NCBI GenBank assembly: GCA_035691485.1
Contig: DASSIZ010000069.1
Location: 62,001 to 126,000 of the forward strand
DNA from: Terriglobales bacterium
GTDB taxonomy: Bacteria > Acidobacteriota > Terriglobia > Terriglobales > Acidobacteriaceae
Direction: 5' to 3'
Length of the DNA: 64,000 bases
Both the position numbers and the translations under genes were made by a program. Below are positions 1-64,000 of this stretch, piece after piece; position 1 is the first letter of the stretch; every line of letters starts with the position of its first letter. Under the pieces are notes generated by a model. The model worked only from the letters and a program-made list of their open reading frames with translations, ran no database searches and was not told the DNA's origin.

Positions 1-478
1 GCAGCCCCATGATGACGCGCTTGCCATCCTGGTCCATGGTGTGCGCGCTGACCTCCAATTCCTCCGGCAGACTGTCTTCCGAAACGATCAACGAGTGATA
101 GCGCGTCGCCTGCATAGGCGAAGGAATTTTTGCGAACACGGTGCGGCCGTCGTGCTCGATCTGGCTGGTCTTGCCGTGCATCAGGTGTGCCGCCCGCACC
201 ACTTTGCCGCCGAAGGCCGCGCCAATCGCCTGATGTCCCAGGCAGACGCCCAGCACCGGAACCTTGCCGGCGAAGTGCCGGATCAATTCGATGCTGATTC
301 CCGCCTCTTGCGGCGTGCATGGCCCCGGCGATACCACGATGTGGGAAGGATGCAACGATTCGATTTCCGCGGGCGTAATCTGGTCGTTGCGGCGCACCTC
401 AACCTCCTGCTCCATCTCGCCGAGATACTGGACCAGGTTGTAAGTGAACGAGTCGTAGTTATCGAGTACAAAAATCAT
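1..478 (-). CDS. trpG: Anthranilate / aminodeoxychorismate synthase glutamine amidotransferase (partial, 3' end outside window)
   Basis: The reverse strand reads from an ATG at 478 as [20 protein letters not shown], the hallmark N-terminus of TrpG/PabA class I glutamine amidotransferases. These hydrolyse glutamine and channel ammonia to the chorismate-using partner TrpE or PabB. The [12 protein letters not shown] oxyanion region and the nucleophile elbow [10 protein letters not shown], with its catalytic Cys, are both present. About 159 codons are visible. The catalytic His-x-Glu near the C-terminus lies beyond base 1, so the gene is cut by the window edge. TrpG and PabA cannot be told apart without the partner gene; in many bacteria one protein serves both enzymes. 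Confidence 0.93.
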
Positions 479-691
479 TTTCGAAACGAGCCCGGTTGCT
501 GCCATTCAACCCTGCGTTCTTTCATTCCGAGCAGCAAACGTATTTCCAATTTAATCATACGACCTGGCTGCACTGCGCCGTGGTCCTTTGTCGTGTATAG
601 GCGTTCTGTTCCAGCGCCATGGGTTTACAAGCGTAGTACCCCGCTCTGGATCCCGCTCCGATCCGTGGTACGCTGCCCTGCAATACGCCTG

Positions 692-2041
692 ATGAGCACC
701 CGCACCGCATCGCTGGAATGCCCGCCGACGCAGGTACTCTCCCCTGTCAGTCGGCCGCGCCGGAGTCCCTGGCTGCGCTCGCCGGCTTTCTGGATGGTGG
801 TGGTCGCCTTCGCGGTGCGTATCGGCTTCATGCTCGCCGCCCGCACCTACCTTTTCGATGCCTACCGCATCGATGAATACTCCTACCACAACGAGACCAC
901 CAGCATCGCACGCTCGATTGCCGAGGGCCGCGGCTTCAGTTCCCCCTTCAGCGCTGATTACACCGGGCCGACCTCCTGGATCGCGCCAGTCTATCCGTAT
1001 CTTTGCGCGCTCTTCTTTCGCTGCTTTGGCGTCTTCAGCACCAAGGCCGCGATCGCGTTGATATTGCTGCAAAGCTTGATCTCGGCGCTCACTTGTGTGC
1101 CCATCCTCGGCATCGCGAAACGAACTGTCGGACCTCGCGCCGGGATCCCTGCCGCGCTCTTGTGGGCCATCTTCCCGTGGTTCAGCAAGTGGGCCGTGTG
1201 CTGGATCTGGGAAATCAGCCTCAGCACGCTGTTGTTTGCGTGTTTGTTCTGGTACGCGTTGCGCCTCGCCGAACCGGCATCATGGAAGCTGTGGCTTGGC
1301 TTCGGAGCGCTTTGGGGGTTCGCGCTGCTGGTAAACCCGGCCCTGCTGACGCTGCTGCCTCCGTCACTGGTGTGGTGCGCATATCAAATGCGTTCACCAG
1401 AGCGCGCGTTCGCTCTCGAACCTGCCCAGGTGTGGTGGCAACAATGGACGAAACACGCCTTGGTCGCCGCCGCAGCCTGCCTACTGGTGATCTCGCCATG
1501 GCTGGTGCGCAATCGCGTTGTCCTTGGCCAATGGGCTTTCGTGCGCGGTAATTTCGGCTTTGAATTCTGGCTGGGGAACGCGCGTTATGCCACTCCGCGT
1601 GGTTGGATCAAGCAGCATCCTATGGGCAACGCCGCGGAACTGCAGCGCTACCGTACCATGGGCGAACCCACCTACGTCCGGTCGAAGCTGCGGGAGGCGC
1701 TGTCCGCGGTTCGCGAGAATCCAAGCCGAGCCATCCATACCACCGCCCAGCGCGTGGCCTACTTCTGGGACGGCAGCGCCATGGGGTATCGGCCGCAGGT
1801 CGTCTGGTACTGGCTGCCGTGGAGTTTTGCCTGGTTCAGCTTCCTGCTCCTGCCCTCGATGCTGTTCGCGATCCTGCGGCGGGTCCGCGCCTGGCCTTTG
1901 TTCTTCGCCGTTTTGCTGCTCTATCCCATCCCCTATTACATCACCTACAGCCAGGTGCGCTATCGGCATGTGCTGGAACCGCTCATGCTGTTGCTGCTGG
2001 CTTGCCTGCTGCCGCTGCGGCAACCGAGGAATGAACATTGA
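692..2041 (+). CDS. GT39/ArnT-like integral-membrane glycosyltransferase
   Basis: This 449-residue protein has a first membrane helix near residues 28-48 (FWMVVVAFAVRIGFMLA), then an acidic loop with DEYSYHNETTSIARSI. That loop fits the first extracytoplasmic loop of GT-C enzymes, whose Asp/Glu residues bind the polyprenyl-phosphate sugar. About nine more hydrophobic segments follow, ending in a basic tail. The layout matches the dolichyl-phosphate-mannose/ArnT-like (GT39/GT83) family, which moves sugars from lipid-linked donors onto proteins or lipids. The donor and acceptor cannot be named. The frame stays open far upstream, but the ATG at 692 sits just before the first helix and the earlier part antisenses trpG, so 692 is preferred. 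The gene is divergent from trpG. Confidence 0.82.
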   Translation: MSTRTASLECPPTQVLSPVSRPRRSPWLRSPAFWMVVVAFAVRIGFMLAARTYLFDAYRIDEYSYHNETTSIARSIAEGRGFSSPFSADYTGPTSWIAPVYPYLCALFFRCFGVFSTKAAIALILLQSLISALTCVPILGIAKRTVGPRAGIPAALLWAIFPWFSKWAVCWIWEISLSTLLFACLFWYALRLAEPASWKLWLGFGALWGFALLVNPALLTLLPPSLVWCAYQMRSPERAFALEPAQVWWQQWTKHALVAAAACLLVISPWLVRNRVVLGQWAFVRGNFGFEFWLGNARYATPRGWIKQHPMGNAAELQRYRTMGEPTYVRSKLREALSAVRENPSRAIHTTAQRVAYFWDGSAMGYRPQVVWYWLPWSFAWFSFLLLPSMLFAILRRVRAWPLFFAVLLLYPIPYYITYSQVRYRHVLEPLMLLLLACLLPLRQPRNEH

Positions 2042-2044
2042 TTG

Positions 2045-2060
2045 TGTGACGCCGGTCACA
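2045..2060. promoter_or_regulatory. Perfect CRP-type palindrome TGTGA-N6-TCACA
   Basis: TGTGACGCCGGTCACA begins three bases after the stop codon of the glycosyltransferase. It matches the core half-sites of the CRP/FNR-superfamily consensus exactly. The same bases can fold into a 6-bp stem with a GCCG loop, so it may instead be an RNA hairpin. The next gene starts 276 bases downstream. Confidence 0.35.
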
Positions 2061-2125
2061 CTCAAGCATGACGCATGACCTAGGCGCGACTCCGCCGCGC
2101 TGCTACTCTGCCCTTACAACTGAAC

Positions 2126-2185
2126 GCGTGCGCAACGTTGCCATCCTCACCCCACATCATACGTTGCGCACGCTTTTCCTTTTTT
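2126..2185 (+). terminator. Rho-independent terminator after the glycosyltransferase
   Basis: GCGTGCGCAACG (2126-2137) pairs perfectly with CGTTGCGCACGC (2162-2173). The 12-bp stem encloses a 24-base loop and is followed at once by a T-rich run (2174-2185). It lies 84 bases after the stop of the upstream plus-strand gene. Confidence 0.75.
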
Positions 2186-2335
2186 CCCGTCAGGGTTGCG
2201 GGGACCTCGGCCACAAGTTGTCTTCCCTTGCTCCACCCGGCACGGTGGAGGTTTGCCCGGGTGCTTTTCCGCCGCGCTCGCGCTACACTGGGTTTCCACT
2301 CCCAATTCCCATCGCGATCAATCCAGGAGGTCATC

Positions 2336-2767
2336 GTGTCAGAACAGAAATACCGCCAGCACGGCTACAAGGACCGTGGCGGCGACAAGCCCGAGTCCCG
2401 CGGCCCGGGGCAGCCGCCGCGTCCGAAGAAGGAGGAAACCTTTGGGCCGCGCGCGCTCAATATGCCGGGAACCCGGACGGTGTCGCGCTGCGCGCAGTGC
2501 GGGACCGTGCTCACCATGATCACCGACCCGGTGGGGCAATGTCCCAAGTGCGGATTTGAGCTGCACTCCTGCAAGCAGTGCATGCATTTCGATCCCGCCA
2601 GCCGCTTCGAGTGCCGCCAGACCATCCTGGAGCGCGTCGCGCGCAAGGACACACGCAATGAATGCGGGTTATTCGCCATGCGGACCGCGGTGGAACGGGA
2701 GACATCTTCCGCCGGCATGCGCGCTGACGACGCCCGCAAGGCATTCGAGAATTTGTTCAAAAAGTAG
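2336..2767 (+). CDS. Small zinc-ribbon protein of unknown function
   Basis: The GTG start at 2336 is chosen because a perfect AGGAGG (2325-2330) lies five bases upstream; longer starts in the same frame lack one. The 143-residue product has a basic, Pro/Gly-rich N-terminal 45 residues (KPESRGPGQPPRPKKEE) that looks disordered. Next comes a zinc ribbon with CAQC and CPKC knuckles, followed by more conserved-looking cysteines (SCKQCMHFDPASRFEC and NECGLF). The C-terminus is a helix ending DDARKAFENLFKK. The pattern suggests a metal-binding cytosolic protein, perhaps a nucleic-acid or assembly factor, but I do not recognise a named family. It converges on pfkA. Confidence 0.8.
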   Translation: MSEQKYRQHGYKDRGGDKPESRGPGQPPRPKKEETFGPRALNMPGTRTVSRCAQCGTVLTMITDPVGQCPKCGFELHSCKQCMHFDPASRFECRQTILERVARKDTRNECGLFAMRTAVERETSSAGMRADDARKAFENLFKK

Positions 2768-2799
2768 ACGCTTCCGCCGCTCGCGGCCGCGCCCTTATT

Positions 2800-3888
2800 T
2801 CAATCTCCAAAACACACGCCGATTGCCTTCGCAATGCGCACCATCTCGCCGTTCGGATTCACCAGTTTCCTGGACCCGACCGCTTCCGCGATATCGACCG
2901 TCTCGACATGCGCGCCGCGAAGGGCAACCATCTTCCCGAAATCTCCGCGCGCGATCAGTTCCACCGCCTCGACGCCGAAACGCGTGCTCAGGATGCGGTC
3001 GAACGGAGAGGGAGAGCCGCCGCGCTGCACGTGGCCGAGCACGGTGACGCGCACATCTTTCTTGGTGCACATGCCGAGCGCGTTGCCGACCAGGTTACCG
3101 GCCGCCCCTGCCCGCGGGAACATGCGCTTCTCCTCTTGGAACCGGGCATTCAGCTCCAGCCCGGGCTTGATGCCCTCGGCGACGACCACGATGGTGAACT
3201 TCTTCCCGGTGGCGTCGCGCTGGTTCACAAACTGGCAGACCTTGCGCAGGTCGAAAACAATCTCGGGGATCAGGATTACATGGGCGCCGCCAGCCAGGCC
3301 GGCTTCGAGGGCGATCCAGCCGGCATCGCGGCCCATGACCTCGACGACCATAACGCGGTGGTGCGACTCGGCGGTGCTGAACAGCTTGTCGATGGCGTCG
3401 GTGCAGGTATGAAGAGCGGTATCGAAGCCGAAGGTCACGTCGGTGGCGGACAGGTCATTGTCGATGGTCTTGGGCACGCCCACGACATTGAGGCCGTGGC
3501 GGAACAGCTCCAAGCCAATGGCCTGGGTGCCGTCGCCGCCGACAACGATCAGGGCGTCGAGGCCGAGCTTGCGCGCGTTCTCAATTACATGCGGCGCCAT
3601 GTCGCGCACGACTTCGCAGCCGTCGACGACGGTCTTGTACTTGCAAGGATTGCCGCGATTGGTGGTGCCGAGAATAGTACCGCCGCGCGGCAGGATGCCG
3701 CTAACGCTGTCCAGTGTCAGTTCGCGCGAGCGCTCCGGCCAGATCAGGCCGTCGAAGCCGTCGGTGATGCCGACGACGCGCCAGCCGTGTTTCAGGATTG
3801 CCGAGCGGGTGGCGGCGCGGATCACGGCGTTCAGTCCCGGACAATCGCCGCCGCCGGTGGAAATGCCAATGGTTCTGATTTCGGTCAT
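2800..3888 (-). CDS. pfkA: 6-phosphofructokinase (PfkA family, Gly/Lys active-site type)
   Basis: This 362-residue enzyme phosphorylates fructose 6-phosphate to the 1,6-bisphosphate in glycolysis. Visible motifs are GGGDCPGLN (12-20, nucleotide loop), GGDGT (117-121), PKTIDND (139-145, with catalytic Asp143) and MGRDAGW (185-191, sugar-phosphate binding). The phosphoryl-donor positions carry Gly120 and Lys140. ATP enzymes of the E. coli type have Gly/Gly and pyrophosphate enzymes Asp/Lys, so this is the mixed form, expected to use ATP from the Gly. The protein is about 40 residues longer than E. coli PfkA, as in the actinobacterial-type clade. The region just upstream carries short TTAGCT repeats. 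Confidence 0.95.
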   Translation of the reverse strand: MTEIRTIGISTGGGDCPGLNAVIRAATRSAILKHGWRVVGITDGFDGLIWPERSRELTLDSVSGILPRGGTILGTTNRGNPCKYKTVVDGCEVVRDMAPHVIENARKLGLDALIVVGGDGTQAIGLELFRHGLNVVGVPKTIDNDLSATDVTFGFDTALHTCTDAIDKLFSTAESHHRVMVVEVMGRDAGWIALEAGLAGGAHVILIPEIVFDLRKVCQFVNQRDATGKKFTIVVVAEGIKPGLELNARFQEEKRMFPRAGAAGNLVGNALGMCTKKDVRVTVLGHVQRGGSPSPFDRILSTRFGVEAVELIARGDFGKMVALRGAHVETVDIAEAVGSRKLVNPNGEMVRIAKAIGVCFGD

Positions 3889-3891
3889 GAG

Positions 3892-3924
3892 GAGCTCTTA
3901 GCTGTTAGCTCTTAGCTTTTAGCC
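3892..3924. repeat. Short TTAGCT-type tandem repeat upstream of pfkA
   Basis: About four diverged copies of a TTAGCT unit (ttagctgttagctcttagc and onward) lie directly before the pfkA start codon. A similar low-complexity motif family recurs near era at 63012-63095. The repeat would sit in the pfkA 5' leader. Confidence 0.6.
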
Positions 3925-4037
3925 AGGGCGAATGAGCGGCGAGTGAAAACTGGCGCGTCGTAAAACTTACCAGCGAAAATGCAAACCGCAAAAAATAAAC
4001 GGCGAAAAATTGCAGGGCAAACGCTTGAAGCTCAAAC

Positions 4038-5156
4038 CTACTGGGTCACCACCACGGAACTCGGGTTCGTGCCGGTGGTTGCAGTAGTTCCGGACGAGAG
4101 AGTATTGCCGCTTGTGATGCTGAGAATCGAAATGGAATTGCTGCCGTTGTTGGCGACATAGACGAAGCTGCCGGAAGGATCGACGGTGACGTCGACCGGC
4201 GATGTCCCCACCGAAAACGGCGAACCGGTCATGGCAGTAAGGTTGCCGTCGGCATTGATCACGAAGCCGGCAAGATTGTTGGTTGTCTTGTTAGCGGCGA
4301 ACAGGAACTTGCCGTTGGCGCCGCTGGCCAGTGCCACCGATGCGCCGCTGGGATTAATCGAAGAGTTGATCAGTACCAGGTCGCCGGTACTGGCATTGAT
4401 GGCGTAATTGCAAATTCCGGTGGCGCCGTCGGCCACGAAGGCGAAGCGCGAATTGGCATCAATCACCACCGCGACAGAGCTGGCGCAAGGCGCTGCCGGC
4501 GCGGTGCGCACCACCGCAACTGTGCCATCACTGTTGATGCGGAAGATGGCGGTCCCTGCCGTACCCATGGAGGCATAGAGGAATCGTCCCGCAGGGTCCA
4601 CGGTGGCGCGGATGGGAGCGGCGGCCAGGGTGATGTTTTGGCCGATCGGGGTCAGCGCGCCGTTACTGGAGTTGATCGCGAACGAGGAAATGGTTTTGGC
4701 GCCGCCGTTTTCGACATACACGAAACGAGCGCCGGGATCGACCGCCACCCAGACGGGAGAGGTCCCGGCGGTAAACGGCGAACCGGAGACTGCTGTCAGC
4801 GTCCCGTCGGTCCGGTTGATGGTGTAGGCGGACACGGTTCCGTCCTGATTGGCGGCATAGACAAACTTGCCGGCGGAGTCGGCGTCGACCGCGACCGTGC
4901 CGGTCCCGGCAGTAAAAGGCGAACTGGCGGTGGCAGTAAGAGCACCGCCGGAGGAGTTAACCGTATAGGCGGAAACACTGCCGGTGCTGCCGGCATTGAA
5001 GTTGGAAGCGTAAGCGAACTTGGGGACCGCGCCGGTTGGATTGGTGGTCGTGCTGGTGGTGGTCGAGGTGGTCCAGAAGTCGTGGCCGCCACAACCGGAC
5101 CACAACAGTAGCATGGAAAGCATTACCGTAACCACACGCAAGATCATGATTGCCAC
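4038..5156 (-). CDS. Secreted seven-bladed beta-propeller lipoprotein (lactonase/YVTN-like)
   Basis: This 372-residue protein starts with a lipoprotein signal: a hydrophobic stretch then LLLWSGC, with the lipobox Cys near residue 22. A Thr-rich linker (TTSTTTSTTTNPTG) follows. The rest is made of repeats of about 45 residues of the form FVYAANxxxGTVSAYTINxxxGTLTAVxGSPFTAGTSP, typical of YVTN/6-phosphogluconolactonase-fold propellers. These are common exported proteins in acidobacteria with mostly unknown ligands; enzyme activity cannot be inferred. GTG at 5156 and ATG at 5147 are both possible starts. The gene is monocistronic and points toward pfkA. Confidence 0.85.
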   Translation of the reverse strand: MAIMILRVVTVMLSMLLLWSGCGGHDFWTTSTTTSTTTNPTGAVPKFAYASNFNAGSTGSVSAYTVNSSGGALTATASSPFTAGTGTVAVDADSAGKFVYAANQDGTVSAYTINRTDGTLTAVSGSPFTAGTSPVWVAVDPGARFVYVENGGAKTISSFAINSSNGALTPIGQNITLAAAPIRATVDPAGRFLYASMGTAGTAIFRINSDGTVAVVRTAPAAPCASSVAVVIDANSRFAFVADGATGICNYAINASTGDLVLINSSINPSGASVALASGANGKFLFAANKTTNNLAGFVINADGNLTAMTGSPFSVGTSPVDVTVDPSGSFVYVANNGSNSISILSITSGNTLSSGTTATTGTNPSSVVVTQ

Positions 5157-5704
5157 TCGCCTGAGTCTAACAAACCCGGAGCCTTCGCCAATGACGTGGG
5201 AGATTCCACGGCAGAGTATAAAGATTTCAGCTGGGGCGGGAGTTTTGCCGGCGAAATTTTGGCCATGGGCCCCCCTCCCCCTCCCCCGGTCGATCTTAAG
5301 GAATCAGCAGCTTACGAAAAAATTCGCCGCAAAATATTGAGGCCGAATAGTTTAGAGGCAAAATATTGATAACAAAGCTCCAAAAATACCTTGAGCCGCC
5401 CGGGTTGGAATCGGCGGCTCGGTCAGACGCGTTCGCGGATGCCGCACATTCTAGCGGGAGGAGCGGTCAAGTCAAGCACGGCGGTCACGGCTGAATGTGA
5501 TGGCTTCGCAACCCGTACCTGAGCACGCCCGCTCCGGGCGACTCGTACTGGGTACTCGAGCTCATCAGCCCGCTGGGCTCGCGAATGTGGGCCACCGCCA
5601 TCGGTGCACTAGCGCTGCGCCGCGAATCACACGTGAGTCATCGAGCCATCGGCGGCGACACTTCCCTCAGCGAGTGCAGCGCGGTTGAGCAGGACGCTGG
5701 CACA
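5157..5704. other. Intergenic stretch with no recognised gene
   Basis: This 548-base gap lies upstream of the propeller gene and downstream of the Fis-type gene. It holds an AT-rich patch at 5310-5390 with two copies of GCAAAATATTGA about 30 bases apart, and a GC-rich hairpin at 5393-5420. Short open frames inside it show no family features. Confidence 0.5.
5393..5420 (-). terminator. Candidate terminator hairpin downstream of the Fis-type gene
   Basis: GAGCCGCC and GGCGGCTC form a perfect 8-bp stem with a 12-base loop. On the minus strand the stem is followed after a few bases by a T-rich stretch (complement of caaaaatacc). It lies about 285 bases beyond the minus-strand stop at 5705. Confidence 0.45.
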
Positions 5705-6076
5705 TTACCGCACGGACCGTTTAACGAGACCTGGAGACAGTGCGCTCTTTGGCGGTCGTCGCCTGCCAGGGCGGAAGGATCTCGTGTCGATCTGGAGTTC
5801 AAAGCAGATTCGGGTGAGGGTGTTGCGGTGCAAACCCAAGGCCGGCGCGGCCTTGCTCAGGTTTCCCTTATTCTCGCGAAGCGCAGCACAGACGAATGCC
5901 TTCCTGAACTCCGAGAGAGCCTCCCGGTAGGAGATGCCGCCTCTGTCCATCTTTACTACGAGCGACTCCAGAATGTCCTGCACGGGAGCCTCGCTGGTTC
6001 CGAGTAGCTTATTCGGGCGAAGAATACCACAGCGATTTTGCCTCTTCTTCGCAGCAATCGGTGGTTGGTCGTGCAA
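5705..6076 (-). CDS. Fis-type helix-turn-helix protein
   Basis: This 123-residue protein has C-terminal residues around 63-97 (AALRENKGNLSKAAPALG, then LHRNTLTRIC) that match the Fis/NtrC DNA-binding domain, with helix-turn-helix ALGLHRNTLTR. There is no AAA+ or receiver domain, so it is a stand-alone Fis-like nucleoid or regulatory protein. Standalone Fis-domain proteins with a REALSEFRKAFV-like lead-in are frequent in acidobacteria. The start used is TTG at 6076; an ATG inside (MDRGGISYREAL) would shorten the N-terminus to the domain alone. The tail (PGRRRPPKS) is basic. Confidence 0.75.
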   Translation of the reverse strand: MHDQPPIAAKKRQNRCGILRPNKLLGTSEAPVQDILESLVVKMDRGGISYREALSEFRKAFVCAALRENKGNLSKAAPALGLHRNTLTRICFELQIDTRSFRPGRRRPPKSALSPGLVKRSVR

Positions 6077-6763
6077 AACCAGGAGGAAAACTCGGCTATG
6101 CGCAGCGGCAGCAAGCGGCTAGAACTTTCGAGCGTTGCACCGATTGTGGGCGTTGACAGGATTTAGTTCAGTGTTAGTATCCGGGGCGTCGACGGTCGAA
6201 AGGGTTGGCGAAAATAATAAGTCGCTAGTCCGAAGTAGGCCGGGTGATCCGCGAGGCGAGGCAACTCGTTGAGTGGCCGGACCCGAAAAAACCGACGGAT
6301 ACTGCGAGGTTCCGTTGGGGTTCGGTACCGCGAAAGCGGCGATCGCATCAGGGGCTGTGACGGTACATGCGTCCACGTCGTTGACTCCCTCGCAGGAGTC
6401 GGCGGCTAGACCATAACCAATGTCACGGCCCTTCTAATTTTCCCGCGCGGTTTTTCTCGGTTCCCGTCTCCACGCGATCTTCGATTGCAGTAAGCCCACG
6501 CAGCCAGTCCAAGTAAAGCCCAATTCGCAGGCGCTCAGCGTCATTTGCAGGAGTTCAAGGTAGATCGTAGTAGTGGACGGCACTCTTTCCGCACTTCCCA
6601 TGCCAGCCCATTCCAACCTCTGCGTGTGAATCCATGATTAAAAACAGGTTACGAGACGTGAAGTAGCTCAGCCAGCGGACAAGCGCCCACCTGTACGGAA
6701 TGTTCCCAAGCCCCTGTCCCTCGGTTACTTGTCGTTCAGAAGCGAACCGACAATGATATTGGA
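6077..6763. other. Intergenic stretch with no recognised gene
   Basis: These 687 bases separate the minus-strand Fis-type gene from the plus-strand PilZ gene, so promoters for both should be here. The small frames inside show no recognisable domains, and their codon choice is unlike the neighbours. I see no tRNA, IS ends or strong hairpin. Confidence 0.5.
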
Positions 6764-7477
6764 ATGCGATCGTCCACCACGGTCTCCCCCCGGGCCTATA
6801 AACGCCGCAGCGCTCGCGTTCAACTCAAAATCCAGCTTTCCATAGAAATCGGCGACGACAGCGTTCTCGATGCTGAAACCATAACCGTGAGCAAACACGG
6901 AGCGCGCATCCGGATCACCAGCACGCGCGGCCAGCTGACCCAAGGCGAGCAGCTGCGCGTCAAGAAGCGGCGGGGCCAGCAATCGCTGCCGGGCCGGGTG
7001 GTTTGGATGGATAAGCGCAGCGATCGGCACTACGGCATCGAGCTCGACGATCCCGGCAACTTCTGGGGTGTGTCTTTCCCCAGCAAAGACGATGGAGATG
7101 TGCATCTCCATCGTCGCCGCAACACAGCACTTCCGTCGAACAAGGCGACCGATGTCTCTGCAACTTCTGCTATCGCGGAGCTCGGAACTGCCGACAAAGC
7201 GCCACCCTCGATGCCTCTGGCTGACCCGCGGAGCATCCCCGCGTTGGTGTCCGGGATGTCAGCCATTCGTTTGCCGTTTGCTGAACGGGTTGACATGGTT
7301 TTCACCCACGCTGAAGAAGCCCATGCGCTGCTGCGGACCACGGTCGAACCAGGTGCAGTTTTGCGCGTTACCTTTGGCGATAACCGCACTACAAAGGCGC
7401 GCGTGATGGCGGTTGGCGGCCAGCGCGAAGCCGGCAAATGGTCGGTCCGCGTCAGGTGCGACGTGGCTTCGGCTTGA
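6764..7477 (+). CDS. PilZ domain protein with an extra C-terminal domain
   Basis: This 237-residue cytosolic protein has a PilZ domain at about residues 12-105. The RRSARVQL segment supplies the RxxxR c-di-GMP-binding motif, and TVSKHGARI replaces the usual (D/N)xSxxG strand. LPGRVVWMDKRSDRHYGIEL completes the barrel. After a polar linker, residues 165-235 (LPFAERVDMVFTHAEEAH to the end) form a second small beta-rich domain I do not recognise. The Asp/Asn of the second PilZ motif appears replaced (VSKHG), so c-di-GMP binding is not assured. A small membrane ORF follows 42 bases later. Confidence 0.8.
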   Translation: MRSSTTVSPRAYKRRSARVQLKIQLSIEIGDDSVLDAETITVSKHGARIRITSTRGQLTQGEQLRVKKRRGQQSLPGRVVWMDKRSDRHYGIELDDPGNFWGVSFPSKDDGDVHLHRRRNTALPSNKATDVSATSAIAELGTADKAPPSMPLADPRSIPALVSGMSAIRLPFAERVDMVFTHAEEAHALLRTTVEPGAVLRVTFGDNRTTKARVMAVGGQREAGKWSVRVRCDVASA

Positions 7478-7519
7478 ACCGCCGCCTTGGAAATGACGGC
7501 GAGCTAGGAGATTGGCGCT

Positions 7520-7690
7520 ATGACTGACTCGTCCGCGTTGTTGCTGAGCCTGGTTGTATTTGCATCTCTGTTCTTGCTCGCCGTGGTCGTGATCGTAGGC
7601 GGCGGTGCGCAGACCCGTCCCCGTCGCTCAAGAGTTCGCGCTGACTGGCGGCTGGAAGGATTCCAGCTGTCACGTCCGGGCGCAGCCTAG
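7520..7690 (+). CDS. Small single-span membrane protein, unknown
   Basis: This 56-residue ORF begins with ATG at 7520, preceded by TAGGAG at 7505-7510. Residues 6-29 are strongly hydrophobic (ALLLSLVVFASLFLLAVVVI), giving one membrane span. A short basic, probably cytoplasmic tail follows (RPRRSRVRADWRL). It lies 42 bases after the PilZ gene and may be translated from the same transcript. No family is recognised; its reality rests on the ribosome site, the amphipathic layout and the operon position. Confidence 0.45.
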   Translation: MTDSSALLLSLVVFASLFLLAVVVIVGGGAQTRPRRSRVRADWRLEGFQLSRPGAA

Positions 7691-7707
7691 AAACATTTCG
7701 CGGGAAC

Positions 7708-7784
7708 TGGGGGCCCTGGGCAGATTCGAACTGCCGACACGCGGTTTAGGAAACCGCTGCTCTATCCATCTGAGCTACAGGGCC
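7708..7784 (-). tRNA. tRNA-Arg(CCU)
   Basis: The minus strand folds into a full cloverleaf. The acceptor is GGCCCTG/CAGGGCC, the D-arm GCTC/GAGC, the anticodon stem GCGGT/ACCGC with loop TTCCTAA (anticodon CCT), a 5-base variable loop follows, and the T-arm is GGCAG-TTCGAAT-CTGCC. An encoded CCA follows the discriminator base. It reads AGG codons. An integrase remnant lies on its 5' side. Confidence 0.95.
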
Positions 7785-7858
7785 ACAAAGACTTAGCGGC
7801 GGGTCGCTGCACTTTTGCTGCACGATTCCTAGTCAGACTAAACCTACCTCGCTCTATT

Positions 7859-8205
7859 CTACAGCTTTGCTACCGGAGTGGCCTCCCGCGCGGATATTTG
7901 TTCCTCGTGACGCTTCACTACGAGCGCCTGGATGCGCTGCTCCACAGCCTGCATCGCGTGACGCGTGTTCTCGGGTACATCCTTGATGTAGTGGGCCTCG
8001 GTTGTGGCCACGTTGTCGTGCCGCAGCATGCCCTTTGCCGCAAGCGGGTCTTTACTCTGTGCAGTAATCTGTGTCCCAATGCCACGTCGCAGGGCATACC
8101 AGCCGTGCCATGGAACATCGGCTGCTTTGAGAGTCGGTTTGACCTCGCGCCGAGCGAGATTGTCCAGATTAGCAGCGCAGACGCGGGGCATGAAGCGCGT
8201 GCCCT
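7859..8205 (-). pseudogene. C-terminal remnant of a tyrosine recombinase (phage-type integrase)
   Basis: The frame ending at 7859 encodes VPWHGWYALRRGIGTQI, then LRHDNVATTEAHYI. These match the HxLRR box and the LxH...Y box holding the nucleophilic tyrosine in the catalytic domain of tyrosine recombinases. The N-terminal arm-binding and core domains are missing: upstream of about 8205 the frame runs into unrelated sequence antisense to another broken gene. With about 110 residues of homology it cannot be active. It lies 75 bases from tRNA-Arg, the usual setting for an integrative element, but on the 5' side of the tRNA. Confidence 0.75.
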
Positions 8206-8216
8206 TCGAACTAGAA

Positions 8217-8495
8217 TTGATGGCGGATTTCGCGAGGGCGGGAGGGGACAACCACATGGAATTCGATGTTGTCGCCATGCCTAAACTCCCCGACGGCAAG
8301 CCGGTCGGCACGCCGCTCGCGCGCACCCTCGAAGCTGATCTCACGCCAGACAACGAGGCCCGCCTGCGCGAGCACGGTCTGACCTATGCCAGCGCCCTCG
8401 AGCTTCCGCCGGGACAATACAGCGTGCGGTTGGTGGTGCGGGACAGTTCAGGCCGGACGGGCAGCCTCGCTGCGCCTTTGGCGGTCGTGCCTTAG
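8217..8495 (+). pseudogene. C-terminal remnant of an acidobacterial VWFA-domain protein
   Basis: The plus frame ending at 8495 reads HMEFDVVAMPKLPDGKPV and later ELPPGQYSVRLVVRDSSGR. This resembles the conserved end of acidobacterial proteins annotated as VWFA-related, which are exported and several hundred residues long. The N-terminal signal, VWFA domain and most of the body are absent: sequence before about 8217 belongs to the integrase remnant on the other strand. A perfect 10-bp hairpin begins eight bases after the stop codon, as expected of the original gene's terminator. It looks like the surviving tail of a gene cut by an insertion or deletion. Confidence 0.65.
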
Positions 8496-8502
8496 GGGCT
8501 GC

Positions 8503-8527
8503 CAGGAACCTCTGGGTGAGGTTCCTG
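8503..8527 (+). terminator. Strong stem-loop after the VWFA remnant
   Basis: CAGGAACCTC and GAGGTTCCTG form a perfect 10-bp stem with loop TGGGT, eight bases beyond the stop. There is no clear T-run, so termination may need Rho. Bases 8528-8824, up to the TonB receptor stop, hold nothing I recognise. Confidence 0.6.
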
Positions 8528-8824
8528 CGTGGACGACGAGACTCATACCCCCGTGCTCTTCGCTTACACCAGCACGGCCATTCCGGGCGGCTCGGTCTTC
8601 TGGCGCCAGCGAGCGGATGCACCTGTGAGCGATTTCGGTCGAGCATTCCTGCGTTATGCAAATTCCGCTAAGCTGCTGCTGTTCGCATCCCCTGCGCCGC
8701 TTCCGATTCGGCGTCCTTCCCTCTCAAATAAGCGAGCGTCATGTCCAGCGACTTTACCCCAGCCTGATGCGGATCGTGTTCACGCTTACACCTTCCTCCT
8801 GCAGCGTGTCAGCAACTCCCCTTC

Positions 8825-11800
8825 CTAGAAGTCGAAACGCAGTCCAAGCTGTGACCGGAACGGGGTACTGATGCCCGGACCGTAGGACGCGCCTCCTGTA
8901 CCGAACACACCACCGCTGACCGCGCAATACGGCCCGCTAATAGGCCCACTGAGCGGCTGGCGGAACAAGCTGCTGCTGGCGTCATTCAACACGGCGTTGC
9001 ACTTGTTGAAACGGTTGAACAAGTTGTAGAACTGCCAGGAGAAACGTGCCGACACTCGTTCGCCCAGCCTGAACGTCTTTGCGGCAGAGAGATCCATCTG
9101 CACGAAGGGAAAGCCTCGCAGCGAGTTCGGCTTGACCTGGGTGCAACCCGGAGCAAAGTTCGCGGCCGTAATTTTGTTAGGATCGAAGGGAGAGCAGACC
9201 CGATCCAAGAACACGCGTCCATCGCCGTCAATATCGGCGTTGGGGAAGGGATCGATAGGACGAGCCGAGGCTGCCTGGAACAGGGGCGACAGTTGGAAGC
9301 CGTGTCCCAGGTCAAAAACTCCGCTGAAGGTGAAGCGGTGACGCTCGTCATAGTCCGTGTACCCGAAGTTGTTGGGCCGGAACTGCAACCTCGGGTCCTC
9401 AGTCAGGAACGAGCCGCCGTAAGAAGCAACCGGTACACCTCCCCAGGAGCGCGACCAGGAGAGGACGTAACTGGTCTGAAACTGCATCCGGTGCGACATG
9501 CGCTTGCGGGCGACGAAGTTAATACCGTCATAGAACGAGCGATTGTTGCTTTCGACAGTACGGATATCGGCAAACCGGCCGGCGCCAATGCCGGCGGCCG
9601 CCAAGGCGGCGTCGAGAATGCGAGTGCCTGCGCCGCGGACGCATCTTGCATCAGCAGGATTGGAACCCGGGAAGGCTGCGTTGCAAACCTCGCTGATCCT
9701 GGGATTGTAGTCGAGCATGCGGGGCTCATGCGTGCCCAGGACGTGGGTGTAATCAATGGAAAGCGAAAGTTCGTGCGCGAGCGCAACGGCCGTCCCGATG
9801 GACATCTGCTGCGACCAAGGATCGGTGACGTCGGGTGCCGTTACGCGGCCGCGGGCGCCAAAGGCGAGATTGGTGGCGGCGGGGGCCGGAGCAGGCAGAG
9901 GATCCACGCCGAACCGGAAGGTGGCCAAGTCTGACCCAGACAGGTCAATCAGGCCGCTCTGATAAAGGGTTGTGTTCGACTGCTGAATGGACCATAGCGT
10001 CAGGTTCTGGAAGATCTGGTCACGGGCGATGCCGTAACCGCCACGAATTACGTACTTGCCGCTGCCGCTCGGATCCCAGGCGAACCCGAACCGCGGCTGG
10101 AATTCCTTGAAGGAAGCCGTTTTCCGCCGCAGCGCCTCGTCGTTGCCGGCCAAAAACCGGGCGAAACTCATGCCGTCCTGGACCGCCGCGCCCTGCGGGT
10201 TAGCGGCTACCAACTGCCGCAGCACTGCGACGGTGCGATTGCTGGTCAGCGGATCACCGGTTAGTTGTGCGTTGAGGAAGCTGATGTTGGCATCCCAGCG
10301 CATACCGAGGTTGAGAGTGAGACGCGGGGTGATCCGGAAGTCATCCTGAAAATACAAGCCCAGCAAATTGGGTTGTTGGGGATTGTCGGTGCGGCCGTTG
10401 CCAGCGCTGTAAATCAACTCCTGCACAGCGCCTGGCGTCGCCAATCCTTGCGGATAAAGCGCCTTCTTTGACCCGAAAATATCCACCGGGTCATCGTTGA
10501 AGATGAGTTGGTAGCCGAGGCCCGAGAAAAAAAAGCCTCCCATTTTGGCCAGGTAGAGCTCATTGCCGCCAAATCTGAAGTTGTGGCGGCCTACCGTCCA
10601 GTTGAAGTCATCGCGGAACTGGTATTTGCGGATGAGGGTCTGCTGGGGAACGTTGATGTTGTTGCCCAACTCCGCGCTCGGGAAGGTGAGCAGCGGGTTG
10701 GCGGCAACTCCGCCACCGGATATCGGAAGAGTGAAGGTACGGCCCGGGGTGGCAGTGATGGCATTCACGAAGTCCTGGAACTGCACGCTGGCTACGTTGA
10801 CCTTAGAGTTCGAAATCGTCAAGGTGTGCTGCAGCACCAGGGAATGAAACTGGTTGACGTTAGCAGTGGCTTCGCTGAGGTCGGCGATTGGCGGGCCGTT
10901 GGAGGTTGGCTGATCATTTTGGGTGGTCCAGCGCTCCCGGCCATAGCGTAGGAACAGGCTCTGGCGGTCGTTGACGTGGTAGTCGAGCTTCACGGTAGCG
11001 AGGTGATCAAAGAACGGGGTCGTGATCTTCGACGCGGGCGCTGCAAACGGCAGCAAGCTTAGGTTCGTTACCGCGGTCGGATCGGGGTTGATGCCAGCCA
11101 GTTCGCGCTTGTGCTCGTAGGCCCCGAAGAAAAAGAACTTGTCCTTGATAATCGGCCCGCCGATCGAGCCTCCGAAGTAATACCGCTTGAAGTTTGGTTT
11201 GGGAAGTTGCACGTCGTCCGCGGTGAACAATTTTCCGTCCGGGCCGGCCGTGCGGTCGAAGGCCGATTTGGCGTTGAGATAGCTGTTTTGGAAATCTCCG
11301 AAACCGGAGCCATGCAGCGTGTTGGTGCCGGACTTGGTGATGACATTCACTACCCCGCCGACCGAGCGTCCCGATTCGGCGGTGTAGCGTTGCGTCACGA
11401 CGTTGAACTCCTGGATACCTTCCAGCGTATAGTTCTGAACGATTCCGCCGATGACGTTGTCCTTGTTGTCGCCGCCGTCGACGTTGTAATCCCAGGCGCG
11501 GCCGTCACTGCCGCCAGCCGACACGGTGCCGGAACGGCTCTTGGTGGGATCGAAATTCGGGGTCGGGCGAACCCCGGGCACCAGCGACATCAGGTTAGCA
11601 AAATTGCGGTCTCGGACCGGAAGATCCTTGATCTCCGTCGGGGTCACGTTGCTGCTGATGTCGGAGTGGGTCAGATCGACCGACGGCGGCTCGGCCGTTA
11701 CCTCCACCACCTCGCTCGCGGCGCCCGGCTTGAGTTTGAAATCGAGGGACACCGCTTTGCCGATCAGCAGGGGCACACCCTTTTGCACCGACGTGGTGAA

Positions 11801-12052
11801 TCCAGGGGCTTGTACTCGCACTTCGTAATTGCCGGGAGGAAGAAGGTCGATGACATAATCTCCGCTGGTTCCGCTTGTCGCACTCCGTTGCAGGCCGGTT
11901 TCAGGATTGCGCGCGGTAACTTGCGCGTGCACCAGCACGGCGCCGGTAGCATCGGTTACAATTCCGTTGATCTGCCCGGTAGTCTGCTGTGCCGAGGCCG
12001 GAACCGCAGCCAACGCCAATAGCAGAAGAGAAAGCACGAGTGCTCTTTTCAT
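8825..12052 (-). CDS. TonB-dependent outer-membrane receptor, Oar-like with carboxypeptidase-regulatory domain
   Basis: This 1075-residue protein has a signal peptide (1-21, ending ASAQQ). A CarboxypepD_reg/SpaA-like beta domain follows at about 26-115 (INGIVTDATGAVLVHAQVTA to LDFKLKPG). A TonB plug domain comes next at about 125-245 (LMSLVPGVRPTP, DYNVDGGDNKDN, VVNVITKSGTN), then a long beta-barrel. It ends LGLRFDF, with the terminal Phe that BAM recognises. These acidobacterial and Oar-family receptors take up large or polymeric substrates or shape the outer membrane; the ligand is unknown. GGAG lies five bases before the ATG. The gene is monocistronic. Confidence 0.93.
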   Translation of the reverse strand: MKRALVLSLLLLALAAVPASAQQTTGQINGIVTDATGAVLVHAQVTARNPETGLQRSATSGTSGDYVIDLLPPGNYEVRVQAPGFTTSVQKGVPLLIGKAVSLDFKLKPGAASEVVEVTAEPPSVDLTHSDISSNVTPTEIKDLPVRDRNFANLMSLVPGVRPTPNFDPTKSRSGTVSAGGSDGRAWDYNVDGGDNKDNVIGGIVQNYTLEGIQEFNVVTQRYTAESGRSVGGVVNVITKSGTNTLHGSGFGDFQNSYLNAKSAFDRTAGPDGKLFTADDVQLPKPNFKRYYFGGSIGGPIIKDKFFFFGAYEHKRELAGINPDPTAVTNLSLLPFAAPASKITTPFFDHLATVKLDYHVNDRQSLFLRYGRERWTTQNDQPTSNGPPIADLSEATANVNQFHSLVLQHTLTISNSKVNVASVQFQDFVNAITATPGRTFTLPISGGGVAANPLLTFPSAELGNNINVPQQTLIRKYQFRDDFNWTVGRHNFRFGGNELYLAKMGGFFFSGLGYQLIFNDDPVDIFGSKKALYPQGLATPGAVQELIYSAGNGRTDNPQQPNLLGLYFQDDFRITPRLTLNLGMRWDANISFLNAQLTGDPLTSNRTVAVLRQLVAANPQGAAVQDGMSFARFLAGNDEALRRKTASFKEFQPRFGFAWDPSGSGKYVIRGGYGIARDQIFQNLTLWSIQQSNTTLYQSGLIDLSGSDLATFRFGVDPLPAPAPAATNLAFGARGRVTAPDVTDPWSQQMSIGTAVALAHELSLSIDYTHVLGTHEPRMLDYNPRISEVCNAAFPGSNPADARCVRGAGTRILDAALAAAGIGAGRFADIRTVESNNRSFYDGINFVARKRMSHRMQFQTSYVLSWSRSWGGVPVASYGGSFLTEDPRLQFRPNNFGYTDYDERHRFTFSGVFDLGHGFQLSPLFQAASARPIDPFPNADIDGDGRVFLDRVCSPFDPNKITAANFAPGCTQVKPNSLRGFPFVQMDLSAAKTFRLGERVSARFSWQFYNLFNRFNKCNAVLNDASSSLFRQPLSGPISGPYCAVSGGVFGTGGASYGPGISTPFRSQLGLRFDF

Positions 12053-12796
12053 AACGTCTCCTTACAGTTGAGCAATTACCCGCATCAATTCGTGATCGCC
12101 TAGGTACCGAGCCGTGTGCGGCGCCGAAACGGTGTACGCCGGCCGTGAACTGTGTCGAGTCGGCATAACCGACTTGTTAGACACATCAAGCAGATGGCGT
12201 GCCAATGATGTGGTGTTCAAAACCAACAGCTTGAGCATGCTAGCACACGCTTATCTATGGCATTTCGGAGATTGCCGCCGACACATCCCACATTTCCATA
12301 CACAAAACCATATCCGCAGGTCGCCAGGGTTCGGGCTGCCTCAACCAGTAGGGCCGCTGCCAACGCCATTGTCATCCCCGCGAACTGAAAGGCAGGATCG
12401 GAAGTCGAAGAGGATACCACCATCGGCGGAAAAATGCTCCCGTGTTCCTGCAAGACATACGCAAGCACAGAAAGAACCTTGCGGCATCAGTTGGAGCGCG
12501 AGGCGCCCACGGCAAAGCCTAGCCACCGGAAATTCGGAGACGCAATTTTGAGGATAGCGAGATTATTTCTGCCGATTTTGGGCGATTTCAAGGGTCGCGG
12601 GACGTGTTCAACAAAGTACTCTGAAATCTGCCGCCGGAATGCCGCCGATGCTGCAGCTCGTTTTCCTTCGGGTATGCAAAGTTTTGCTTGCGCACCTTCT
12701 TAACCCACTCTAACCCGACAGCCATAAGCTGCTGATCCCACGCATCGACAAGCAAAGTGCTAAGTGGTTAGCAACGTGCAGTGCAAGCGGTGTCTC
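12053..12796. other. Intergenic stretch between divergent genes
   Basis: About 740 bases separate the TonB receptor start from the receiver gene start, so both promoters should lie here. Frames inside lack domain features. A 17-base segment at 12617-12633 is identical to the last codons of the gene at 14507, which is within chance for this window size. Confidence 0.45.
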
Positions 12797-13171
12797 ATGC
12801 CTGCAGACACTCCGAGGAAAAAAATTCTCGTGATAGATGACTCGCCGACAGTGATGCAGACGTTGGTGCTCGTGCTTCGTTCCGTCGGATTCCATGCGGC
12901 AGGAGAGGTCAGCGCCGCCAACGGGTTGAAGACGGCAAAGTTGCAGTGCCCCGACATTTTGTTGTGCGACATTCAGCTCGACAGTACAACCGGGGTGGCG
13001 TTGGCGCTTGAAATCTTAAAGTCCGTGCCGAATTGCCGCGTCATCTTGATGTCGGGCGATACAAGCTCTACCAAAACTCTTGCCGACGCGCACGCGCGCG
13101 GCCAAGATTTTGAAGTATTGGCGAAGCCCACGCCAACCGATGAGCTGCTGGCGCTGCTGGGCAAACCGTAA
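12797..13171 (+). CDS. Single-domain response regulator receiver (CheY-like)
   Basis: The protein of about 124 residues is one receiver domain. KKILVIDDSP supplies the acidic pair, ILLCDIQLDSTTG the phosphoacceptor Asp (CDIQ), ILMSGD the Thr/Ser switch, and VLAKPTPTDELLALL the conserved Lys-Pro. There is no output domain. The ATG at 12797 (MPADTPRKK) gives a normal receiver N-terminus; a GTG at 12764 would add eleven residues. A 53-residue ORF starts nine bases after the stop and a STAS-like gene follows, all on the same strand. The cognate kinase is not in the window. Confidence 0.85.
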   Translation: MPADTPRKKILVIDDSPTVMQTLVLVLRSVGFHAAGEVSAANGLKTAKLQCPDILLCDIQLDSTTGVALALEILKSVPNCRVILMSGDTSSTKTLADAHARGQDFEVLAKPTPTDELLALLGKP

Positions 13172-13179
13172 TCTTGGAC

Positions 13180-13341
13180 ATGACTGGCCTGACCGAGCGC
13201 GTGATGTCAAAGGTGGAACGCTTGCTGCAGCGCAAGCTCACCGGTGAGGAGATTTTTCTCTTGCTGCTGGCTGGCATGGTTGAGGAAGAGATTCTGGAAG
13301 AGGAAGTGCCGATTGGCGTGCGAATGCAGGATGCCTCCTAA
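13180..13341 (+). CDS. Small acidic helical protein between receiver and STAS-like genes
   Basis: This 53-residue ORF starts nine bases after the receiver stop. It begins MTGLTERVMSKVERLLQRKL and continues with TGEEIFLLLLAGMVEEEILEEE. The N-terminal half is amphipathic and basic, the second half hydrophobic then strongly acidic, consistent with two helices. No convincing ribosome site is seen, so coupling to the upstream gene would be needed. I do not recognise a family. The periodic hydrophobic pattern and tight packing argue for a real gene, but the evidence is modest. Confidence 0.4.
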   Translation: MTGLTERVMSKVERLLQRKLTGEEIFLLLLAGMVEEEILEEEVPIGVRMQDAS

Positions 13342-13398
13342 TGCTGTAGGTTCCCCAGGCCCCCTCGCGATAGGATCAGTACCGCGAGGATCGATGGC

Positions 13399-13776
13399 GT
13401 GCCGGGTGTTCTGAAGATCGACCGCAAGCGCAAGCTCGCAGTCTCGACGTTTTACGGTGCGGTGAGCGACGAAGATATCCTTACCCATCGAAATACGATC
13501 CTCGACAGTCCCGCCTTTGACCCGAGCTTCTCAGAAGTGGTTGACTTCAGCCGGGTGTCTTCGCTGACTGTGTCCGAGGCGGCTCTTTCGGCGATGGCAC
13601 AAGTTAAGAGCATCTTCAATGAGACCTCGATTCACGTCGTCGTCGCTCCTGCCGACATCGCGTTCCAGTTGGTCAGCCAATACCGGGAACTTGCGCGCGT
13701 GACGCGACCGAACCTGTATGTCGTGCGTAGCGTTGATGAGGCGTATGCGGTGCTCGACAGCGCTCGTGATTCCTGA
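13399..13776 (+). CDS. STAS/SpoIIAA-like fold protein of unknown function
   Basis: This 125-residue protein starts at GTG 13399 with GAGGA eight bases upstream. The order is a beta-strand pair (VLKIDRKRKLAVSTFYGAVS), then DEDILTHRNTILDSPAFDP, SEVVDFSRVSSLTVSEAAL, IHVVVAPADIAFQLVSQY and LYVVRSVDEAYAVL. Alternating strands and helices, with a D-x-S segment after strand 3, resemble the SpoIIAA/STAS-like fold of small signalling proteins. Specific family membership is not certain. It ends before an 18-bp inverted repeat shared with the convergent ABM gene. Confidence 0.7.
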   Translation: MPGVLKIDRKRKLAVSTFYGAVSDEDILTHRNTILDSPAFDPSFSEVVDFSRVSSLTVSEAALSAMAQVKSIFNETSIHVVVAPADIAFQLVSQYRELARVTRPNLYVVRSVDEAYAVLDSARDS

Positions 13777-13792
13777 CGCCACACTCTGGGAG

Positions 13793-13878
13793 TTTGTGAT
13801 CTCCGATTCCCTTCCCTTGCAGCCCGCGCAGTGGCAGTATTAGCGGCAAGCCAGCAATCAGGAATCGGAGATCACAAA
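13793..13878. terminator. Perfect 18-bp inverted repeat between convergent genes
   Basis: TTTGTGATCTCCGATTCC (13793-13810) is the exact reverse complement of 13861-13878; the spacer is 50 bases. It starts 17 bases after the plus-strand stop and ends ten bases before the minus-strand stop, so it could end transcription in both directions. A nested CTTGC/GCAAG pair lies in the loop. Confidence 0.5.
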
Positions 13879-13888
13879 GCAGCCATGA

Positions 13889-14200
13889 TTAGGCGGCTTT
13901 GCCGCTGCCAATCCCGAACACGCTCGAAGGCTCCAGATGGTAATGCTCGATCTGGTGCTCCTCAAGGAAAGGCTTCAGGTCCAGCAGGGGAGCAGAGTTC
14001 AAGTAGAACTGTGTGGAATCTGACTTCGTCCTCCAGACAGCGACAACCAGGGCGCGGTCAGGACGTTCGTCCGAGATGAAGGTGAGCAGGTCGACAAAGC
14101 CGGTCTGGTCCTTGTAAGCGCCGCGCAGTTGGCGTGCAGCTTCCAAGAACTTTTCTTTGTTCCCCTGCTTCAGTGTGCAGGTCATCATACGTGTGAACAT
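13889..14200 (-). CDS. Antibiotic-biosynthesis-monooxygenase (ABM) domain protein
   Basis: This 103-residue cytosolic protein starts MFTRMMTCTLKQGNKEKFLE and continues with GFVDLLTFISDERPDRALVV and VWRTKSDSTQFY. This is the ferredoxin-like alpha/beta pattern of ABM/YgiN-type proteins, which act as small monooxygenases, quinol-related enzymes or heme-degrading dimers. The substrate cannot be inferred. The start is supported by GGAGG eight bases upstream. Its family usually works as a dimer. Bases 14201-14506 upstream hold its promoter region and no gene I can support. Confidence 0.75.
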   Translation of the reverse strand: MFTRMMTCTLKQGNKEKFLEAARQLRGAYKDQTGFVDLLTFISDERPDRALVVAVWRTKSDSTQFYLNSAPLLDLKPFLEEHQIEHYHLEPSSVFGIGSGKAA

Positions 14201-14506
14201 TGGGGTTTCCTCCGCTAGGTGTGATCACCGCAACAGCACCAACAAGGACGCCGGGCGGGTTAGGTGTTGGTTTGGATCAGAGGATGGCGGACGGTCGAAC
14301 CAAGCAATTGTATTTTCGGATCGGGTGAACATGGCCCCGCTCCTTCTTACAACCGCACATTCTAAACGCAACCTGAGCCGTGGCGATGACCTTTGTCACA
14401 CCTTCCGATTCCCTTCACCAGCCATGTTGAAGCAGGATGAGGGCGAGCGGCGAGTTCATCATTCGAGACTTGCCAGCTGGTCGGCGGTCGGTCAGTCGAC
14501 AAGAAC

Positions 14507-14956
14507 CTACTCTGAAATCTGCCGGCGCAGGCGGCGCGAAAGACTGACGGCGACGGAACGATAGAACCGCGACCCAAGGTGTGGATATGATTCAAAAAGG
14601 TGGCGCAGGTCGCTCCACGAGATGAGATAGGCCTCGATCGGGGTCTCGGCCAGGACGGTGGCACTGGATTGCGTTCCTTCCATGAATGCCATATCGCCGA
14701 GAATTTCCCCAGCCGCAACGGTTGCGATAGGCCAGCGACGGCCAGAAACGATCCTGGCCGATCCTTTGGCCAGAAAGATGACCACCGGCTCTTGCCTTCC
14801 AATATGGATGAGCTCTTCACCTTTTGCGAAAGATCGGTATTTAGCTTTATCCAATAGCAAAGCCCAGTCGTTGAGGGTAACGTACTCCAAGCGGTTCTCC
14901 GCCGCCATGGCAGCAGTAAGGAAATCCTGTCGATTCGCCCGCAATTCTTTCGTCAT
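14507..14956 (-). CDS. Stand-alone cyclic nucleotide-binding domain protein
   Basis: Taking the ATG at 14956 gives about 149 residues; a longer frame runs to 15028. The core is one cNMP-binding beta-roll: LLLDKAKYRSFAKGEELIHI, VIFLAKGSARIV, AAGEILGDMAFMEGTQSSAT, then TPIEAYLISWSDLRHLFESY. The GEILGDMAF-(x)n-SSATV phosphate-binding cassette lacks the usual Arg (SSAT in place of RSAT-like forms), so nucleotide binding is uncertain. There is no C-terminal Crp helix-turn-helix; the protein ends in a basic helix (SLSRRLRRQISE). It probably senses or scaffolds rather than binding DNA. Confidence 0.8.
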   Translation of the reverse strand: MTKELRANRQDFLTAAMAAENRLEYVTLNDWALLLDKAKYRSFAKGEELIHIGRQEPVVIFLAKGSARIVSGRRWPIATVAAGEILGDMAFMEGTQSSATVLAETPIEAYLISWSDLRHLFESYPHLGSRFYRSVAVSLSRRLRRQISE

Positions 14957-15062
14957 CGCGCGGTCACGTTGCTGATTTGAAATTTTAGGGGAACCGCTGG
15001 ATTGTATCAGCCTGGCGGTGAACGGCAAATGACGAGTCAGAACCGAACTGGCGCTGAATCAT

Positions 15063-15090
15063 CCCGGCCCTCACCGACGTGAAGGCCGGG
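15063..15090. terminator. GC-rich hairpin in the gap before the SRAP gene
   Basis: CCCGGCC (15063-15069) pairs with GGCCGGG (15084-15090). Just beyond it on the minus strand, 15098-15172 can encode ANRINADLLAFVKAT then a stop. That looks like the tail of an alpha/beta-hydrolase whose body is gone, so the hairpin may be a relic terminator. Confidence 0.35.
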
Positions 15091-15189
15091 CATTGATTCA
15101 GGCAGCCACGGCAGCAGTCGCTTTGACAAACGCCAGCAGGTCAGCGTTGATTCGATTAGCCCGCAGCGTCATGCATTAGAATTCTATTT

Positions 15190-15921
15190 ATGTGCGGACG
15201 CTTTCGTCTCGGCAAGGGCAAAGAGGCACTGAGGGAATATTTCGGCGCTGACTGCGATGTTAATTGGTCGCCGCGCTACAACATCGCTCCCACGGACTCG
15301 ATTCCCGCCGTTCGCCAGGATCGCAAGCAACCCGTTCGCGAACTCTCGCTGATGCGCTGGGGCCTGATTCCCTACTGGTCCAAAGATGCCTCCGGCGCCG
15401 CAGGCATGATCAACGCGCGTGCCGAGTCCGCCGCCACAAAACCCGCTTTCCGTGACGCGCTCAAAGCCCGGCGCTGTCTTATCCCCGCCGACGGATTTTA
15501 CGAATGGAAAAAGTTGGCCAAGTCGAAGCAGCCTTACTGCTTCACCCTTCGCGACGAGTCGATCTTCGCCTTCGCCGGTATCTGGGACCGCTGGAAGGCT
15601 CCCGACGGCAACAGCATCGAAACCTGTGCCATCCTAACCGGCCCGCCCAACGAGCTGGTCGCGAGCGTTCACGACCGAATGCCGATCATCCTGCCGCCCG
15701 ACAACTACGACCTTTGGCTCGATCCCGGTTTCACGAACGTGAAGGAAGTCGCGGAAATGCTGAAACCCCTGCCGGCCGCGTTGATGAAATCTTTTCCGGT
15801 CAGCAGCCGCGTCAACGCAGTGAAGAATGACGATCCCGGGTGCGCGGAGCCGCTGCAGGAAGGCCAAAGCGCCGACTCCGCGCAGAACCTGACCGCGTCG
15901 CTGTTCGACCACCCGGCTTGA
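15190..15921 (+). CDS. SOS response-associated peptidase family protein (SRAP/YedK, HMCES-like)
   Basis: This 243-residue enzyme covalently traps abasic sites in single-stranded DNA. All active-site elements are visible: Cys2 directly after the initiator Met (MCGRFRL), NIAPTDSIPAV, the RWGLIPYW segment, NARAESA (Asn75 region), FYEWKK (catalytic Glu) and VHDRMPIIL (catalytic His). The N-terminal Met must be removed to free Cys2, so the ATG at 15190 is fixed by function. The C-terminal 25 residues are a variable tail. A DHH phosphoesterase follows 74 bases later on the same strand. Confidence 0.95.
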   Translation: MCGRFRLGKGKEALREYFGADCDVNWSPRYNIAPTDSIPAVRQDRKQPVRELSLMRWGLIPYWSKDASGAAGMINARAESAATKPAFRDALKARRCLIPADGFYEWKKLAKSKQPYCFTLRDESIFAFAGIWDRWKAPDGNSIETCAILTGPPNELVASVHDRMPIILPPDNYDLWLDPGFTNVKEVAEMLKPLPAALMKSFPVSSRVNAVKNDDPGCAEPLQEGQSADSAQNLTASLFDHPA

Positions 15922-15995
15922 CATTCACCCGCTGAGATGAGATTTCTATACGCTTTTGGCTTTGCCCCGGCGCGTCTTCCGGAAGAAGGGATTTT

Positions 15996-16982
15996 GTGAG
16001 AGTTCGGGTTTTTTACCACGATAAGTGTTTCGACGGCGCCTGCTCGGCCGCCTTGTTCAGCCGTTTTTACAAGGAGCGCATTCGCGATGACGTGCAATTT
16101 CAGTACAGCGGCCTCGTCCATCGCGCCGGGGCACTGTTCGACGAAAGCCACTTTGACGGCGACGAAAACGCGATCGTGGACTTCAAGTACTCAACCTCAC
16201 CCAAGATCACCTGGTGGTTTGATCACCACCTCAGCGCTTTCCTCACCCCCGAGGACGCCGCCCATTACGAAAACGACACCAGCACCAAGAAGTTTTACGA
16301 TCCGGATTTCAAATCCTGCACTAAGTTCATCGCCACCATCGCGGAAACACGTTTCGGCTTCAATCCCGCGCCGGTGGCGGAAGTCGTCGAATGGGCCGAC
16401 ATCATTGACGGCGCTCTTTACGAGGACGCAAAGACCGCGGTCGAAATGAAGCATCCGGCCATGAAACTGACCATGGTCATCGAATCCACGCGGGATTCCG
16501 GTTTCGTTCCGCGTCTGATTCCGCTGCTCGCCTCCATGCCGTTCGACGAGATCCTTCGCCAGCCTTTCGTCGCCGAGCTGCTTCCGCCGCTGCTCCAGCG
16601 TCACGAGGAATCCATTCGCCTGCTCCGCAGCCGGGCCGAGTGCAAGGACGGCACCTTGTTCTTCGACGTCACCGACCAGGACTTGGAGGGATACAACAAG
16701 TTCGTGCCCTACTACCTTCATCCGTCCTGCACCTACAGCGTCGGGTTGAGCAAGAGCAGCTTCCGCACCAAGGTTGCAGTTGGGTCCAATCCGTGGGCGC
16801 GCACGGAGAACATGGTGAACCTGGCGCGGATCTGTGAGCGCTACGGGGGTGGGGGGCATGCACGCGTGGGCGCCATTTCCTTCGAGCCCGACAAGTTTGA
16901 GCAGGCCCGCAAGGCGGCGCGAGAGATCGTCGAGGAGTTGCGCGCCAGTTACCGATCTACCCAGAGCCAGCCGCAAGCTTAA
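15996..16982 (+). CDS. DHH-family phosphoesterase
   Basis: This 328-residue protein starts with GTG at 15996. The N-terminus RVFYHDKCFDGACSAALF carries the DxDG-like metal motif in modified form. VDFKYSTSPKITWWFDHHL supplies the DHH signature, with further metal-binding acids near WADIIDGALY. The C-terminal DHHA1-type domain has YGGGGHARVGAISF, the GGGH substrate-binding loop. Members hydrolyse short oligonucleotides, c-di-nucleotides or pAp; which one is not clear. It may share transcription with the upstream SRAP gene, and together they would suggest nucleic-acid damage or turnover. Confidence 0.85.
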   Translation: MRVRVFYHDKCFDGACSAALFSRFYKERIRDDVQFQYSGLVHRAGALFDESHFDGDENAIVDFKYSTSPKITWWFDHHLSAFLTPEDAAHYENDTSTKKFYDPDFKSCTKFIATIAETRFGFNPAPVAEVVEWADIIDGALYEDAKTAVEMKHPAMKLTMVIESTRDSGFVPRLIPLLASMPFDEILRQPFVAELLPPLLQRHEESIRLLRSRAECKDGTLFFDVTDQDLEGYNKFVPYYLHPSCTYSVGLSKSSFRTKVAVGSNPWARTENMVNLARICERYGGGGHARVGAISFEPDKFEQARKAAREIVEELRASYRSTQSQPQA

Positions 16983-17132
16983 TAACCGGGGTGTTGCTCC
17001 GCCAGCGCTGGCGCGGATCCAGCCCGTTTGTGATCCTTTTCGCCTGCCGCTCATTGCGGCAAGGATGACCTTAAGTGCGCGATGCGGCAGCCCGTCGGTT
17101 GCCGCATCTTGAGCTCCAAGCCTGGAATCGTC

Positions 17133-17594
17133 TCACGCGTTCGCCTGTTTTTCCGCAATATCCCCGATGACCGGCAATTTCCACATCTGCCCGCCGTAAG
17201 CCTTCACCAACATCAGCACCCAGAGCACCAGGAAGCCCAAGCCCACCAGCGGCCACAGGAGCAGCGTGGCCCAACCCAGGAACGGAATCGAGCTGAGGAA
17301 ACCCAGCAGCACCCAAATCACTGCCACTCCCACGTGGAAGAAAATCGACTGGAAGGCGTGGAAGCGGATGAACCGGCTGCGATTGTACGGTTCGAGCACC
17401 AGGAAAACGATCGCCGGAATAATGGTTACGTACGCCAGCAGGCCCGCTACGTTGTCGGTCAGGCCGCCCGCTGCGGTCGTCGTAGGCGCAACCGCCGCGC
17501 CCCCTGCGACCGATTGCGCTGGTCGGCCGCAACCAGGACAGTTATTTGCATTGTCGGGTAATTGCGCACCGCAATTGGAGCAGAACCGCGCCAT
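17133..17594 (-). CDS. Zinc-ribbon DUF4870-like membrane protein
   Basis: The ATG at 17594 is supported by GGAGG eight bases upstream and gives 153 residues; the open frame continues to 17738 without a ribosome site. MARFCSNCGAQLPDNANNCPGCGRP is a classic N-terminal zinc ribbon (CxxC...CxxC). An Ala/Thr linker follows, then three to four hydrophobic segments (LLAYVTIIPAIVFLVLEPY, FFHVGVAVIWVLLGFLSSI, LLLWPLVGLGFLVLWVLMLV). The order matches DUF4870/TM2-like inner-membrane proteins of unknown role. FIRFHAFQSIF is the conserved loop of that group. Confidence 0.85.
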   Translation of the reverse strand: MARFCSNCGAQLPDNANNCPGCGRPAQSVAGGAAVAPTTTAAGGLTDNVAGLLAYVTIIPAIVFLVLEPYNRSRFIRFHAFQSIFFHVGVAVIWVLLGFLSSIPFLGWATLLLWPLVGLGFLVLWVLMLVKAYGGQMWKLPVIGDIAEKQANA

Positions 17595-17757
17595 CGGAAT
17601 CGCCTCCAGGGCGGGGACATTATCAAAATCTCGCCCCGCAACGCAATGCAGCGTGCAAGCCCCATCGATTAAGGCCAGCAGTGCGCGTTTGCACGCATGT
17701 TTGCCATGATTCGTTTCAGAGGTATGCAGTGGCGACAACGATGTCCGGCCAGGGACG

Positions 17758-18261
17758 CTAGTCTCTGCTTTTTTGCCGGCTGGACCGGCACTGCGCGCAC
17801 ACTCCGTAGATCTGGAAAGTATGGCGCGTCGTCAGGTAGTGATGTTTCCGTCCGATCTCCTGCTCCAGGCGTCCTACCTCGGGCGAAAAAAATTCCACCG
17901 AGCCGCCGCATTCCGTGCACACCATGTGATGATGATTGCGCCGGTTGTACTGGTGTTCGTAACGCGTGATGCCGTCGTGAAACGCCACTTCGCTCGCCAG
18001 CCCGCATTCCGCGAGCAGTTTCAAAGTGCGGTACACAGTCGTAAAACCTATCCGCGGATCCTCTTTCTTGACCAGGCGGTGCAGCTCCTCGGTGGAGAGA
18101 TGCTCGCGCGTTTCCAGGAATGCGCGCAGGATCGTGTCCCTCTGCTCGGTGTGCTTCAGTCCGACCTTCTTCAGGTGATTATGAAAAATGCCCTCCGCTT
18201 CGCGCACGCTTTCCCGCGAAATCGTCGCTTGATCATCGACCCGTTTTTGAGCCGTGGACAT
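17758..18261 (-). CDS. fur: Fur-family metalloregulator
   Basis: This 167-residue repressor has a winged helix at about 30-95 (GLKHTEQRDTILRAFLE, then GFTTVYRTLKLLAECGLA). The dimerisation/metal domain follows, with HHHMVCTECGGSVEF and a second CxxC (CAQC) for structural zinc. The HEHQ-type sensing residues (YEHQYNRRNHHH) are present. The sequence fits Fur/PerR/Zur; the metal cannot be assigned by eye. HHHMVCTECG is a common Fur pattern. The gene converges on the DUF4870-like gene and its promoter side faces the acylase gene, so the two starts are divergent with a gap of under 100 bases. Confidence 0.9.
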   Translation of the reverse strand: MSTAQKRVDDQATISRESVREAEGIFHNHLKKVGLKHTEQRDTILRAFLETREHLSTEELHRLVKKEDPRIGFTTVYRTLKLLAECGLASEVAFHDGITRYEHQYNRRNHHHMVCTECGGSVEFFSPEVGRLEQEIGRKHHYLTTRHTFQIYGVCAQCRSSRQKSRD

Positions 18262-18357
18262 CGGCGTTACCCTGAAATGAGGATATCACTGACCCGCCGT
18301 GTGTCGTGCTTGGCATGGCTGTGTTGCGTGAAAGCCTGCTGCTAGAATTCGTAGTCG

Positions 18358-20877
18358 ATGGTCTCGCCGACCCTTGCCGCTCCACGACGCTCCGCGCGCC
18401 TCATTCTCCGCAGTATCACGCTAATAGTCTTACTCATTCTGGTCGCGGTTGCCGCCGCGTCTGTATGGTTGTATCGCGCCGCCCGCGCTTCCCTGCCGCA
18501 GCTTGACGGGGTTGTCCACACTGCGGTTTCTTCCCCGGTTACCATTATCCGCGATGGTCACGGGGTCCCGCACATCAGCGCGCAGAACATGGAGGACCTG
18601 CTTTTTGCTCAGGGCTATGTCACGGCTCAGGATCGCCTTTGGCAAATGGACATGACGCGGCGTTACATCGCCGGCGAACTTGCGGAAGTACTCGGACCCG
18701 AGTACGTCAGGAACGATCGCTACCAGCGCACGCTCGGCATGCGGCAGGTGGCGCAGCGCGGCGCCGCGACTGTTTCCGACACGGACCGCCATCTTCTCGA
18801 GGCGTATGCCCGCGGCGTCAACGCCTTCATCGATTCGCATCGCCGAGCGCTGCCCGTCGAATTCCGCATCCTTGGCTACAGTCCACGCCCCTGGCTGGTG
18901 GAGGACACATTCCTCATCGCGTGCATGTTCAACGAGATGCTCAACCTGTTCTACGTCGAAGACATGCTGGCGCGCGAACGCGTTGTCTCGCGTATGCCCG
19001 CCGATCTCGCCGCTGATCTTTTTCCCAACACATCGCGCCGCGACCACCCGCCGGCACAAGAAAACCGGCGGTGGGGGATGGTCGATGGCCATTCGGCGCA
19101 CAATATCGTCAACAACCAACGACTAGTGACGAGCGAGTCCTATGCGATCGACCATCCGGCACCGGCCTTAGCTACCGCCATCGACCGACGAGTATCGATG
19201 ACCAACGTCTTCGCTTCTCACGTCGACCGCCAACCGTCGACCGTCGACGCATTTTTCCCCGGCTCCAACAACTGGGTCCTTTCCGGCGCGCACACCGTCT
19301 CAGGCAAGCCGCTCCTGTCGAACGACATGCACCTTCAGCACCACATCCCCAATGTCTGGTACGAAGTGCACCTCACCGCCGACGATCTCGACGTCGCCGG
19401 GGTCACCGCACCCGGCTTGCCCCTGGTCCTGGTCGGTCACAACCGCCGCATCGCGTGGGGCTTCACTAATCTGGGCCCGGCTGTCACCGATCTCTACCTG
19501 GAAGCCTTCGACAAGAATGGCCAGTACGAAACTCCCGAAGGAAGTCGAAGCCCTGAGCATCGGCACGAACTGATCAAGGTGAAAGGCCAGGCCGATGTTG
19601 CGCTCGACGTCACTATCACGCGCCATGGTCCCATCGTCACCGGCCTGCTGCCCGGGGAAACTCGCCCGCTGGCGTTGAAATGGACGCTCTGGGATCCGAA
19701 TCTGCTCACCGGCACTTTGCAATGCATTCGCGAGTTCGATCTGGCACGGAACTGGGAGGACTTTCGCCGTGCCGCCTCGCATTTCGGAGGTCCGGGCCAA
19801 AACGTCGTTTACGCCGATGTGGACGGTCATATCGGCTACCAGGCGACAGGTTGGGTCCCGCTGCGCGCGGCCGGCGACGCTACCAAGCCGGTTCCAGGCA
19901 ATGTTGAAACCTATGAGTGGACAGGCTACGTGCCCTTCGACAGCATGCCCAGCGTTTTTGATCCGCCCTCCGGGATCATCGGCACCGCCAATGGGCGCGT
20001 CACACCTGACGGCTATTCCTACCTGATAAGCGCGGAGTGGATGTCGCCCTACCGCGCCGACCGTATCTACCAGGTGCTGCAGCAGGACAAGAAATTCTCG
20101 CCCGCCGACATGCTTGCTCTTCAGACCGACATCTACTCTGACCTGGATCGCTTCTTCGCCCGGCAATTCGCCACGGCAGTCGACCACATGCCCTCGGCCT
20201 CGCAGCGCGTGCGCCAGGCTGCCGACCTGATGCGCAATTGGGATGGCCGGCTGACCGTCGATTCTGCCGCGCCCACCATTGCCGTTGGTGCGCGCCGCGA
20301 GTTGCAACGTATGTTGTTGGAGCCATACCTCGGCGCCGCTTCGACGGGAAATCCCGACAGCGGCTGGCGCGAATACCATTGGCAGAACTCTGCTGTGTGG
20401 CTGGAGAATCTTCTAACTGAGCGCCCGCAGCGCTGGCTGCCGAAGAACTACAAATCGTGGGACGATCTATTGGCCGCCGCGGTGGAGCAGGCCATCAGCG
20501 CAAAATACGCCCCCCGCCATCTCGCTTCCTGGAAATGGGGTCCCACCCATCCTGTGTACCTGCAGCACCCTCTCTTTGGCCGCGTTCCGTTCCTGAATCG
20601 CTGGACCGGTCCCGGCCGCCTGCCGCAGTCCGGCGACGGCACCACGGTCAAGCAAGTCGGGCTCGGCTTCGGCCCCTCCGAGCGGCTGACGGTGGACTTC
20701 AGCAACCTCGACGCTTCAACTTTGAACATCGTCAGCGGCGAAGCTGGGAACTTCCTAAGCCCTTATTTTATGGACCAATGGCAGGCGTGGTACCAGGGAA
20801 CAACCTTCCCACTTGCGTTTTCTGCGGACTCCGTGCAGAAGTCCCGCGTTCATGAGTTGAAATTGGAACCGAAATAA
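18358..20877 (+). CDS. Penicillin-acylase-family Ntn hydrolase
   Basis: This 839-residue precursor has an N-terminal membrane/signal helix (17-37). An alpha-chain segment follows (GVPHISAQNMEDLLFAQGYV, QDRLWQMDM), and self-cleavage is expected before Ser303 in PGSNNWVLSG. The beta chain contains GKPLLSNDMHLQHHIPNVWY and the late Asn region. The family hydrolyses amides such as beta-lactam side chains, acyl-homoserine lactones or peptides in the periplasm. Between about residues 225 and 298 the spacer is low-complexity and its DNA resembles the repeat-rich intergenic sequence seen elsewhere. The substrate is unknown. Confidence 0.92.
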   Translation: MVSPTLAAPRRSARLILRSITLIVLLILVAVAAASVWLYRAARASLPQLDGVVHTAVSSPVTIIRDGHGVPHISAQNMEDLLFAQGYVTAQDRLWQMDMTRRYIAGELAEVLGPEYVRNDRYQRTLGMRQVAQRGAATVSDTDRHLLEAYARGVNAFIDSHRRALPVEFRILGYSPRPWLVEDTFLIACMFNEMLNLFYVEDMLARERVVSRMPADLAADLFPNTSRRDHPPAQENRRWGMVDGHSAHNIVNNQRLVTSESYAIDHPAPALATAIDRRVSMTNVFASHVDRQPSTVDAFFPGSNNWVLSGAHTVSGKPLLSNDMHLQHHIPNVWYEVHLTADDLDVAGVTAPGLPLVLVGHNRRIAWGFTNLGPAVTDLYLEAFDKNGQYETPEGSRSPEHRHELIKVKGQADVALDVTITRHGPIVTGLLPGETRPLALKWTLWDPNLLTGTLQCIREFDLARNWEDFRRAASHFGGPGQNVVYADVDGHIGYQATGWVPLRAAGDATKPVPGNVETYEWTGYVPFDSMPSVFDPPSGIIGTANGRVTPDGYSYLISAEWMSPYRADRIYQVLQQDKKFSPADMLALQTDIYSDLDRFFARQFATAVDHMPSASQRVRQAADLMRNWDGRLTVDSAAPTIAVGARRELQRMLLEPYLGAASTGNPDSGWREYHWQNSAVWLENLLTERPQRWLPKNYKSWDDLLAAAVEQAISAKYAPRHLASWKWGPTHPVYLQHPLFGRVPFLNRWTGPGRLPQSGDGTTVKQVGLGFGPSERLTVDFSNLDASTLNIVSGEAGNFLSPYFMDQWQAWYQGTTFPLAFSADSVQKSRVHELKLEPK

Positions 20878-20905
20878 TTGGTGTGTTGAAAGGCTAGCTG
20901 TTGAG

Positions 20906-22117
20906 CTAATCGACGACTCTGACGTCAAAAGCTTTTCCGACAATATCAATCTGCGTCGACTGTGGCATGTTCGTGGTTGTGTCGTAAATAATCAGTTCGC
21001 CACCCTCGATCACGTACACCACATTCCGGCCCGACAAGGGTTCAATCCCCGTCACGTCTCCACCACCCGCCGCCGACGTCACCGCCGTTCCCGCCGATAT
21101 GTCATAAATTGACAAGCATCCCCGCACCGTGTTGGTGCACGTCCGGGATGCGATAAACAGCTTGTTGTTCGCGCCCAACGCCATGAGCGTGTGAACCCCG
21201 TCGCTGATCGCCACTCCTGACTTATTCACTGCCAGGCTGCTCGCGTTCACGACGTCCAACTTGCCGCCGCTAGCTGTCGTACCCGCCACGTAAAGATTTC
21301 CGGAGCTGTCCAGCATGCCGAACCTTGCCGCCGACACGGCCACCGTCGCACCCGGCGCATTGGACGTCATATCCAACACCGTTACCTTGGCCAAGTTCCC
21401 GCCGCACTCCGGGCCGCAATTCATGATGTAGGCCTTGCTGTCGTCGCTGCTGAACACCCCGTAAACCGGCCGGTCGAACCCACTCACCGTAGTCACCGTC
21501 TTCGCAGCTGTATCCACAACAAACATCTGGTCCGTACCATCCGCGAAGGCCAGCAGTTTGCTGCCGTTGTGGCTGAGCACGACTCGCCGCGCCGCCGGCA
21601 CCGCGATCGTACTCGTCAGCGTGCCCCCCGTCGCATTCAACACCTCCACGGCGCCGGAGGGTCCTGACATCGGTGCATTCGGCACCGCCACGTAGACAGT
21701 CGTGCTGTCCTGCGCCACCACAAAACTTTCGGTGAATGCGGGAAGCGGAATCTGCGTCGTGATCGACTCCGTCGCGTTTGTGATCACCGCAATCGTGCTG
21801 GCCCCCTGGTCGAATACCAGGGTCAGCTTCTTGTCCGGCGTCAGAACCATTTGCGACGGGTTCGCACCCGCACTGATGACATTGGCCGGCGTCGAGGACG
21901 TGGTGCCGTTCGCGTTCGAGACCACCGTCGTATTGACTGTATCATTGGCCGCGTTGATGATATCGATCTGGCTCTGGAAGTTGTTGCTGATGAAGGCGCG
22001 CTTCTTGATACCACTGACGGTACTGCGGGAAGAACTGGTGTTGCTTCCGCCGCCGCCACATGAAAGCAGCGTGCCCAATGTCGCCGTGCAAAAAGCCAGG
22101 ATGATTGCTCGCTTCAA
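20906..22117 (-). CDS. Exported beta-propeller lipoprotein
   Basis: A TTG at 22117 with GGAG four bases upstream starts right before the lipoprotein signal (KRAIILAFCTATLGTLLSCGGGG). The frame is open to 22237, but that extension precedes the signal awkwardly. After the lipid-anchored Cys and a Ser/Gly linker come six to seven propeller blades (VVLSHNGSKLLAFADGTDQM, GVFSSDDSKAYIMNCGPECG, GVHTLMALGANNKLFIASRT). It resembles the propeller lipoprotein at 4038 in design but is clearly diverged. The ligand or activity is unknown. It is convergent with the acylase gene. Confidence 0.82.
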   Translation of the reverse strand: MKRAIILAFCTATLGTLLSCGGGGSNTSSSRSTVSGIKKRAFISNNFQSQIDIINAANDTVNTTVVSNANGTTSSTPANVISAGANPSQMVLTPDKKLTLVFDQGASTIAVITNATESITTQIPLPAFTESFVVAQDSTTVYVAVPNAPMSGPSGAVEVLNATGGTLTSTIAVPAARRVVLSHNGSKLLAFADGTDQMFVVDTAAKTVTTVSGFDRPVYGVFSSDDSKAYIMNCGPECGGNLAKVTVLDMTSNAPGATVAVSAARFGMLDSSGNLYVAGTTASGGKLDVVNASSLAVNKSGVAISDGVHTLMALGANNKLFIASRTCTNTVRGCLSIYDISAGTAVTSAAGGGDVTGIEPLSGRNVVYVIEGGELIIYDTTTNMPQSTQIDIVGKAFDVRVVD

Positions 22118-22367
22118 AACGCTCCGGACTCCGCCTACTGGAATCGAATTGCGTCGCTGGAATCGCCAATTATAACAAACGACTTGGGAGCGTCGGCTTC
22201 CAGCCATCCCGCCCTTCGTAGTACATTTGTTGAACACATGGAAGCGGTTTCAAGGTCCATGCGGCTTCCGTTGCGCCGTGATCGGCGTCTCCGTACGGCT
22301 TGTGCCACCGAACGGAGGCAGGCGTCTTCGCCCGATTTCTGAAACCGCCCCGGGGACACAGCTACGC

Positions 22368-24236
22368 ATGCCACTTGACCTGATCGCACGCCTGAAACAA
22401 CGCCCGCTGCTCTGCGACGGAGCCATGGGCACGCTGCTGTACTCCAAGGGAATTTTCATCAACCGCTGTTACGACGAGCTCAACCTCGCCATGCCTGACC
22501 TGATCCGTGACATCCATCACGACTACTTTCAGGCGGGCGCAGAGATCGTCGAGACCAATACCTTTGGCGCGAACGCGTTCCGACTGGCGCGCCATGGCTG
22601 CGCCGAAAAAACCAAGGCAATCAATATCGCCGGCGCCACGCTCGCCCGCGAAGCAGCCAAAGCCTTCAGCGGCCTGGTCGCAGGATCGGTTGGCCCGCTG
22701 GGCGTTCGTATTGAGCCGCTCGGCAAGATTTCTCTGGATGAAGCGCACGCCGCTTTCATTGAGCAGATCTCAGCCCTGGTTGAAGGCGGGGTTGACCTGA
22801 TCATGCTGGAGACCTTTGGGTATCTCGACGAGATCCGCCAGGCGATTCGCGCTGCCCGCGACGTGAATCCCGACATTCCTGTCGTAGCCCAAGTCACCAT
22901 CGACGAAGACGGAAACTGCCTGGACGGCGCCAGTCCTGAAACTTTTGCCGCCAAGCTCCTGGACTGGGGTGCCGACGTAATCGGTTGCAATTGCAGCGTC
23001 GGTCCCGGCGCCATGCTGGGCGCCATGGAGCGCGTGCATCAGGCCGCCAACGGCGTCCCGCTCGCCGCACAACCAAACGCCGGCATGCCGCGCGCGGTCG
23101 AGGGCCGTAACATCTATCTTTGCTCGCCCGAGTACATGGCGAACTATATCCCGCAATTCATCGCTGCCGGGGTTCGTCTGATTGGCGGCTGCTGCGGCAC
23201 AACGCCGGAGCACATCAAGTTCATGAAGTCATTTGTGCGCGCCGACGCCGCCAAGGGCGCCGCCTCGCCGGCGGTGGTCAAGAAGAAGAGCGAGGCGCCG
23301 GTGGTTCCCACGCTGCCCTTGGAACAGCGCACCAGGCTTGGGGCCAGGATCGCGCGTCGCGAGTTTGCCATCTTGATCGAAATCGTTCCCCCGCGTGGCG
23401 CGCAGCCGACAAAGGAAATCGAAGCGGCCCGCTACCTCAAATCGGTCGGCGTCGATGCCATCAATATTCCCGACAGTCCTCGCGCCTCCGCCCGCATGAG
23501 CAACCAGGCCCTGGCCACCATCATGCAGCAGCGGGTCGGCATCGAACCCGTTCTCCATTACACCTGCCGCGACCGAAACGTGCTCGGCATTCAATCCGAC
23601 TTGCTCGGCGCCGAAGCCCTCGGCATCCGCAACCTTATTTGCATAACCGGCGATCCGCCGAAGATGGGCAACTATCCCGACGCGACCGCCGTCTTCGACG
23701 TGGACGCCATCGGACTGGTCAACATCGTCTCGGGGCTGAACCGGGGTCTCGACTTGGGCGGCAATCCGATCGGCGCCGCCACCGCGTTTGTTATCGGCGT
23801 CGGTGCCAATCCCGGCGTGCCCAACCTCGACGAGGAAGTTCGCCGCTTTGAATACAAAGTTGAAGCCGGAGCCGAATACGCCGTCACCCAGCCAGTGTTC
23901 GACCTGGCTTTGCTGGAGCAATTCCTGCGCCGCATCGAGCACTGCCGCATTCCCTTGCTCGCCGGCATCTGGCCGCTGGTCAGCGCGCGCAATGCCGAAT
24001 TCATGCAAAGTGAACTGGGGGTTGCCGTGCCCGACGACATCATGCAGCGCATGAACCGCGCCGCCACCGCTGAAGCCGCCCGTGCCGAAGGTGTCGCCAT
24101 TGCCCGGGAGATGCTGTTGGCGGTCCGGGAAATGGTCCAAGGCGTTCAGATCAGCGCCCCGCTGGGCCGCTTCGCCGCCGCTGTCGATGTCCTCGAAGCA
24201 CTTGGGACCCGGTCCACCGGCAGCGCCAGCGCATAG
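22368..24236 (+). CDS. Bifunctional homocysteine S-methyltransferase / methylenetetrahydrofolate reductase
   Basis: The ATG at 22368 (MPLDLIARLKQRPLLCDGAM) is used; the frame is open to 22227. The first 300 residues are a zinc-dependent homocysteine methyltransferase barrel with zinc ligands in IGCNCSVGP and IGGCCGTTPEH. After an Ala/Lys-rich linker, residues 335 on are MTHFR (FAILIEIVPPRGAQPTKEIE, HYTCRDRN, ICITGDPPKMGNYP, YAVTQPVFDLALLEQFL). The fusion is the YitJ-like arrangement known in Bacillus, coupling 5-methyl-THF formation to methionine synthesis. About 622 residues matches that family. Two tandem dyad elements follow the stop. Confidence 0.93.
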   Translation: MPLDLIARLKQRPLLCDGAMGTLLYSKGIFINRCYDELNLAMPDLIRDIHHDYFQAGAEIVETNTFGANAFRLARHGCAEKTKAINIAGATLAREAAKAFSGLVAGSVGPLGVRIEPLGKISLDEAHAAFIEQISALVEGGVDLIMLETFGYLDEIRQAIRAARDVNPDIPVVAQVTIDEDGNCLDGASPETFAAKLLDWGADVIGCNCSVGPGAMLGAMERVHQAANGVPLAAQPNAGMPRAVEGRNIYLCSPEYMANYIPQFIAAGVRLIGGCCGTTPEHIKFMKSFVRADAAKGAASPAVVKKKSEAPVVPTLPLEQRTRLGARIARREFAILIEIVPPRGAQPTKEIEAARYLKSVGVDAINIPDSPRASARMSNQALATIMQQRVGIEPVLHYTCRDRNVLGIQSDLLGAEALGIRNLICITGDPPKMGNYPDATAVFDVDAIGLVNIVSGLNRGLDLGGNPIGAATAFVIGVGANPGVPNLDEEVRRFEYKVEAGAEYAVTQPVFDLALLEQFLRRIEHCRIPLLAGIWPLVSARNAEFMQSELGVAVPDDIMQRMNRAATAEAARAEGVAIAREMLLAVREMVQGVQISAPLGRFAAAVDVLEALGTRSTGSASA

Positions 24237-24249
24237 AACTCCCCGCATA

Positions 24250-24298
24250 TATTGCACGATTTATGGTGCCTTTTGTGTATTGCACTATTTATGGTGCT
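24250..24298. repeat. Two tandem 21-bp repeats each containing a GCAC-N8-GTGC dyad
   Basis: Bases 24250-24270 and 24278-24298 differ at two positions and are spaced 28 bp start to start. Each has inner inverted half-sites GCAC and GTGC eight bases apart. They lie 14 bases after the methyltransferase/MTHFR stop and about 145 bases before xseB, so they could be tandem operators for xseB or a 3' processing signal. Confidence 0.55.
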
Positions 24299-24443
24299 TT
24301 CTGAATGCTGTCAATCAGTTGCATGCCTCTACTGACCTAAAGTGCGAGCGTCGACATCGGCCATCTGCACTTGCGGGGTTGTCCCAAATATTCCGGGTGC
24401 GGGTTTGGGAAACTGGATTAGAATTAATTGTTGAGGAGTGGCT

Positions 24444-24683
24444 TTGCCCAAGTTCGAAGAGTGCTTGCAGAGGCTGGAAAAGATCGTGGATGAGCTGGAA
24501 AAGGGAAACGTACCCTTAGAACAGGCCATCAAGCTCTTCGAAGAGGGTGTCCGGCTCTCCAACTCCTGTCGCCAGGAACTGGAGGCCGCCGAAGGCAAGG
24601 TGGAAATCCTCCTGAAGCAAAACGGCAAACTACAACCTGAACCTTTCGAACCCTCGGCTGAACGCGCCGAGGCCAAGTCTTAG
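24444..24683 (+). CDS. xseB: Exodeoxyribonuclease VII small subunit
   Basis: The product of 79 residues matches XseB: FEECLQRLEKIVDELEKGNV, PLEQAIKLFEEGVRLSN and CRQELEAAEGKVEILL, a helical hairpin that binds XseA around the nuclease. The start is decided by AGGAG at 24434-24438. It is five bases from TTG 24444, while GTG 24438 would overlap it. XseA is not in this window. Exonuclease VII degrades single-stranded DNA in mismatch repair and recombination. Confidence 0.92.
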   Translation: MPKFEECLQRLEKIVDELEKGNVPLEQAIKLFEEGVRLSNSCRQELEAAEGKVEILLKQNGKLQPEPFEPSAERAEAKS

Positions 24684-24726
24684 TTCAATCGGGACAGCCG
24701 CACATTCAGTTTCGAAAGGGGGCCCC

Positions 24727-25098
24727 ATGCAGTCTCTAAGTATCGTAATCGCAAGCAACGATGGCCAGGCCGCCGGGCAGCTCGCCGCCTCGTTAAACCA
24801 TCACTTTGGCACCGTGTCCGTCGCCGGGACGCTGGACGAAGTCCGCCACGCTATTCCCAAGCATCGCGCGCACGTCGCTGTCGTCGATCTGGAGTTGGCT
24901 TCAGTGGATGATGTCCAAGAACTTGCCCGCGAGTTCAACAACACCAGCATCGTGTGCACGCATCGCATCCCCGATGAAGAGATGTGGGCCGCTGCCCTCG
25001 CCGCCGGCGCGGTGGATTGCTGCTACGCCAGCGACGTCGCCTGCATCGTCGAGGCGGTGACCCGCAACGTGAAGCTTGCCCGCTCGAGAGCTGCCTGA
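24727..25098 (+). CDS. Receiver-like single-domain protein
   Basis: This 123-residue protein has a receiver-like alternation: LSIVIASNDGQAAGQLAASL, VSVAGTLDEVRHAI, HVAVVDLELASVDDVQELAR, TSIVCTHRIPDEEMWAAALA, then AGAVDCCYASDVACIVEAV. The Asp in VVDLELA is at the phosphoacceptor site. The N-terminal acidic pair is reduced (ASND) and the Lys after strand 5 is replaced by Ala/Ser (CYASD). It is therefore an atypical receiver, possibly not phosphorylated in the normal way. A strong terminator follows. Confidence 0.7.
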   Translation: MQSLSIVIASNDGQAAGQLAASLNHHFGTVSVAGTLDEVRHAIPKHRAHVAVVDLELASVDDVQELAREFNNTSIVCTHRIPDEEMWAAALAAGAVDCCYASDVACIVEAVTRNVKLARSRAA

Positions 25099-25144
25099 TC
25101 TCGCGTTTGCGTCCGAGGTCCGGCAATCAAGGTTTCGGGAATCC

Positions 25145-25170
25145 AACCCGCTCTTCGGAGCGGGTTTTTC
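25145..25170 (+). terminator. Rho-independent terminator with UUCG tetraloop
   Basis: AACCCGCTC pairs with GAGCGGGTT around a TTCG loop and runs into a T-tract. It lies 47 bases after the receiver-like gene stop. Confidence 0.85.
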
Positions 25171-25238
25171 TCTATTGCGATGTGGCATGCGACCGCTCCA
25201 CCGACCCGCTACGCCATCCCGCTACAATAGAAAAGCGA

Positions 25239-26498
25239 ATGAAACGACTCCTCCTCCTCTCCAGCACCACCGGCTACCAGGCGCAACAGTTCCGCGCTGC
25301 CGCCGAGCGCATCGGACTTCCACTCGTGCTCGCTACTGACTCCTGCCACGCACTTGACGATCCCTGGGGCGACGGCGCCATTTCGATACGTTTCCAGAAA
25401 CCGCGCGAGTCGGCTGGAAAAATCCGTGAATTCGCCCAGCACCATCCGATTCAAGGCGTCACTGCGATCGGAGACGGACCCACCGCCACTGCCGCCCTGG
25501 TCGCGCGCGATCTCCGGCTCCGCTTCCACCCTCCGGAAGGCGTCGAACTCTGCCACAACAAGTTCCTGGCCCGCGAGCGCTACAAGCAGGCCGGCATGCG
25601 CGTTCCCTGGTACATGCGCTTCAAGGTGGTCTCCAATCCTGCGGAAGTCGGTGGCGCTGTTCCTTATCCTTGCGTGCTGAAACCGCTGGGGCTGTCCGCC
25701 AGCCGCGGCGTCATTCGCGCCAACAACGGAAAGGAATTTGTCGCTGCCTTCAGGCGCATCGTTGCCCTGCTGCAGCAAAAAGAAGTGCGGGTCATGCGCG
25801 ACGAAAGCGCCGGCTGGATCCAGGTGGAATCATTCATCCCCGGTCGTGAGGTTGCGGTCGAGGGGCTCGTCACCGCGGGACGGTTACGCGTGCTGGCAAT
25901 CTTCGACAAGCCCGATCCCCTGGACGGTCCATTCTTCGAAGAGACCATTTATGTCACGCCATCGCGCTTCAGCGATACCGCGCAGCAGTCGATCATCGAT
26001 TGCACGGAACAGGCCGTCAGCGCCCTCGGACTCACAGACGGCCCGATTCACGCTGAATTACGCGTCAACAGCGAGGGCCCGTGGATGCTGGAAATTGCCG
26101 CGCGTCCGATCGGAGGACTGTGCGCCGGCGCTCTCCGATTCCAATGCGACGGGGAATTGATCTCATTGGAAGAACTCATTCTCCGGCACGCTTCCGGTGA
26201 GAATGTCGGGCACATGTCGCGGGAAAGTTGCGCCTCAGGCGTGATGATGATTCCCATACCTCACGAGGGCATTTACGAAGGCGTGGAGAACGTGGATGCT
26301 GCGCGGCAGGTACCGGACATCGAGCGCGTCGAGATTACCGCCAAGCTGCGCCAGAAACTGGTGCCGCTGCCCGAAGGCGCCAGTTACCTCGGCTTCATCT
26401 TCGCCCGCGCACCAGACACGTACGCCGTGGAAGCCGCGCTGCGCGAATCGCACCGCCGCCTCCGCTTCCTGATCTCGAGCGCCATTCCGGTTGTGTAG
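25239..26498 (+). CDS. ATP-grasp ligase of unknown substrate
   Basis: The ATG at 25239 (MKRLLLLSSTTGYQAQQF) gives 419 residues. Residues 1-100 form a preATP-grasp Rossmann-like domain. The ATP-grasp core follows: FLARERYKQAGMRVPWYM, YPCVLKPLGLSASRGVI (phosphate-binding Lys and loop), IQVESFIPGREVAVEGLVT, and the metal triad around HAELRVNSEGPWMLEIAAR. The C-terminal 110 residues resemble the LAL_C2-type domain of L-amino-acid ligases. It likely forms an amide or peptide bond. The gene is single, between two hairpins. Confidence 0.85.
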   Translation: MKRLLLLSSTTGYQAQQFRAAAERIGLPLVLATDSCHALDDPWGDGAISIRFQKPRESAGKIREFAQHHPIQGVTAIGDGPTATAALVARDLRLRFHPPEGVELCHNKFLARERYKQAGMRVPWYMRFKVVSNPAEVGGAVPYPCVLKPLGLSASRGVIRANNGKEFVAAFRRIVALLQQKEVRVMRDESAGWIQVESFIPGREVAVEGLVTAGRLRVLAIFDKPDPLDGPFFEETIYVTPSRFSDTAQQSIIDCTEQAVSALGLTDGPIHAELRVNSEGPWMLEIAARPIGGLCAGALRFQCDGELISLEELILRHASGENVGHMSRESCASGVMMIPIPHEGIYEGVENVDAARQVPDIERVEITAKLRQKLVPLPEGASYLGFIFARAPDTYAVEAALRESHRRLRFLISSAIPVV

Positions 26499-26528
26499 CC
26501 GCTGCGGCGCTCTGGTTGAACAAAACAC

Positions 26529-26553
26529 AACGCGCTCTCAAACGGAGCGCGTT
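26529..26553. terminator. Hairpin between convergent ATP-grasp and YggX genes
   Basis: AACGCGCTC and GAGCGCGTT form a 9-bp stem with a 7-base loop. On the minus strand it is followed by a TGTGTTTTGTT stretch, so it may mainly stop transcription coming from the YggX side. Confidence 0.6.
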
Positions 26554-26585
26554 CCTGCTCCAGAGTGTTCTCTGAAGGCTGCAAA

Positions 26586-26918
26586 CTACGACTTAGTCTT
26601 CGGGGGCACGTATCCTGGAGGAAACGCCTGCCCTTCCCCGAAGAAATACTCTTCCATGTGCTTGAGGATGAGTTCCTGGTCCTGCTTGTTCGCCGGATTC
26701 AGCCGGTATTCGTTGAGCACCATCTTGCAGTACTCGCCCCAGAGTTTCCACGCTTCGGCGGACACGTTCTCATAGATGCGCTGTCCGAGAGGGCTGTCGA
26801 ACGGGGGCTCGTCGAGTCCCGGCATTTCCTTTTGAAATTTCACACAGAACACCTTCCGGGCGTTCGGATCAGCTTGCGTTTGTTGCGGCTCGCCGGCAAA
26901 TGGATTCCCGCAGCCCAT
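26586..26918 (-). CDS. yggX: Fe(II)-trafficking / oxidative damage protection protein YggX
   Basis: This 110-residue protein contains RKVFCVKFQKEMPGLDEPPF with the conserved Cys. GQRIYENVSAEAWKLW and EYCKMVLNEYRLNP follow, then KQDQELILKHMEEYFFGEG. These blocks cover almost all of the YggX family. YggX protects Fe-S clusters from oxidants and may carry Fe(II). The N-terminus has about 20 extra residues (MGCGNPFAGEPQQTQADPNA). MGCG is not a clear lipobox, so the protein is probably cytosolic. The product could help maintain the Fe-S enzymes encoded nearby; that is inference. Confidence 0.93.
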   Translation of the reverse strand: MGCGNPFAGEPQQTQADPNARKVFCVKFQKEMPGLDEPPFDSPLGQRIYENVSAEAWKLWGEYCKMVLNEYRLNPANKQDQELILKHMEEYFFGEGQAFPPGYVPPKTKS

Positions 26919-26993
26919 GTGAACTCCTTATATGTGTCGATACGATTCTAGCGCATCGCCACCCCGCGGGTCACAGAGGCTCGCCGGCACAGC

Positions 26994-27037
26994 AAAAAAG
27001 AAGTCAGAACGAAGCGTTTAACCCTCTTCGTCCTGAC
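26994..27037 (-). terminator. Rho-independent terminator of aceA
   Basis: On the minus strand GTCAGGACGAAG pairs with CTTCGTTCTGAC (one mismatch) around an 11-base loop. The complement of the A-run 26994-26999 gives a T-tract directly after it. It lies 31 bases past the aceA stop. Confidence 0.75.
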
Positions 27038-27067
27038 TCTTCACTCCGTGGTTCTTGCAACGCTCCG

Positions 27068-28456
27068 CTAGTCGCCCGCCATCCGTTGCCGGGTCGGTTC
27101 GACGGCCGGACAATCGCCCAGGATCGGCTGGCATGCTGGATCCTGACCAATCTGGATCACCGGCGGCGTCACCTTCACCTGGAACTGCTCTTCTTCCGTA
27201 GAGCCTTCCAATGCCTTGGTAGACGCCATGCCCTGCGTGACCACTTCGGTGATGGAGTCGAAGTAGCCCGTGCCGACAAACTTCTGGTGCTTGACCGCCT
27301 GGTAGCCGTACTCGTACTCACGCGAGAATTCCTTCTCCTGGAGCCGCGAGTACGCGGTCATTCCCCTGTCGCGGTAGCCGCGGGCCAACTCGAACATGCT
27401 CAGGTTCAGCGAGTGGAAGCCGGCCAGGGTCACAAACTGGAACTTGTAGCCCATCTCCGCCAGCGCCGGCTGGAAGCGCGCGATGTCGGCATCGCTCAGC
27501 TTCTTCTTCCAGTTGAACGATGGCGAGCAGTTGTAGGCCAGGATTTTGCCCGGGAACTTCGCGTGCACGCCTTCGGCAAACCGGCGCGCCTCTTCGATGT
27601 TCGGCTCCGAGGTCTCGCACCAGATCATGTCGACGTAGGGCGCGTATGCGATGCTGCGCGCGATTGCGTAGTCCAGCCCGCCTTTCACACGGAAGAAGCC
27701 CTCGCTGGTCCGCTCGCCTTCGATGAAGGCGCGGTCAATCGGATCGATGTCGCTGGTCAGCAGCTTGGCAGAGTTGGCGTCCGTACGCGCCAGCAGAAGT
27801 GTGGGCACGCCCATCACGTCGGCCGCAAGCCGCGCCGCGACCAGCTTCTGCACCGCTTCCTGGGTCGGCACCAGCACCTTGCCGCCGAGGTGACCGCACT
27901 TCTTTGCCGACGAAAGCTGGTCTTCGAAGTGAACGCACGCCGCGCCCGCCTCAATCATCGCCTTCATCAGTTCGTAGGCGTTGAGCGCCCCGCCGAAGCC
28001 AGCTTCCGCGTCCGCGATCAGCGGCGCGAACCAATAAGTGCCATTCTTGCCCTCGGAGTGGTCAATCTGGTCGGCGCGCATGAGCGCGTTGTTCAGCTTG
28101 CGGCACAGGTTCGGAACGCTGTCCACGGGATATAAGCTCTGGTCGGGGTAAGTCTGGCCCCAGTCATTGGCGTCGGCCGCAACCTGCCAGCCGCTGACGT
28201 AAATCGCCTGCAGGCCTGCCTTTACCATCTGCACGGCCTGGTTGCCGGTGACGGCGCCGAGCGCGGGCACGTAACTCTCGCTTTGCAACAGTTCCCACAG
28301 CCGCTCCGCGCCCATGCGCGCCAGCGTGTACTCAACGCGAATGCTGCCGCGCAGGCGCTCGACATCGTTCATCGAATAGGGACGGGTAATCCCCTTCCAG
28401 CGCGGGCTGTCGTTCCAAATGTTCGCTGCTTTTGAATGGCCATTCACCGGCATCAT
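27068..28456 (-). CDS. aceA: Isocitrate lyase
   Basis: This 462-residue enzyme splits isocitrate into succinate and glyoxylate, the first step of the glyoxylate shunt. The catalytic loop KKCGHLGGK, with the nucleophilic Cys, is intact. Also present are [21 protein letters not shown], the metal-binding [10 protein letters not shown] and CVHFEDQ, and [12 protein letters not shown]. The length and order match bacterial tetrameric ICL; a short C-terminal tail ([11 protein letters not shown]) is variable. The gene is divergent from an IclR gene, with three palindromes between them, and malate synthase lies just beyond. Confidence 0.97.
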
Positions 28457-28498
28457 CGTTCTCCTCTGCGGTTTCGGATTCTGGGAACCAGGGACCCG

Positions 28499-28516
28499 TG
28501 TTCAATATTCCGAACA
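28499..28516. promoter_or_regulatory. IclR-type operator candidate 1
   Basis: TGTTCAATATTCCGAACA: outer half-sites TGTTC/GAACA, 43 bases before the aceA start codon. Confidence 0.55.
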
Positions 28517-28572
28517 CTGTTCAAGATGGTGTACAGAGGGTAGAGGTTGTCGGCGGCGTACGTCAATTCGTC

Positions 28573-28590
28573 CGTTCAGTATACTGAACG
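28573..28590. promoter_or_regulatory. IclR-type operator candidate 2 (perfect 18-bp palindrome)
   Basis: CGTTCAGTATACTGAACG is a perfect dyad in the middle of the aceA-iclR gap. It shares GTTCA/TGAAC half-sites with candidate 3 and GTTC/GAAC with candidate 1. Confidence 0.7.
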
Positions 28591-28638
28591 CAAATTCATG
28601 ATAGTGCACACCTAAGTTTCCGATTGCCGGAAGGAAAC

Positions 28639-28656
28639 CGTTCAGCCTATTGAACA
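28639..28656. promoter_or_regulatory. IclR-type operator candidate 3
   Basis: CGTTCAGCCTATTGAACA keeps both GTTCA and TGAAC arms with the same 6-base spacing as the perfect dyad. It lies 79 bases before the iclR start, on the iclR-proximal side. Confidence 0.6.
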
Positions 28657-28735
28657 ATCGTTCGACAAGCAGTACGATGGTGTTGCGAAATTCAACGCTG
28701 CCCCGTTTTTGGGCATCCGGGATTCGCCCCTTCGC

Positions 28736-29533
28736 ATGTCCGTCGTTATCGAATCTCCGTCGACCGCGGTTGACCGCACGATCGCCATACTGGAAGCGGT
28801 GGCGGCTCGTTCCTCAGGCATGAGCAACGCCGAGATCAGCCGCAAGCTGGACATTCCGAAGAGCTCCGCCAGCTATATCCTGCGGGCGCTCGAAAGACAC
28901 GGTTACTTGCGCCGCGATGGCGACAACAAGTATCGACTGGGGCTCAAAGTCCTGAACCTGGGCCGCGGTGCGCTAAGCGCGGTGGATGTGCGCGAGGTCG
29001 CATTGCCCATGATGCGTTCGCTGGTGGAGCACGTTCACATCACCTCGCACCTCGCGATCCTTGACGGCACGCAAGCGGTTTACGTGGAGCGCGTGGAAGC
29101 GCCGGGATTCATCAAGATGGACACCTGGGTAGGACGGCGCATGGAGATTTATTCCACCAGCGTCGGCAAGGCCCTGGTTTCGCACCTTCCAGAAGAACGC
29201 GTGCTGGCAATCCTGCGCGACCGCGGCATGAAGCGCCGCACCCCGACCACGATCACCAATCCCACGCGTTTCCTGCGCGAACTGGAGACGGTGCGCGAGC
29301 ACGGCTATGCGCTCGACGATGAAGAGAATAATTTTGGCGTGCGCTGCGTCGCTGCCCCTGTCTTCAACGCGGCGGCCGAAGTCGAGGCCGCGCTGAATAT
29401 CACCGGGACCACGCAACAGGTGAATAAGGACACGCTGCCGCGGATCATCGATCTGGTCAAGGAAACAGCGCGGCGGCTTTCCACCCAACTCGGATACCGT
29501 GCCGCAAGAATTGCCGCCGGTACACGCCGCTAG
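28736..29533 (+). CDS. iclR: IclR-family transcriptional regulator of the glyoxylate shunt
   Basis: This 265-residue regulator starts at ATG 28736 (MSVVIESPSTAVDRTIAIL); a TTG at 28709 would add nine residues. An N-terminal winged helix (AEISRKLDIPKSSASYILRA, LERHGYLRR) precedes the GAF-like effector domain. That domain includes YVERVEAPGFIKMDTWVGRR, MEIYSTSVGKALVSHL, GYALDDEENNFGVRCVAAPV and the final helices. Position between aceA and malate synthase points to control of the shunt, as for E. coli IclR. The effector cannot be read. Confidence 0.92.
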   Translation: MSVVIESPSTAVDRTIAILEAVAARSSGMSNAEISRKLDIPKSSASYILRALERHGYLRRDGDNKYRLGLKVLNLGRGALSAVDVREVALPMMRSLVEHVHITSHLAILDGTQAVYVERVEAPGFIKMDTWVGRRMEIYSTSVGKALVSHLPEERVLAILRDRGMKRRTPTTITNPTRFLRELETVREHGYALDDEENNFGVRCVAAPVFNAAAEVEAALNITGTTQQVNKDTLPRIIDLVKETARRLSTQLGYRAARIAAGTRR

Positions 29534-29619
29534 CAGACTGCCGCGCGGCGGTTTCCATGTCCCCGCCGCACCAAGAGCTTCCGCGGCGCGACCTCTTCCC
29601 CTAACACGCCGAGCCGGGG

Positions 29620-31965
29620 TCAAGCCCGTTGCTTCTGCAACGTGGAGGCCGCCTGCTCCTTTTTCGCCGCCGCCGGGAAGATGTCAAAGATATAGTCGCT
29701 CGCCTCCAGCGCCACCCGGTCCATCTTTCCTGCATCCACTCGCTTGCTTACTTGATCGCGCGACAACTCAAACACAGCATCGAGGATTTGCGCGCGCTCC
29801 TGCGGGCTTGCCTTGCCGATCTCAAACAGCACGCGGGCGCTATGCTGGATGTATCGCGGGGAAAGCAACTGGCGCTTCAGCAGTTCCATGATGACCGGGG
29901 CCTTGGAGCGGTCAAAGCGTCCAGGATCGCCGCGGCGGTCAAGTTCGGCGAAGAATTCTGCCGTCCACTCGTTGTGGTAGTTCCACACCTTGTCGAACAT
30001 CGAGTGCGTAAAGCGCGTTCCGGCTTTCACGGGTTCGGCGTTCCTGGCAAGCTCAACGCCGTCTTCGGTGAGCATGGAGCGTTTGAACATGCCGTCTTTG
30101 GTGATGGCGGCCTCATGACGCGCCACCTGCCACAGCCAGGAAACGTTGATGCGGTAAGTGGCAAGATCGTTCATGAAACGCAGCTTGAGCTCGTAATCGT
30201 CGATGGCGGCGGCGAAGTTGCCGTTCAGGATCTGGAAACCGTAGTTGGCCGCCATGTAGAAGGCGTGCTGGATGTGCTCGATAGTGACCTCGCCCTCGGG
30301 CACGCCGTAAATCGAGTCCCAACGCTCTGGCGAGAAGATTTTTTCCGGCGTTTCCACCATCTCCTTGCTGATGACCGCCGGCGTGATCCTGCCTTCAGAG
30401 TTCAACAGGCCGCGTGATCGCAATACGCCGCGCTCGACATCGCTCAGCCCGCTCGGAACGGTGGGGACAGCCTTGCCGTTCACGTCGGAGGTTTCAACTT
30501 GGGCGTCGAGCCGTGCCTGGAGTTCCGCCACGGGTAACCGCAGCGGCTCATTGCCGGCAGCGACGTAGGCCGGCTCAGGACTCGCCACCCAGCTCTGGCG
30601 GTAAGCGTCATAAAGATGTCCTTTGGCTCGTCCAGCGAGAATGTCATCCAGCGTCGGCTGTCCTTCCGGCGATCCCTCGGGCACAAACATCAGGCCGAGC
30701 AGGCGTTCGCGCAGCTTGTCGATGACCATGGCCCGAAGCGCGAGCGGGTTGTAACGGGAGCGGCCGTAGGCATCGCTGGACTGGTAGATCATCACGGCTG
30801 CCATGCCGCCAATGGGCGCGGCGTGGGTGAGTTCGGCGTTTTTCATGCCTGCCATGAGCATCATCAACGCGTTGTAACGTTGATAGGCGATCATGGTCGG
30901 CGTTGCCATTCCAATCGTCTGGGGATCGGGAAAAATTCCCTCCGGATCGTCTTTCCACATCTCGATAATGCTACCGAGATAATCCCACCGTCCTACATTA
31001 GTACCGAGCAGGCGGCGACGCAGCACCCAGGCGATCGCCGGCAGAGTGCGGCCGGCGTTCCCTTCCTCGTACAGAATCTTGATCTTTAGTATGCCGAGCG
31101 GAAGGCCTGCAATGTTCTCGATGCGCGAAAGAATCTTTTCCAGCACCACGGCTTCGCGCGGCGTCTGCAACTTCGGAATGTAGAAATACACTCCGGTGCC
31201 GGCGCGCTGGAGAGCGTCATAGTTGTTGAGAGTCCAGAGGACGATGACCGCGATCATGCCCGGCGCAGGACGGCCGTCCACCTCAATGTGGTCGTACTTG
31301 ACGTGCATGCCGGGCGGGCGGTTGAAGCGCGTCGGCCACTGCGAGGGCGGCTTATTGATCTTGTAGGAGCGCGTCTTTCCCTTCTTCACCACTTCGTAGG
31401 CGCGCTCGTTCCAGCGGCCGTCGTGAATTTCGCTCGCGTTCTGCAATGCCTGGTAAACGCCGATGGGCTGGGTTCTCGAGACGCCGTACGGGCGAAAATG
31501 AGGCGGCGAAGCGTCTTCCCAGTCCGGCATGTTGACGGGCGCAGGACTGTTGAGCGCGTTGAACGCCATGTCCAGCGGCGCCCACGGCCCGGTGAGTTCC
31601 AAACCGGCATTGGTGAGCGGATGGGCGTCTTTCGGGATCGGCGTCTCGTCGTTGAGCCGCCAGCGCCATTCGCTCTCGCGGCCGAAAAAGTTGTCGATCA
31701 TGCCCTGCACGATTTGGCGGAATGTCCAAGGCTTGCCGCTGAGCGGATCTTCGAATTTCTCCTCCCAACTGGGCCAGGCGTACTTCTCGCGCGCCGGCGC
31801 GGGCGATGCCAGCAACTCGCGTCGCGCGCTGAGGACGGAGGCGATGTCGGGACGCAGCTCGCGGGTGAGCGTGGCGATCGTTTCCTCGACGTTGACCTCG
31901 CGGCCGTTGATTTTCTTCTTCCCGAATAACTCGGGAAACTTTTGCAGGACATCCTGCTGGATCAT
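29620..31965 (-). CDS. Malate synthase-related protein, long form (about 781 residues)
   Basis: The start is ATG 31965 with AGGAGG eight bases upstream; the frame is open to 32055. Core blocks match malate synthase: GTNVGRWDYLGSIIEMW (compare GRWDYI), ATPTMIAYQRYNALMMLMAG, HAAPIGGMAAVMI, and LLGLMFVPEGSPEGQPTLDD. Malate synthase condenses glyoxylate with acetyl-CoA. The usual A form has about 530 residues and the G form about 720, so this is an extended member. Extra N-terminal sequence holds RTQPIGVYQALQNASEIHDG. Placement beside aceA and iclR supports the role. Confidence 0.85.
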   Translation of the reverse strand: MIQQDVLQKFPELFGKKKINGREVNVEETIATLTRELRPDIASVLSARRELLASPAPAREKYAWPSWEEKFEDPLSGKPWTFRQIVQGMIDNFFGRESEWRWRLNDETPIPKDAHPLTNAGLELTGPWAPLDMAFNALNSPAPVNMPDWEDASPPHFRPYGVSRTQPIGVYQALQNASEIHDGRWNERAYEVVKKGKTRSYKINKPPSQWPTRFNRPPGMHVKYDHIEVDGRPAPGMIAVIVLWTLNNYDALQRAGTGVYFYIPKLQTPREAVVLEKILSRIENIAGLPLGILKIKILYEEGNAGRTLPAIAWVLRRRLLGTNVGRWDYLGSIIEMWKDDPEGIFPDPQTIGMATPTMIAYQRYNALMMLMAGMKNAELTHAAPIGGMAAVMIYQSSDAYGRSRYNPLALRAMVIDKLRERLLGLMFVPEGSPEGQPTLDDILAGRAKGHLYDAYRQSWVASPEPAYVAAGNEPLRLPVAELQARLDAQVETSDVNGKAVPTVPSGLSDVERGVLRSRGLLNSEGRITPAVISKEMVETPEKIFSPERWDSIYGVPEGEVTIEHIQHAFYMAANYGFQILNGNFAAAIDDYELKLRFMNDLATYRINVSWLWQVARHEAAITKDGMFKRSMLTEDGVELARNAEPVKAGTRFTHSMFDKVWNYHNEWTAEFFAELDRRGDPGRFDRSKAPVIMELLKRQLLSPRYIQHSARVLFEIGKASPQERAQILDAVFELSRDQVSKRVDAGKMDRVALEASDYIFDIFPAAAKKEQAASTLQKQRA

Positions 31966-32304
31966 GGCCTGGTCCTCCTGAAGGTTTCGCTGAAGCCCGC
32001 TGCACGCAGGCGGAAAGTAACACGATCGTCCAGATAAGCCGGGCAAACCGGACAATTGTAGAACAAGGAAGACGGCGAAAGTACCGCTTCAGCTTACACT
32101 CGTGGGGCGAAGGTTGCATGTGAGGTTGACCGGTCTTGCCCGGGAGGAGGACCGAATTGGGCTTCGTCAGTGGGCACTAACCCGGACGGCGCGGAGATGG
32201 AAATTATTACGAGTAGCTGCCCAGAAGACACTCTCCTAAGTAGTGGCGATTCAACATTTCAGCACCGCGTGAATTGGCAGTAAGGTTGCCCTTTACTATC
32301 CGCG
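31966..32304. other. Intergenic stretch between divergent genes
   Basis: This 339-base gap holds the promoters of the malate synthase and zinc-finger genes. I searched for the GTTCA/TGAAC operators seen upstream of aceA and found none. No gene is recognised. Confidence 0.5.
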
Positions 32305-32511
32305 ATGACTAAGCAAAATACTTCCCAGCGGCAGTGCCCAATTTGCCGAGGCAGCGGCATGGACGACAACGGAACGCCGTGCAGAACCTGTGGCGGCAGC
32401 GGTGAGCTCACCGCGAAAAGCGGTGACCGGCGCGCTAGGAGGAGTTGGCTCCGGACTGGTGCATCAAAGAGAGGATGCGTCGCTTCGGGCCCTACCTTCT
32501 CCTCACTTTGA
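32305..32511 (+). CDS. Small DnaJ-type zinc-finger protein
   Basis: The 68-residue ORF begins MTKQNTSQRQCPICRGSGMD and contains a second knuckle CRTCGGSGE, together one DnaJ/CR-type CxxCxGxG zinc finger. The C-terminal half is basic and lacks structure, and its last 37 bases overlap the next gene's start, so part of it may be dispensable. Such mini-fingers assist folding or iron-sulfur chemistry in other systems; here the role is unknown. Confidence 0.5.
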   Translation: MTKQNTSQRQCPICRGSGMDDNGTPCRTCGGSGELTAKSGDRRARRSWLRTGASKRGCVASGPTFSSL

Positions 32512-33218
32512 TTCTTGCTTTTGGAATCTCGACCTTCATCGCGCTATCGACCTCCGCAGCCAGTCCTGCCTCCGCCTCCGACTCGAAGGTTAAGACGGAC
32601 GGAAAGCCGCCGACCCGGTTACTGATCCGGTCCGGAACCTTGGTCAGCGAGGAGGGCGCGCCGATCCAGCTGCGTGCCTTTGAGGCCGACATCGCCACCG
32701 GCACAGACGGAAAGTCCGAGCACATCGGAAACAAGATCGTACTGGTCAAGACGGGAGACGCCTTCCTGAGTAACGATTCGCTCAGCCAGTTGCTCACCAG
32801 CAAACTGAAAGACCACAACCTGCAAGACATCAAGGTCACCAACGACAAAGGCAGGATGAAGATCGCCGGCCAGGCGAAGAAAGGCGTGACCGTGCCGTTC
32901 ACGATTGAAGGGCCGGTGTCGCTCACCGACACGGGACAGATCCGGTTGGAGCTGGAGAAAGAGAAGGTGGCGCACTTACCGAAGGGCGTGGTGGAACTGC
33001 TGGGAATCAGTCCCGAGAAATTGGCCGGCGATGGCACAGTGAAGGGCGTGAGCATGGACAAGAATTTCATCTCCTTCGATCCCGACTTGCTGTGGGGGCT
33101 GCCGGTACATGGCCAGGTTACGCGGCTGGCGGTGCAGAACAATGGCTTACTCCTGAGGTTTGGGGTGCAACCGCAAAAGAAACGCGCGACGCAGTTGCGA
33201 ACTGAGAGCGGAAGGTAG
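32475..33218 (+). CDS. Exported DUF2993/LmeA-like lipid-binding protein
   Basis: ATG 32475 has GAGAGG directly upstream and opens with a signal peptide (RRFGPYLLLTLILAFGISTF), giving 247 residues. The mature part alternates strands: LIRSGTLVSEEGAPIQLRAF, NDSLSQLLTSKLKDHNLQDI, KVTNDKGRMKIAGQAKKGVT, VPFTIEGPVSLTDTGQIRLE, and VHGQVTRLAVQNNGLLLRFG. This order resembles LmeA/DUF2993 periplasmic proteins that bind phospholipids. The match is by pattern only. It overlaps the zinc-finger ORF by 37 bases. Confidence 0.65.
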   Translation: MRRFGPYLLLTLILAFGISTFIALSTSAASPASASDSKVKTDGKPPTRLLIRSGTLVSEEGAPIQLRAFEADIATGTDGKSEHIGNKIVLVKTGDAFLSNDSLSQLLTSKLKDHNLQDIKVTNDKGRMKIAGQAKKGVTVPFTIEGPVSLTDTGQIRLELEKEKVAHLPKGVVELLGISPEKLAGDGTVKGVSMDKNFISFDPDLLWGLPVHGQVTRLAVQNNGLLLRFGVQPQKKRATQLRTESGR

Positions 33219-33242
33219 GCCGGCAGGCTGCAGGACCGACGC

Positions 33243-33404
33243 CTAAGCTGCCTGCATGGCGATACCGCCCCAGACAAGACCGGGAAGGCGCATCTGGAGC
33301 TTGGCCGGGGTGAGGTCCTTGCCGAACATCTTGCGCATCGCCCGGTACATCCAGCGCAGGTGCCAGGGCGCCTGATCTTTTTCCAAACCGGAAATGCGCG
33401 CCAT
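33243..33404 (-). pseudogene. N-terminal remnant of a carboxymuconolactone decarboxylase/AhpD-like gene
   Basis: From ATG 33404 the minus strand encodes ARISGLEKDQAPWHLRWMYR, then LTPAKLQMRLPGLVWGGIAM and a stop. This is the start of CMD/AhpD-like proteins of this phylum. Those normally continue another hundred residues through a CxxC-type active site, which is missing; the following DNA codes for the convergent gene at 32475. The piece is therefore a decayed or truncated copy, unless it is a short derivative. Confidence 0.6.
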
Positions 33405-33490
33405 GCACATTTGGATGCTGCGGAAGTGAGGAAGAACCACAAAACAGGGCGCCTACAAGCGACGCCCCATAGCGTTTGTGAAATGAAATA

Positions 33491-33519
33491 GGGGCTGCCA
33501 GCGTTTGCCGGCGAGCCCC
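33491..33519 (-). terminator. Terminator of the oxalate operon
   Basis: On the minus strand GGGGCT pairs with AGCCCC, with inner GCC/GGC pairs, followed by TATTTCATTT. It lies 24 bases after the antiporter stop. Confidence 0.6.
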
Positions 33520-33542
33520 CGGAGGATCACAGACGTGCGATT

Positions 33543-35102
33543 CTAAACCAGAACGGGTTCCTTTTTTTCTGCTGCCCGCAGAACTGCCGCAGGCGAAGCA
33601 GGCTTTTCTTTGACCGGCGGCTTCAATTTGCGCAGCACAAACCAGGCCAGCACTGCCGCGATCATGTCGAAAGCAATCGCGACCTTGAACACGCCGGCCC
33701 AGCCCACCTTCGGCATGGTGAACTTCAGGTGGAAGCCAGGAATGTTCGGCACCACGGTCATTACGAGTCCGTAGGTGATGATAAGTCCGGCTACCACCAG
33801 CAGAATGGCCTTGGCCGGTCCCAGCTTGATGCGCAGTACGGAAGGCGCAACAAACAGGGAAAACACAACCAGCAGGCCGCCGATCAGCAGCAGGACATCA
33901 GCGCGGAAGTCAAACGCCTTCCCCGCCGCCAAGGCCGACCCGATGGGCACGAACACGGAAGCTGTACCCTTGGCGGTGTACAGGAAGCCGTAGTTCGCGG
34001 TGGCATGCTTGCGTCCGAAGAAGTCACCGCAGAGGGCCGGGAACAGCGAGTAAATCTCGGCCCATCCGAAGAATGTGAAAGCACTGAAAATTACGAAAAA
34101 CAGCGGCTTGTGAGCGAAGGTAACGAGCAGATAGATGGCGCAGGATTCCAACCCGAATGCCAGCGTCATCGTCTTCTCGCGTCCGATATGGTCGGAAACC
34201 CAGCCCCAGAACGGCCGGCATAATCCGTTGATTACGCGGTCGGCTTGCAGGGCGAAGGCAAGGGCCGGTAGTGACCAGAACAAGAACTTGATAATGACCT
34301 TGTCCACCTTGAAGCTGGCGGCCATGGGGGCAAGTTGTGCCGTAGCCATCAGCCCGCCGGTGGCGACCAGCGTCATCATGAAGTACATCAACCAGAAGTT
34401 CTTTGTGCCGAACATCTCGGTGGGCGTGAAGTCGTCCAAGGTCTGGCGTTTCTTCGCGACGATGTCCTTGCCGATCATGCTTTTCGGCAGCCATCCATCG
34501 GGCGGCGCCTTGAGGAAGACCGCACACACGACCACCATGGCGCCCTGGATGATTCCCCATTTGATGAAGGTCGCCTGATAGCCCGCCGAGTTAATCATGT
34601 TGGAGATGGGCAACACGGTCAGTGCCGAGCCGGCGCCGAAGCCGGCCGCGGTCAGACCTGCCGCAAAGCCACGATGGTCCGGAAACCATTTCAGCGCGCT
34701 GCCAATGGCAGTGCCGTAAACGATTCCCGCCCCGATTCCGGCTACGGCGTAAGCGAGATAAAGTTGGGTAACGGTTTCCGCTTTTGCGCTGTACACCCAC
34801 CCAAGTCCGGCCATGATGCCGCCAAGCAGAACCAGCAGCTTAGGGCCAAACTTATCCACCAGCCAACCCTCGAAGGGCACGAGCCAGGTTTCAAGCAGCA
34901 CAAAAACGGTGAAGGTTACCTGAATGAGGGCCTGCTCCACCTTAAGCTGCTTCTGGAGAGGTCCTACAAACAGAGTCCAGCCATACTGGAAGTTTGCAAC
35001 CGCGACCATGCTGGTAACGCTGAAGAACAGAATGAGCCAGCGGTTCGATAGAAAAGATTGCGATACTTCAGGGGCCGTGGGTCCAGCCGATGGCATCGCC
35101 AT
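33543..35102 (-). CDS. oxlT: OxlT-like oxalate:formate antiporter (MFS)
   Basis: The start at ATG 35102 is chosen because AGGAGG (35112-35117, minus sense) lies nine bases upstream; ATG 35108 is too close. The 519-residue protein has twelve membrane spans. Family marks include FQYGWTLFVGPL, VDKFGPKLLVLLGG, GIGAGIVYGTAIGSALKWFP, NGLCRPFWGWVSDHIGREKT and FLYTAKGTASVFVP. The Arg in CRPFWG and the Lys in AKGTAS correspond to the charged residues that OxlT uses for oxalate. Last gene of the operon, it would import oxalate and export formate or another product. Confidence 0.85.
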   Translation of the reverse strand: MAMPSAGPTAPEVSQSFLSNRWLILFFSVTSMVAVANFQYGWTLFVGPLQKQLKVEQALIQVTFTVFVLLETWLVPFEGWLVDKFGPKLLVLLGGIMAGLGWVYSAKAETVTQLYLAYAVAGIGAGIVYGTAIGSALKWFPDHRGFAAGLTAAGFGAGSALTVLPISNMINSAGYQATFIKWGIIQGAMVVVCAVFLKAPPDGWLPKSMIGKDIVAKKRQTLDDFTPTEMFGTKNFWLMYFMMTLVATGGLMATAQLAPMAASFKVDKVIIKFLFWSLPALAFALQADRVINGLCRPFWGWVSDHIGREKTMTLAFGLESCAIYLLVTFAHKPLFFVIFSAFTFFGWAEIYSLFPALCGDFFGRKHATANYGFLYTAKGTASVFVPIGSALAAGKAFDFRADVLLLIGGLLVVFSLFVAPSVLRIKLGPAKAILLVVAGLIITYGLVMTVVPNIPGFHLKFTMPKVGWAGVFKVAIAFDMIAAVLAWFVLRKLKPPVKEKPASPAAVLRAAEKKEPVLV

Positions 35103-35184
35103 AGACATCAACCTCCTGTCGCAACGAAGAGATTTCGAGGCGCGAACGGGCCACCCGCGCGGCGCGGATGGCCCTTTCCTGCAT

Positions 35185-36201
35185 TTAGAGTTCCTTCTCG
35201 AGCCCGGCCCCGAGGGGAATGACCCCGGGTACGAGCCACTTGGTCCACATTTCGTCCACTTTGCTCTGGAAGAAGTCAATGTCTTCGTCGATGAAGTGGT
35301 TGAAACGGCCTTGCTTTTCCAGATAATCACGAACCGGGAGGCGCTTGAATTTTCCCTCGGCAATTTGCTTGGATTTGCCGTAGAGCTTCACTGCGCCGTT
35401 CTCGATTTCGTACAACGGCCAAACGCCGGTGTTGACGGCCAGCTCGCCGAGCTCGTGCGCCTGGAGAGGATCGAAATCCCATCCCTTGGGGCACGGGTTC
35501 AGACAATGCACGAAGGTCGGTCCACCGATGCTGAGGGCGCGGCGGACAACGTTCATGGCCTGCAACGCGTAGGACGTGGAAATGGTCGCCACGTACCGGC
35601 AGGTGGGATGTCCGATAGCCATCAGGGGCGCGACATTCTTCTTCCAGCGGTGATTCATGATGCGACGCTTCTTGCCGGGGAAGCTGAACGAGGTGTTCGC
35701 TCCGTAAGGAGAAGTGCCGGAGATCTGAATGTCGGTGTTGGCATAGGACTCGTTGTCGTACATGAGGATGAGGAGGTTGTAATCGGGATGGGTCAGAGTC
35801 GCCGAGATGGCGCCCAGGCCCATATCCGCGCCACCACCGTCGCCGCAGAAGGCGATGACGTTGATGGGCTCATCTTTCATTTTGCCTTTGCGCATCTGCG
35901 CGCGGAACGCGGCGGCCGCGCCCAGCACAGCAGATCCGGAGCTGCCCAGCTGGGTATGCATCCAGGGCACGCCCCACGGGGTGGTGTAGTACGACGTGTT
36001 GGCGACGTACATGCAACCGGTCGAGCCCAGCACGATCGTGCGGGGGCCGGCGGCCTTGGCCAACAGCCGCATCATCTGGGCCGACTCGCAGCCTTGGCAG
36101 GTGCGGTGGCCGGATGTGTAGTATTCGTTGTGGGGGACTTTCTTGACACCCTTAAAGTCCTCCAGGTTTTGGGTCGGTTTTTCGTCTACAAAGATAGCCA
36201 T
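35185..36201 (-). CDS. 2-oxoacid (oxalate) oxidoreductase, beta subunit
   Basis: This 338-residue subunit binds thiamine diphosphate and one [4Fe-4S] cluster. Cluster ligands are C35 and C38 (HRTCQGC), C63 (STGCMYV) and C237 (LNPCPKGW). The thiamine motif GDGGGADMGLG begins at residue 120 and ends with N150/N155 (YDNESYANTDIQISG). It follows the alpha gene by 44 bases and precedes the antiporter. By itself it fits PorB-type subunits of any 2-oxoacid:ferredoxin oxidoreductase; the oxalate assignment rests on the alpha subunit and the antiporter. Confidence 0.9.
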   Translation of the reverse strand: MAIFVDEKPTQNLEDFKGVKKVPHNEYYTSGHRTCQGCESAQMMRLLAKAAGPRTIVLGSTGCMYVANTSYYTTPWGVPWMHTQLGSSGSAVLGAAAAFRAQMRKGKMKDEPINVIAFCGDGGGADMGLGAISATLTHPDYNLLILMYDNESYANTDIQISGTSPYGANTSFSFPGKKRRIMNHRWKKNVAPLMAIGHPTCRYVATISTSYALQAMNVVRRALSIGGPTFVHCLNPCPKGWDFDPLQAHELGELAVNTGVWPLYEIENGAVKLYGKSKQIAEGKFKRLPVRDYLEKQGRFNHFIDEDIDFFQSKVDEMWTKWLVPGVIPLGAGLEKEL

Positions 36202-36245
36202 GTTGTCCTAATCCTTTCCGGCGCCAGGTACACGTCCGAGACGTG

Positions 36246-37472
36246 CTAGTCCCGCAGCCCGATCCATTGCGTCAGCGGTACGGACTTGCCTTCCGCAGCC
36301 TCGAGCGTCTTCTCGGTCATCGTCTTGACATCCTGCAACGTGACCTCGCGACCACCCAGCCCGGAGATAAAGCCCAACACCGGCGGCTTGGGTCCCTTGC
36401 CCGGATACAACGCGGTCCTGACTTCGGTGGCGACCACGCCGCTCAGGTAGGGAGAGCCGAAGGAGAAGTCGCGATCGACAACGCCAACGGCCTTGAAACG
36501 GCTGAGGCACTTGGCCAGCTCCTCGGCCGGGAAGGGCCGGAACCAGCGCAGGCGAACAAAGCCGACCTTGATGCCTTTCTTGCGCAGATCGCGGATGGCG
36601 ACGTGCATCGGCATCGACATAGTCCCCATGCCGAGCAGGACGACGTCAGCATCCTCGGTCATGAACTCCTCGAAGAACGGGTTGCCGTACTTGCGGCCGA
36701 AAATCTTCTCGAAGTCGGTATAGGCTTCGCGAATGACGTCCATGGACCGCTCGGTGACAGCGAAGTTCTGCTTGCGGACTTCCATCACCCAGTCCTCGTT
36801 GACCTGAGGCGCGATGGAGATGACGTTGTCCGGGTGCATCAGCAGATTGCCGCGGTCGTAGCGGGGCAGGAACTTCTTGACCTGCTCGGCCGAGGGAATC
36901 TTGATCAGCGACTGCGAGTGGGTGAGGAAGGCGCCGTCGCAACTGATGGCGCAGGGCACCAACATGCGGGGATCTTCCGCCACGCGGTAGGCGATGAGGG
37001 TGGTATCGAGGCACTCCTGGCCGCTATCAACCCAGGTCAAGAGCCAACCGAGGTCGCGGACGGCAAGAGCATCGTTGTGTTCGGTACCGAAAGCGCCGGG
37101 ATCGTCGAGCGCGCGGTTGCCCACCATGGCGATCATGGGGACGCGCAGCGCCGGGGTGACGGTGAGGGCTTCCATGGCGTACATCCAGCCCACGCCGCTG
37201 CTGCCGCAGAAAACGCGGGCGCCGCAGACGGAGGCATGCTTGACGATCTCAAATTGTGAGTGTTCGCCCTCGGCCACGATGAACTCGCAATCCATCTCTC
37301 CATCAGCGTTCAACTGGGTGATGTATTGCATGACCGTGTCGTACGGGCGAATCGGATAAGCCGTGACCACGTCCACGTCAGCCAGCTTGCAGGCGATCGC
37401 CATGGCTTCCGAACCCGTTATCAGGGCTTCCTGTTCGGCTTGTTTTTGTTCTGCCACTGCCATTGTTGCCAT
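36246..37472 (-). CDS. 2-oxoacid (oxalate) oxidoreductase, alpha subunit
   Basis: This 408-residue subunit has the pyrimidine-binding thiamine domain (E70 in AEGEHSQ as the likely catalytic Glu), the SSGVGWMYAMEALT loop, and the C-terminal domain (DVVLLGMGTMSMPMHVAIRD, VGFVRLRWFRPFPAEEL). The substrate motif is YPIRPYD (39-45), where pyruvate enzymes have YPITPSS. Arg42 replaces the Thr that contacts pyruvate, as expected for a doubly charged substrate such as oxalate. AAGGAG is six bases from the ATG. The gap to the gamma-delta gene is 16 bases. Confidence 0.9.
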   Translation of the reverse strand: MATMAVAEQKQAEQEALITGSEAMAIACKLADVDVVTAYPIRPYDTVMQYITQLNADGEMDCEFIVAEGEHSQFEIVKHASVCGARVFCGSSGVGWMYAMEALTVTPALRVPMIAMVGNRALDDPGAFGTEHNDALAVRDLGWLLTWVDSGQECLDTTLIAYRVAEDPRMLVPCAISCDGAFLTHSQSLIKIPSAEQVKKFLPRYDRGNLLMHPDNVISIAPQVNEDWVMEVRKQNFAVTERSMDVIREAYTDFEKIFGRKYGNPFFEEFMTEDADVVLLGMGTMSMPMHVAIRDLRKKGIKVGFVRLRWFRPFPAEELAKCLSRFKAVGVVDRDFSFGSPYLSGVVATEVRTALYPGKGPKPPVLGFISGLGGREVTLQDVKTMTEKTLEAAEGKSVPLTQWIGLRD

Positions 37473-37488
37473 ACGATTCTCCTTCTAG

Positions 37489-38664
37489 CTAGGCTTTCTG
37501 GGCGATTTCCAGGGCCTTGGCGGCCTGGTCCTTGTACTGTCCTTTGAAGCGGTAACCGTGCGAACGCTCGGCTGCCGGAGCCGCCACCAAGGTGTTCAGC
37601 GTCGCTTTGTAGGCTGCCTTGTCCTTGCGGAAGGCTTCCCACTGGCTGGCGCTGTTCACAAAGGCGGTTTCCGGAACCATGCGGATGCAGTCGGGCACCG
37701 GGCAAACTTCTTCGCAGATGCCGCACCCGCAGCAGGCTTCGAGGTTGGCATCATAGGTGCCGTCGGGCGTGACATCGAACGACCCATCCGGGCAGTTCAG
37801 CCAGCACAGCGTGCACTTAGTGCAGGTCTCGAAGTTCACTACCGGGCGCAGGGTGCGAGTAGTCGCTTTTTTCAACTTGTCATTGCGGACCGGACGGAAG
37901 CCGCCGAGCTGCTTGGTGACGGGGTCAGGATAGGGACCGCCCTGCCCCTGCCCCGGGATGGAAACGCCCAGGCGCATGGCAGAGGAACCGATGAGCTCGA
38001 AGTGCTCAAGTTTTTCGGCATTGCCGGTGCCGGGCTTCACGTCGATGGTGGAGAACTTGTCGAAGACATTGCGGGCGGAGGTGACTTTTAAAGGATTCTT
38101 CAGACTGCCGCTGATGAATTTCTCCAACGCGGAGAACTTTGCAAGTTCCGGCAAAGCCTTGACGATGGCACCGAGGATACGCACGTCAGTGTGATCATCT
38201 TTGAAGACCCACATACCGGAGAAGCTGGTGACGCCACGGACCACGCCAAGCTTGTAGGGCTTATCGTGGGTGTGGAGCGCCTTCAGCAGGGTGGTGGGCT
38301 GCTCCAGCGAGGCAACGATCAGGGTCGCGCCCGCCTTGAGGTGCTCGGTCACAGGCTGGACGCCGTACCAGCCCCAGGACTCGATCCCTTTGCAGAGCGT
38401 GTCGTCCAGGACAACGGTGACGTCGGTTTGTTTGGGCTCGTACTGAGCCATTCCTTTTTCCAGGGTCTCATCGTCGGTAGCGACAATGGCAAAGCTCTTG
38501 GCGGGAATGCCGTTCCGTTCGGGGCTGTCCCCGTAACGGCCAAAGGAAAGGCCTGGTTTGCCCTCATTGTGGGCGGCCAGGACGATTCCGCGGCAGATAT
38601 TCTTCGCCAGAGTCTTTTGGAAGACCCCACGGTAGATGATTTCGATCGCAAATAACTGGCCCAT
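37489..38664 (-). CDS. 2-oxoacid (oxalate) oxidoreductase, fused gamma-delta subunit
   Basis: This 391-residue protein begins with the gamma domain (FAIEIIYRGVFQKTLAKNIC, GRYGDSPERNGIPAKSFAIV) and ends with a two-cluster ferredoxin delta domain. Cluster ligands are C281, C284, C287, C291 and C311, C314, C317, C321. Fused gamma-delta architecture is known in the Moorella thermoacetica oxalate oxidoreductase, and most four-subunit pyruvate enzymes keep them apart. GGAGG is seven bases from the ATG. It opens the enzyme part of the operon, 18 bases after the regulator gene. Confidence 0.9.
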   Translation of the reverse strand: MGQLFAIEIIYRGVFQKTLAKNICRGIVLAAHNEGKPGLSFGRYGDSPERNGIPAKSFAIVATDDETLEKGMAQYEPKQTDVTVVLDDTLCKGIESWGWYGVQPVTEHLKAGATLIVASLEQPTTLLKALHTHDKPYKLGVVRGVTSFSGMWVFKDDHTDVRILGAIVKALPELAKFSALEKFISGSLKNPLKVTSARNVFDKFSTIDVKPGTGNAEKLEHFELIGSSAMRLGVSIPGQGQGGPYPDPVTKQLGGFRPVRNDKLKKATTRTLRPVVNFETCTKCTLCWLNCPDGSFDVTPDGTYDANLEACCGCGICEEVCPVPDCIRMVPETAFVNSASQWEAFRKDKAAYKATLNTLVAAPAAERSHGYRFKGQYKDQAAKALEIAQKA

Positions 38665-38682
38665 CTGGCGACCTCCATTCGT

Positions 38683-39393
38683 TTAGTGCTGCATGAGTAC
38701 GAGTTGCGTGACTTCCTCCAGGTGTCGGCGCATGGCCACTTCCGCGGCCTTGGCTTCCCCCCGGCAAAGTGCGGTAAAAATGCGTTTATGACCTTCGAAG
38801 GACTTTTGTGGCCTTCCTTCGAACTGCATATTGCGTTCGCGAGTTTCCCGGAGCAGGTCCATGAGCACGTCCACTACATGCAAGACCACGGAATTGTTGG
38901 CGGCCGCGGCGATGATGTAGTGAAACTCGGCGTCCTCGTCGATGGAGAACTCGCCGCTAGCCACCTTGTTGGCCTGGCTTTGCAGGATCTGCTCCAGGCG
39001 AGCGAGCTGTTCGGCGCTAATGTGGCGCGCGGCGCGCGCGGCGATCGGAGGCTCGACAATGATGCGGACGTCGAGCAACTCGGCAACGTGCTTGCGCTTT
39101 TGCAGTAGCGCGGAGAACAGCGGGTTCACCAGCGCGTCAGGAGAGATGTCGCGAACGATCGTCCCGGCACCCTGTCGCGGTTCCACCAAGCCAATCATTT
39201 CCAGCCGGCGAATGGCATCGCGGATGGAGCTGCGACTGACTTTGCACGAAGCTGCCAGTTCACGTTCCGAGGGGAGCTTGTCACCGGGCTTCAGCTCCTG
39301 GAGGATGAACTGTTCCAGTTTCCGCGCGACCTGGTCGTAGACCTTGTCTTTGCGGACTTCAAAGGGCGGCTTGAGGGTGCTGGCCAAGGGCAT
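38683..39393 (-). CDS. GntR-family (FadR/FCD) regulator of the oxalate operon
   Basis: Taking ATG 39393 gives 236 residues. An N-terminal winged helix (KLPSERELAASCKVSRSSIR, RRLEMIGLVEPRQGAGTIV) is followed by an FCD effector domain (LLDVRIIVEPPIAARAARHI, DAEFHYIIAAAANN, FEGHKRIFTALCRGEAKAAE, MRRHLEE). The metal-binding Asp/His residues of FCD are visible. It is the first gene of a five-gene operon, 18 bases before gamma-delta. A 7-bp-arm dyad at 39400-39422, directly before the start codon, suggests autoregulation. The likely ligand is oxalate or a related acid (inference). Confidence 0.9.
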   Translation of the reverse strand: MPLASTLKPPFEVRKDKVYDQVARKLEQFILQELKPGDKLPSERELAASCKVSRSSIRDAIRRLEMIGLVEPRQGAGTIVRDISPDALVNPLFSALLQKRKHVAELLDVRIIVEPPIAARAARHISAEQLARLEQILQSQANKVASGEFSIDEDAEFHYIIAAAANNSVVLHVVDVLMDLLRETRERNMQFEGRPQKSFEGHKRIFTALCRGEAKAAEVAMRRHLEEVTQLVLMQH

Positions 39394-39399
39394 TCTGCA

Positions 39400-39422
39400 A
39401 CTGGTCTGACAACCCGACCAGT
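39400..39422. promoter_or_regulatory. GntR operator candidate ACTGGTC-N9-GACCAGT
   Basis: Arms of seven perfect bases flank a 9-base spacer, ending seven bases before the GntR start codon. The TGGTC/GACCA core matches the general FadR-subfamily operator style. Confidence 0.6.
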
Positions 39423-39679
39423 GCACAGTCTAGGCCGCGCAGAAAATCCCGCAGTGATTGGCATCACCCGGCATTGTGACCAAAACGGAACGGCCGGTGA
39501 TGACCGGACATCGGGTTCGCATTCAGATCATCGTGCATGGAGGAGCTCCGCTGCGTTAAGAGCGCGGGCCAGCAGCAAACCAGCATCCCCGGCGTGCGCG
39601 CCCTAACCCGGATGATGATTCAGGCTTTGACCGTCTCGCGGAGTACAATCCTGAACGAGTTCCGAGGAGAGGGACCCCT

Positions 39680-40024
39680 ATGTGCGCCGAAGCCAAAAGC
39701 CCGGTATTGCAAATGGAGGTGGATCGTCAGCCCGAAAAAATCATCGTGCGCTGCACCGGGCGGGTAAACCTGGACTCGTGGACCTTATTTTCCAAGACCG
39801 TACGTGACCTGTTTGCCGAGCAGAAACCAATTCGCGTGGACCTGTCGAATGTGACCCTGGTGGACAGCACCGGGATCGGGGCCTTTGTCAGCGTGTGGGC
39901 GTCGGCCAAGGGCAGCGGCAGCGACCTGAAGTTCTGCAATCCCAACAAGCGCGTGCAGGACGTGGTGGAGATCACCAGGCTGCACGGCATGTTCGAAAAC
40001 TTTCCCACCGGCGCGGGGGCGTAA
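39680..40024 (+). CDS. STAS-domain anti-sigma factor antagonist
   Basis: This 114-residue protein is one STAS domain: PVLQMEVDRQPEKIIVRCTG, RVNLDSWTLFSKTVRDLF, IRVDLSNVTLVDSTGIGAFV, then DLKFCNPNKRVQDVVEITRL and HGMFENFP. The Ser in VDSTGIG is at the phosphorylation site of SpoIIAA-type antagonists. Partner kinase or sigma factor genes are not adjacent. GAGGAGAGG sits about eight bases before the ATG. It would act through a partner-switching pathway. Confidence 0.9.
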   Translation: MCAEAKSPVLQMEVDRQPEKIIVRCTGRVNLDSWTLFSKTVRDLFAEQKPIRVDLSNVTLVDSTGIGAFVSVWASAKGSGSDLKFCNPNKRVQDVVEITRLHGMFENFPTGAGA

Positions 40025-40270
40025 CAATGCGAACATGTAAAGGCGCCCGTGAGCCGATGCTGCACGGACGCCGAACCTGATTCGATCAGATGAGCTTAAG
40101 CCAATTTCTTGACTGACTGAAGCACTCGCCCCACGCACAGGTTTCTCCGATTGCCGAATTGGAACGCCGGCTTCGTCGAAACGTAAACGTTGGCTTGCGT
40201 CACCGCGCCTTGGCGAGCCGCCGCTCTACAATAATCGGCGAATGAAGGTGCTGTTGTTGCGGAGCGGCCG

Positions 40271-41920
40271 ATGCACGCATCGCTGATCGAAAGCCAGTTA
40301 TCACAGATGACGCCGGAACAACTACGCGCAGCGGCGGCGGCTATGCTTCCGCCGGCGGCGACGACCAGCGAACGCGTCAGCGCGATTGAAGCTGCATTGT
40401 CCAGTCCTGGGGGCCAACAGCTGCGCGAGACCATGGCGCGATGGATCGTGCGCGAACTGGTGCCGGTGGAGGCTCTGGTGCCCGAGGCATACGCGGCATG
40501 GCGAGCGCCGGTACGCGACGCGATGATGTACGTAGTTACCCACCTGTCGGCGGGAAGGCTGGCGCCGAAATTACTGGAACAACTGGAACTGCCGCCGAAA
40601 ACGTCGGCGGAAGCGCGCCTGCTGCGGCTGATCGCAAAAGTGCCGGGACTGCAAAAGCTCGGCCAGGTGATCGCCCGCAATAGGCACCTGAGTCCGGCAC
40701 TGCGCAACGCGCTAGCAAAGCTGGAAAACGGAATTCGGGATGTTCGTCCAGAGGACATGGCGGCGATTATCCGCCGGCAACTGGGCGCCCGCCTCGACGA
40801 ATTGCAGGTCCAAATCAAGCCCGGTATTTTGTCGGAGGCGAGCGTCAGCGCGGTGGTGCGTTTCACCTGGCTGGATGCCGACACGGGCAAGCGCCAGCGC
40901 GGCGTGTTCAAAGTCCTGAAGCCGCACATCCCCGACTGCTTCGCCGAAGACATGGAATTCCTGCACGGCCTGGCACAGTGGTTCGGGACGCGGCACCGCG
41001 AATACGGATTCGGGCGTCACGTGATCTCGGACACCTTCCAGAAAGTGCGCCGGCTGCTGCAACACGAAGTGGACTTCGCGCGCGAGCAGAAGACGCTGCT
41101 GGAAGCGTGGGAACAGTACCGGAACGAAAAGAAGGTGCGCGTGCCAAGGCTGATTTCAGCGCTGTGCACGCCCACGATTACCGCCCTCACGGAGGAGCGC
41201 GGCGTAAAGGTAACGAATGCAGCGGCGCACCTGCCGGATTGGCGGCGGCGTCAGATCGCCGAGCAATTGGTGGAAGCGCTGGTGGCGGTGCCGCTGTTTG
41301 CCGCCGACGAGAACACCCTGTTCCACGCCGACCCTCACGCCGGCAACCTGCTTTACAACAGCGCGACCCGGGAGTTGATCATTATTGATTGGGCTTTGCG
41401 CGAACGACTGACTCATGTCCAGCGCCGCCACCTGGCGCTGCTGTTCCTGGCCATGACGGTGCGCGATCCGGTGGGAACGGCCGAGGCGGCGCGGGCCCTG
41501 AGCCAGTTCCGGATTAAGACGCGTTCGCCGCAGGCACGGACGATCCGGCGTTGCGTGACTCGAATGCTGGAGGAGATGCCGGCGACAAAGCTGCCCAGCG
41601 GAGCGGATGTCATGCGGCTGCTGGAGAGGCTGGCGGTGCAGGGCATCCGCTTCCCTGCTCCGCTGATCATGTTGTCGAAGGTGCTGCTGACGCTGGACGG
41701 GATCGTGGAGGATGTCGCGGGAGTGAAGCCGGGAATCGGCTTCTCGCTCGCGCGCCACCTGGCGCAGCGCTGGATGGCCAATCCCGCCGCGTTTCGCTCT
41801 CCGGTCCAGGCGAAGGACTGGCTGACACTGCAGTGCAGCGCGCTGCTCTATCCCAGCCGTTTGTGGGTGCGGGGCGAAGAGGCGCTGTTGAACCGTCTTC
41901 TGCCGGAAAAGCGGCCCTGA
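40271..41920 (+). CDS. ABC1/UbiB-family atypical kinase
   Basis: This 549-residue protein has the ABC1 signature: KLGQVIARN (KxGQ motif), VFKVLKPHI (nucleotide Lys), HEVDFAREQ, and HADPHAGNLLYN. The metal-binding Asp is in IIIDWALRERLT. The usual DFG is DWA here. ABC1 proteins support ubiquinone or other isoprenoid-lipid pathways. About 150 residues precede KxGQ, including a helical region. There is no C-terminal transmembrane pair as in E. coli UbiB. No quinone genes adjoin it, so the pathway is not shown. Confidence 0.88.
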   Translation: MHASLIESQLSQMTPEQLRAAAAAMLPPAATTSERVSAIEAALSSPGGQQLRETMARWIVRELVPVEALVPEAYAAWRAPVRDAMMYVVTHLSAGRLAPKLLEQLELPPKTSAEARLLRLIAKVPGLQKLGQVIARNRHLSPALRNALAKLENGIRDVRPEDMAAIIRRQLGARLDELQVQIKPGILSEASVSAVVRFTWLDADTGKRQRGVFKVLKPHIPDCFAEDMEFLHGLAQWFGTRHREYGFGRHVISDTFQKVRRLLQHEVDFAREQKTLLEAWEQYRNEKKVRVPRLISALCTPTITALTEERGVKVTNAAAHLPDWRRRQIAEQLVEALVAVPLFAADENTLFHADPHAGNLLYNSATRELIIIDWALRERLTHVQRRHLALLFLAMTVRDPVGTAEAARALSQFRIKTRSPQARTIRRCVTRMLEEMPATKLPSGADVMRLLERLAVQGIRFPAPLIMLSKVLLTLDGIVEDVAGVKPGIGFSLARHLAQRWMANPAAFRSPVQAKDWLTLQCSALLYPSRLWVRGEEALLNRLLPEKRP

Positions 41921-41972
41921 TCGCAGAATTCCGCCGAGGGCTCAAAACCGGCATTTCGGAACCAACCAGGCG

Positions 41973-42785
41973 CTACGACCCCGAATCGATCGCCGCCAGG
42001 CGCTCGGCGATGATGGTGTACACCGAGGGATTGAAGACCAGCCCGACGTGCGTGCCGGAAACTTCGAAATCCACTTCCTGGGAACCGCTGCGACAGTAGC
42101 GCCAGTTCACGATGCCGTCGTCGCGCGTGTAGATCGCGGTCTGGACAACCGACTCCGGCAATTCCCCGCGCAGCGAATTCACGAAATCGCAGGTGCAGCG
42201 AGGCGTATAGCAGTCGGGATTCACGCGCTCTCCATGCTGGTCAAGAATGTGCCGCCGGACAACATTGGTGGCATCGAGCACTGACTGGTGCAGGACGGTG
42301 CCGCGGAAAGGGGCTCCCAGCGTGGTAACGGAAGCAACGTCTCCCGGCATCTGCGCGGCAACCGAGCGGGCAATGATGCCTCCCAGGCTGTGCCCGATCA
42401 GGTGCACTTTGGCACCCGATTGCCGACGCGCCGTTCGAATGGTCCGGGCAAGGCGATAGCGAATCAGCAGGTTGGGACACTCGGCATTGACGCCGATATT
42501 TGACAAACACGAGCGATACCCGACGCGCTGCAACCAGGAATTGAGGTGGGCGACGTAGATGTCGCTGCCCAGGAAGCCGGGAATTACGACCACTGCCGTG
42601 CCCGCACCGTGTGGTATCCCTAAACCGTAGAACACCGGCGAGGCGTGCAGCAGGAGGAGCTCGGCGCCGAACAGCGCCTCTTTCCAGATGGCAAGATTGG
42701 CATCCGCCTCGTGTTCGCGCACCCGGGGCCGGGCCGCACCGCTATCCACGGTTCTGCGTCGCGTAGCTCCTCGTCTCGTTCCCAT
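41973..42785 (-). CDS. Alpha/beta-hydrolase, lipase-like
   Basis: This 270-residue protein has an oxyanion-region VVVIPGFLGSD, a nucleophile elbow IGHSLGGI, TLGAPFRGT after it, a later Asp (IYTRDDGIVNW) and a His (SGTHVGLV). Together they give a complete Ser-Asp-His triad. The basic N-terminal 35 residues may not be translated, as a clear start is not evident. It lies on the same strand downstream of the phasin-like gene and could act on polyesters or lipids of storage granules; that link rests on position only. Confidence 0.8.
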   Translation of the reverse strand: MGTRRGATRRRTVDSGAARPRVREHEADANLAIWKEALFGAELLLLHASPVFYGLGIPHGAGTAVVVIPGFLGSDIYVAHLNSWLQRVGYRSCLSNIGVNAECPNLLIRYRLARTIRTARRQSGAKVHLIGHSLGGIIARSVAAQMPGDVASVTTLGAPFRGTVLHQSVLDATNVVRRHILDQHGERVNPDCYTPRCTCDFVNSLRGELPESVVQTAIYTRDDGIVNWRYCRSGSQEVDFEVSGTHVGLVFNPSVYTIIAERLAAIDSGS

Positions 42786-42999
42786 TCGCTCGACCGAAAC
42801 TCTTTCGCTGCGCCTCGATAACCTGCGGAGGGCCGCTAGCCTCAGGTGCCAGGTTGCTGCATGAGAATAGGGGACACGCGATTCCCAATCGCTCGTTTCG
42901 AGATATATCGCACGGCACGAGAATGTTCAAGCCTGTCGACCGGCGTGCCTCCGTCGAACTGCGGCGCGCCGGTCAACAGATCATTGCGCGTCCACCGTG

Positions 43000-43929
43000 T
43001 CAGGCGCCGGCGTGCGCCGCCTGGACCTTTTCGGTCTTGCGCGATGCGGGGCGCTTGCGGCGCTCCCTCATGTTCACCACTTTTGCACCATCCCGCGGCT
43101 TCATCATGGAGGTTATGAACGCCTTCTCCGCGTCCACAAAGTTCTTGACTCCTTCGCCGGTCAGGTTGGCCATGGGTAGCAAACGCGTCGGGGTCAGCAT
43201 CTCGACGGTCTTGGTCGCCGTCTTGAGATTGACGTTCATCTGTTGTCCGATGACGTCGAGCAGCCGCTTCTGCGCCTCGATGAAGGCGTTGGTCGCCTCG
43301 CGCGCCAGCTTCGGCAGTTCCGTTTTCTTGGCGTGCTTGGCGGTGTCGGGTTTGCCTGACGTGGCCTTGGCAGTTTCCTGGGCTACGAGGTCGAGAAACT
43401 TCTTTTGCGCCTCGACGAAGGTATCCATTCCTTCGCGGGCGAGCTCGACCAGGTGCGTACCCTGATAGCCCTTGCCGGCCTTCACGTCTTCCAGCCAGGC
43501 GATGGTTTGCTTGCTCGTGATCTTCAAGAATTCCTCCTGCATGCGGATGAAGGTGTCGATACTGCGCCGCACCAGGTCGGTGGTGGCTACCAGCGGCATG
43601 GAACCGTTGACGCGCTCCTTGACGCCTTCCATGAGGATCTCGTTTTCCTTTTGCGCCATGTTGAGCAGGATTTGCTGCGCCTCCATGAAGCTGGAAGTGC
43701 CCTCGACGGCGAGTTCGGCGAGAATTGCCAAAGGTGAATTCTCCGGGTCGGATAGGCCCTCGCGCAGGTTCTTCATGGCAATCGCGTTTTGCCGCATCGC
43801 CACGTCAACCAGCACGCGCTGGGTAGCGAAAAAGCTTTCAACTCCTTGCTGCACCCACCCTGTCAGCAAAGAAAGGAAAGACGAAGGCCGGGGATGGGCG
43901 GCGGGACGGGGCTTGGTATCTCTTGGCAT
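43000..43929 (-). CDS. Six-repeat phasin-like granule protein
   Basis: This 309-residue helical protein contains six copies of a unit of about 35 residues with the pattern (E/R)G-x2-F-x2-(A/M)Q-x3-L. Examples are GVESFFATQRVLVDV, GTSSFMEAQQILLNM, SIDTFIRMQEEFLKI, GMDTFVEAQKKFLDL, ATNAFIEAQKRLLDV and GVKNFVDAEKAFITS. Classical phasins are 150-200 residues with a similar F-x-Q-x-L helical core. GGAGG lies six bases before the ATG, and a PhaR-type site sits upstream. Both ends are basic. It would coat polyhydroxyalkanoate granules. Confidence 0.75.
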   Translation of the reverse strand: MPRDTKPRPAAHPRPSSFLSLLTGWVQQGVESFFATQRVLVDVAMRQNAIAMKNLREGLSDPENSPLAILAELAVEGTSSFMEAQQILLNMAQKENEILMEGVKERVNGSMPLVATTDLVRRSIDTFIRMQEEFLKITSKQTIAWLEDVKAGKGYQGTHLVELAREGMDTFVEAQKKFLDLVAQETAKATSGKPDTAKHAKKTELPKLAREATNAFIEAQKRLLDVIGQQMNVNLKTATKTVEMLTPTRLLPMANLTGEGVKNFVDAEKAFITSMMKPRDGAKVVNMRERRKRPASRKTEKVQAAHAGA

Positions 43930-43944
43930 GATGCCTCCAATTTG

Positions 43945-43955
43945 CTGCGCTGCAG
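43945..43955. promoter_or_regulatory. PhaR operator candidate CTGC-N3-GCAG before the phasin-like gene
   Basis: CTGCGCTGCAG matches the CTGC-N3/4-GCAG consensus reported for PhaR and is 15 bases from the phasin start codon, just upstream of its ribosome site. Confidence 0.6.
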
Positions 43956-44015
43956 CATTACGATTAAACCCTAGTCTTTTCGCGGAAATGTGTCAATATG
44001 CTTCTTGAAATTTGT

Positions 44016-44024
44016 TGCACCGCA
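44016..44024. promoter_or_regulatory. Weaker PhaR half-consensus TGC-N3-GCA before phaR
   Basis: TGCACCGCA has inner half-sites of the PhaR consensus and lies 13 bases before the phaR start. Confidence 0.4.
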
Positions 44025-44037
44025 CCGCCGAGGCAAA

Positions 44038-44532
44038 ATGACAAAAACGGGAAAGGTTGTGATCCGGAAATACGCCAACCGCAGGCTCTACGACACTTCC
44101 GGCAGCCGCTACGTGAACCTGGAAGACATCGCCGCCCTCATCCGAAATGGGACCGACGTCCAGGTGATTGACGGCAAGACTGGACAGGACCTGACCCGCG
44201 TGACACTGACGCAGATCATCCTGGAGGATGCGCGCCATGAGCCCGCCGGGGTGCCGCTGGAATTGTTGCGGCAGCTGATCGTGACCTCGGACACGGTGCG
44301 GCGCGAATTCGTGAAGTCGGCAGTGGACGCTTACTCGAAACTGCAAGACGCCGTGCAGAGCGGGATCAGCGGCGTGCGCGACGCAGCGCTTTCGCCTCTC
44401 GAAGCGGTCAGCGGATTCATGCAGGCCAATCGCGGGGAATCGCGCGACGTGCAGGAGCTTCGCGAGCGTCTCGCGGAACTGGAAACCCGCGTAAACAAGC
44501 CGAAGCGGCCAAGGCGGCGGGTGAAACGCTAG
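44038..44532 (+). CDS. phaR: Polyhydroxyalkanoate synthesis regulator PhaR
   Basis: This 164-residue protein starts MTKTGKVVIRKYANRRLYDT, the PHB/PHA accumulation regulator DNA-binding domain. SRYVNLEDIAALIRNGTDVQ and VIDGKTGQDLTRVTLTQIIL complete it. The C-terminal part is helical and phasin-binding-like (LEAVSGFMQANRGES), ending in a basic stretch. PhaR represses phasin and its own gene until it binds PHA granules. It is divergent from the phasin-like gene and overlaps the WS/DGAT stop by four bases (convergent). ATG 44038 is the domain-proper start. Confidence 0.93.
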   Translation: MTKTGKVVIRKYANRRLYDTSGSRYVNLEDIAALIRNGTDVQVIDGKTGQDLTRVTLTQIILEDARHEPAGVPLELLRQLIVTSDTVRREFVKSAVDAYSKLQDAVQSGISGVRDAALSPLEAVSGFMQANRGESRDVQELRERLAELETRVNKPKRPRRRVKR

Positions 44533-46154
44533 GCAACCGCGGTTTGGTGGCGCGCCGGGGGCTGGGTCGGCGCGTCTTCAGGGGACGATGGTGTGTGCGA
44601 CGAGGGTGGCACACGCGGGGGCACGGGCGCCGTGCCAGCCACCGATTGGTCCGGACTCGGCTTCACGGCACGCTGGCGTCTCCGCTTCCGCTTTGTCGGG
44701 ATCAGGCTCTTCTTCAATTCCCCGAAGCTGGCGGCAAGCAGCTTTTCGAACTGCCCGAGATCAGGCACAGCGTTCACGTCACCGGTAAAGCCAAAAAAAG
44801 CGGTCCCGTTGTAAGTCAGGACGGCACAGTTCATGCCCATCTCCCCGCCGATAGGCACATAGGGATAACACGCGACCATCTTGTGCCCGAGCAGGTAGAG
44901 CGGCGTCTCGGGGCCGCGCACGTTGGTAAAAATCAAGTTGCAGATACTGAGCGGCAACTGGCTGACCAGCGGTCCAAGCAGAGCCTGCAGCGGGCTTGGG
45001 ATGGTGCCGAGCAAAGTGCCGGCGAAGCCTACAAACTCAGCCAGACGCGCGTTTTTCAGCTGCGTCATCTGTTCGCGCACAACCGCGATTAGTTTTTTCG
45101 GGTTCGAGATGTCCAGGGGGAGCGTGACGGGAAGAAAGGTGATGCGGTTTCCGAGTTCGCCGGAGTCTTCCTTGGCGCGAACACTCACCGGAACAACAAT
45201 GCGCAACGAACGTCCGCGAACCCGCACCCGGTGCAGTTCCGCATAGCCTCGGACGGCGGAGACAATCGTAGCCAGGGCCACGTCGTTCACGGTGGCGCCA
45301 CAGGCGTCTTTCACGGCCTTGATCTGTGCCAGCGGAATCTCGGCCCAGTGAAATTTCTGCGGCCCGCGGCATACGATATTGAACGGCAAGCGCTCGGCCG
45401 GTGCGGCAACTTCCGGCAGCAGACGGTTGAATTCGGTTGCGAGATTCACCCCGCTCTGATGATTCGTGCCGTTGGGGACGGCTTCCGCCTGCGCGCGTCC
45501 ATCGCGCGGCTTGGGGGCAGCGACGAGAGTTTCTGCAAAGCTCAGCAATTCCGAGTGCGCGCTCAGCAACTGCTGAACGGCCGAAAGAGATGATTGCACC
45601 AGGCTGTCCAGTAAGGATGGCTCTTGCCCTTCCGCGGGCGCGGCGGAACGCGGATGCGACCCGGTGCGCGACGGCGCCGGGCTGGCATCCATGAGAGCAT
45701 TCATCAGGCCGATTCCGGCCAATCCGTCGGCCAGGCAATGATGCACGCGAACGATGAGTCCGGTGCGGTTCCCAGGGAGCCCGTGCACCAGAGTCAGGTC
45801 CCATAGCGGACGCCCGTGATCCATCCTCTGGCTCAGGATGCGGGCGGCTGCCTCTTTGAACGCCGCGGTGGTACTGCGGGAGAGCCGCGTCTCCCGGATG
45901 TGATTGCGCACATCGAACTCGGGATCGTGGCTCCAAGTTGGAAGCCCAAGATTCAAGGGCGGAATCTTTACCCGCTGCCGATAGCGCGGCACGACATCGA
46001 GCTTCGTCTCGATGTAGCGCATGAACTGTTCCAAGGGAATTTCGCCGTCGAAGATGCTGGCCGACGCGATATGCAGCGGCATACCCTCGCGTTCCAGGTA
46101 CAGAAAAAGGGCGTCTCCGAACGAAAGAGAGTCGCGCTGTTTCAGTTCCGCCAT
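44529..46154 (-). CDS. Wax ester synthase / diacylglycerol acyltransferase (WS/DGAT)
   Basis: This 541-residue enzyme starts at ATG 46154 (MAELKQRDSLSFGDALFLYL). The catalytic HHxxxDG is HHCLADG at 138-144, with upstream PLWDL (116-120). The ND-type C-terminal motifs include GATVNDVALATIVSAVRGYA, GNRITFLPVTLPLDI, and NLIFTNVRGPETPLYLLGHK. It joins acyl-CoA to fatty alcohols or diacylglycerol to store wax esters or triacylglycerol. It starts ten bases after adhE, so the two are probably co-transcribed. The C-terminal 50 residues are a basic, Pro-rich tail. Confidence 0.93.
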   Translation of the reverse strand: MAELKQRDSLSFGDALFLYLEREGMPLHIASASIFDGEIPLEQFMRYIETKLDVVPRYRQRVKIPPLNLGLPTWSHDPEFDVRNHIRETRLSRSTTAAFKEAAARILSQRMDHGRPLWDLTLVHGLPGNRTGLIVRVHHCLADGLAGIGLMNALMDASPAPSRTGSHPRSAAPAEGQEPSLLDSLVQSSLSAVQQLLSAHSELLSFAETLVAAPKPRDGRAQAEAVPNGTNHQSGVNLATEFNRLLPEVAAPAERLPFNIVCRGPQKFHWAEIPLAQIKAVKDACGATVNDVALATIVSAVRGYAELHRVRVRGRSLRIVVPVSVRAKEDSGELGNRITFLPVTLPLDISNPKKLIAVVREQMTQLKNARLAEFVGFAGTLLGTIPSPLQALLGPLVSQLPLSICNLIFTNVRGPETPLYLLGHKMVACYPYVPIGGEMGMNCAVLTYNGTAFFGFTGDVNAVPDLGQFEKLLAASFGELKKSLIPTKRKRRRQRAVKPSPDQSVAGTAPVPPRVPPSSHTPSSPEDAPTQPPARHQTAVA

Positions 46155-46164
46155 GACCGTGCCC

Positions 46165-48861
46165 TCATGCCGGCAATTTTTCGCCGGTTGGTAGATGCGT
46201 GTCGCTGGACTGGGCGCCCCGACCCTGGTAAGCGCGCCAGAGCAGGTCGGACAACTCACCCATCAGCGGCATTCGCGGGTTCGATCGCCAGGAAGGATCG
46301 TCAAACGCAACCTGAATGAGATCCGGAACGGCGCGCTCAAATTCTTCTTTCGAGATGCCCATCTCCGAGATGGCACGGGGAAATCCGAGGCGATCGAGCA
46401 GTTGCTCGATAGCGCTCACCAGGTTCCTGACTTTTTCATTGATCGTGGAACCGCCCAGGCCGAGCCGGTCGGCGATGGCGGCATATTTCTTGTGCGCCAC
46501 GTACGTGCGCTGGTTCGGGGAAGGCATGAACTTGGTCGGCACGGAAGCGTTGAAGGCGATGACGTGGGGCAGCATCAGCGCGTTGGAGCGTCCGTGCGCC
46601 ACATGAAAACGGGCGCCGAAGGCGTGTGCGAGCGCATGGTTGACGCCGACCGAAGCGTTGGCGAACGCAATTGCCGCAATCGTTGCGGCATTGTGCATCA
46701 TGGTTCGCGCCTCTTCGTTCCGTGGATTCTCGAAAGCAATCGGCAGGTACTCGAACGCCAGTTGAATCGCCTGCATGGCATTGGCGTCGGTGTAGGGCGA
46801 CGCATAGATGGAAACCGCCGCCTCCAGCGCGTGCGTCAGGCAATCAATGCCGGTATCGGCGGTCAGGCCTTTGGGCATGGACATCACGAACTGCGGATCG
46901 ACGATGGCGACGTCCGGCGTTAGGGAGTAATCGGCGAGGGTCACCTTGCGCCCGCGTTGCTTGTCGGTGAGCACGGCAAAAGGCGTGACTTCGCTGCCGG
47001 TTCCGCTGGTCGTCGAGATCGCAACCAGCCGCGAGCGGTTCACTTTCTCGCTGGGAAAGCTCACCACGCGCTTGCGAAGATCCAGGAAGGGCGCGCCGAG
47101 TTGCTCCAGGTCGGCCGCGGGCGATTCGTACTTGAGCTTCATGATCTTGGCGGCATCGATCACCGCGCCGCCGCCAAGGGCAATGATCTGGTCGGGCTGA
47201 TACTGGTGGAAGTCCTGCACGCCTTGCGCGATCACACTCACTTCCGGCTCGGCATCGGGAATGATGGTCAGGTGAACGCGCGTCTCGGGTGGCAGGTGAC
47301 GTCGTACGATGTCGGCGTGCCCGATCTGTTCCAGCGCTGCATTCGTGACGATGACGGTGGAACGCGATGGGATCTGCCGCAGGTTTTGCACGGCGTTCAG
47401 GTTGAAATAAATCTCGCTCGGAATGCGGAGCCACATGTGCGCCTGAGTCCTCCGGGCAACGCGCTTGATGTTGAGATAGTGAAAAACATTGACGTTGTCC
47501 ATGGTGCTGTTGCCGCCGCCAGTGCCGCAGCCGAAGGAGAATGTCGGCACCATGTCGTTGTAAACACCGCCGAGCGCGCCAATGGAGCCTGGCGAATTGA
47601 CGATAATGCGGCCGGCATTGATCATCTCCGCAAATTTCCGCACGATCGAATCATTGGTAGAGAAGATGACGCCGGTGTGCCCGAGTCCGCCGAAGTGGTT
47701 GACCTCAACGCAGGTCTTTAGCGCCTCATCGGTTGATTTCGCGCGATAGACGGCGAGCACGGGAAATAGCTTTTCCGCCGAGAGCGGAAACTCCGGGCCG
47801 ACGCCCTGGATGGGCGCGATCAGCAGCTTGGTGTTGCCCTCGACCGGGATTCCGGCAAAGCCCGCGATGTCGGCCGCCTTCTGCCCCACGGCCAGTGGTT
47901 GCATGCACCCGGTTTTTGGGTCAATCACAGTACGCGCGAGTATCCGGGCCTCTTTATCACTGCAAAGATGCGCGCCGAGTTCAGCGAACTTCTTCAGCAC
48001 CGCGTCATAGATCTCCTCGTCAATCACGACCGTCTGTTCGGAGGCGCAGATGGTGCCATTATCAAAGGTTTTGGAAGTGATGATGTCGACCACCGCCATG
48101 TCGAGATCGGCGGTCTTCTCCAAGTAGACTGGCGTGTTGCCCGCGCCCACGCCCAAGGCCGGTTTGCCGGAACTGTAGGCCGCTTTCACCACACCGGGGC
48201 CGCCCGTGGCATCGATCAGGCCGATGCCCTTGTGGTGCATCAGGTAGTCGTTGTCCTGCAGGGTGTGCGATTCCAGGCAGGTGAAGACGCCTTCGGGCGC
48301 GCCCGCCTTGAGCGCGGCCTCATACATCACCTTGACCGCCTCGTGGCAGCAGCGCCAGGCGTTGGGATGCGGGCTGAAGACGACCGCGTTTCGCGTCTTG
48401 ATCGCCATGATGCACTTGAAGAGGACGGTCGAGGTCGGATTCGTGATCGGCGTCATCGACAGGATGACTCCGATCGGTTCTGCCACCTCCACCAGGCCGC
48501 GCTCAGGAAATTCCCGAATGGCGCCGACGGTGCGCTTGTCCTTTATGTAGTTGTAAACGAATTCCGTGGCCACCATGTTCTTGAGGGCCTTGTCTTCCAT
48601 GACCCCGAGACGCGTTTCCTCGACGGCGAGCCGCGCCAGCGGCATGGCTTGTTGGAGGCCCGCCAGTACCATCGGCTGAACAATGCGGTCTACGTCTTCC
48701 TGGGTGTAGCGGGAAAACGCGGCCGCGGCGGCGCCGGCCTGCGCCACCAGGCCATCCAGGTACGCGATTCTCTCCTGGCTGATGATTGCAGGCTTCGCAT
48801 CGGGAATTGCGGGATCACGTGGCGCCTGAGTTGGTTGGAGAACTGGGGCTGCGGTGGTCAT
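46165..48861 (-). CDS. adhE: Bifunctional aldehyde-alcohol dehydrogenase
   Basis: ATG 48861 (MTTAAPV) gives 898 residues. The first 450 are an acylating aldehyde dehydrogenase (GVILSMTPITNPTSTVLFKC, catalytic Cys in GTICASEQTVV). The second half is an iron alcohol dehydrogenase (LGGGAVIDAAKIMKL, TSGTGSEVTPFAV, and iron ligands in GIDCLTHALEA and NHALAHAFGARFHVAHG). The fusion is the AdhE type that reduces acetyl-CoA to ethanol, or other acyl-CoA to alcohols. Here it heads a two-gene unit with WS/DGAT, suggesting alcohol supply for ester storage. Confidence 0.95.
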   Translation of the reverse strand: MTTAAPVLQPTQAPRDPAIPDAKPAIISQERIAYLDGLVAQAGAAAAAFSRYTQEDVDRIVQPMVLAGLQQAMPLARLAVEETRLGVMEDKALKNMVATEFVYNYIKDKRTVGAIREFPERGLVEVAEPIGVILSMTPITNPTSTVLFKCIMAIKTRNAVVFSPHPNAWRCCHEAVKVMYEAALKAGAPEGVFTCLESHTLQDNDYLMHHKGIGLIDATGGPGVVKAAYSSGKPALGVGAGNTPVYLEKTADLDMAVVDIITSKTFDNGTICASEQTVVIDEEIYDAVLKKFAELGAHLCSDKEARILARTVIDPKTGCMQPLAVGQKAADIAGFAGIPVEGNTKLLIAPIQGVGPEFPLSAEKLFPVLAVYRAKSTDEALKTCVEVNHFGGLGHTGVIFSTNDSIVRKFAEMINAGRIIVNSPGSIGALGGVYNDMVPTFSFGCGTGGGNSTMDNVNVFHYLNIKRVARRTQAHMWLRIPSEIYFNLNAVQNLRQIPSRSTVIVTNAALEQIGHADIVRRHLPPETRVHLTIIPDAEPEVSVIAQGVQDFHQYQPDQIIALGGGAVIDAAKIMKLKYESPAADLEQLGAPFLDLRKRVVSFPSEKVNRSRLVAISTTSGTGSEVTPFAVLTDKQRGRKVTLADYSLTPDVAIVDPQFVMSMPKGLTADTGIDCLTHALEAAVSIYASPYTDANAMQAIQLAFEYLPIAFENPRNEEARTMMHNAATIAAIAFANASVGVNHALAHAFGARFHVAHGRSNALMLPHVIAFNASVPTKFMPSPNQRTYVAHKKYAAIADRLGLGGSTINEKVRNLVSAIEQLLDRLGFPRAISEMGISKEEFERAVPDLIQVAFDDPSWRSNPRMPLMGELSDLLWRAYQGRGAQSSDTHLPTGEKLPA

Positions 48862-49003
48862 GACGCCTTCTCTCCGGCACTTGGCTTGGCAACATGCCAT
48901 GCTAACCGCGGTCGGACCAGCGGGAGCAGAATACGAAAGAGGAATGCCTTCGGACCCGTACCAGATTGGAACACGCTTGTGGCGCCTCACGGTGTGCCGT
49001 GCG

Positions 49004-50782
49004 TCACAGAACCGTGTTTATCGAAACTGAGGAGTGAGTTGCGATCGGATCGGCAGTATCGTTCCACGATGTATCCGCCGCACGCGGCACGAACGACATG
49101 GCGCGCTCGGCGAGGGCGGTGATGGTCAGGCTGGGGTTAACGCCGAGATTGGCTCCGACCACGGAGCCGTCACACACGTACATGTTCCGGTATCCGAAGA
49201 CGCGGTGGCGATGATCAACGACGCCGCGCTCGGGAGAGTCGGCGATCACGCAGCCGCCGATGCAATGTGCGGTCCCGGGAACGTTGAACAGGATTTCCGG
49301 GAGCATGCTCATGGCGGTGCCGCCGGTCAGGCGGGCGAAATTTTCGGCAAAGGCATTGGCGGCAGGAATGTAGGTAGGGACCTTGTCACCGCGGCTGACC
49401 AGGAACTTGCGAAACGGCCAGAACCAGGGACGCTGCCAGCGCATCTCGATGTGGCCGTCCAGCGCCTGCATGCAGAGCAGGATCACCGACTCGCGCGCCC
49501 ACCCCCACGGTCGAAACAGGCGCATGCTCTTCACCGGATGCCGCAGTAGCGCGCCCGCAAAGTTGGCGAGCCAGAGCAGAATCCGTCGCGGGCCGGGGCG
49601 GCCGCCGGTCAGGATGGTGGAAAGCAGGCTTATGGCGTCGGAGCCGCTCGGGTAGCGCACGGCCTCGACGTGCGTGTGCTCGTCGATGTAAATGCCCGAG
49701 CCGATGGCCACCCCTTTCGATAGGTCGTCCTTGCAGCCGGGAATTCGCACCCCGATCAGCGATTCGGAGTTGGTGCGGACGTGCTTGCCGACCTTGTCGC
49801 TGATGCGCGGAAGCGAACCGCCGTCCTTCAGTCGAAACATCAGCTCCATGGTCCCGAGAGAGGAGGCGGCGAAGACCAAGCCGCGGCAGGTGAACCGGTG
49901 CGGCCGGCGACGCAGCCAAGCGGTGGAGCACACTGTATGCACTTCGTATCCATCACTGCCGTCGGCGGCGCCAAGGGGCTTGACGTCGACAACCTGCGTC
50001 TCGGCAAAAATACGGGCGCCGTGTTTCTCCGCCAGGTAGAGATAGTTCATGTCCAGGGAATTCTTGGCGCCATGACGGCAGCCCATCATGCAGCCGCCGC
50101 AGGCGGTGCACGTAGTGCGCTCGGGGCCTTCTCCGCCCAGATAAGGATCGGGCACGGTCTTGCCCCCCTGGTCGCCTTCCTTGCCCTGAAAGATCGCAAC
50201 GCTGGTGCGATAAAAACTCTGCCCCACGCCCGCAGCCTCGGCGGCGCGCTGCAGCAGGCGGTCCGCCGGGCCCAGAATCCGGTTCTCGGTTACCCCAAGC
50301 ATCGCGGAAGCAGCATCGTAGTGGCGCGCCATTTCCCTCTTCCAATCCGCAAGGTCGCGCCACGACCCGGAGTCCCAAATCTTGTCGGGGGGGCGCAGGA
50401 GGGTGGCGGCATAGGTGATGGAACCCCCGCCGACAGCGCAACCGTGCAGGATGGTGACGTGGCGGAAGAAGCGCATGTTGAAGAAGCCGCGCAGCGCCAG
50501 CTTGGGCCGCCAGAACCAGCGGTGCAGCGACCAACTCGTCTCCGGATAATCGGCGGCGGTCCAGCGCCGTCCCATTTCCATGACGGCGACGCGGTAGCCC
50601 TTCTCGGTCAGCCGGTGGGCACTGACACTACCGCCGAAGCCGGAGCCGATCACGATAAAGTCGAAATCGAATTGTGGGGTGCCGGCCGCCATCTCAGCCG
50701 AACTATACTCGTCCTGCGGCGGCGCGAAGCGAGCGATTCGCTGTGGCCGGCGCTTATTCCCATTGTGGTTTAACTCAGCCAT
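49004..50782 (-). CDS. GMC-family FAD oxidoreductase (cholesterol-oxidase-like)
   Basis: The start is uncertain: ATG 50782 gives 592 residues, ATG 50692 begins 30 residues later, and a frame to 50902 would read through the tRNA and is rejected. Seen are the FAD Rossmann motif FDFIVIGSGFGGSVSAHRL, GCAVGGGSITYAATLL, FeS-like cysteines (CTACGGCMMGCRHGAKNS), RTNSESLIGVRI, and the C-terminal GGCVIADSPERG-(x)n-VCDGSVVGANLGVNPSLTI. These fit the GMC branch near cholesterol oxidases. The substrate is probably a sterol or hopanoid-like alcohol, but this is not shown. Confidence 0.85.
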   Translation of the reverse strand: MAELNHNGNKRRPQRIARFAPPQDEYSSAEMAAGTPQFDFDFIVIGSGFGGSVSAHRLTEKGYRVAVMEMGRRWTAADYPETSWSLHRWFWRPKLALRGFFNMRFFRHVTILHGCAVGGGSITYAATLLRPPDKIWDSGSWRDLADWKREMARHYDAASAMLGVTENRILGPADRLLQRAAEAAGVGQSFYRTSVAIFQGKEGDQGGKTVPDPYLGGEGPERTTCTACGGCMMGCRHGAKNSLDMNYLYLAEKHGARIFAETQVVDVKPLGAADGSDGYEVHTVCSTAWLRRRPHRFTCRGLVFAASSLGTMELMFRLKDGGSLPRISDKVGKHVRTNSESLIGVRIPGCKDDLSKGVAIGSGIYIDEHTHVEAVRYPSGSDAISLLSTILTGGRPGPRRILLWLANFAGALLRHPVKSMRLFRPWGWARESVILLCMQALDGHIEMRWQRPWFWPFRKFLVSRGDKVPTYIPAANAFAENFARLTGGTAMSMLPEILFNVPGTAHCIGGCVIADSPERGVVDHRHRVFGYRNMYVCDGSVVGANLGVNPSLTITALAERAMSFVPRAADTSWNDTADPIATHSSVSINTVL

Positions 50783-50818
50783 GCCTGGCGTTGTTCCCGG
50801 CGTTGATAATAAAAATGC

Positions 50819-50908
50819 TGGCGGAGAGAGTGGGATTCGAACCCACGTTACCCTTTCGAGTAAACACGCTTTCCAAGCGTGCGCCTTCAGCCACTCGGCC
50901 ATCTCTCC
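50819..50908 (-). tRNA. tRNA-Ser(GGA)
   Basis: This is a 90-base cloverleaf with acceptor GGAGAGA/TCTCTCC. The anticodon stem CACGC/GCGTG has loop TTGGAAA (anticodon GGA), a long serine-type variable arm follows, the T-arm is GTGGG-TTCGAAT-CCCAC, and CCA is encoded. It reads UCC/UCU codons. Confidence 0.96.
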
Positions 50909-51081
50909 GGAGAGACTGCGAAGGCAGGACTACTTCATTCTAGCGTATTCGCAGGCCCGAGCCGCCCACGCCCCTCTTGGCGAATTGGGAAATTCAGGAA
51001 TCGACGAATCCAGGCGGTAAGTCGGAAGGAACTCTGCGGTAGGACGTACGATTGCGCTGCAGACTCGCGGTTGACTCTTGC

Positions 51082-51861
51082 TTACTGGACTCCTGAGGTG
51101 CTGCCGTTCCCGTTGCCTGCAGCCGCCGCCTCCGCCATGTCAACAGAGCTGCCGCCCTTATCCATAAGCCGATGATGCACGCAATACAGCGCCAGTTCGA
51201 GGCGGTCGGAGACGCCCAGCTTGTCGTAGATCTTGCGCAGGTAATTCTTGATCACCTGCTCGGTGGTACCGACTTCCTGCGCGATCTCCTTGTTGCGCAT
51301 GCCCTGTGCCACGCCGGAAACGATCAGCAGTTCCTTGTCGCTGAGCCGGTTTTTGGGACGTGGCGAGGTCAGAAGCGTGGCTTGCGAACGGTAGGCCTCG
51401 ATCACCCAGTTGACGCCGCGATTATCGAGCCAGGTCTCGCCCTCGGCAACCTTGCGCACGCACTTCACCAGCAGGTCAGGCGCAACGGAATGGGTCACAA
51501 TGCCGCGAACGCCCCGCCGCAGGTATTCGACAGTTTGGTCGGCGTCCGCCTCCGCGGTAATGACGATGATCTTCAGCTCCGGCGCGCGCTTCAGAATTTC
51601 CGAGGCGGCTTCCAGGGGGTTGGCCGAAATTACCGATTGGAAAATCAGCACGTCGGCAGGAAACTTGGCGGCGGCGGCAAGAGTTTGCCCCAGAGACTCC
51701 GCTTGCGCGACGACCCGCAGGTCGTCTTCTACCGCAAAAACCTTGCGGATGCCGACGCGGAAGATGGCCTGTGAGTCCGCAATGATAACGCGGATCTGCC
51801 GAACGCTTTCGGCAGATGCAGCTTGACTGTCGGACTGTGCCTTAACCGGGCCCCCGGCCAT
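51082..51861 (-). CDS. NarL/FixJ-type regulator with degenerate receiver
   Basis: ATG 51861 follows GGGGAGG by three bases (a GTG at 51873 is possible) and gives 259 residues. The C-terminal LuxR helix-turn-helix is intact: LSDKELLIVSGVAQGMRNKE, IAQEVGTTEQVIKNYLRKIY, DKLGVSDRLELA. The receiver is not: the phosphoacceptor position reads PADVLIFQS, with Phe in place of Asp. The first pair is ADSQ and the Lys after strand 5 is replaced (VTHSVAPD). It is therefore probably phosphorylation-independent. A PilZ gene precedes it by 18 bases on the same strand. Confidence 0.88.
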   Translation of the reverse strand: MAGGPVKAQSDSQAASAESVRQIRVIIADSQAIFRVGIRKVFAVEDDLRVVAQAESLGQTLAAAAKFPADVLIFQSVISANPLEAASEILKRAPELKIIVITAEADADQTVEYLRRGVRGIVTHSVAPDLLVKCVRKVAEGETWLDNRGVNWVIEAYRSQATLLTSPRPKNRLSDKELLIVSGVAQGMRNKEIAQEVGTTEQVIKNYLRKIYDKLGVSDRLELALYCVHHRLMDKGGSSVDMAEAAAAGNGNGSTSGVQ

Positions 51862-51879
51862 GTGCCTCCCCACGAGGTC

Positions 51880-52221
51880 CTATTGGCTACGCTCGAACCG
51901 GTAATCGTCAATCACCGCCGCAATGGCACGGCGTCCGCCTTCGACGCTACAACGTACTACGCGTCCCATTCCGGTGACCAGTACATCTGTGGTTGCGCCC
52001 AACACTGCCGCCGGCATTTGGATGGAAAATTCCAATGACGATCCGACCGTCATTTCCGATTCCAAGTTAAACAAAACTCCACCGGCTGAAATGTTCTGCG
52101 TTTCCGCATGGTGTTGTTCGCCAGAACTGGTGATGGCGATGGGGAGCCTGAGCGGGAACCGTACTGCAGTCCGCAATTCCGTTGATATCTCTTCGTTCGT
52201 CACAGAGTGCTTAGAGTACAC
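51880..52221 (-). CDS. Single-domain PilZ protein
   Basis: This 113-residue protein is one PilZ domain: RTAVRFPLRLPIAI (RxxxR-like, reduced to R-x3-R: RTAVR), TQNISAGGVLFNLESEM as the (D/N)xSxxG strand, then TGMGRVVRCSVEGGRRAIAA. Both c-di-GMP motifs are present, so binding is plausible. It lies 18 bases upstream of the degenerate NarL-type gene and should be co-transcribed with it. The pair could form a c-di-GMP-to-gene-expression link. Confidence 0.85.
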   Translation of the reverse strand: MYSKHSVTNEEISTELRTAVRFPLRLPIAITSSGEQHHAETQNISAGGVLFNLESEMTVGSSLEFSIQMPAAVLGATTDVLVTGMGRVVRCSVEGGRRAIAAVIDDYRFERSQ

Positions 52222-52349
52222 CCGGTTTTCGCGGCCGGGAAAGTTACCAAAGTGATACGGAAACAGGCACTTGCGGCCGGTTACCGCTGCTTGTCGTCAT
52301 CACTCGTTGGGCTAAACCAAAAGTGTTTTTGAGTACCGCCGCCCCTTGT

Positions 52350-53729
52350 TCAGAACTTCGTTACCTCGGTAAAGTTGAAGTCCTTCACTTTCATCGCCGG
52401 CACAACCATGTCGAAGGATTCTTCCCCGCTCGCCCGCACCGGCTGCCCCATTTCTTTGACGTTGGCCAGCATCTCAACCAGGCTCTCGTTGAAACGAAAA
52501 TTGCGGATTCCGTGGCGGACCTTGCCGTTTTCAACATAGAAGGTGCCGTCACGCGTCATCCCGGTCAGGATTTTCTCGTAGGGATCGACTTCCCGGATGT
52601 ACCACAGCCGAGTGATCAGCACGCCGCGGTCGGTGCCGGCGACCATCTGTTCCACAGTCTGCGGATTGGGCGGAGGATCAAAAACTATGTTGAGCGGGAT
52701 TTCGCCGATTTCATTCGGCAACGGCAGGCCGTGTCCGGTCGCCGCAATCGGCCCGACCTTGGCAGCATGCTCCGATTTCTTCATCTTCTCGGCTGTGACG
52801 CGTGCAAATACCAGGGCCTTCGGCACGCCCTTCCCCACCAGTTCCACGCGCTGGCGACGGACGCCCTCGCCATCAAATGGCGCGCCGGACTGCAACGGAT
52901 GGCAAACATCGTCGTGGATGCTGATGTTCTCGCCGAACAATTGTGTCCCGATGCGGTTGTTGAGGAAGGAGCGCTCGTCGAGAATTGCCTGCCCACCCCA
53001 ATCCCAGAACATGAATCCACACAGGTCGAGCACCGCTGCAGGTTCCAGGATCGCAGTGTACTTGCCCGGCGGCAGCTCCTGCGGTACCGCCGATTGCTGC
53101 GCCTTGCGGGCGGCAATCTCTGCCAGCTCCACCGGATTCAAGTTGCGCACGTCGGGCGAGTTCGCCTTTTGCCAGCCGGACGAATCTTGGGCCAGCATGG
53201 TGACGGAAATTTCCGCCGAAGTTTGTGTGTGGTAAGCGCACAGGCCACGCGAGTTCAGCACTGCCTCGACCGATTCGGAGGTGGCAAAAATTCCCGCTGT
53301 CGTGAGGTTTTCGCGCTTGGCCACTCCGACAATTTTTCCCACCGCCCTGGCGCGGTCGGCAGGTGTGATGCTCGCGGTTTCGAAAAACGTGCGTCCCGCC
53401 TGCGCGTCTTCGCCGTACACTTCCGGCCCAGGGACCGGCAGCAAGTCGGGATCTTTGGCCTGCACGCGTGCCAGGCCTTCACTTGCCTTCACGCAGAGGC
53501 GGACGCTCTCTTCGTCGAACTTGTTGGTGGTGGCGCGTGCGGTTTTGCCGTCGAATACCGTCCTCACCGACAACATGTAATTCTCTTCCGCGACATTCTG
53601 GTGAATCGTGTTGTTGGCAAAGCGGGTTAGAGCGCTTCTTCCACCAGAGATCAGCAACTCGATCTCGTCCGCGGTGGAGAACTTCTTTACCCGGTCGAAA
53701 GTGTCTTGTGCTTTGTCTTTCGTCAGCAC
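52350..53729 (-). CDS. pmbA: TldD/PmbA-family metalloprotease subunit (PmbA/TldE)
   Basis: This 459-residue protein has blocks of the TldE/PmbA subunit: FANNTIHQNVAEENYMLSVR, KYTAILEPAAVLDLCGFMF, SGAPFDGEGVRRQRVELVGK, IAATGHGLPLP and NIVFDPPPNPQTVEQMVAGT. It lacks the HExxxH zinc site, which resides in TldD. TldD/TldE complexes cleave unfolded or modified peptides (antitoxin CcdA, microcin B17 precursor). It begins one base after the tldD stop, so translation is likely coupled. Confidence 0.92.
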   Translation of the reverse strand: MLTKDKAQDTFDRVKKFSTADEIELLISGGRSALTRFANNTIHQNVAEENYMLSVRTVFDGKTARATTNKFDEESVRLCVKASEGLARVQAKDPDLLPVPGPEVYGEDAQAGRTFFETASITPADRARAVGKIVGVAKRENLTTAGIFATSESVEAVLNSRGLCAYHTQTSAEISVTMLAQDSSGWQKANSPDVRNLNPVELAEIAARKAQQSAVPQELPPGKYTAILEPAAVLDLCGFMFWDWGGQAILDERSFLNNRIGTQLFGENISIHDDVCHPLQSGAPFDGEGVRRQRVELVGKGVPKALVFARVTAEKMKKSEHAAKVGPIAATGHGLPLPNEIGEIPLNIVFDPPPNPQTVEQMVAGTDRGVLITRLWYIREVDPYEKILTGMTRDGTFYVENGKVRHGIRNFRFNESLVEMLANVKEMGQPVRASGEESFDMVVPAMKVKDFNFTEVTKF

Positions 53730-53730
53730 T

Positions 53731-55203
53731 TCAATTTCCTTTGTACGCTGTCCCCACTTTGACTCCCCGGAATCTTGCCGGGCTGGCTCCGTGTCCCGTT
53801 CCCATCACCTGCTGAGGCTGCCCCTTCCCGCAGTTCGGCGTGCCCCACAACGTCCAATGCTCCCGCGAACAGATTGCGTCCATCGAGTTCCAGAACTCTG
53901 TCGTGATCCCCGAATACGATGGGTTCTTCAGCATGCGCCCGAGCTTTCCCCCTTTGATCTCCCATCCCATCTCGGTGCCAAACTGAAAGTTGTAGCGCTT
54001 GTCGTCGATCGACCAGGAGCGGTTGGTCTGAAAGAAAATGCCGTGATCGGTGGAGGCAATCAGTTCATCCGGGCTGAGTTTTTTCTCGCCCGGTAGAATG
54101 CTGACATTGGTCATGCGAATCATGGGTAGCCGGTTCCAGCCTTCGCCACGAACCGTTCCTCCGCTGCGCTCCAGCCCGACCATGGCGGCCGTCTCACGCG
54201 AGGTTAGATATCCTGTGAACAGACCGTGGCTGATGATCGGCGTGCACTGCGCAGGCACGCCTTCGTCGTCATACTTGAAGGTTCCGAGACCGGGGCCGTG
54301 CTGCGGAGTCGCGTCCGCCACCACGTTTACCAGTTCACTGCCGTACTTCAGCTTACGCAACTTGTCTAAAGTAAGAAATGAGGTGCCGGCAAAGTTTGCT
54401 TCCATTCCCAGCACGCGATCGAGTTCGATGGGGTGGCCGACAGATTCGTGGATTTGCAGTCCCAGTTGCGACGAGTCGAGGATGATGTCGAACTTACCCT
54501 CCGGACACTGGTCGGCCTTGTGCAGCGCGACGGATTCCTCCGCGATGCGCCGCGCGTTCTCGACCAGTTTGAATTCGTGGATCAGCTCATACCCTTTGTC
54601 CTGCCACTGTCCGCCAAATGAGGTCGGGTAGGAGCGCTTCATGATCTCCGAGCCGGCGAACGAATAGGCAGCATAGCCGACGCCGGTGGTGTACTTGACC
54701 TGGTGGATGTCGGAGCCGTCGGAGGAGTAATACCACTGCTCGTAGCGGCGAAAATTCATGTTGGTTTCCGCCAGCGTAACGCCTTTGACGGCGCGCATTT
54801 CGGCGTCAATTTTCATCAGCAGGTCGAGGTTTTGTTCTACCGAGATGCTGAATGGATCGATCTGGCAGGGGCTGGTCCAGTCATCTACGTAAGCCTTCTC
54901 CGGGGCAAGCCGGACGTCGTGTTGCTTTACCATCGCGGAAGCACGCGCGATTTCCACCGCTTCCCCGGCAGTGGTCTCAACGCCGCTACGGCTCAAATCG
55001 TCGGTGGCGGCAAATCCCCAGGCCCCATCGGCGAGCACGCGAATGCCGATGCCCAGCGACTGGCTGTCGGCGACGTGCCCGATCTTGCCGTTCTTGGTGG
55101 CAAGCGCGCGCTGGCGTTCGTCCACCACCCGGCAATCGGCAAATTGCACTCCGCGCACCCGGCAAACGTTCAGCACCCAACTGGCAATTTCCTTCATGCT
55201 CAT
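53731..55203 (-). CDS. tldD: TldD metalloprotease
   Basis: ATG 55203 (MSMKEIASWVLNVCRVRGVQ) gives 490 residues; ATG 55197 is also possible. The zinc site HESVGHPIELDR is intact (HExxxH), with GTSFLTLDKLRKLKYGSELV and DDEGVPAQCTPIISHGLFTG following. The C-terminal third ends CGKGQPQQVMGTGHGASPAR, the family's closing block. It forms the proteolytic half of a TldD/PmbA heterodimer with the next gene. Two further overlapping ATGs upstream lie outside the domain. Confidence 0.94.
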   Translation of the reverse strand: MSMKEIASWVLNVCRVRGVQFADCRVVDERQRALATKNGKIGHVADSQSLGIGIRVLADGAWGFAATDDLSRSGVETTAGEAVEIARASAMVKQHDVRLAPEKAYVDDWTSPCQIDPFSISVEQNLDLLMKIDAEMRAVKGVTLAETNMNFRRYEQWYYSSDGSDIHQVKYTTGVGYAAYSFAGSEIMKRSYPTSFGGQWQDKGYELIHEFKLVENARRIAEESVALHKADQCPEGKFDIILDSSQLGLQIHESVGHPIELDRVLGMEANFAGTSFLTLDKLRKLKYGSELVNVVADATPQHGPGLGTFKYDDEGVPAQCTPIISHGLFTGYLTSRETAAMVGLERSGGTVRGEGWNRLPMIRMTNVSILPGEKKLSPDELIASTDHGIFFQTNRSWSIDDKRYNFQFGTEMGWEIKGGKLGRMLKNPSYSGITTEFWNSMDAICSREHWTLWGTPNCGKGQPQQVMGTGHGASPARFRGVKVGTAYKGN

Positions 55204-55271
55204 GACAGGCAGACATGATAAATGAGGGCCGAGGATTACGCGTGGCCAGACCACAGAAAAGATCGAAGGCC

Positions 55272-55607
55272 ATGAAGCTGGTCAATCTTGAAAACGGCAT
55301 GCCATCGGTGCCGCTCGCGCTGTCGTTGCTGAATGACGCGTTGCGCTCCGGCCGGATGGAAGGGTTCACCGCTCTTAAGATTGTGCACGGTTATGGTTCA
55401 TCGGGAATAGGCGGAGCGCTCCGCAGCGCCCTGCAGGCCGCGCTCATGCGGCACGAACAGGCGGGCGAGGTTCGCGCCTTCATCGCCGGCGAAGACTGGC
55501 GGATATCCGATGAGCGTAGTTGGGCCCTGCTGCAGAAATGCCCCGAGCTGAAAGCGGACGTCGACCTCGGCCGAGGGAACAAAGGCATCTCCTTGGTTGT
55601 CCTGTGA
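55272..55607 (+). CDS. Small Smr (MutS2 C-terminal-like) domain protein
   Basis: From ATG 55272 the 111-residue product is an Smr domain: MKLVNLENGMPSVPLALSLL, then the signature ALKIVHGYGSSGIGGALRSA (HGxGxG...LR). It ends WALLQKCPELKADVDLGRGN. The tail loop that can close the active site (KGISLVV) is present. Free-standing Smr proteins nick DNA or RNA. It is divergent from tldD and 64 bases upstream of the next gene on the same strand. Confidence 0.8.
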   Translation: MKLVNLENGMPSVPLALSLLNDALRSGRMEGFTALKIVHGYGSSGIGGALRSALQAALMRHEQAGEVRAFIAGEDWRISDERSWALLQKCPELKADVDLGRGNKGISLVVL

Positions 55608-55671
55608 GTTGAGTTCTACCTGATTTGTGATTTGCGAGTCGTACGTTTAGACTTCCGGCCACTATTCATCC

Positions 55672-57396
55672 ATGGCGACGAACAATTCAGAGCGGCTCCT
55701 GGCTCGCCTTGAGGAGAGTAAGCGACGCTTCGGTCCGGGAGAAGCCGCGCGTGCCGAAAAAGCGATGGCGGCCGCGGACAAGCTTCGGTTTCGCGACGCG
55801 CCGCCGTTGATCCGTTTTCACGACGCTCTCCTCTTTTTGCGCGCTTTTGCGCCAGGCCCCGGCGTGGCGCGGCAGGCGGACAAGCTGCTCTCGACAATCC
55901 ACGCTCGCGTCGCCGAACTGCGATCCGCCGGCGCCGACATGTCGCCCTTCGATGATGAATCGGTCGCCGGAATTGCCGGCATTGAGCTGATCGACACCCT
56001 TCCCTACGAGATCGCAACCTGGCTCGCCACCTCGTACCCCAAGGATGTGGAAATCTGTTGGGATGCGGAGATCAACTCGGCGCGCCTGGCTAACACCTGG
56101 CCACGGTTCATGCCCCTCCTTGATGAAGACGGATTCGTGGAACCCGATGTCCCCTACCGAGCATGGCTCGACGCCGCCCGCGGCAGCGAGGACGGCTTGC
56201 GATGGCTGCTTCGGCAATTTGCCGCTCTCGACAAATCCGAGCGCGAGAAGGCTGAGCTGTACGAGTCGCTGCAATTGCCGGTGCAGTGGAACCTCGGCAC
56301 GCTTACCGCCAGCCGTACGCTGGCCCGGCGCGGCACAGGTCCGGCCTTCTATCATCGCGAACCGCTCATCCGCCGTGCCGAAGTCTCGCTGGCGAAGGAG
56401 CTGGCGGCGCCGCTAAGACTGGAAACACTGTCTCCGCGTGAAAGCTCCAGGATTATCGACATGGGGCGCGAGGTGCTGACCGTTCGCTATCGCGGCCTGT
56501 ACGGCATGACCTTCGGCGCACCTCCGGTTTACGCGGCTGAAGTCGGGCGCGGCACCCAGATCTATATCTGGGGAGTTCCGCCCAGCCACCGTTTTCCTCT
56601 GCGCACCTACGCCTCTGGGTTCACTCTGAAGAATGGAGTGCCGATCAATTACTTGGAAGCGATTGCGCTCGCCGACTGGATGGAAATCGGCTTCAACACC
56701 TTCTATGCCTTTCGCGAGGGCGAAACCGGATGGGTTTACGCACAGGTGCTGCGGTCGCTGCGGCAAATGCTCGGCATGGAAACCATTTCCGTATACCCGT
56801 ATCAGCTCGGCGACGATAACGAAGAAGCGATTGCCTCCGGCGCATTCTGGTTTTACCGCAAGCTCGGTTTTCGGCCCGGCCGGCCCGAACTCGCCGCCCT
56901 GGTCGAATCGGAAGAAAAAAAGATCGCGGCTGATCCGCGTTACCGAACTCCAGCGAAAACTCTGCGGAAGCTCGCCTCGGGCCACGTTTTTTATGAACTC
57001 CCCGGCAAGCCGCGTGGAGACTGGGATCGCTTTCGCGCGCGAATGCTCGGCATGGCCGTGCTGCGCGACATGGCAAAATCGGGCCTGGGTCCCAATGCCT
57101 TTCGAGCGGCCTGCAGTGAGCGCTTGGCTTCATCGCTGAATGTCTCGCTGCGCCAACTATCAACTGATGAACGCTATGCCTTCAGTAATTTTGCCCTCGC
57201 CCTCCATTCCGCCTCCGACTTGCGTACCTGGAGTGCGGCGGAAAAATCCAAGCTCCTCGAGGTGATTCGCGCCAAGATGGACGGCGAGGAATGGGATTGC
57301 CTGCGTCTCACGCGCGAACATTCGAGACTTCGCCAGGCGCTGATCCGGCTGGGGACTGCAATTGCCGATTCCCGCAGCCCTGCCGCCCCCGGTTAA
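55672..57396 (+). CDS. Unrecognised 574-residue protein
   Basis: No named family fits. Residues 1-150 are helical and charged. The middle has MGREVLTVRYRGLYGMTFGA, VYAAEVGRGTQIYIWGVPPS, GFTLKNGVPINYLEAIALAD, and FNTFYAFREGETGWVYAQVL. Next is METISVYPYQLGDDNEEAIA-SGAFWFYRKLGFRPGRPEL. That last part (GAFWFYRKLGFRP) resembles the beta4-alpha4 of GNAT acetyltransferases, though a clear acetyl-CoA loop is not obvious. The C-terminal 110 residues are helical. The stop lies ten bases before the GTG start of the glycosylase gene, or overlaps it if a TTG at 57362 is used. Confidence 0.85.
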   Translation: MATNNSERLLARLEESKRRFGPGEAARAEKAMAAADKLRFRDAPPLIRFHDALLFLRAFAPGPGVARQADKLLSTIHARVAELRSAGADMSPFDDESVAGIAGIELIDTLPYEIATWLATSYPKDVEICWDAEINSARLANTWPRFMPLLDEDGFVEPDVPYRAWLDAARGSEDGLRWLLRQFAALDKSEREKAELYESLQLPVQWNLGTLTASRTLARRGTGPAFYHREPLIRRAEVSLAKELAAPLRLETLSPRESSRIIDMGREVLTVRYRGLYGMTFGAPPVYAAEVGRGTQIYIWGVPPSHRFPLRTYASGFTLKNGVPINYLEAIALADWMEIGFNTFYAFREGETGWVYAQVLRSLRQMLGMETISVYPYQLGDDNEEAIASGAFWFYRKLGFRPGRPELAALVESEEKKIAADPRYRTPAKTLRKLASGHVFYELPGKPRGDWDRFRARMLGMAVLRDMAKSGLGPNAFRAACSERLASSLNVSLRQLSTDERYAFSNFALALHSASDLRTWSAAEKSKLLEVIRAKMDGEEWDCLRLTREHSRLRQALIRLGTAIADSRSPAAPG

Positions 57397-57406
57397 ACTG
57401 GAGTTG

Positions 57407-58222
57407 GTGGCTTCGCGGGCAGATAAAATTCGCGCCTTCTATCAAACCCTGTTTCGTACCTGGGGACATCAGCATTGGTGGCCGGCACAGAGCCGGTTCG
57501 AGGTCATCGCAGGCGCATTCCTCACGCAAAACACAGCCTGGACCAACGTCGAGAAAGCCATGGCGCAACTACGCAGAGCGCGCGTGCTCAGCCTTTCGGG
57601 AATTCGCAACATCCCGTTGCGAGACTTGGAAACGCTGGTCCGTTCGGCGGGATACTTCCGTCAAAAAGCGCAGCGCCTGAAAAACTTCGTCGCCTATCTC
57701 GATCATCGCTACGGAGGTTCTCTCGACCGGATGTTCGCGTGCCCGACCGCCGAGTTGCGCGAGGAACTGCTGGCGCTGAACGGCATCGGCCCGGAGACTG
57801 CCGATTCCATCCTCTTATACGCGGGCAATCACCCCGTTTTCGTGGTCGATGCTTACACCCGCAGGATCCTCGACCGGCATCGCATCCTGCCGCTAAACGC
57901 GCCCTACGAGCAAATCCGCGCCTTGTTCGAAGGAGCACTGGGAACGCCTGAATTCGTTTCCCACTGCGAAACCGAGTTCACTTCGCTCGAACGCCTAAAA
58001 CCGGAGGCTCTTCCTCAAGGTTCCTGTCATTCACCGTCGCGCATGAGCACCGCTCGTCGTACCGCAACTGGACAGGTGTTCAATGAAATGCACGGACTGA
58101 TAGTTGGAGTGGGCAAGAATTTCTGTTTGAAATCCAAGCCGCTTTGCGACGCCTGCCCTTTGCGGCCGTTCCTGCCCGGTGCCGGACCTAAAAGGAACAC
58201 GCTCGCGCCGCGTACAAAGTGA
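57407..58222 (+). CDS. Endonuclease III-like HhH-GPD DNA glycosylase
   Basis: GTG 57407 starts at the family-typical position with GGAG three bases upstream; TTG 57362 is an alternative. WWPAQSRFEVIAGAFLTQNT-AWTNVEKA is the N-terminal half. LLALNGIGPETADSILLYAG is the helix-hairpin-helix, and VVDAYTRRIL has the catalytic Asp. The usual catalytic Lys of bifunctional enzymes is not evident (GPETADS), so it may be a monofunctional glycosylase. C-terminal cysteines are FCLKSKPLCDACPL: the fourth cluster Cys expected six residues later is absent. It follows the unknown gene directly. Confidence 0.85.
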   Translation: MASRADKIRAFYQTLFRTWGHQHWWPAQSRFEVIAGAFLTQNTAWTNVEKAMAQLRRARVLSLSGIRNIPLRDLETLVRSAGYFRQKAQRLKNFVAYLDHRYGGSLDRMFACPTAELREELLALNGIGPETADSILLYAGNHPVFVVDAYTRRILDRHRILPLNAPYEQIRALFEGALGTPEFVSHCETEFTSLERLKPEALPQGSCHSPSRMSTARRTATGQVFNEMHGLIVGVGKNFCLKSKPLCDACPLRPFLPGAGPKRNTLAPRTK

Positions 58223-58312
58223 GTCTTCGCCCTTTTTGCATTTGTAAGTTTTTGTAACAAACGCAGACGCCTCTTTCGACGAGCCACCTGAGGCGTGATT
58301 TCTGTCGTTATA

Positions 58313-60604
58313 ATGTCCCTTGCTACCCCGCCTCTAAAGACGCCTCATTGCGCTGGGAAGTTCAATTTGTCTGCCACTGCGCCAATTCGTACGCCGGAAA
58401 GTTCGCGCCGTCGGCGCACTGCGCTGATTGTTTTGGCGATCATCATCTTCTTACTGCTGTTAGTGGTCTCGTCGCAGCAGGCGTTTGACCTCCCCTTCCT
58501 GCGTCCGACCAGCAGCGAGCAAACGCTGATCTTTTCCGCTCTTTCCGCCCTCATCTTCCTTTTATTGCTCGCGCTGATGGTCGTGCTGGTGCGCACGCTG
58601 CTGAAGTTATTTGCCGAGACGCGTGGCGGCGTGCTGGGTTCGAGATTCCGCTCCAAGATGGTTCTGGGCGCGCTGGTGCTCTCTTTCGGACCGGTGCTGT
58701 TCCTGTTCATGTTCGCCTACGGGTTGATGAACCGATCGATCGATAAGTGGTTCTCCCGCCCCATCGAGGAGGTCCGGCAGGACACGGCGCAAGTCGGCGC
58801 CATGCTCTCTGCTTACGCACTGGATAACGCCAAGGCGGAAGCCACCTCCATCGCGGAGGCGGCGCCGGTACAGCGGGGTTTCGAGAAGGGTGATTTCGGC
58901 CCTGTGGTCGGGGTCTTCCGGCATCACGATGCGGCGCTACAGGGCGGCTTCGCGGTGGCCATCGTCGATGGCGAAGCCGAGGCTGCCTACCACCTTCCCG
59001 AGCCTTGGCCAATGTTGCGCCAGAGAATCGGCGAGCACCAGGGCACGTTGCTCCCGTTACCGAAATCGCTCCATCTGAACGGGGTCGAATACATGCTCGG
59101 CGCCGCCATGGTCGGCGGCCGCGGCGGATGGCTGCTGGTGGGCATGCCCCTGCCCCAGGAATTCTCGCGCACCATGACGCAGATCGAAGCCAGCCAGCGC
59201 CGTTATCTGGAACTCGCTCAGCAACGCAAGCTCGTCCGACGAACCTACATGGGCTTGCTGCTGCTCCTCACCGTCCTGGTGCTGTTCGCCGCCACTTGGC
59301 TGGCGCTGTTTTTGTCCAAGTTCGTCACCCGGCCGGTTGCCGCCCTGGCGGAGGCCACCGAGCAGATCTCCCGCGGAAAATTCGATTACCGCGTCCCGGT
59401 TGATACCGGCGACGAACTCGGCAAACTGGTGCGCTCGTTCAATCGCATGGCCGAGGACCTGGAATCGTCGCGCCGCCTGATCGAAGCTTCCAGCCACGAA
59501 CTGGCGGAGGCCAACGCCGCCCTCGATCAGCGCCGCCGGCACATGGAGACCATTCTCGAGAGTATTCCTACTGGCGTGCTTTCGCTCGACGCCGAGCGCC
59601 GCATCACCCACACCAACAATGCGCTCCATCGCATCCTCTGGCCGGAAGGCAACAGCGTCCATGACGGCGTCCGCATCGACCACATCTTTCCGCCCGAAGT
59701 CATGCAGGAGATGCATCACCTGCTGCGCAAGGCGGATCGCATGGGCTCGGCCACGAGTCAGATGGAAATTCCTTTTCAGCGTCATCACCTCACGGTTGCG
59801 GTGACGGCGGCATCGCTGAAACATGACGGCCAGGGCCAGGGGTACGTGCTGGTATTCGAGGATTTGTCCGACCTGCTCAAGGCGCAGAAGCAGGCGGCAT
59901 GGCGCGAGGTCGCACGGCGTGTGGCGCACGAAATTAAGAACCCTCTGACTCCGATCGCTCTTTCCGCGGAGCGAATCCGCCGCCACCTGGAGCGAGGGAC
60001 TCCGCCGGACAAGCAGTCTCTGGACGTGATCACCAGTTGCGCCGAAACCATTGGCGGAGCGGTCGAGACCGTGCGTACGCTGGTCGACGAGTTCTCCACC
60101 TTCGCGCGCTTCCCGCAAGCCCAGCCACAGCCGGCCGATGTCAACAGCATCGTCGAATCGGCCCTTGCCATGTTCAATGGACGGCTCGACGGCATCCGTG
60201 TCCAGGCCCAGCTTGCTCCCGACCTGCCCAAGGTCATGGCCGACCCGGAGGCCATCAAGCGCGCCATCGCCAACCTGGTGGACAACGCCGCGGAAGCCAT
60301 GCAGGAAGCCATGGTCCGCGAAGTCGAGATCACGACCTCGCTGGCCGGCTCGCGCGAAGCCATCGAAATCGTTGTCGCCGACACCGGCCACGGCGTCACC
60401 CGCGAGCTCAAGGAAAAATTGTTCCTTCCTTACTTCTCCACCAAGCAGCGTGGCACCGGGCTGGGGCTCGCGATTGTCAGCCGGATCATTGAGGACCATC
60501 ACGGCACCATTCGCGTCGAGGAGAATAAGCCGGTCGGCGCGCGCTTCATTGTGGAGTTGCCGGTTGCTGGCGATGCCGTCGTCCAAGCGGCTGCTAATGG
60601 CTGA
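58313..60604 (+). CDS. NtrY-like membrane sensor histidine kinase
   Basis: ATG 58313 begins about 763 residues. Three membrane helices come first (LIVLAIIIFLLLLVVSS, IFSALSALIFLLLLALMVV, MVLGALVLSFGPVLFLFMFA), then an extracytoplasmic domain and another helix (LLLLLTVLVLFAATWLALFL). A HAMP linker (SKFVTRPVAALAEATEQISR), a PAS segment (ETILESIPTGVLSLDAERRI), the H-box AHEIKNPLTPIALSAERIRR, N-box NLVDNAAEAM and G-boxes DTGHGV and GTGLGLAIV follow. The layout matches NtrY. Its response regulator is the next gene. Confidence 0.92.
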   Translation: MSLATPPLKTPHCAGKFNLSATAPIRTPESSRRRRTALIVLAIIIFLLLLVVSSQQAFDLPFLRPTSSEQTLIFSALSALIFLLLLALMVVLVRTLLKLFAETRGGVLGSRFRSKMVLGALVLSFGPVLFLFMFAYGLMNRSIDKWFSRPIEEVRQDTAQVGAMLSAYALDNAKAEATSIAEAAPVQRGFEKGDFGPVVGVFRHHDAALQGGFAVAIVDGEAEAAYHLPEPWPMLRQRIGEHQGTLLPLPKSLHLNGVEYMLGAAMVGGRGGWLLVGMPLPQEFSRTMTQIEASQRRYLELAQQRKLVRRTYMGLLLLLTVLVLFAATWLALFLSKFVTRPVAALAEATEQISRGKFDYRVPVDTGDELGKLVRSFNRMAEDLESSRRLIEASSHELAEANAALDQRRRHMETILESIPTGVLSLDAERRITHTNNALHRILWPEGNSVHDGVRIDHIFPPEVMQEMHHLLRKADRMGSATSQMEIPFQRHHLTVAVTAASLKHDGQGQGYVLVFEDLSDLLKAQKQAAWREVARRVAHEIKNPLTPIALSAERIRRHLERGTPPDKQSLDVITSCAETIGGAVETVRTLVDEFSTFARFPQAQPQPADVNSIVESALAMFNGRLDGIRVQAQLAPDLPKVMADPEAIKRAIANLVDNAAEAMQEAMVREVEITTSLAGSREAIEIVVADTGHGVTRELKEKLFLPYFSTKQRGTGLGLAIVSRIIEDHHGTIRVEENKPVGARFIVELPVAGDAVVQAAANG

Positions 60605-60697
60605 TGCATTCGGTGAAGACAGACGCATCGCAGCCCAGGACGACCGTCCGCAGTCAAACTCCGCTAGAATCACCTGTTCCCCCGGGACGGGGCGTGC

Positions 60698-62050
60698 ATG
60701 ACATCCAACATCCTCATCGTTGATGACGAGCCCGGAATTCGCGACTCCCTGAAAGGTGTGCTCGAGGACGAAGGCTACGCCACCGGCATGGCCGGCAGCG
60801 GCGAGGTTTGCCTGCAGATGCTCGACAAGCGGCCCTTCGACGTGGTGCTGCTCGACATCTGGCTGCCCGGCATGGATGGTTTGGAGACGCTGCACAAGAT
60901 CAAGCAAGCCGACAATCCACCGGAGGTCATCATGATCTCCGGCCACGGCACCATCGAAACCGCGGTGCGCGCCACCAAGCTCGGCGCCTTCGATTTCCTG
61001 GAAAAACCGCTGTCGATTGAGAAAACGCTCATCCTGGTGAAGAACGCGGTCGAGGCGCGGCGGCTGCGGCTGGAGAACCGCGACCTCAAGCGGCAACAGC
61101 CCAAGAGCGTCATCGTGGGCAGCAGCATTCCCATGAAGGCGCTGCGCCAGCAGATCGTGCTCATGGCCCCCACCAACGGCCGCGTCCTCATCTTCGGCGA
61201 ATCCGGCACCGGCAAGGAACTGGTGGCGCGGGCCATTCACGCTGAGAGCCCGCGCAACGAAGCCATGTTCGTCGAGGTCAACTGCGCCGCGATTCCCGAA
61301 GACCTGATCGAAAGCGAGCTATTCGGCCATCGCAAGAACTCGTTCACCGGGGCCAGCGCCGACAAGGAAGGCAAGTTCCAGAAAGCGCACGGCGGCACTC
61401 TCTTCCTCGACGAAGTCGGCGACATGAGCCTCAAGACTCAGGCCAAGGTGCTGCGCACGCTCGACGAGCAGAGCTTCACGCCGGTGGGTGGCGACGAGGT
61501 AGTCACCGTGGACGCCCGCGTCATCGCCGCTACCAATCATGATCTGGAGGAAGAAATCTCCAAGGGGAATTTCCGCGAAGATCTCTTTTACCGGCTGAAC
61601 GTCATTCCCTTTTACGTCCCGCCGCTGCGCGAGCGCCTGGAAGACGTGCCCCTGTTGGCCCGGCACTTCCTCAAGGACTTTTCTTCGCAATACAGCCGCC
61701 ACCCCAAGGAGATGACCGACGACGCCATTGAAGCGCTCATGCGCTATTCCTGGCCGGGCAACGTGCGCGAACTGAAAAACGTGATCGAACGCATCGTGAT
61801 CATGAATCCTACGGTGGTGAAGCTCGACCGCAAGCACCTTCCGCCGCTGGTCTATCGGGACGGCTCGCGCAAGAGCGGCGACGGCTTTTCCACGCTACAC
61901 CAGGCTCGAGCGGCCTACGAGCGCGACTTCATCCTCAAGACCCTGGACCAGAACCACGGCAACGTCAGCCGCACCGCGGAAGTTCTGGGATTAGAGAGAT
62001 CGCACCTGTATCGCAAGATGAAGACGCTGGGGATTGCGGTGAAGGAATAG
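60698..62050 (+). CDS. NtrX-like sigma-54-type response regulator
   Basis: This 450-residue protein has a receiver (LIVDDEPGIRDSL, VVLLDIWLPGMDG, KPLSIEKT), an AAA+ domain (Walker A FGESGTGKE, Walker B GGTLFLDEVGD, arginine-finger region FREDLFYRLNV) and a Fis-type helix-turn-helix (HGNVSRTAEVLGLERSHLYR). The sigma-54-contacting loop reads NSFTGA in place of GAFTGA, which would weaken sigma-54 activation. It lies 93 bases downstream of the kinase gene, probably one operon. NtrX-type proteins often act with sigma-70 promoters. Confidence 0.94.
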   Translation: MTSNILIVDDEPGIRDSLKGVLEDEGYATGMAGSGEVCLQMLDKRPFDVVLLDIWLPGMDGLETLHKIKQADNPPEVIMISGHGTIETAVRATKLGAFDFLEKPLSIEKTLILVKNAVEARRLRLENRDLKRQQPKSVIVGSSIPMKALRQQIVLMAPTNGRVLIFGESGTGKELVARAIHAESPRNEAMFVEVNCAAIPEDLIESELFGHRKNSFTGASADKEGKFQKAHGGTLFLDEVGDMSLKTQAKVLRTLDEQSFTPVGGDEVVTVDARVIAATNHDLEEEISKGNFREDLFYRLNVIPFYVPPLRERLEDVPLLARHFLKDFSSQYSRHPKEMTDDAIEALMRYSWPGNVRELKNVIERIVIMNPTVVKLDRKHLPPLVYRDGSRKSGDGFSTLHQARAAYERDFILKTLDQNHGNVSRTAEVLGLERSHLYRKMKTLGIAVKE

Positions 62051-62060
62051 CGACTTGTCG

Positions 62061-63008
62061 CTAGCCCCTGTTTTCCCGTTTCCACTCCGCGCGGGCGGCG
62101 ATGTCTTCCAACTGGCGTCGCCAGTCGAGGCCCTCGACGAAGTCGCTGGAATCGCGCCAGCCAGGACGCACCTTGACGAACAGTTCGAGAAAAACTTTTT
62201 TGCCGAGCGCACGCTCGATCTGGTGGCGCGCCTCCGTGCCGATCTTTTTCAGCATGGCGCCGCCTTTGCCGATCAGGATTCCCTTCTGCCCTTCGCGCTC
62301 GCAGTAGATAGTCGCGGCGATGCGCACCAAGCGCTGCTCCTCCTCGTAGCTGTCGACCAGCACCGTGGTTGCGTAGGGGATCTCCTGCTGGGTTTGAATC
62401 AGCACCTGCTCGCGAATGATTTCGGCGGCGAGAAAGCGCGCGGGCTGATCGGTAAGCTGGTCGGCGGGAAAGTACGCCGGCCCTTCGGGCAGCGCCGCCA
62501 CCACCGCGTCCAGCAATTCTTCCAGCCCTTGCTTCTTGCGCGCGCTGATGGGAATGATCTCGGAGAACTCGTGCAGCTTCGACCATTGCTCAATCAGCGG
62601 CAGCAAGCGGCGTTTGTCGACCAGGTCAATCTTGTTGAGCAGCAGGATGACGGGCGTCTTCGCACGCCGGGCAAGATCAATCACGATCTGCTCGCCGGTG
62701 CCGAATCTCTGCGTGATGTCGGTGATAAGCAGCACCAGGTTGCTGCCTTCGAGAGCTTCGCGGACCTCCTGCATCATTTTCTTGTCGAGGCGGGTTTCGG
62801 GACGGTGCACGCCGGGAGTGTCGATCACGACGACTTGGGCCTTCGGCCTTCCCTTCCTCGCGGGAAGATTCAGGATGCCCTGGATGCGATTGCGCGTGGT
62901 CTGCGGCTTGTGGGTCACGATGGCGAGCTTCTCGCCTACCAGCGCGTTCAGCAACGTCGACTTGCCCGCATTGGGACGGCCGAGAATGGTGACGAAGCCG
63001 GATTTCAT
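62061..63008 (-). CDS. era: GTPase Era
   Basis: This 315-residue protein has G1 GRPNAGKS, G2 KPQTTRNRI, G3 DTPGV, G4 NKIDL and G5 SAR, followed by the KH domain with the IGKGGAMLKKIGTEAR loop. This is Era, which binds the 3' end of 16S rRNA and matures the small ribosomal subunit. Length and order are typical. The start is preceded by a repeat-rich gap and not by a clear ribosome site; ATG 63008 gives the family N-terminus KSGFVTILG. It is convergent with the regulator gene and follows the CBS gene on the same strand. Confidence 0.95.
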   Translation of the reverse strand: MKSGFVTILGRPNAGKSTLLNALVGEKLAIVTHKPQTTRNRIQGILNLPARKGRPKAQVVVIDTPGVHRPETRLDKKMMQEVREALEGSNLVLLITDITQRFGTGEQIVIDLARRAKTPVILLLNKIDLVDKRRLLPLIEQWSKLHEFSEIIPISARKKQGLEELLDAVVAALPEGPAYFPADQLTDQPARFLAAEIIREQVLIQTQQEIPYATTVLVDSYEEEQRLVRIAATIYCEREGQKGILIGKGGAMLKKIGTEARHQIERALGKKVFLELFVKVRPGWRDSSDFVEGLDWRRQLEDIAARAEWKRENRG

Positions 63009-63011
63009 AGG

Positions 63012-63095
63012 AGTTAGGAGTTGGGAGTTAGAGTTAGGAGTTAGCGGGAACAGCGCCTAACTACTGACTCCTAACTACCAACTCCTAACTACTAC
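63012..63095. repeat. GTTAGGA-type repeats forming a long inverted repeat between CBS protein and era
   Basis: Bases 63012-63044 carry copies of AGTTAGGAGTTGG/AGTTAG units. Bases 63057-63095 carry the reverse-complement form with a few mismatches, separated by CGGGAACAGCGC. The right arm overlaps the last codons of the CBS gene (three Ser codons and stop). The structure could form an RNA hairpin between the two minus-strand genes. Confidence 0.75.
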
Positions 63096-64000
63096 TCGTC
63101 TTCGCATGCTGCAAGGTCGAAATTCGCAAGCGTTCCACGCGCCGGTCGGTGGACTGCAGCACTTCGAAGCGGAGTCCCTCGGCATTGAGCACTTCCCCCT
63201 GCTGCGGTATCCGGCCCACAATCTCGCTCACCAGGCCCGCGACGGTCGTGGCCTCGTGCCCCTCGATGCGGATGCTGAACAACTCGTCGAGCCGGTCCAC
63301 GTCCATGCTGCCGGGAACGATGAAGGAATGATCGTTCTCGCGGACGATGTCCTTTTCGCGCTCGTCGCGGATTTCGCCGACGATTTCCTCGACCATGTCC
63401 TCGATGGTGACCAGGCCGGCGACGGCGCCGTATTCGTCAACCACGATCTCCATGCGGATGTTGTCGCGTTGCATCTCCCGTAACAGGTCGCTGACGCGCT
63501 TGCTCTCGGGGACGAACTTGACGTCGGGGTTCATCAGCTCTCGCGCGGTGCGGGTGCGCGCTTCCGTATCTGGGACCTGGAGCAGGTCGCGGGCGTGCAC
63601 GATGCCTACGATCTTGTCGATCGTGCCCTCGTACACCGGGACGCGCGAGAAGGTCTGGGTGCGCAACATGTCGGTGAGCTTCTCGACGGTGGTGTCGGCG
63701 GAAACGATAAACATTTCCGGTCGCGGCTTCATGACCTCGCGGACAATTTTGTCGCCGAATTCGACGACCGACTGGATGAGTTCGCGGTCGCTCTCCTCCA
63801 GGATGCCTTCCTCCTGGCCGGCCTCGATGAGCGCATCGACGGCTTCCGACGGGTGCTCCGGTTCGCGCTCCGCGTGTTCCTTGGTCAGAGCGAGCACGGA
63901 GTGGCAGAAGCCGATCACCAGAGTGACGGGCAGCGCAAGATAGAGCAACGCGCGCAGCGGAAGGATGAACTTTGCCATCCATGCGCCGCGGGTGCGCGAG
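63085..64000 (-). CDS. CorC/HlyC-type CBS-domain protein (partial, 5' end outside window)
   Basis: The visible 300 residues hold the last part of a membrane region (LRALLYLALPVTLVIGFC), then a linker (EPEHPSEAVDALIEAGQEEG, ILEESDRELIQSVVEFGDKI). Two CBS domains follow (REVMKPRPEMFIVSADTTVE, VPVYEGTIDKIVGIVHARDL and MNPDVKFVPESKRVSDLLRE), with the CorC_HlyC C-terminal domain last (SFIVPGSMDVDRLDELF, VAGLVSEIVGRIPQQGEV). The open frame runs past base 64000, so the DUF21 membrane part probably lies outside. Members export Mg or Co ions or act with Era-type ribosome genes. Confidence 0.9.
   Translation of the reverse strand, partial: SRTRGAWMAKFILPLRALLYLALPVTLVIGFCHSVLALTKEHAEREPEHPSEAVDALIEAGQEEGILEESDRELIQSVVEFGDKIVREVMKPRPEMFIVSADTTVEKLTDMLRTQTFSRVPVYEGTIDKIVGIVHARDLLQVPDTEARTRTARELMNPDVKFVPESKRVSDLLREMQRDNIRMEIVVDEYGAVAGLVTIEDMVEEIVGEIRDEREKDIVRENDHSFIVPGSMDVDRLDELFSIRIEGHEATTVAGLVSEIVGRIPQQGEVLNAEGLRFEVLQSTDRRVERLRISTLQHAKTSSS

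Follow-up and report, generated by a model that had tools for sequence, protein, structure and literature searches.

A six-repeat phasin-type protein beside neutral-lipid genes in a Terriglobales bacterium: a probable lipid-droplet coat under putative PhaR control

The window (the whole 64,000-nt stretch of Terriglobales DNA analysed here) encodes a helical repeat protein that is probably a PhaR-controlled surface protein of the phasin type, coating a neutral-lipid (triacylglycerol, TAG, and/or wax-ester) droplet rather than a polyester granule. No polyhydroxyalkanoate (PHA) synthase was found and a wax ester synthase/diacylglycerol acyltransferase (WS/DGAT) is in its place, so this soil acidobacterium has probably put a kit known from plastic granules to new use on droplets of oil or wax. 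The features of the locus are:

41,973–42,785, minus strand: alpha/beta hydrolase with a GHSLG motif, encoded downstream of the phasin gene in the same orientation; triacylglycerol lipases are its nearest solved chains
43,000–43,929, minus strand: six-repeat phasin-like protein; six long predicted helices and a basic C-terminal tail
43,943–43,957, no strand assigned: perfect palindrome TGCTGC-N3-GCAGCA, containing CTGCNNNGCAG; kept in 21 of 21 aligned homologues
44,014–44,026 (extent approximate), no strand assigned: second, weaker TGC-N3-GCA site, upstream of the -35; position conserved in homologues
44,038–44,532, plus strand: phaR, with a PHB_acc_N DNA-binding domain (Pfam E 2.9e-27); transcribed divergently from the phasin gene
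44,529–46,154, minus strand: WS/DGAT; HHxxxDG intact; over the TIGR02946 cut-off; nearest solved chain 6chj_A
46,165–48,855, minus strand: AdhE-type bifunctional aldehyde/alcohol dehydrogenase; over the NF010378 cut-off
49,004–50,830, minus strand: GMC oxidoreductase of the cholesterol-oxidase type; over the NF058674 cut-off

Six helical repeats and their kinship with phasins

The phasin-like ORF (window 43,000–43,929, minus strand) is intact, opening with an ATG at 43,929 and encoding 309 aa. An upstream ATG that overlaps the putative operator extends the ORF in many homologues. The same ATG is out of frame in the window, so the annotated start at 43,929 is likely the correct one. In most homologues (e.g. 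L002, L016 and L018) the operator palindrome holds an in-frame ATG (MLQCSK... or similar), a likely cause of miscalled gene starts there.

Repeat detection confirmed that this ORF repeats one helical unit six times in tandem, as had been predicted, with the core Phe at residues 33, 81, 127, 171, 216 and 264. The original prediction put the unit at about 35 residues; the spacing is instead 44–48 residues, with a common core of ∼34. Its F-x2-(A/M)Q-x3-L core is found in strict form in R2–R5 only: R1 carries T for A and V for L, and R6 carries E for Q and I for L. Similarity among the repeats is far beyond chance. Six spaced windows located in a blind search had a mean pairwise BLOSUM62 score of 33.9, against -5.9 for the best of 60 residue shuffles and -7.5 for the best of 120 shuffles that preserve a 7-, 11- or 18-residue phase. 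With leave-one-repeat-out profiles, R1, R2, R4, R5 and R6 scored on average well over shuffles; R3 was weak, with a mean of 6.4 bits against a shuffle maximum of 5.5.

Both AlphaFold models made were of low confidence. AlphaFold2 predicted an all-helical protein (mean pLDDT 43.7) with helices at residues 17–59, 66–107, 111–150, 157–190, 204–245 and 253–276, and amphipathicity was clearly over that of shuffles in helices 4 and 5 only. The basic tail that follows (residues 277–309) has a net charge of +8. A search of solved structures found no relative of the six-repeat protein, and a plasmid search with the phasin or L010 gave no match.

Homologues came from 60 relatives, from 13 loci of a genome collection, all acidobacterial, and from 396 genomes of the phylum. 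Among the 60 relatives the protein occurs in eight further genomes at 52–80% identity, with two copies in G001, and G009 gave one distant match. A profile search of the 396 acidobacterial genomes added one more six-repeat member (G317), together with more distant proteins of ∼200 aa in other families. We aligned 21 distinct Terriglobales homologues, and the repeat pattern was kept rather than lost: a pooled repeat profile found six copies in every one.

The distant ∼200-aa proteins consist of four units, as judged by the repeat profile and by reading of the sequences, and four units can likewise be read in the PHA-operon phasins of G009, G293 and G249. The G293 phasin, encoded in a PhaP-PhaE-PhaC operon, is over the Pfam Phasin_2 cut-off (27.9 vs 24.9 bits). 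In profile–profile alignments, window residues ∼23–183, the first four repeats, were collinear with the four-repeat phasins (99.1%) and with the PHA-operon PhaPs (97.6%; hhalign of the window family, E 4.6e-12); the hhalign controls reached probabilities of at most 17% for 60 column-shuffled profiles and 38% for the reversed PHA-phasin profile. Because its first four repeats align to phasins, the window protein can be described as related to phasins but longer by two units and a basic tail.

By sequence comparison, then, the window protein is a remote phasin. It reaches the gathering score of no Pfam phasin family, with 14.3 bits against the 24.9 set for Phasin_2 (PF09361); Phasin_2 matches at E up to 0.1 were obtained for 14 of the 21 homologues (best E 0.00059). 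PhaE (PF09712) membership was rejected, the matches being sub-threshold only. The name 'phasin-like' given by the original prediction is borne out by the PhaP profile alignment, the divergent phaR and the PhaR palindrome in all aligned promoters. Repetition had also been presented as a novelty, set against a single helical domain in known phasins; here the prediction falls short, since the ∼200-aa relatives have four copies of the unit, and a single-helical-domain phasin was rejected as the related form. Six copies are an extension of four, and repetition as such is nothing new. The wider spread of the four-unit form suggests that the direction of change was from four to six.

The phaR gene and its putative operator

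The phaR gene and the phasin gene are transcribed divergently in the window and in most loci, and every relative with the six-repeat protein has phaR in its genome. The perfect 15-base palindrome occurs once in the window. It lies between the -10 and the ribosome-binding site, just before the latter, at the same promoter place in all 21 homologues, and TTGACA, a -10-like element and, upstream of the -35, a TGC-N3-GCA-type site are present in all 21 aligned promoters. The contained sequence CTGCNNNGCAG is the reported PhaR site of R. sphaeroides (PMC12542648). With the weaker second site, the layout of the window promoter mirrors that of the R. eutropha phaP1 promoter, which has sites directly upstream of the -35 and around the transcription start (PMC12849132). 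The phasin gene accordingly has the two marks of a PhaR-controlled gene, a PhaR site in the promoter and phaR in the genome. From these sequence features we infer that PhaR represses it.

No PhaR palindrome was found before the WS/DGAT gene, so only the phasin promoter looks PhaR-controlled. Before the four-repeat phasins near WS/DGAT in other acidobacterial families, neither CTGC-N3-GCAG nor the exact palindrome was found. Further perfect PhaR palindromes were considered as a regulon in 11 genomes and rejected; they were mostly chance-like, with counts equal to a backwards control in some genomes. A second perfect PhaR-type palindrome was noted in G035 (L109 9781–9795; G035:C1:5184780–5184794), where it overlaps the start of another alpha/beta hydrolase ORF.

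The PHB_acc domain (PF05233) was rejected as a means of separating PHA-type from lipid-type PhaR, as neither PhaR type of Terriglobales has it and it scores weakly in the four-repeat lipid loci. In a quick PhaR tree, which omitted rows with an unmatched motif and among them the window's own PhaR, the Terriglobales lipid-locus PhaRs grouped with PHA-locus PhaRs, apart from the four-repeat lipid-locus PhaRs. By this tree, the pairing of PhaR with WS/DGAT is found in two PhaR lineages.

Neutral-lipid genes and the search for a PHA synthase

All nine genomes that carry the six-repeat protein, but not G009, have WS/DGAT (TIGR02946). Its gene adjoins phaR in the window's genus, G018 and G317, lies ∼7–12 kb from the phasin gene in G029, G031 and G035, and is on a separate contig in G013. 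A lipase-like hydrolase gene is beside the phasin gene in nearly all loci and follows it in most. Catalytic motifs were intact in 31/31 WS/DGAT and 39/39 hydrolase ORFs of the fetched loci, some of which overlap. The enzyme looked for as a sign of neutral-lipid storage, a WS/DGAT with intact HHxxxDG, is therefore present.

An AdhE-type gene adjoins that for WS/DGAT in the window and in several relatives; the enzyme could supply alcohol for ester synthesis, presumably as its role in the module. A cholesterol-oxidase-type GMC oxidoreductase gene is near WS/DGAT in many related loci, where a role with steryl esters or in alcohol recycling is possible. The stored lipid may be TAG or wax ester, and the AdhE- and cholesterol-oxidase-type neighbours do not settle which. 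In G001 the module (phasin, PhaR, WS/DGAT and lipase) was seen twice, on contigs C96 and C253 (L011 and L003); since the draft genome comprises 330 contigs and is 4% contaminated, one of the copies may be foreign.

Two locus types were distinguished in the phylum: in one, PhaR accompanies PhaP-PhaE-PhaC (G009, G293 and G249); in the other, which lacks PhaC, it accompanies a phasin, WS/DGAT and lipase. Families f19, f79 and f30 have four-repeat phasins with PhaR, WS/DGAT and a similar hydrolase. Counting WS/DGAT as present at over 150 bits, we found PhaR in 57 of 58 genomes with WS/DGAT vs 29 of 338 without it (396 acidobacterial genomes); by genus, PhaR accompanied WS/DGAT in 35 of 36 (Fisher p 2e-22, kinship uncorrected). 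The two genes are within 8.2 kb of each other in 19 genomes of 7 families, and in the next closest pair on one contig they are separated by 70 kb. G266 (L139) and G109 (L148) have a PhaR-PhaC locus and, elsewhere, WS/DGAT, so that the association is partly indirect in these two.

Searches for a PHA synthase covered the nine close-relative genomes with the protein, the window's own among them (all 97–100% complete, mostly draft assemblies): PF07167 gave no match and TIGR01836 no PhaC-like match, apart from a 19.9-bit fragment in G018. The same models do detect PhaC in G009. G317 had no TIGR01836 match, and the four-repeat lipid-type genomes had none except short weak ones in G327 and G411. A highly diverged PHA synthase could have escaped these searches; as far as they go, the genome lacks the enzyme that would mark a PHA-granule system. 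The original prediction placed the protein on polyester granules, which as a multivalent phasin it might bridge. Such a location is unlikely in this organism, given that the searches gave no PHA synthase and that WS/DGAT and a lipase-like hydrolase are what the locus encodes.

The protein could still be an ordinary PHA-granule phasin if the synthase had been missed by the searches or the assembly and WS/DGAT were a neighbour by coincidence. PhaR and phasins are classically PHA proteins, the operator is a PHA-type PhaR site, and close PhaR relatives are found in PHA operons. We nonetheless consider this explanation improbable, given that PhaC was detected in none of nine nearly complete genomes by models that succeed in G009, and that linkage of PhaR to WS/DGAT recurs in 7 families. 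Somewhat less probable again is that the PhaR/phasin circuit was kept while the protein itself acts on DNA or membrane, as a nucleoid linker or membrane-lipid binder with the tail as its main functional part. Helix amphipathicity is modest, the tail is basic in all 21 homologues (net charge +6 to +13), and PhaF has a basic DNA-binding tail; on the other hand, the window protein's tail is short and without the AAKP-type repeats described for PhaF, and the locus holds genes for neutral-lipid synthesis and a lipase-like enzyme.

A generic amphipathic or coiled-coil repeat protein, with no phasin kinship and a resemblance due to composition, would explain why all Pfam cut-offs are missed and why even the reversed PhaP alignment retains some probability. 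We give this very little credence, because the forward alignment is far over both shuffled and reversed controls and is collinear across four repeats, and because gene neighbourhood and operator concur with a phasin identity.

A proposed droplet coat and its known counterparts

In the droplet-coat model that we prefer, neutral lipid would be made by WS/DGAT, and the droplet surface would be covered by the six helices, each repeat contributing one lipid-contacting helix. The basic tail may touch DNA, and stored lipid would be mobilised by the lipase-like hydrolase. When there is no droplet, PhaR would occupy the palindrome, covering the transcription start, and keep the phasin gene repressed; as droplets form, PhaR would be drawn to their surface and phasin would be made in proportion to that surface. 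We infer the droplet binding, the droplet sensing by PhaR, the lipid stored and the role of the tail. That droplets draw PhaR away is proposed by analogy with PHA, which acts in this way on PhaR in other bacteria, and with lipid droplets in Rhodococcus, which do so on MLDSR.

A wider proposal, on which we are evenly balanced, is that Acidobacteriota moved the PHA-granule circuit to neutral-lipid droplets, perhaps on more than one occasion in view of the two PhaR lineages. PhaR there would sense TAG or wax-ester droplets, and the Terriglobales would coat them with a phasin whose lipid-binding helices have grown in number from four to six.

As a rule, PHA granules and lipid droplets are regarded as distinct inclusions, each with a coat and regulators of its own. 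Here the coat and sensor of the former co-occur with neutral-lipid genes, without a detectable PHA synthase. If the proposal is right, it describes a lipid-droplet system in a phylum for which we found none described, an inclusion sensor with a changed ligand, and a marker protein for acidobacterial lipid droplets. The question whether PhaR recognises polyester alone, or the surface of any hydrophobic droplet, would also become directly testable. For annotation it is a warning: PhaR with a phasin is not proof of PHA production.

A published survey noted a putative phasin gene on a WS/DGAT scaffold in Pseudomonadota and described neutral-lipid accumulation in Acidobacteriota as unexplored (PMC10351704). 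Among the open-access papers searched, we found no description of the arrangement of phasin with WS/DGAT.

The closest known counterparts are the Phasin_2 or class III PHA-operon PhaPs (G293 L098, G009 L100). The window protein shares with them the helical repeat unit, collinear over four copies, as well as the divergent phaR and the PhaR palindrome in the promoter. It differs in having six repeats rather than four, a basic tail, and a score under the family cut-off, and its locus differs in having no PhaE or PhaC gene beside it, with no PhaC found in the genome and WS/DGAT and lipase instead. Pseudomonas putida PhaF (PMC5658603) likewise combines a helical granule-binding part with a basic C-terminus, but the PhaF tail carries eight AAKP-like tandem repeats, whereas the window protein has its repeats in the helical part and a short tail. 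In Rhodococcus jostii, lipid droplets sequester MLDSR, the regulator of the major droplet protein MLDS (PMC5504291). The likeness to that system is in proposed function, that of a droplet protein under a droplet-sequestered regulator: MLDS and MLDSR form one operon, whereas the window's regulator and phasin are divergent and the regulator, unlike that of Rhodococcus, is a PHB_acc_N protein.
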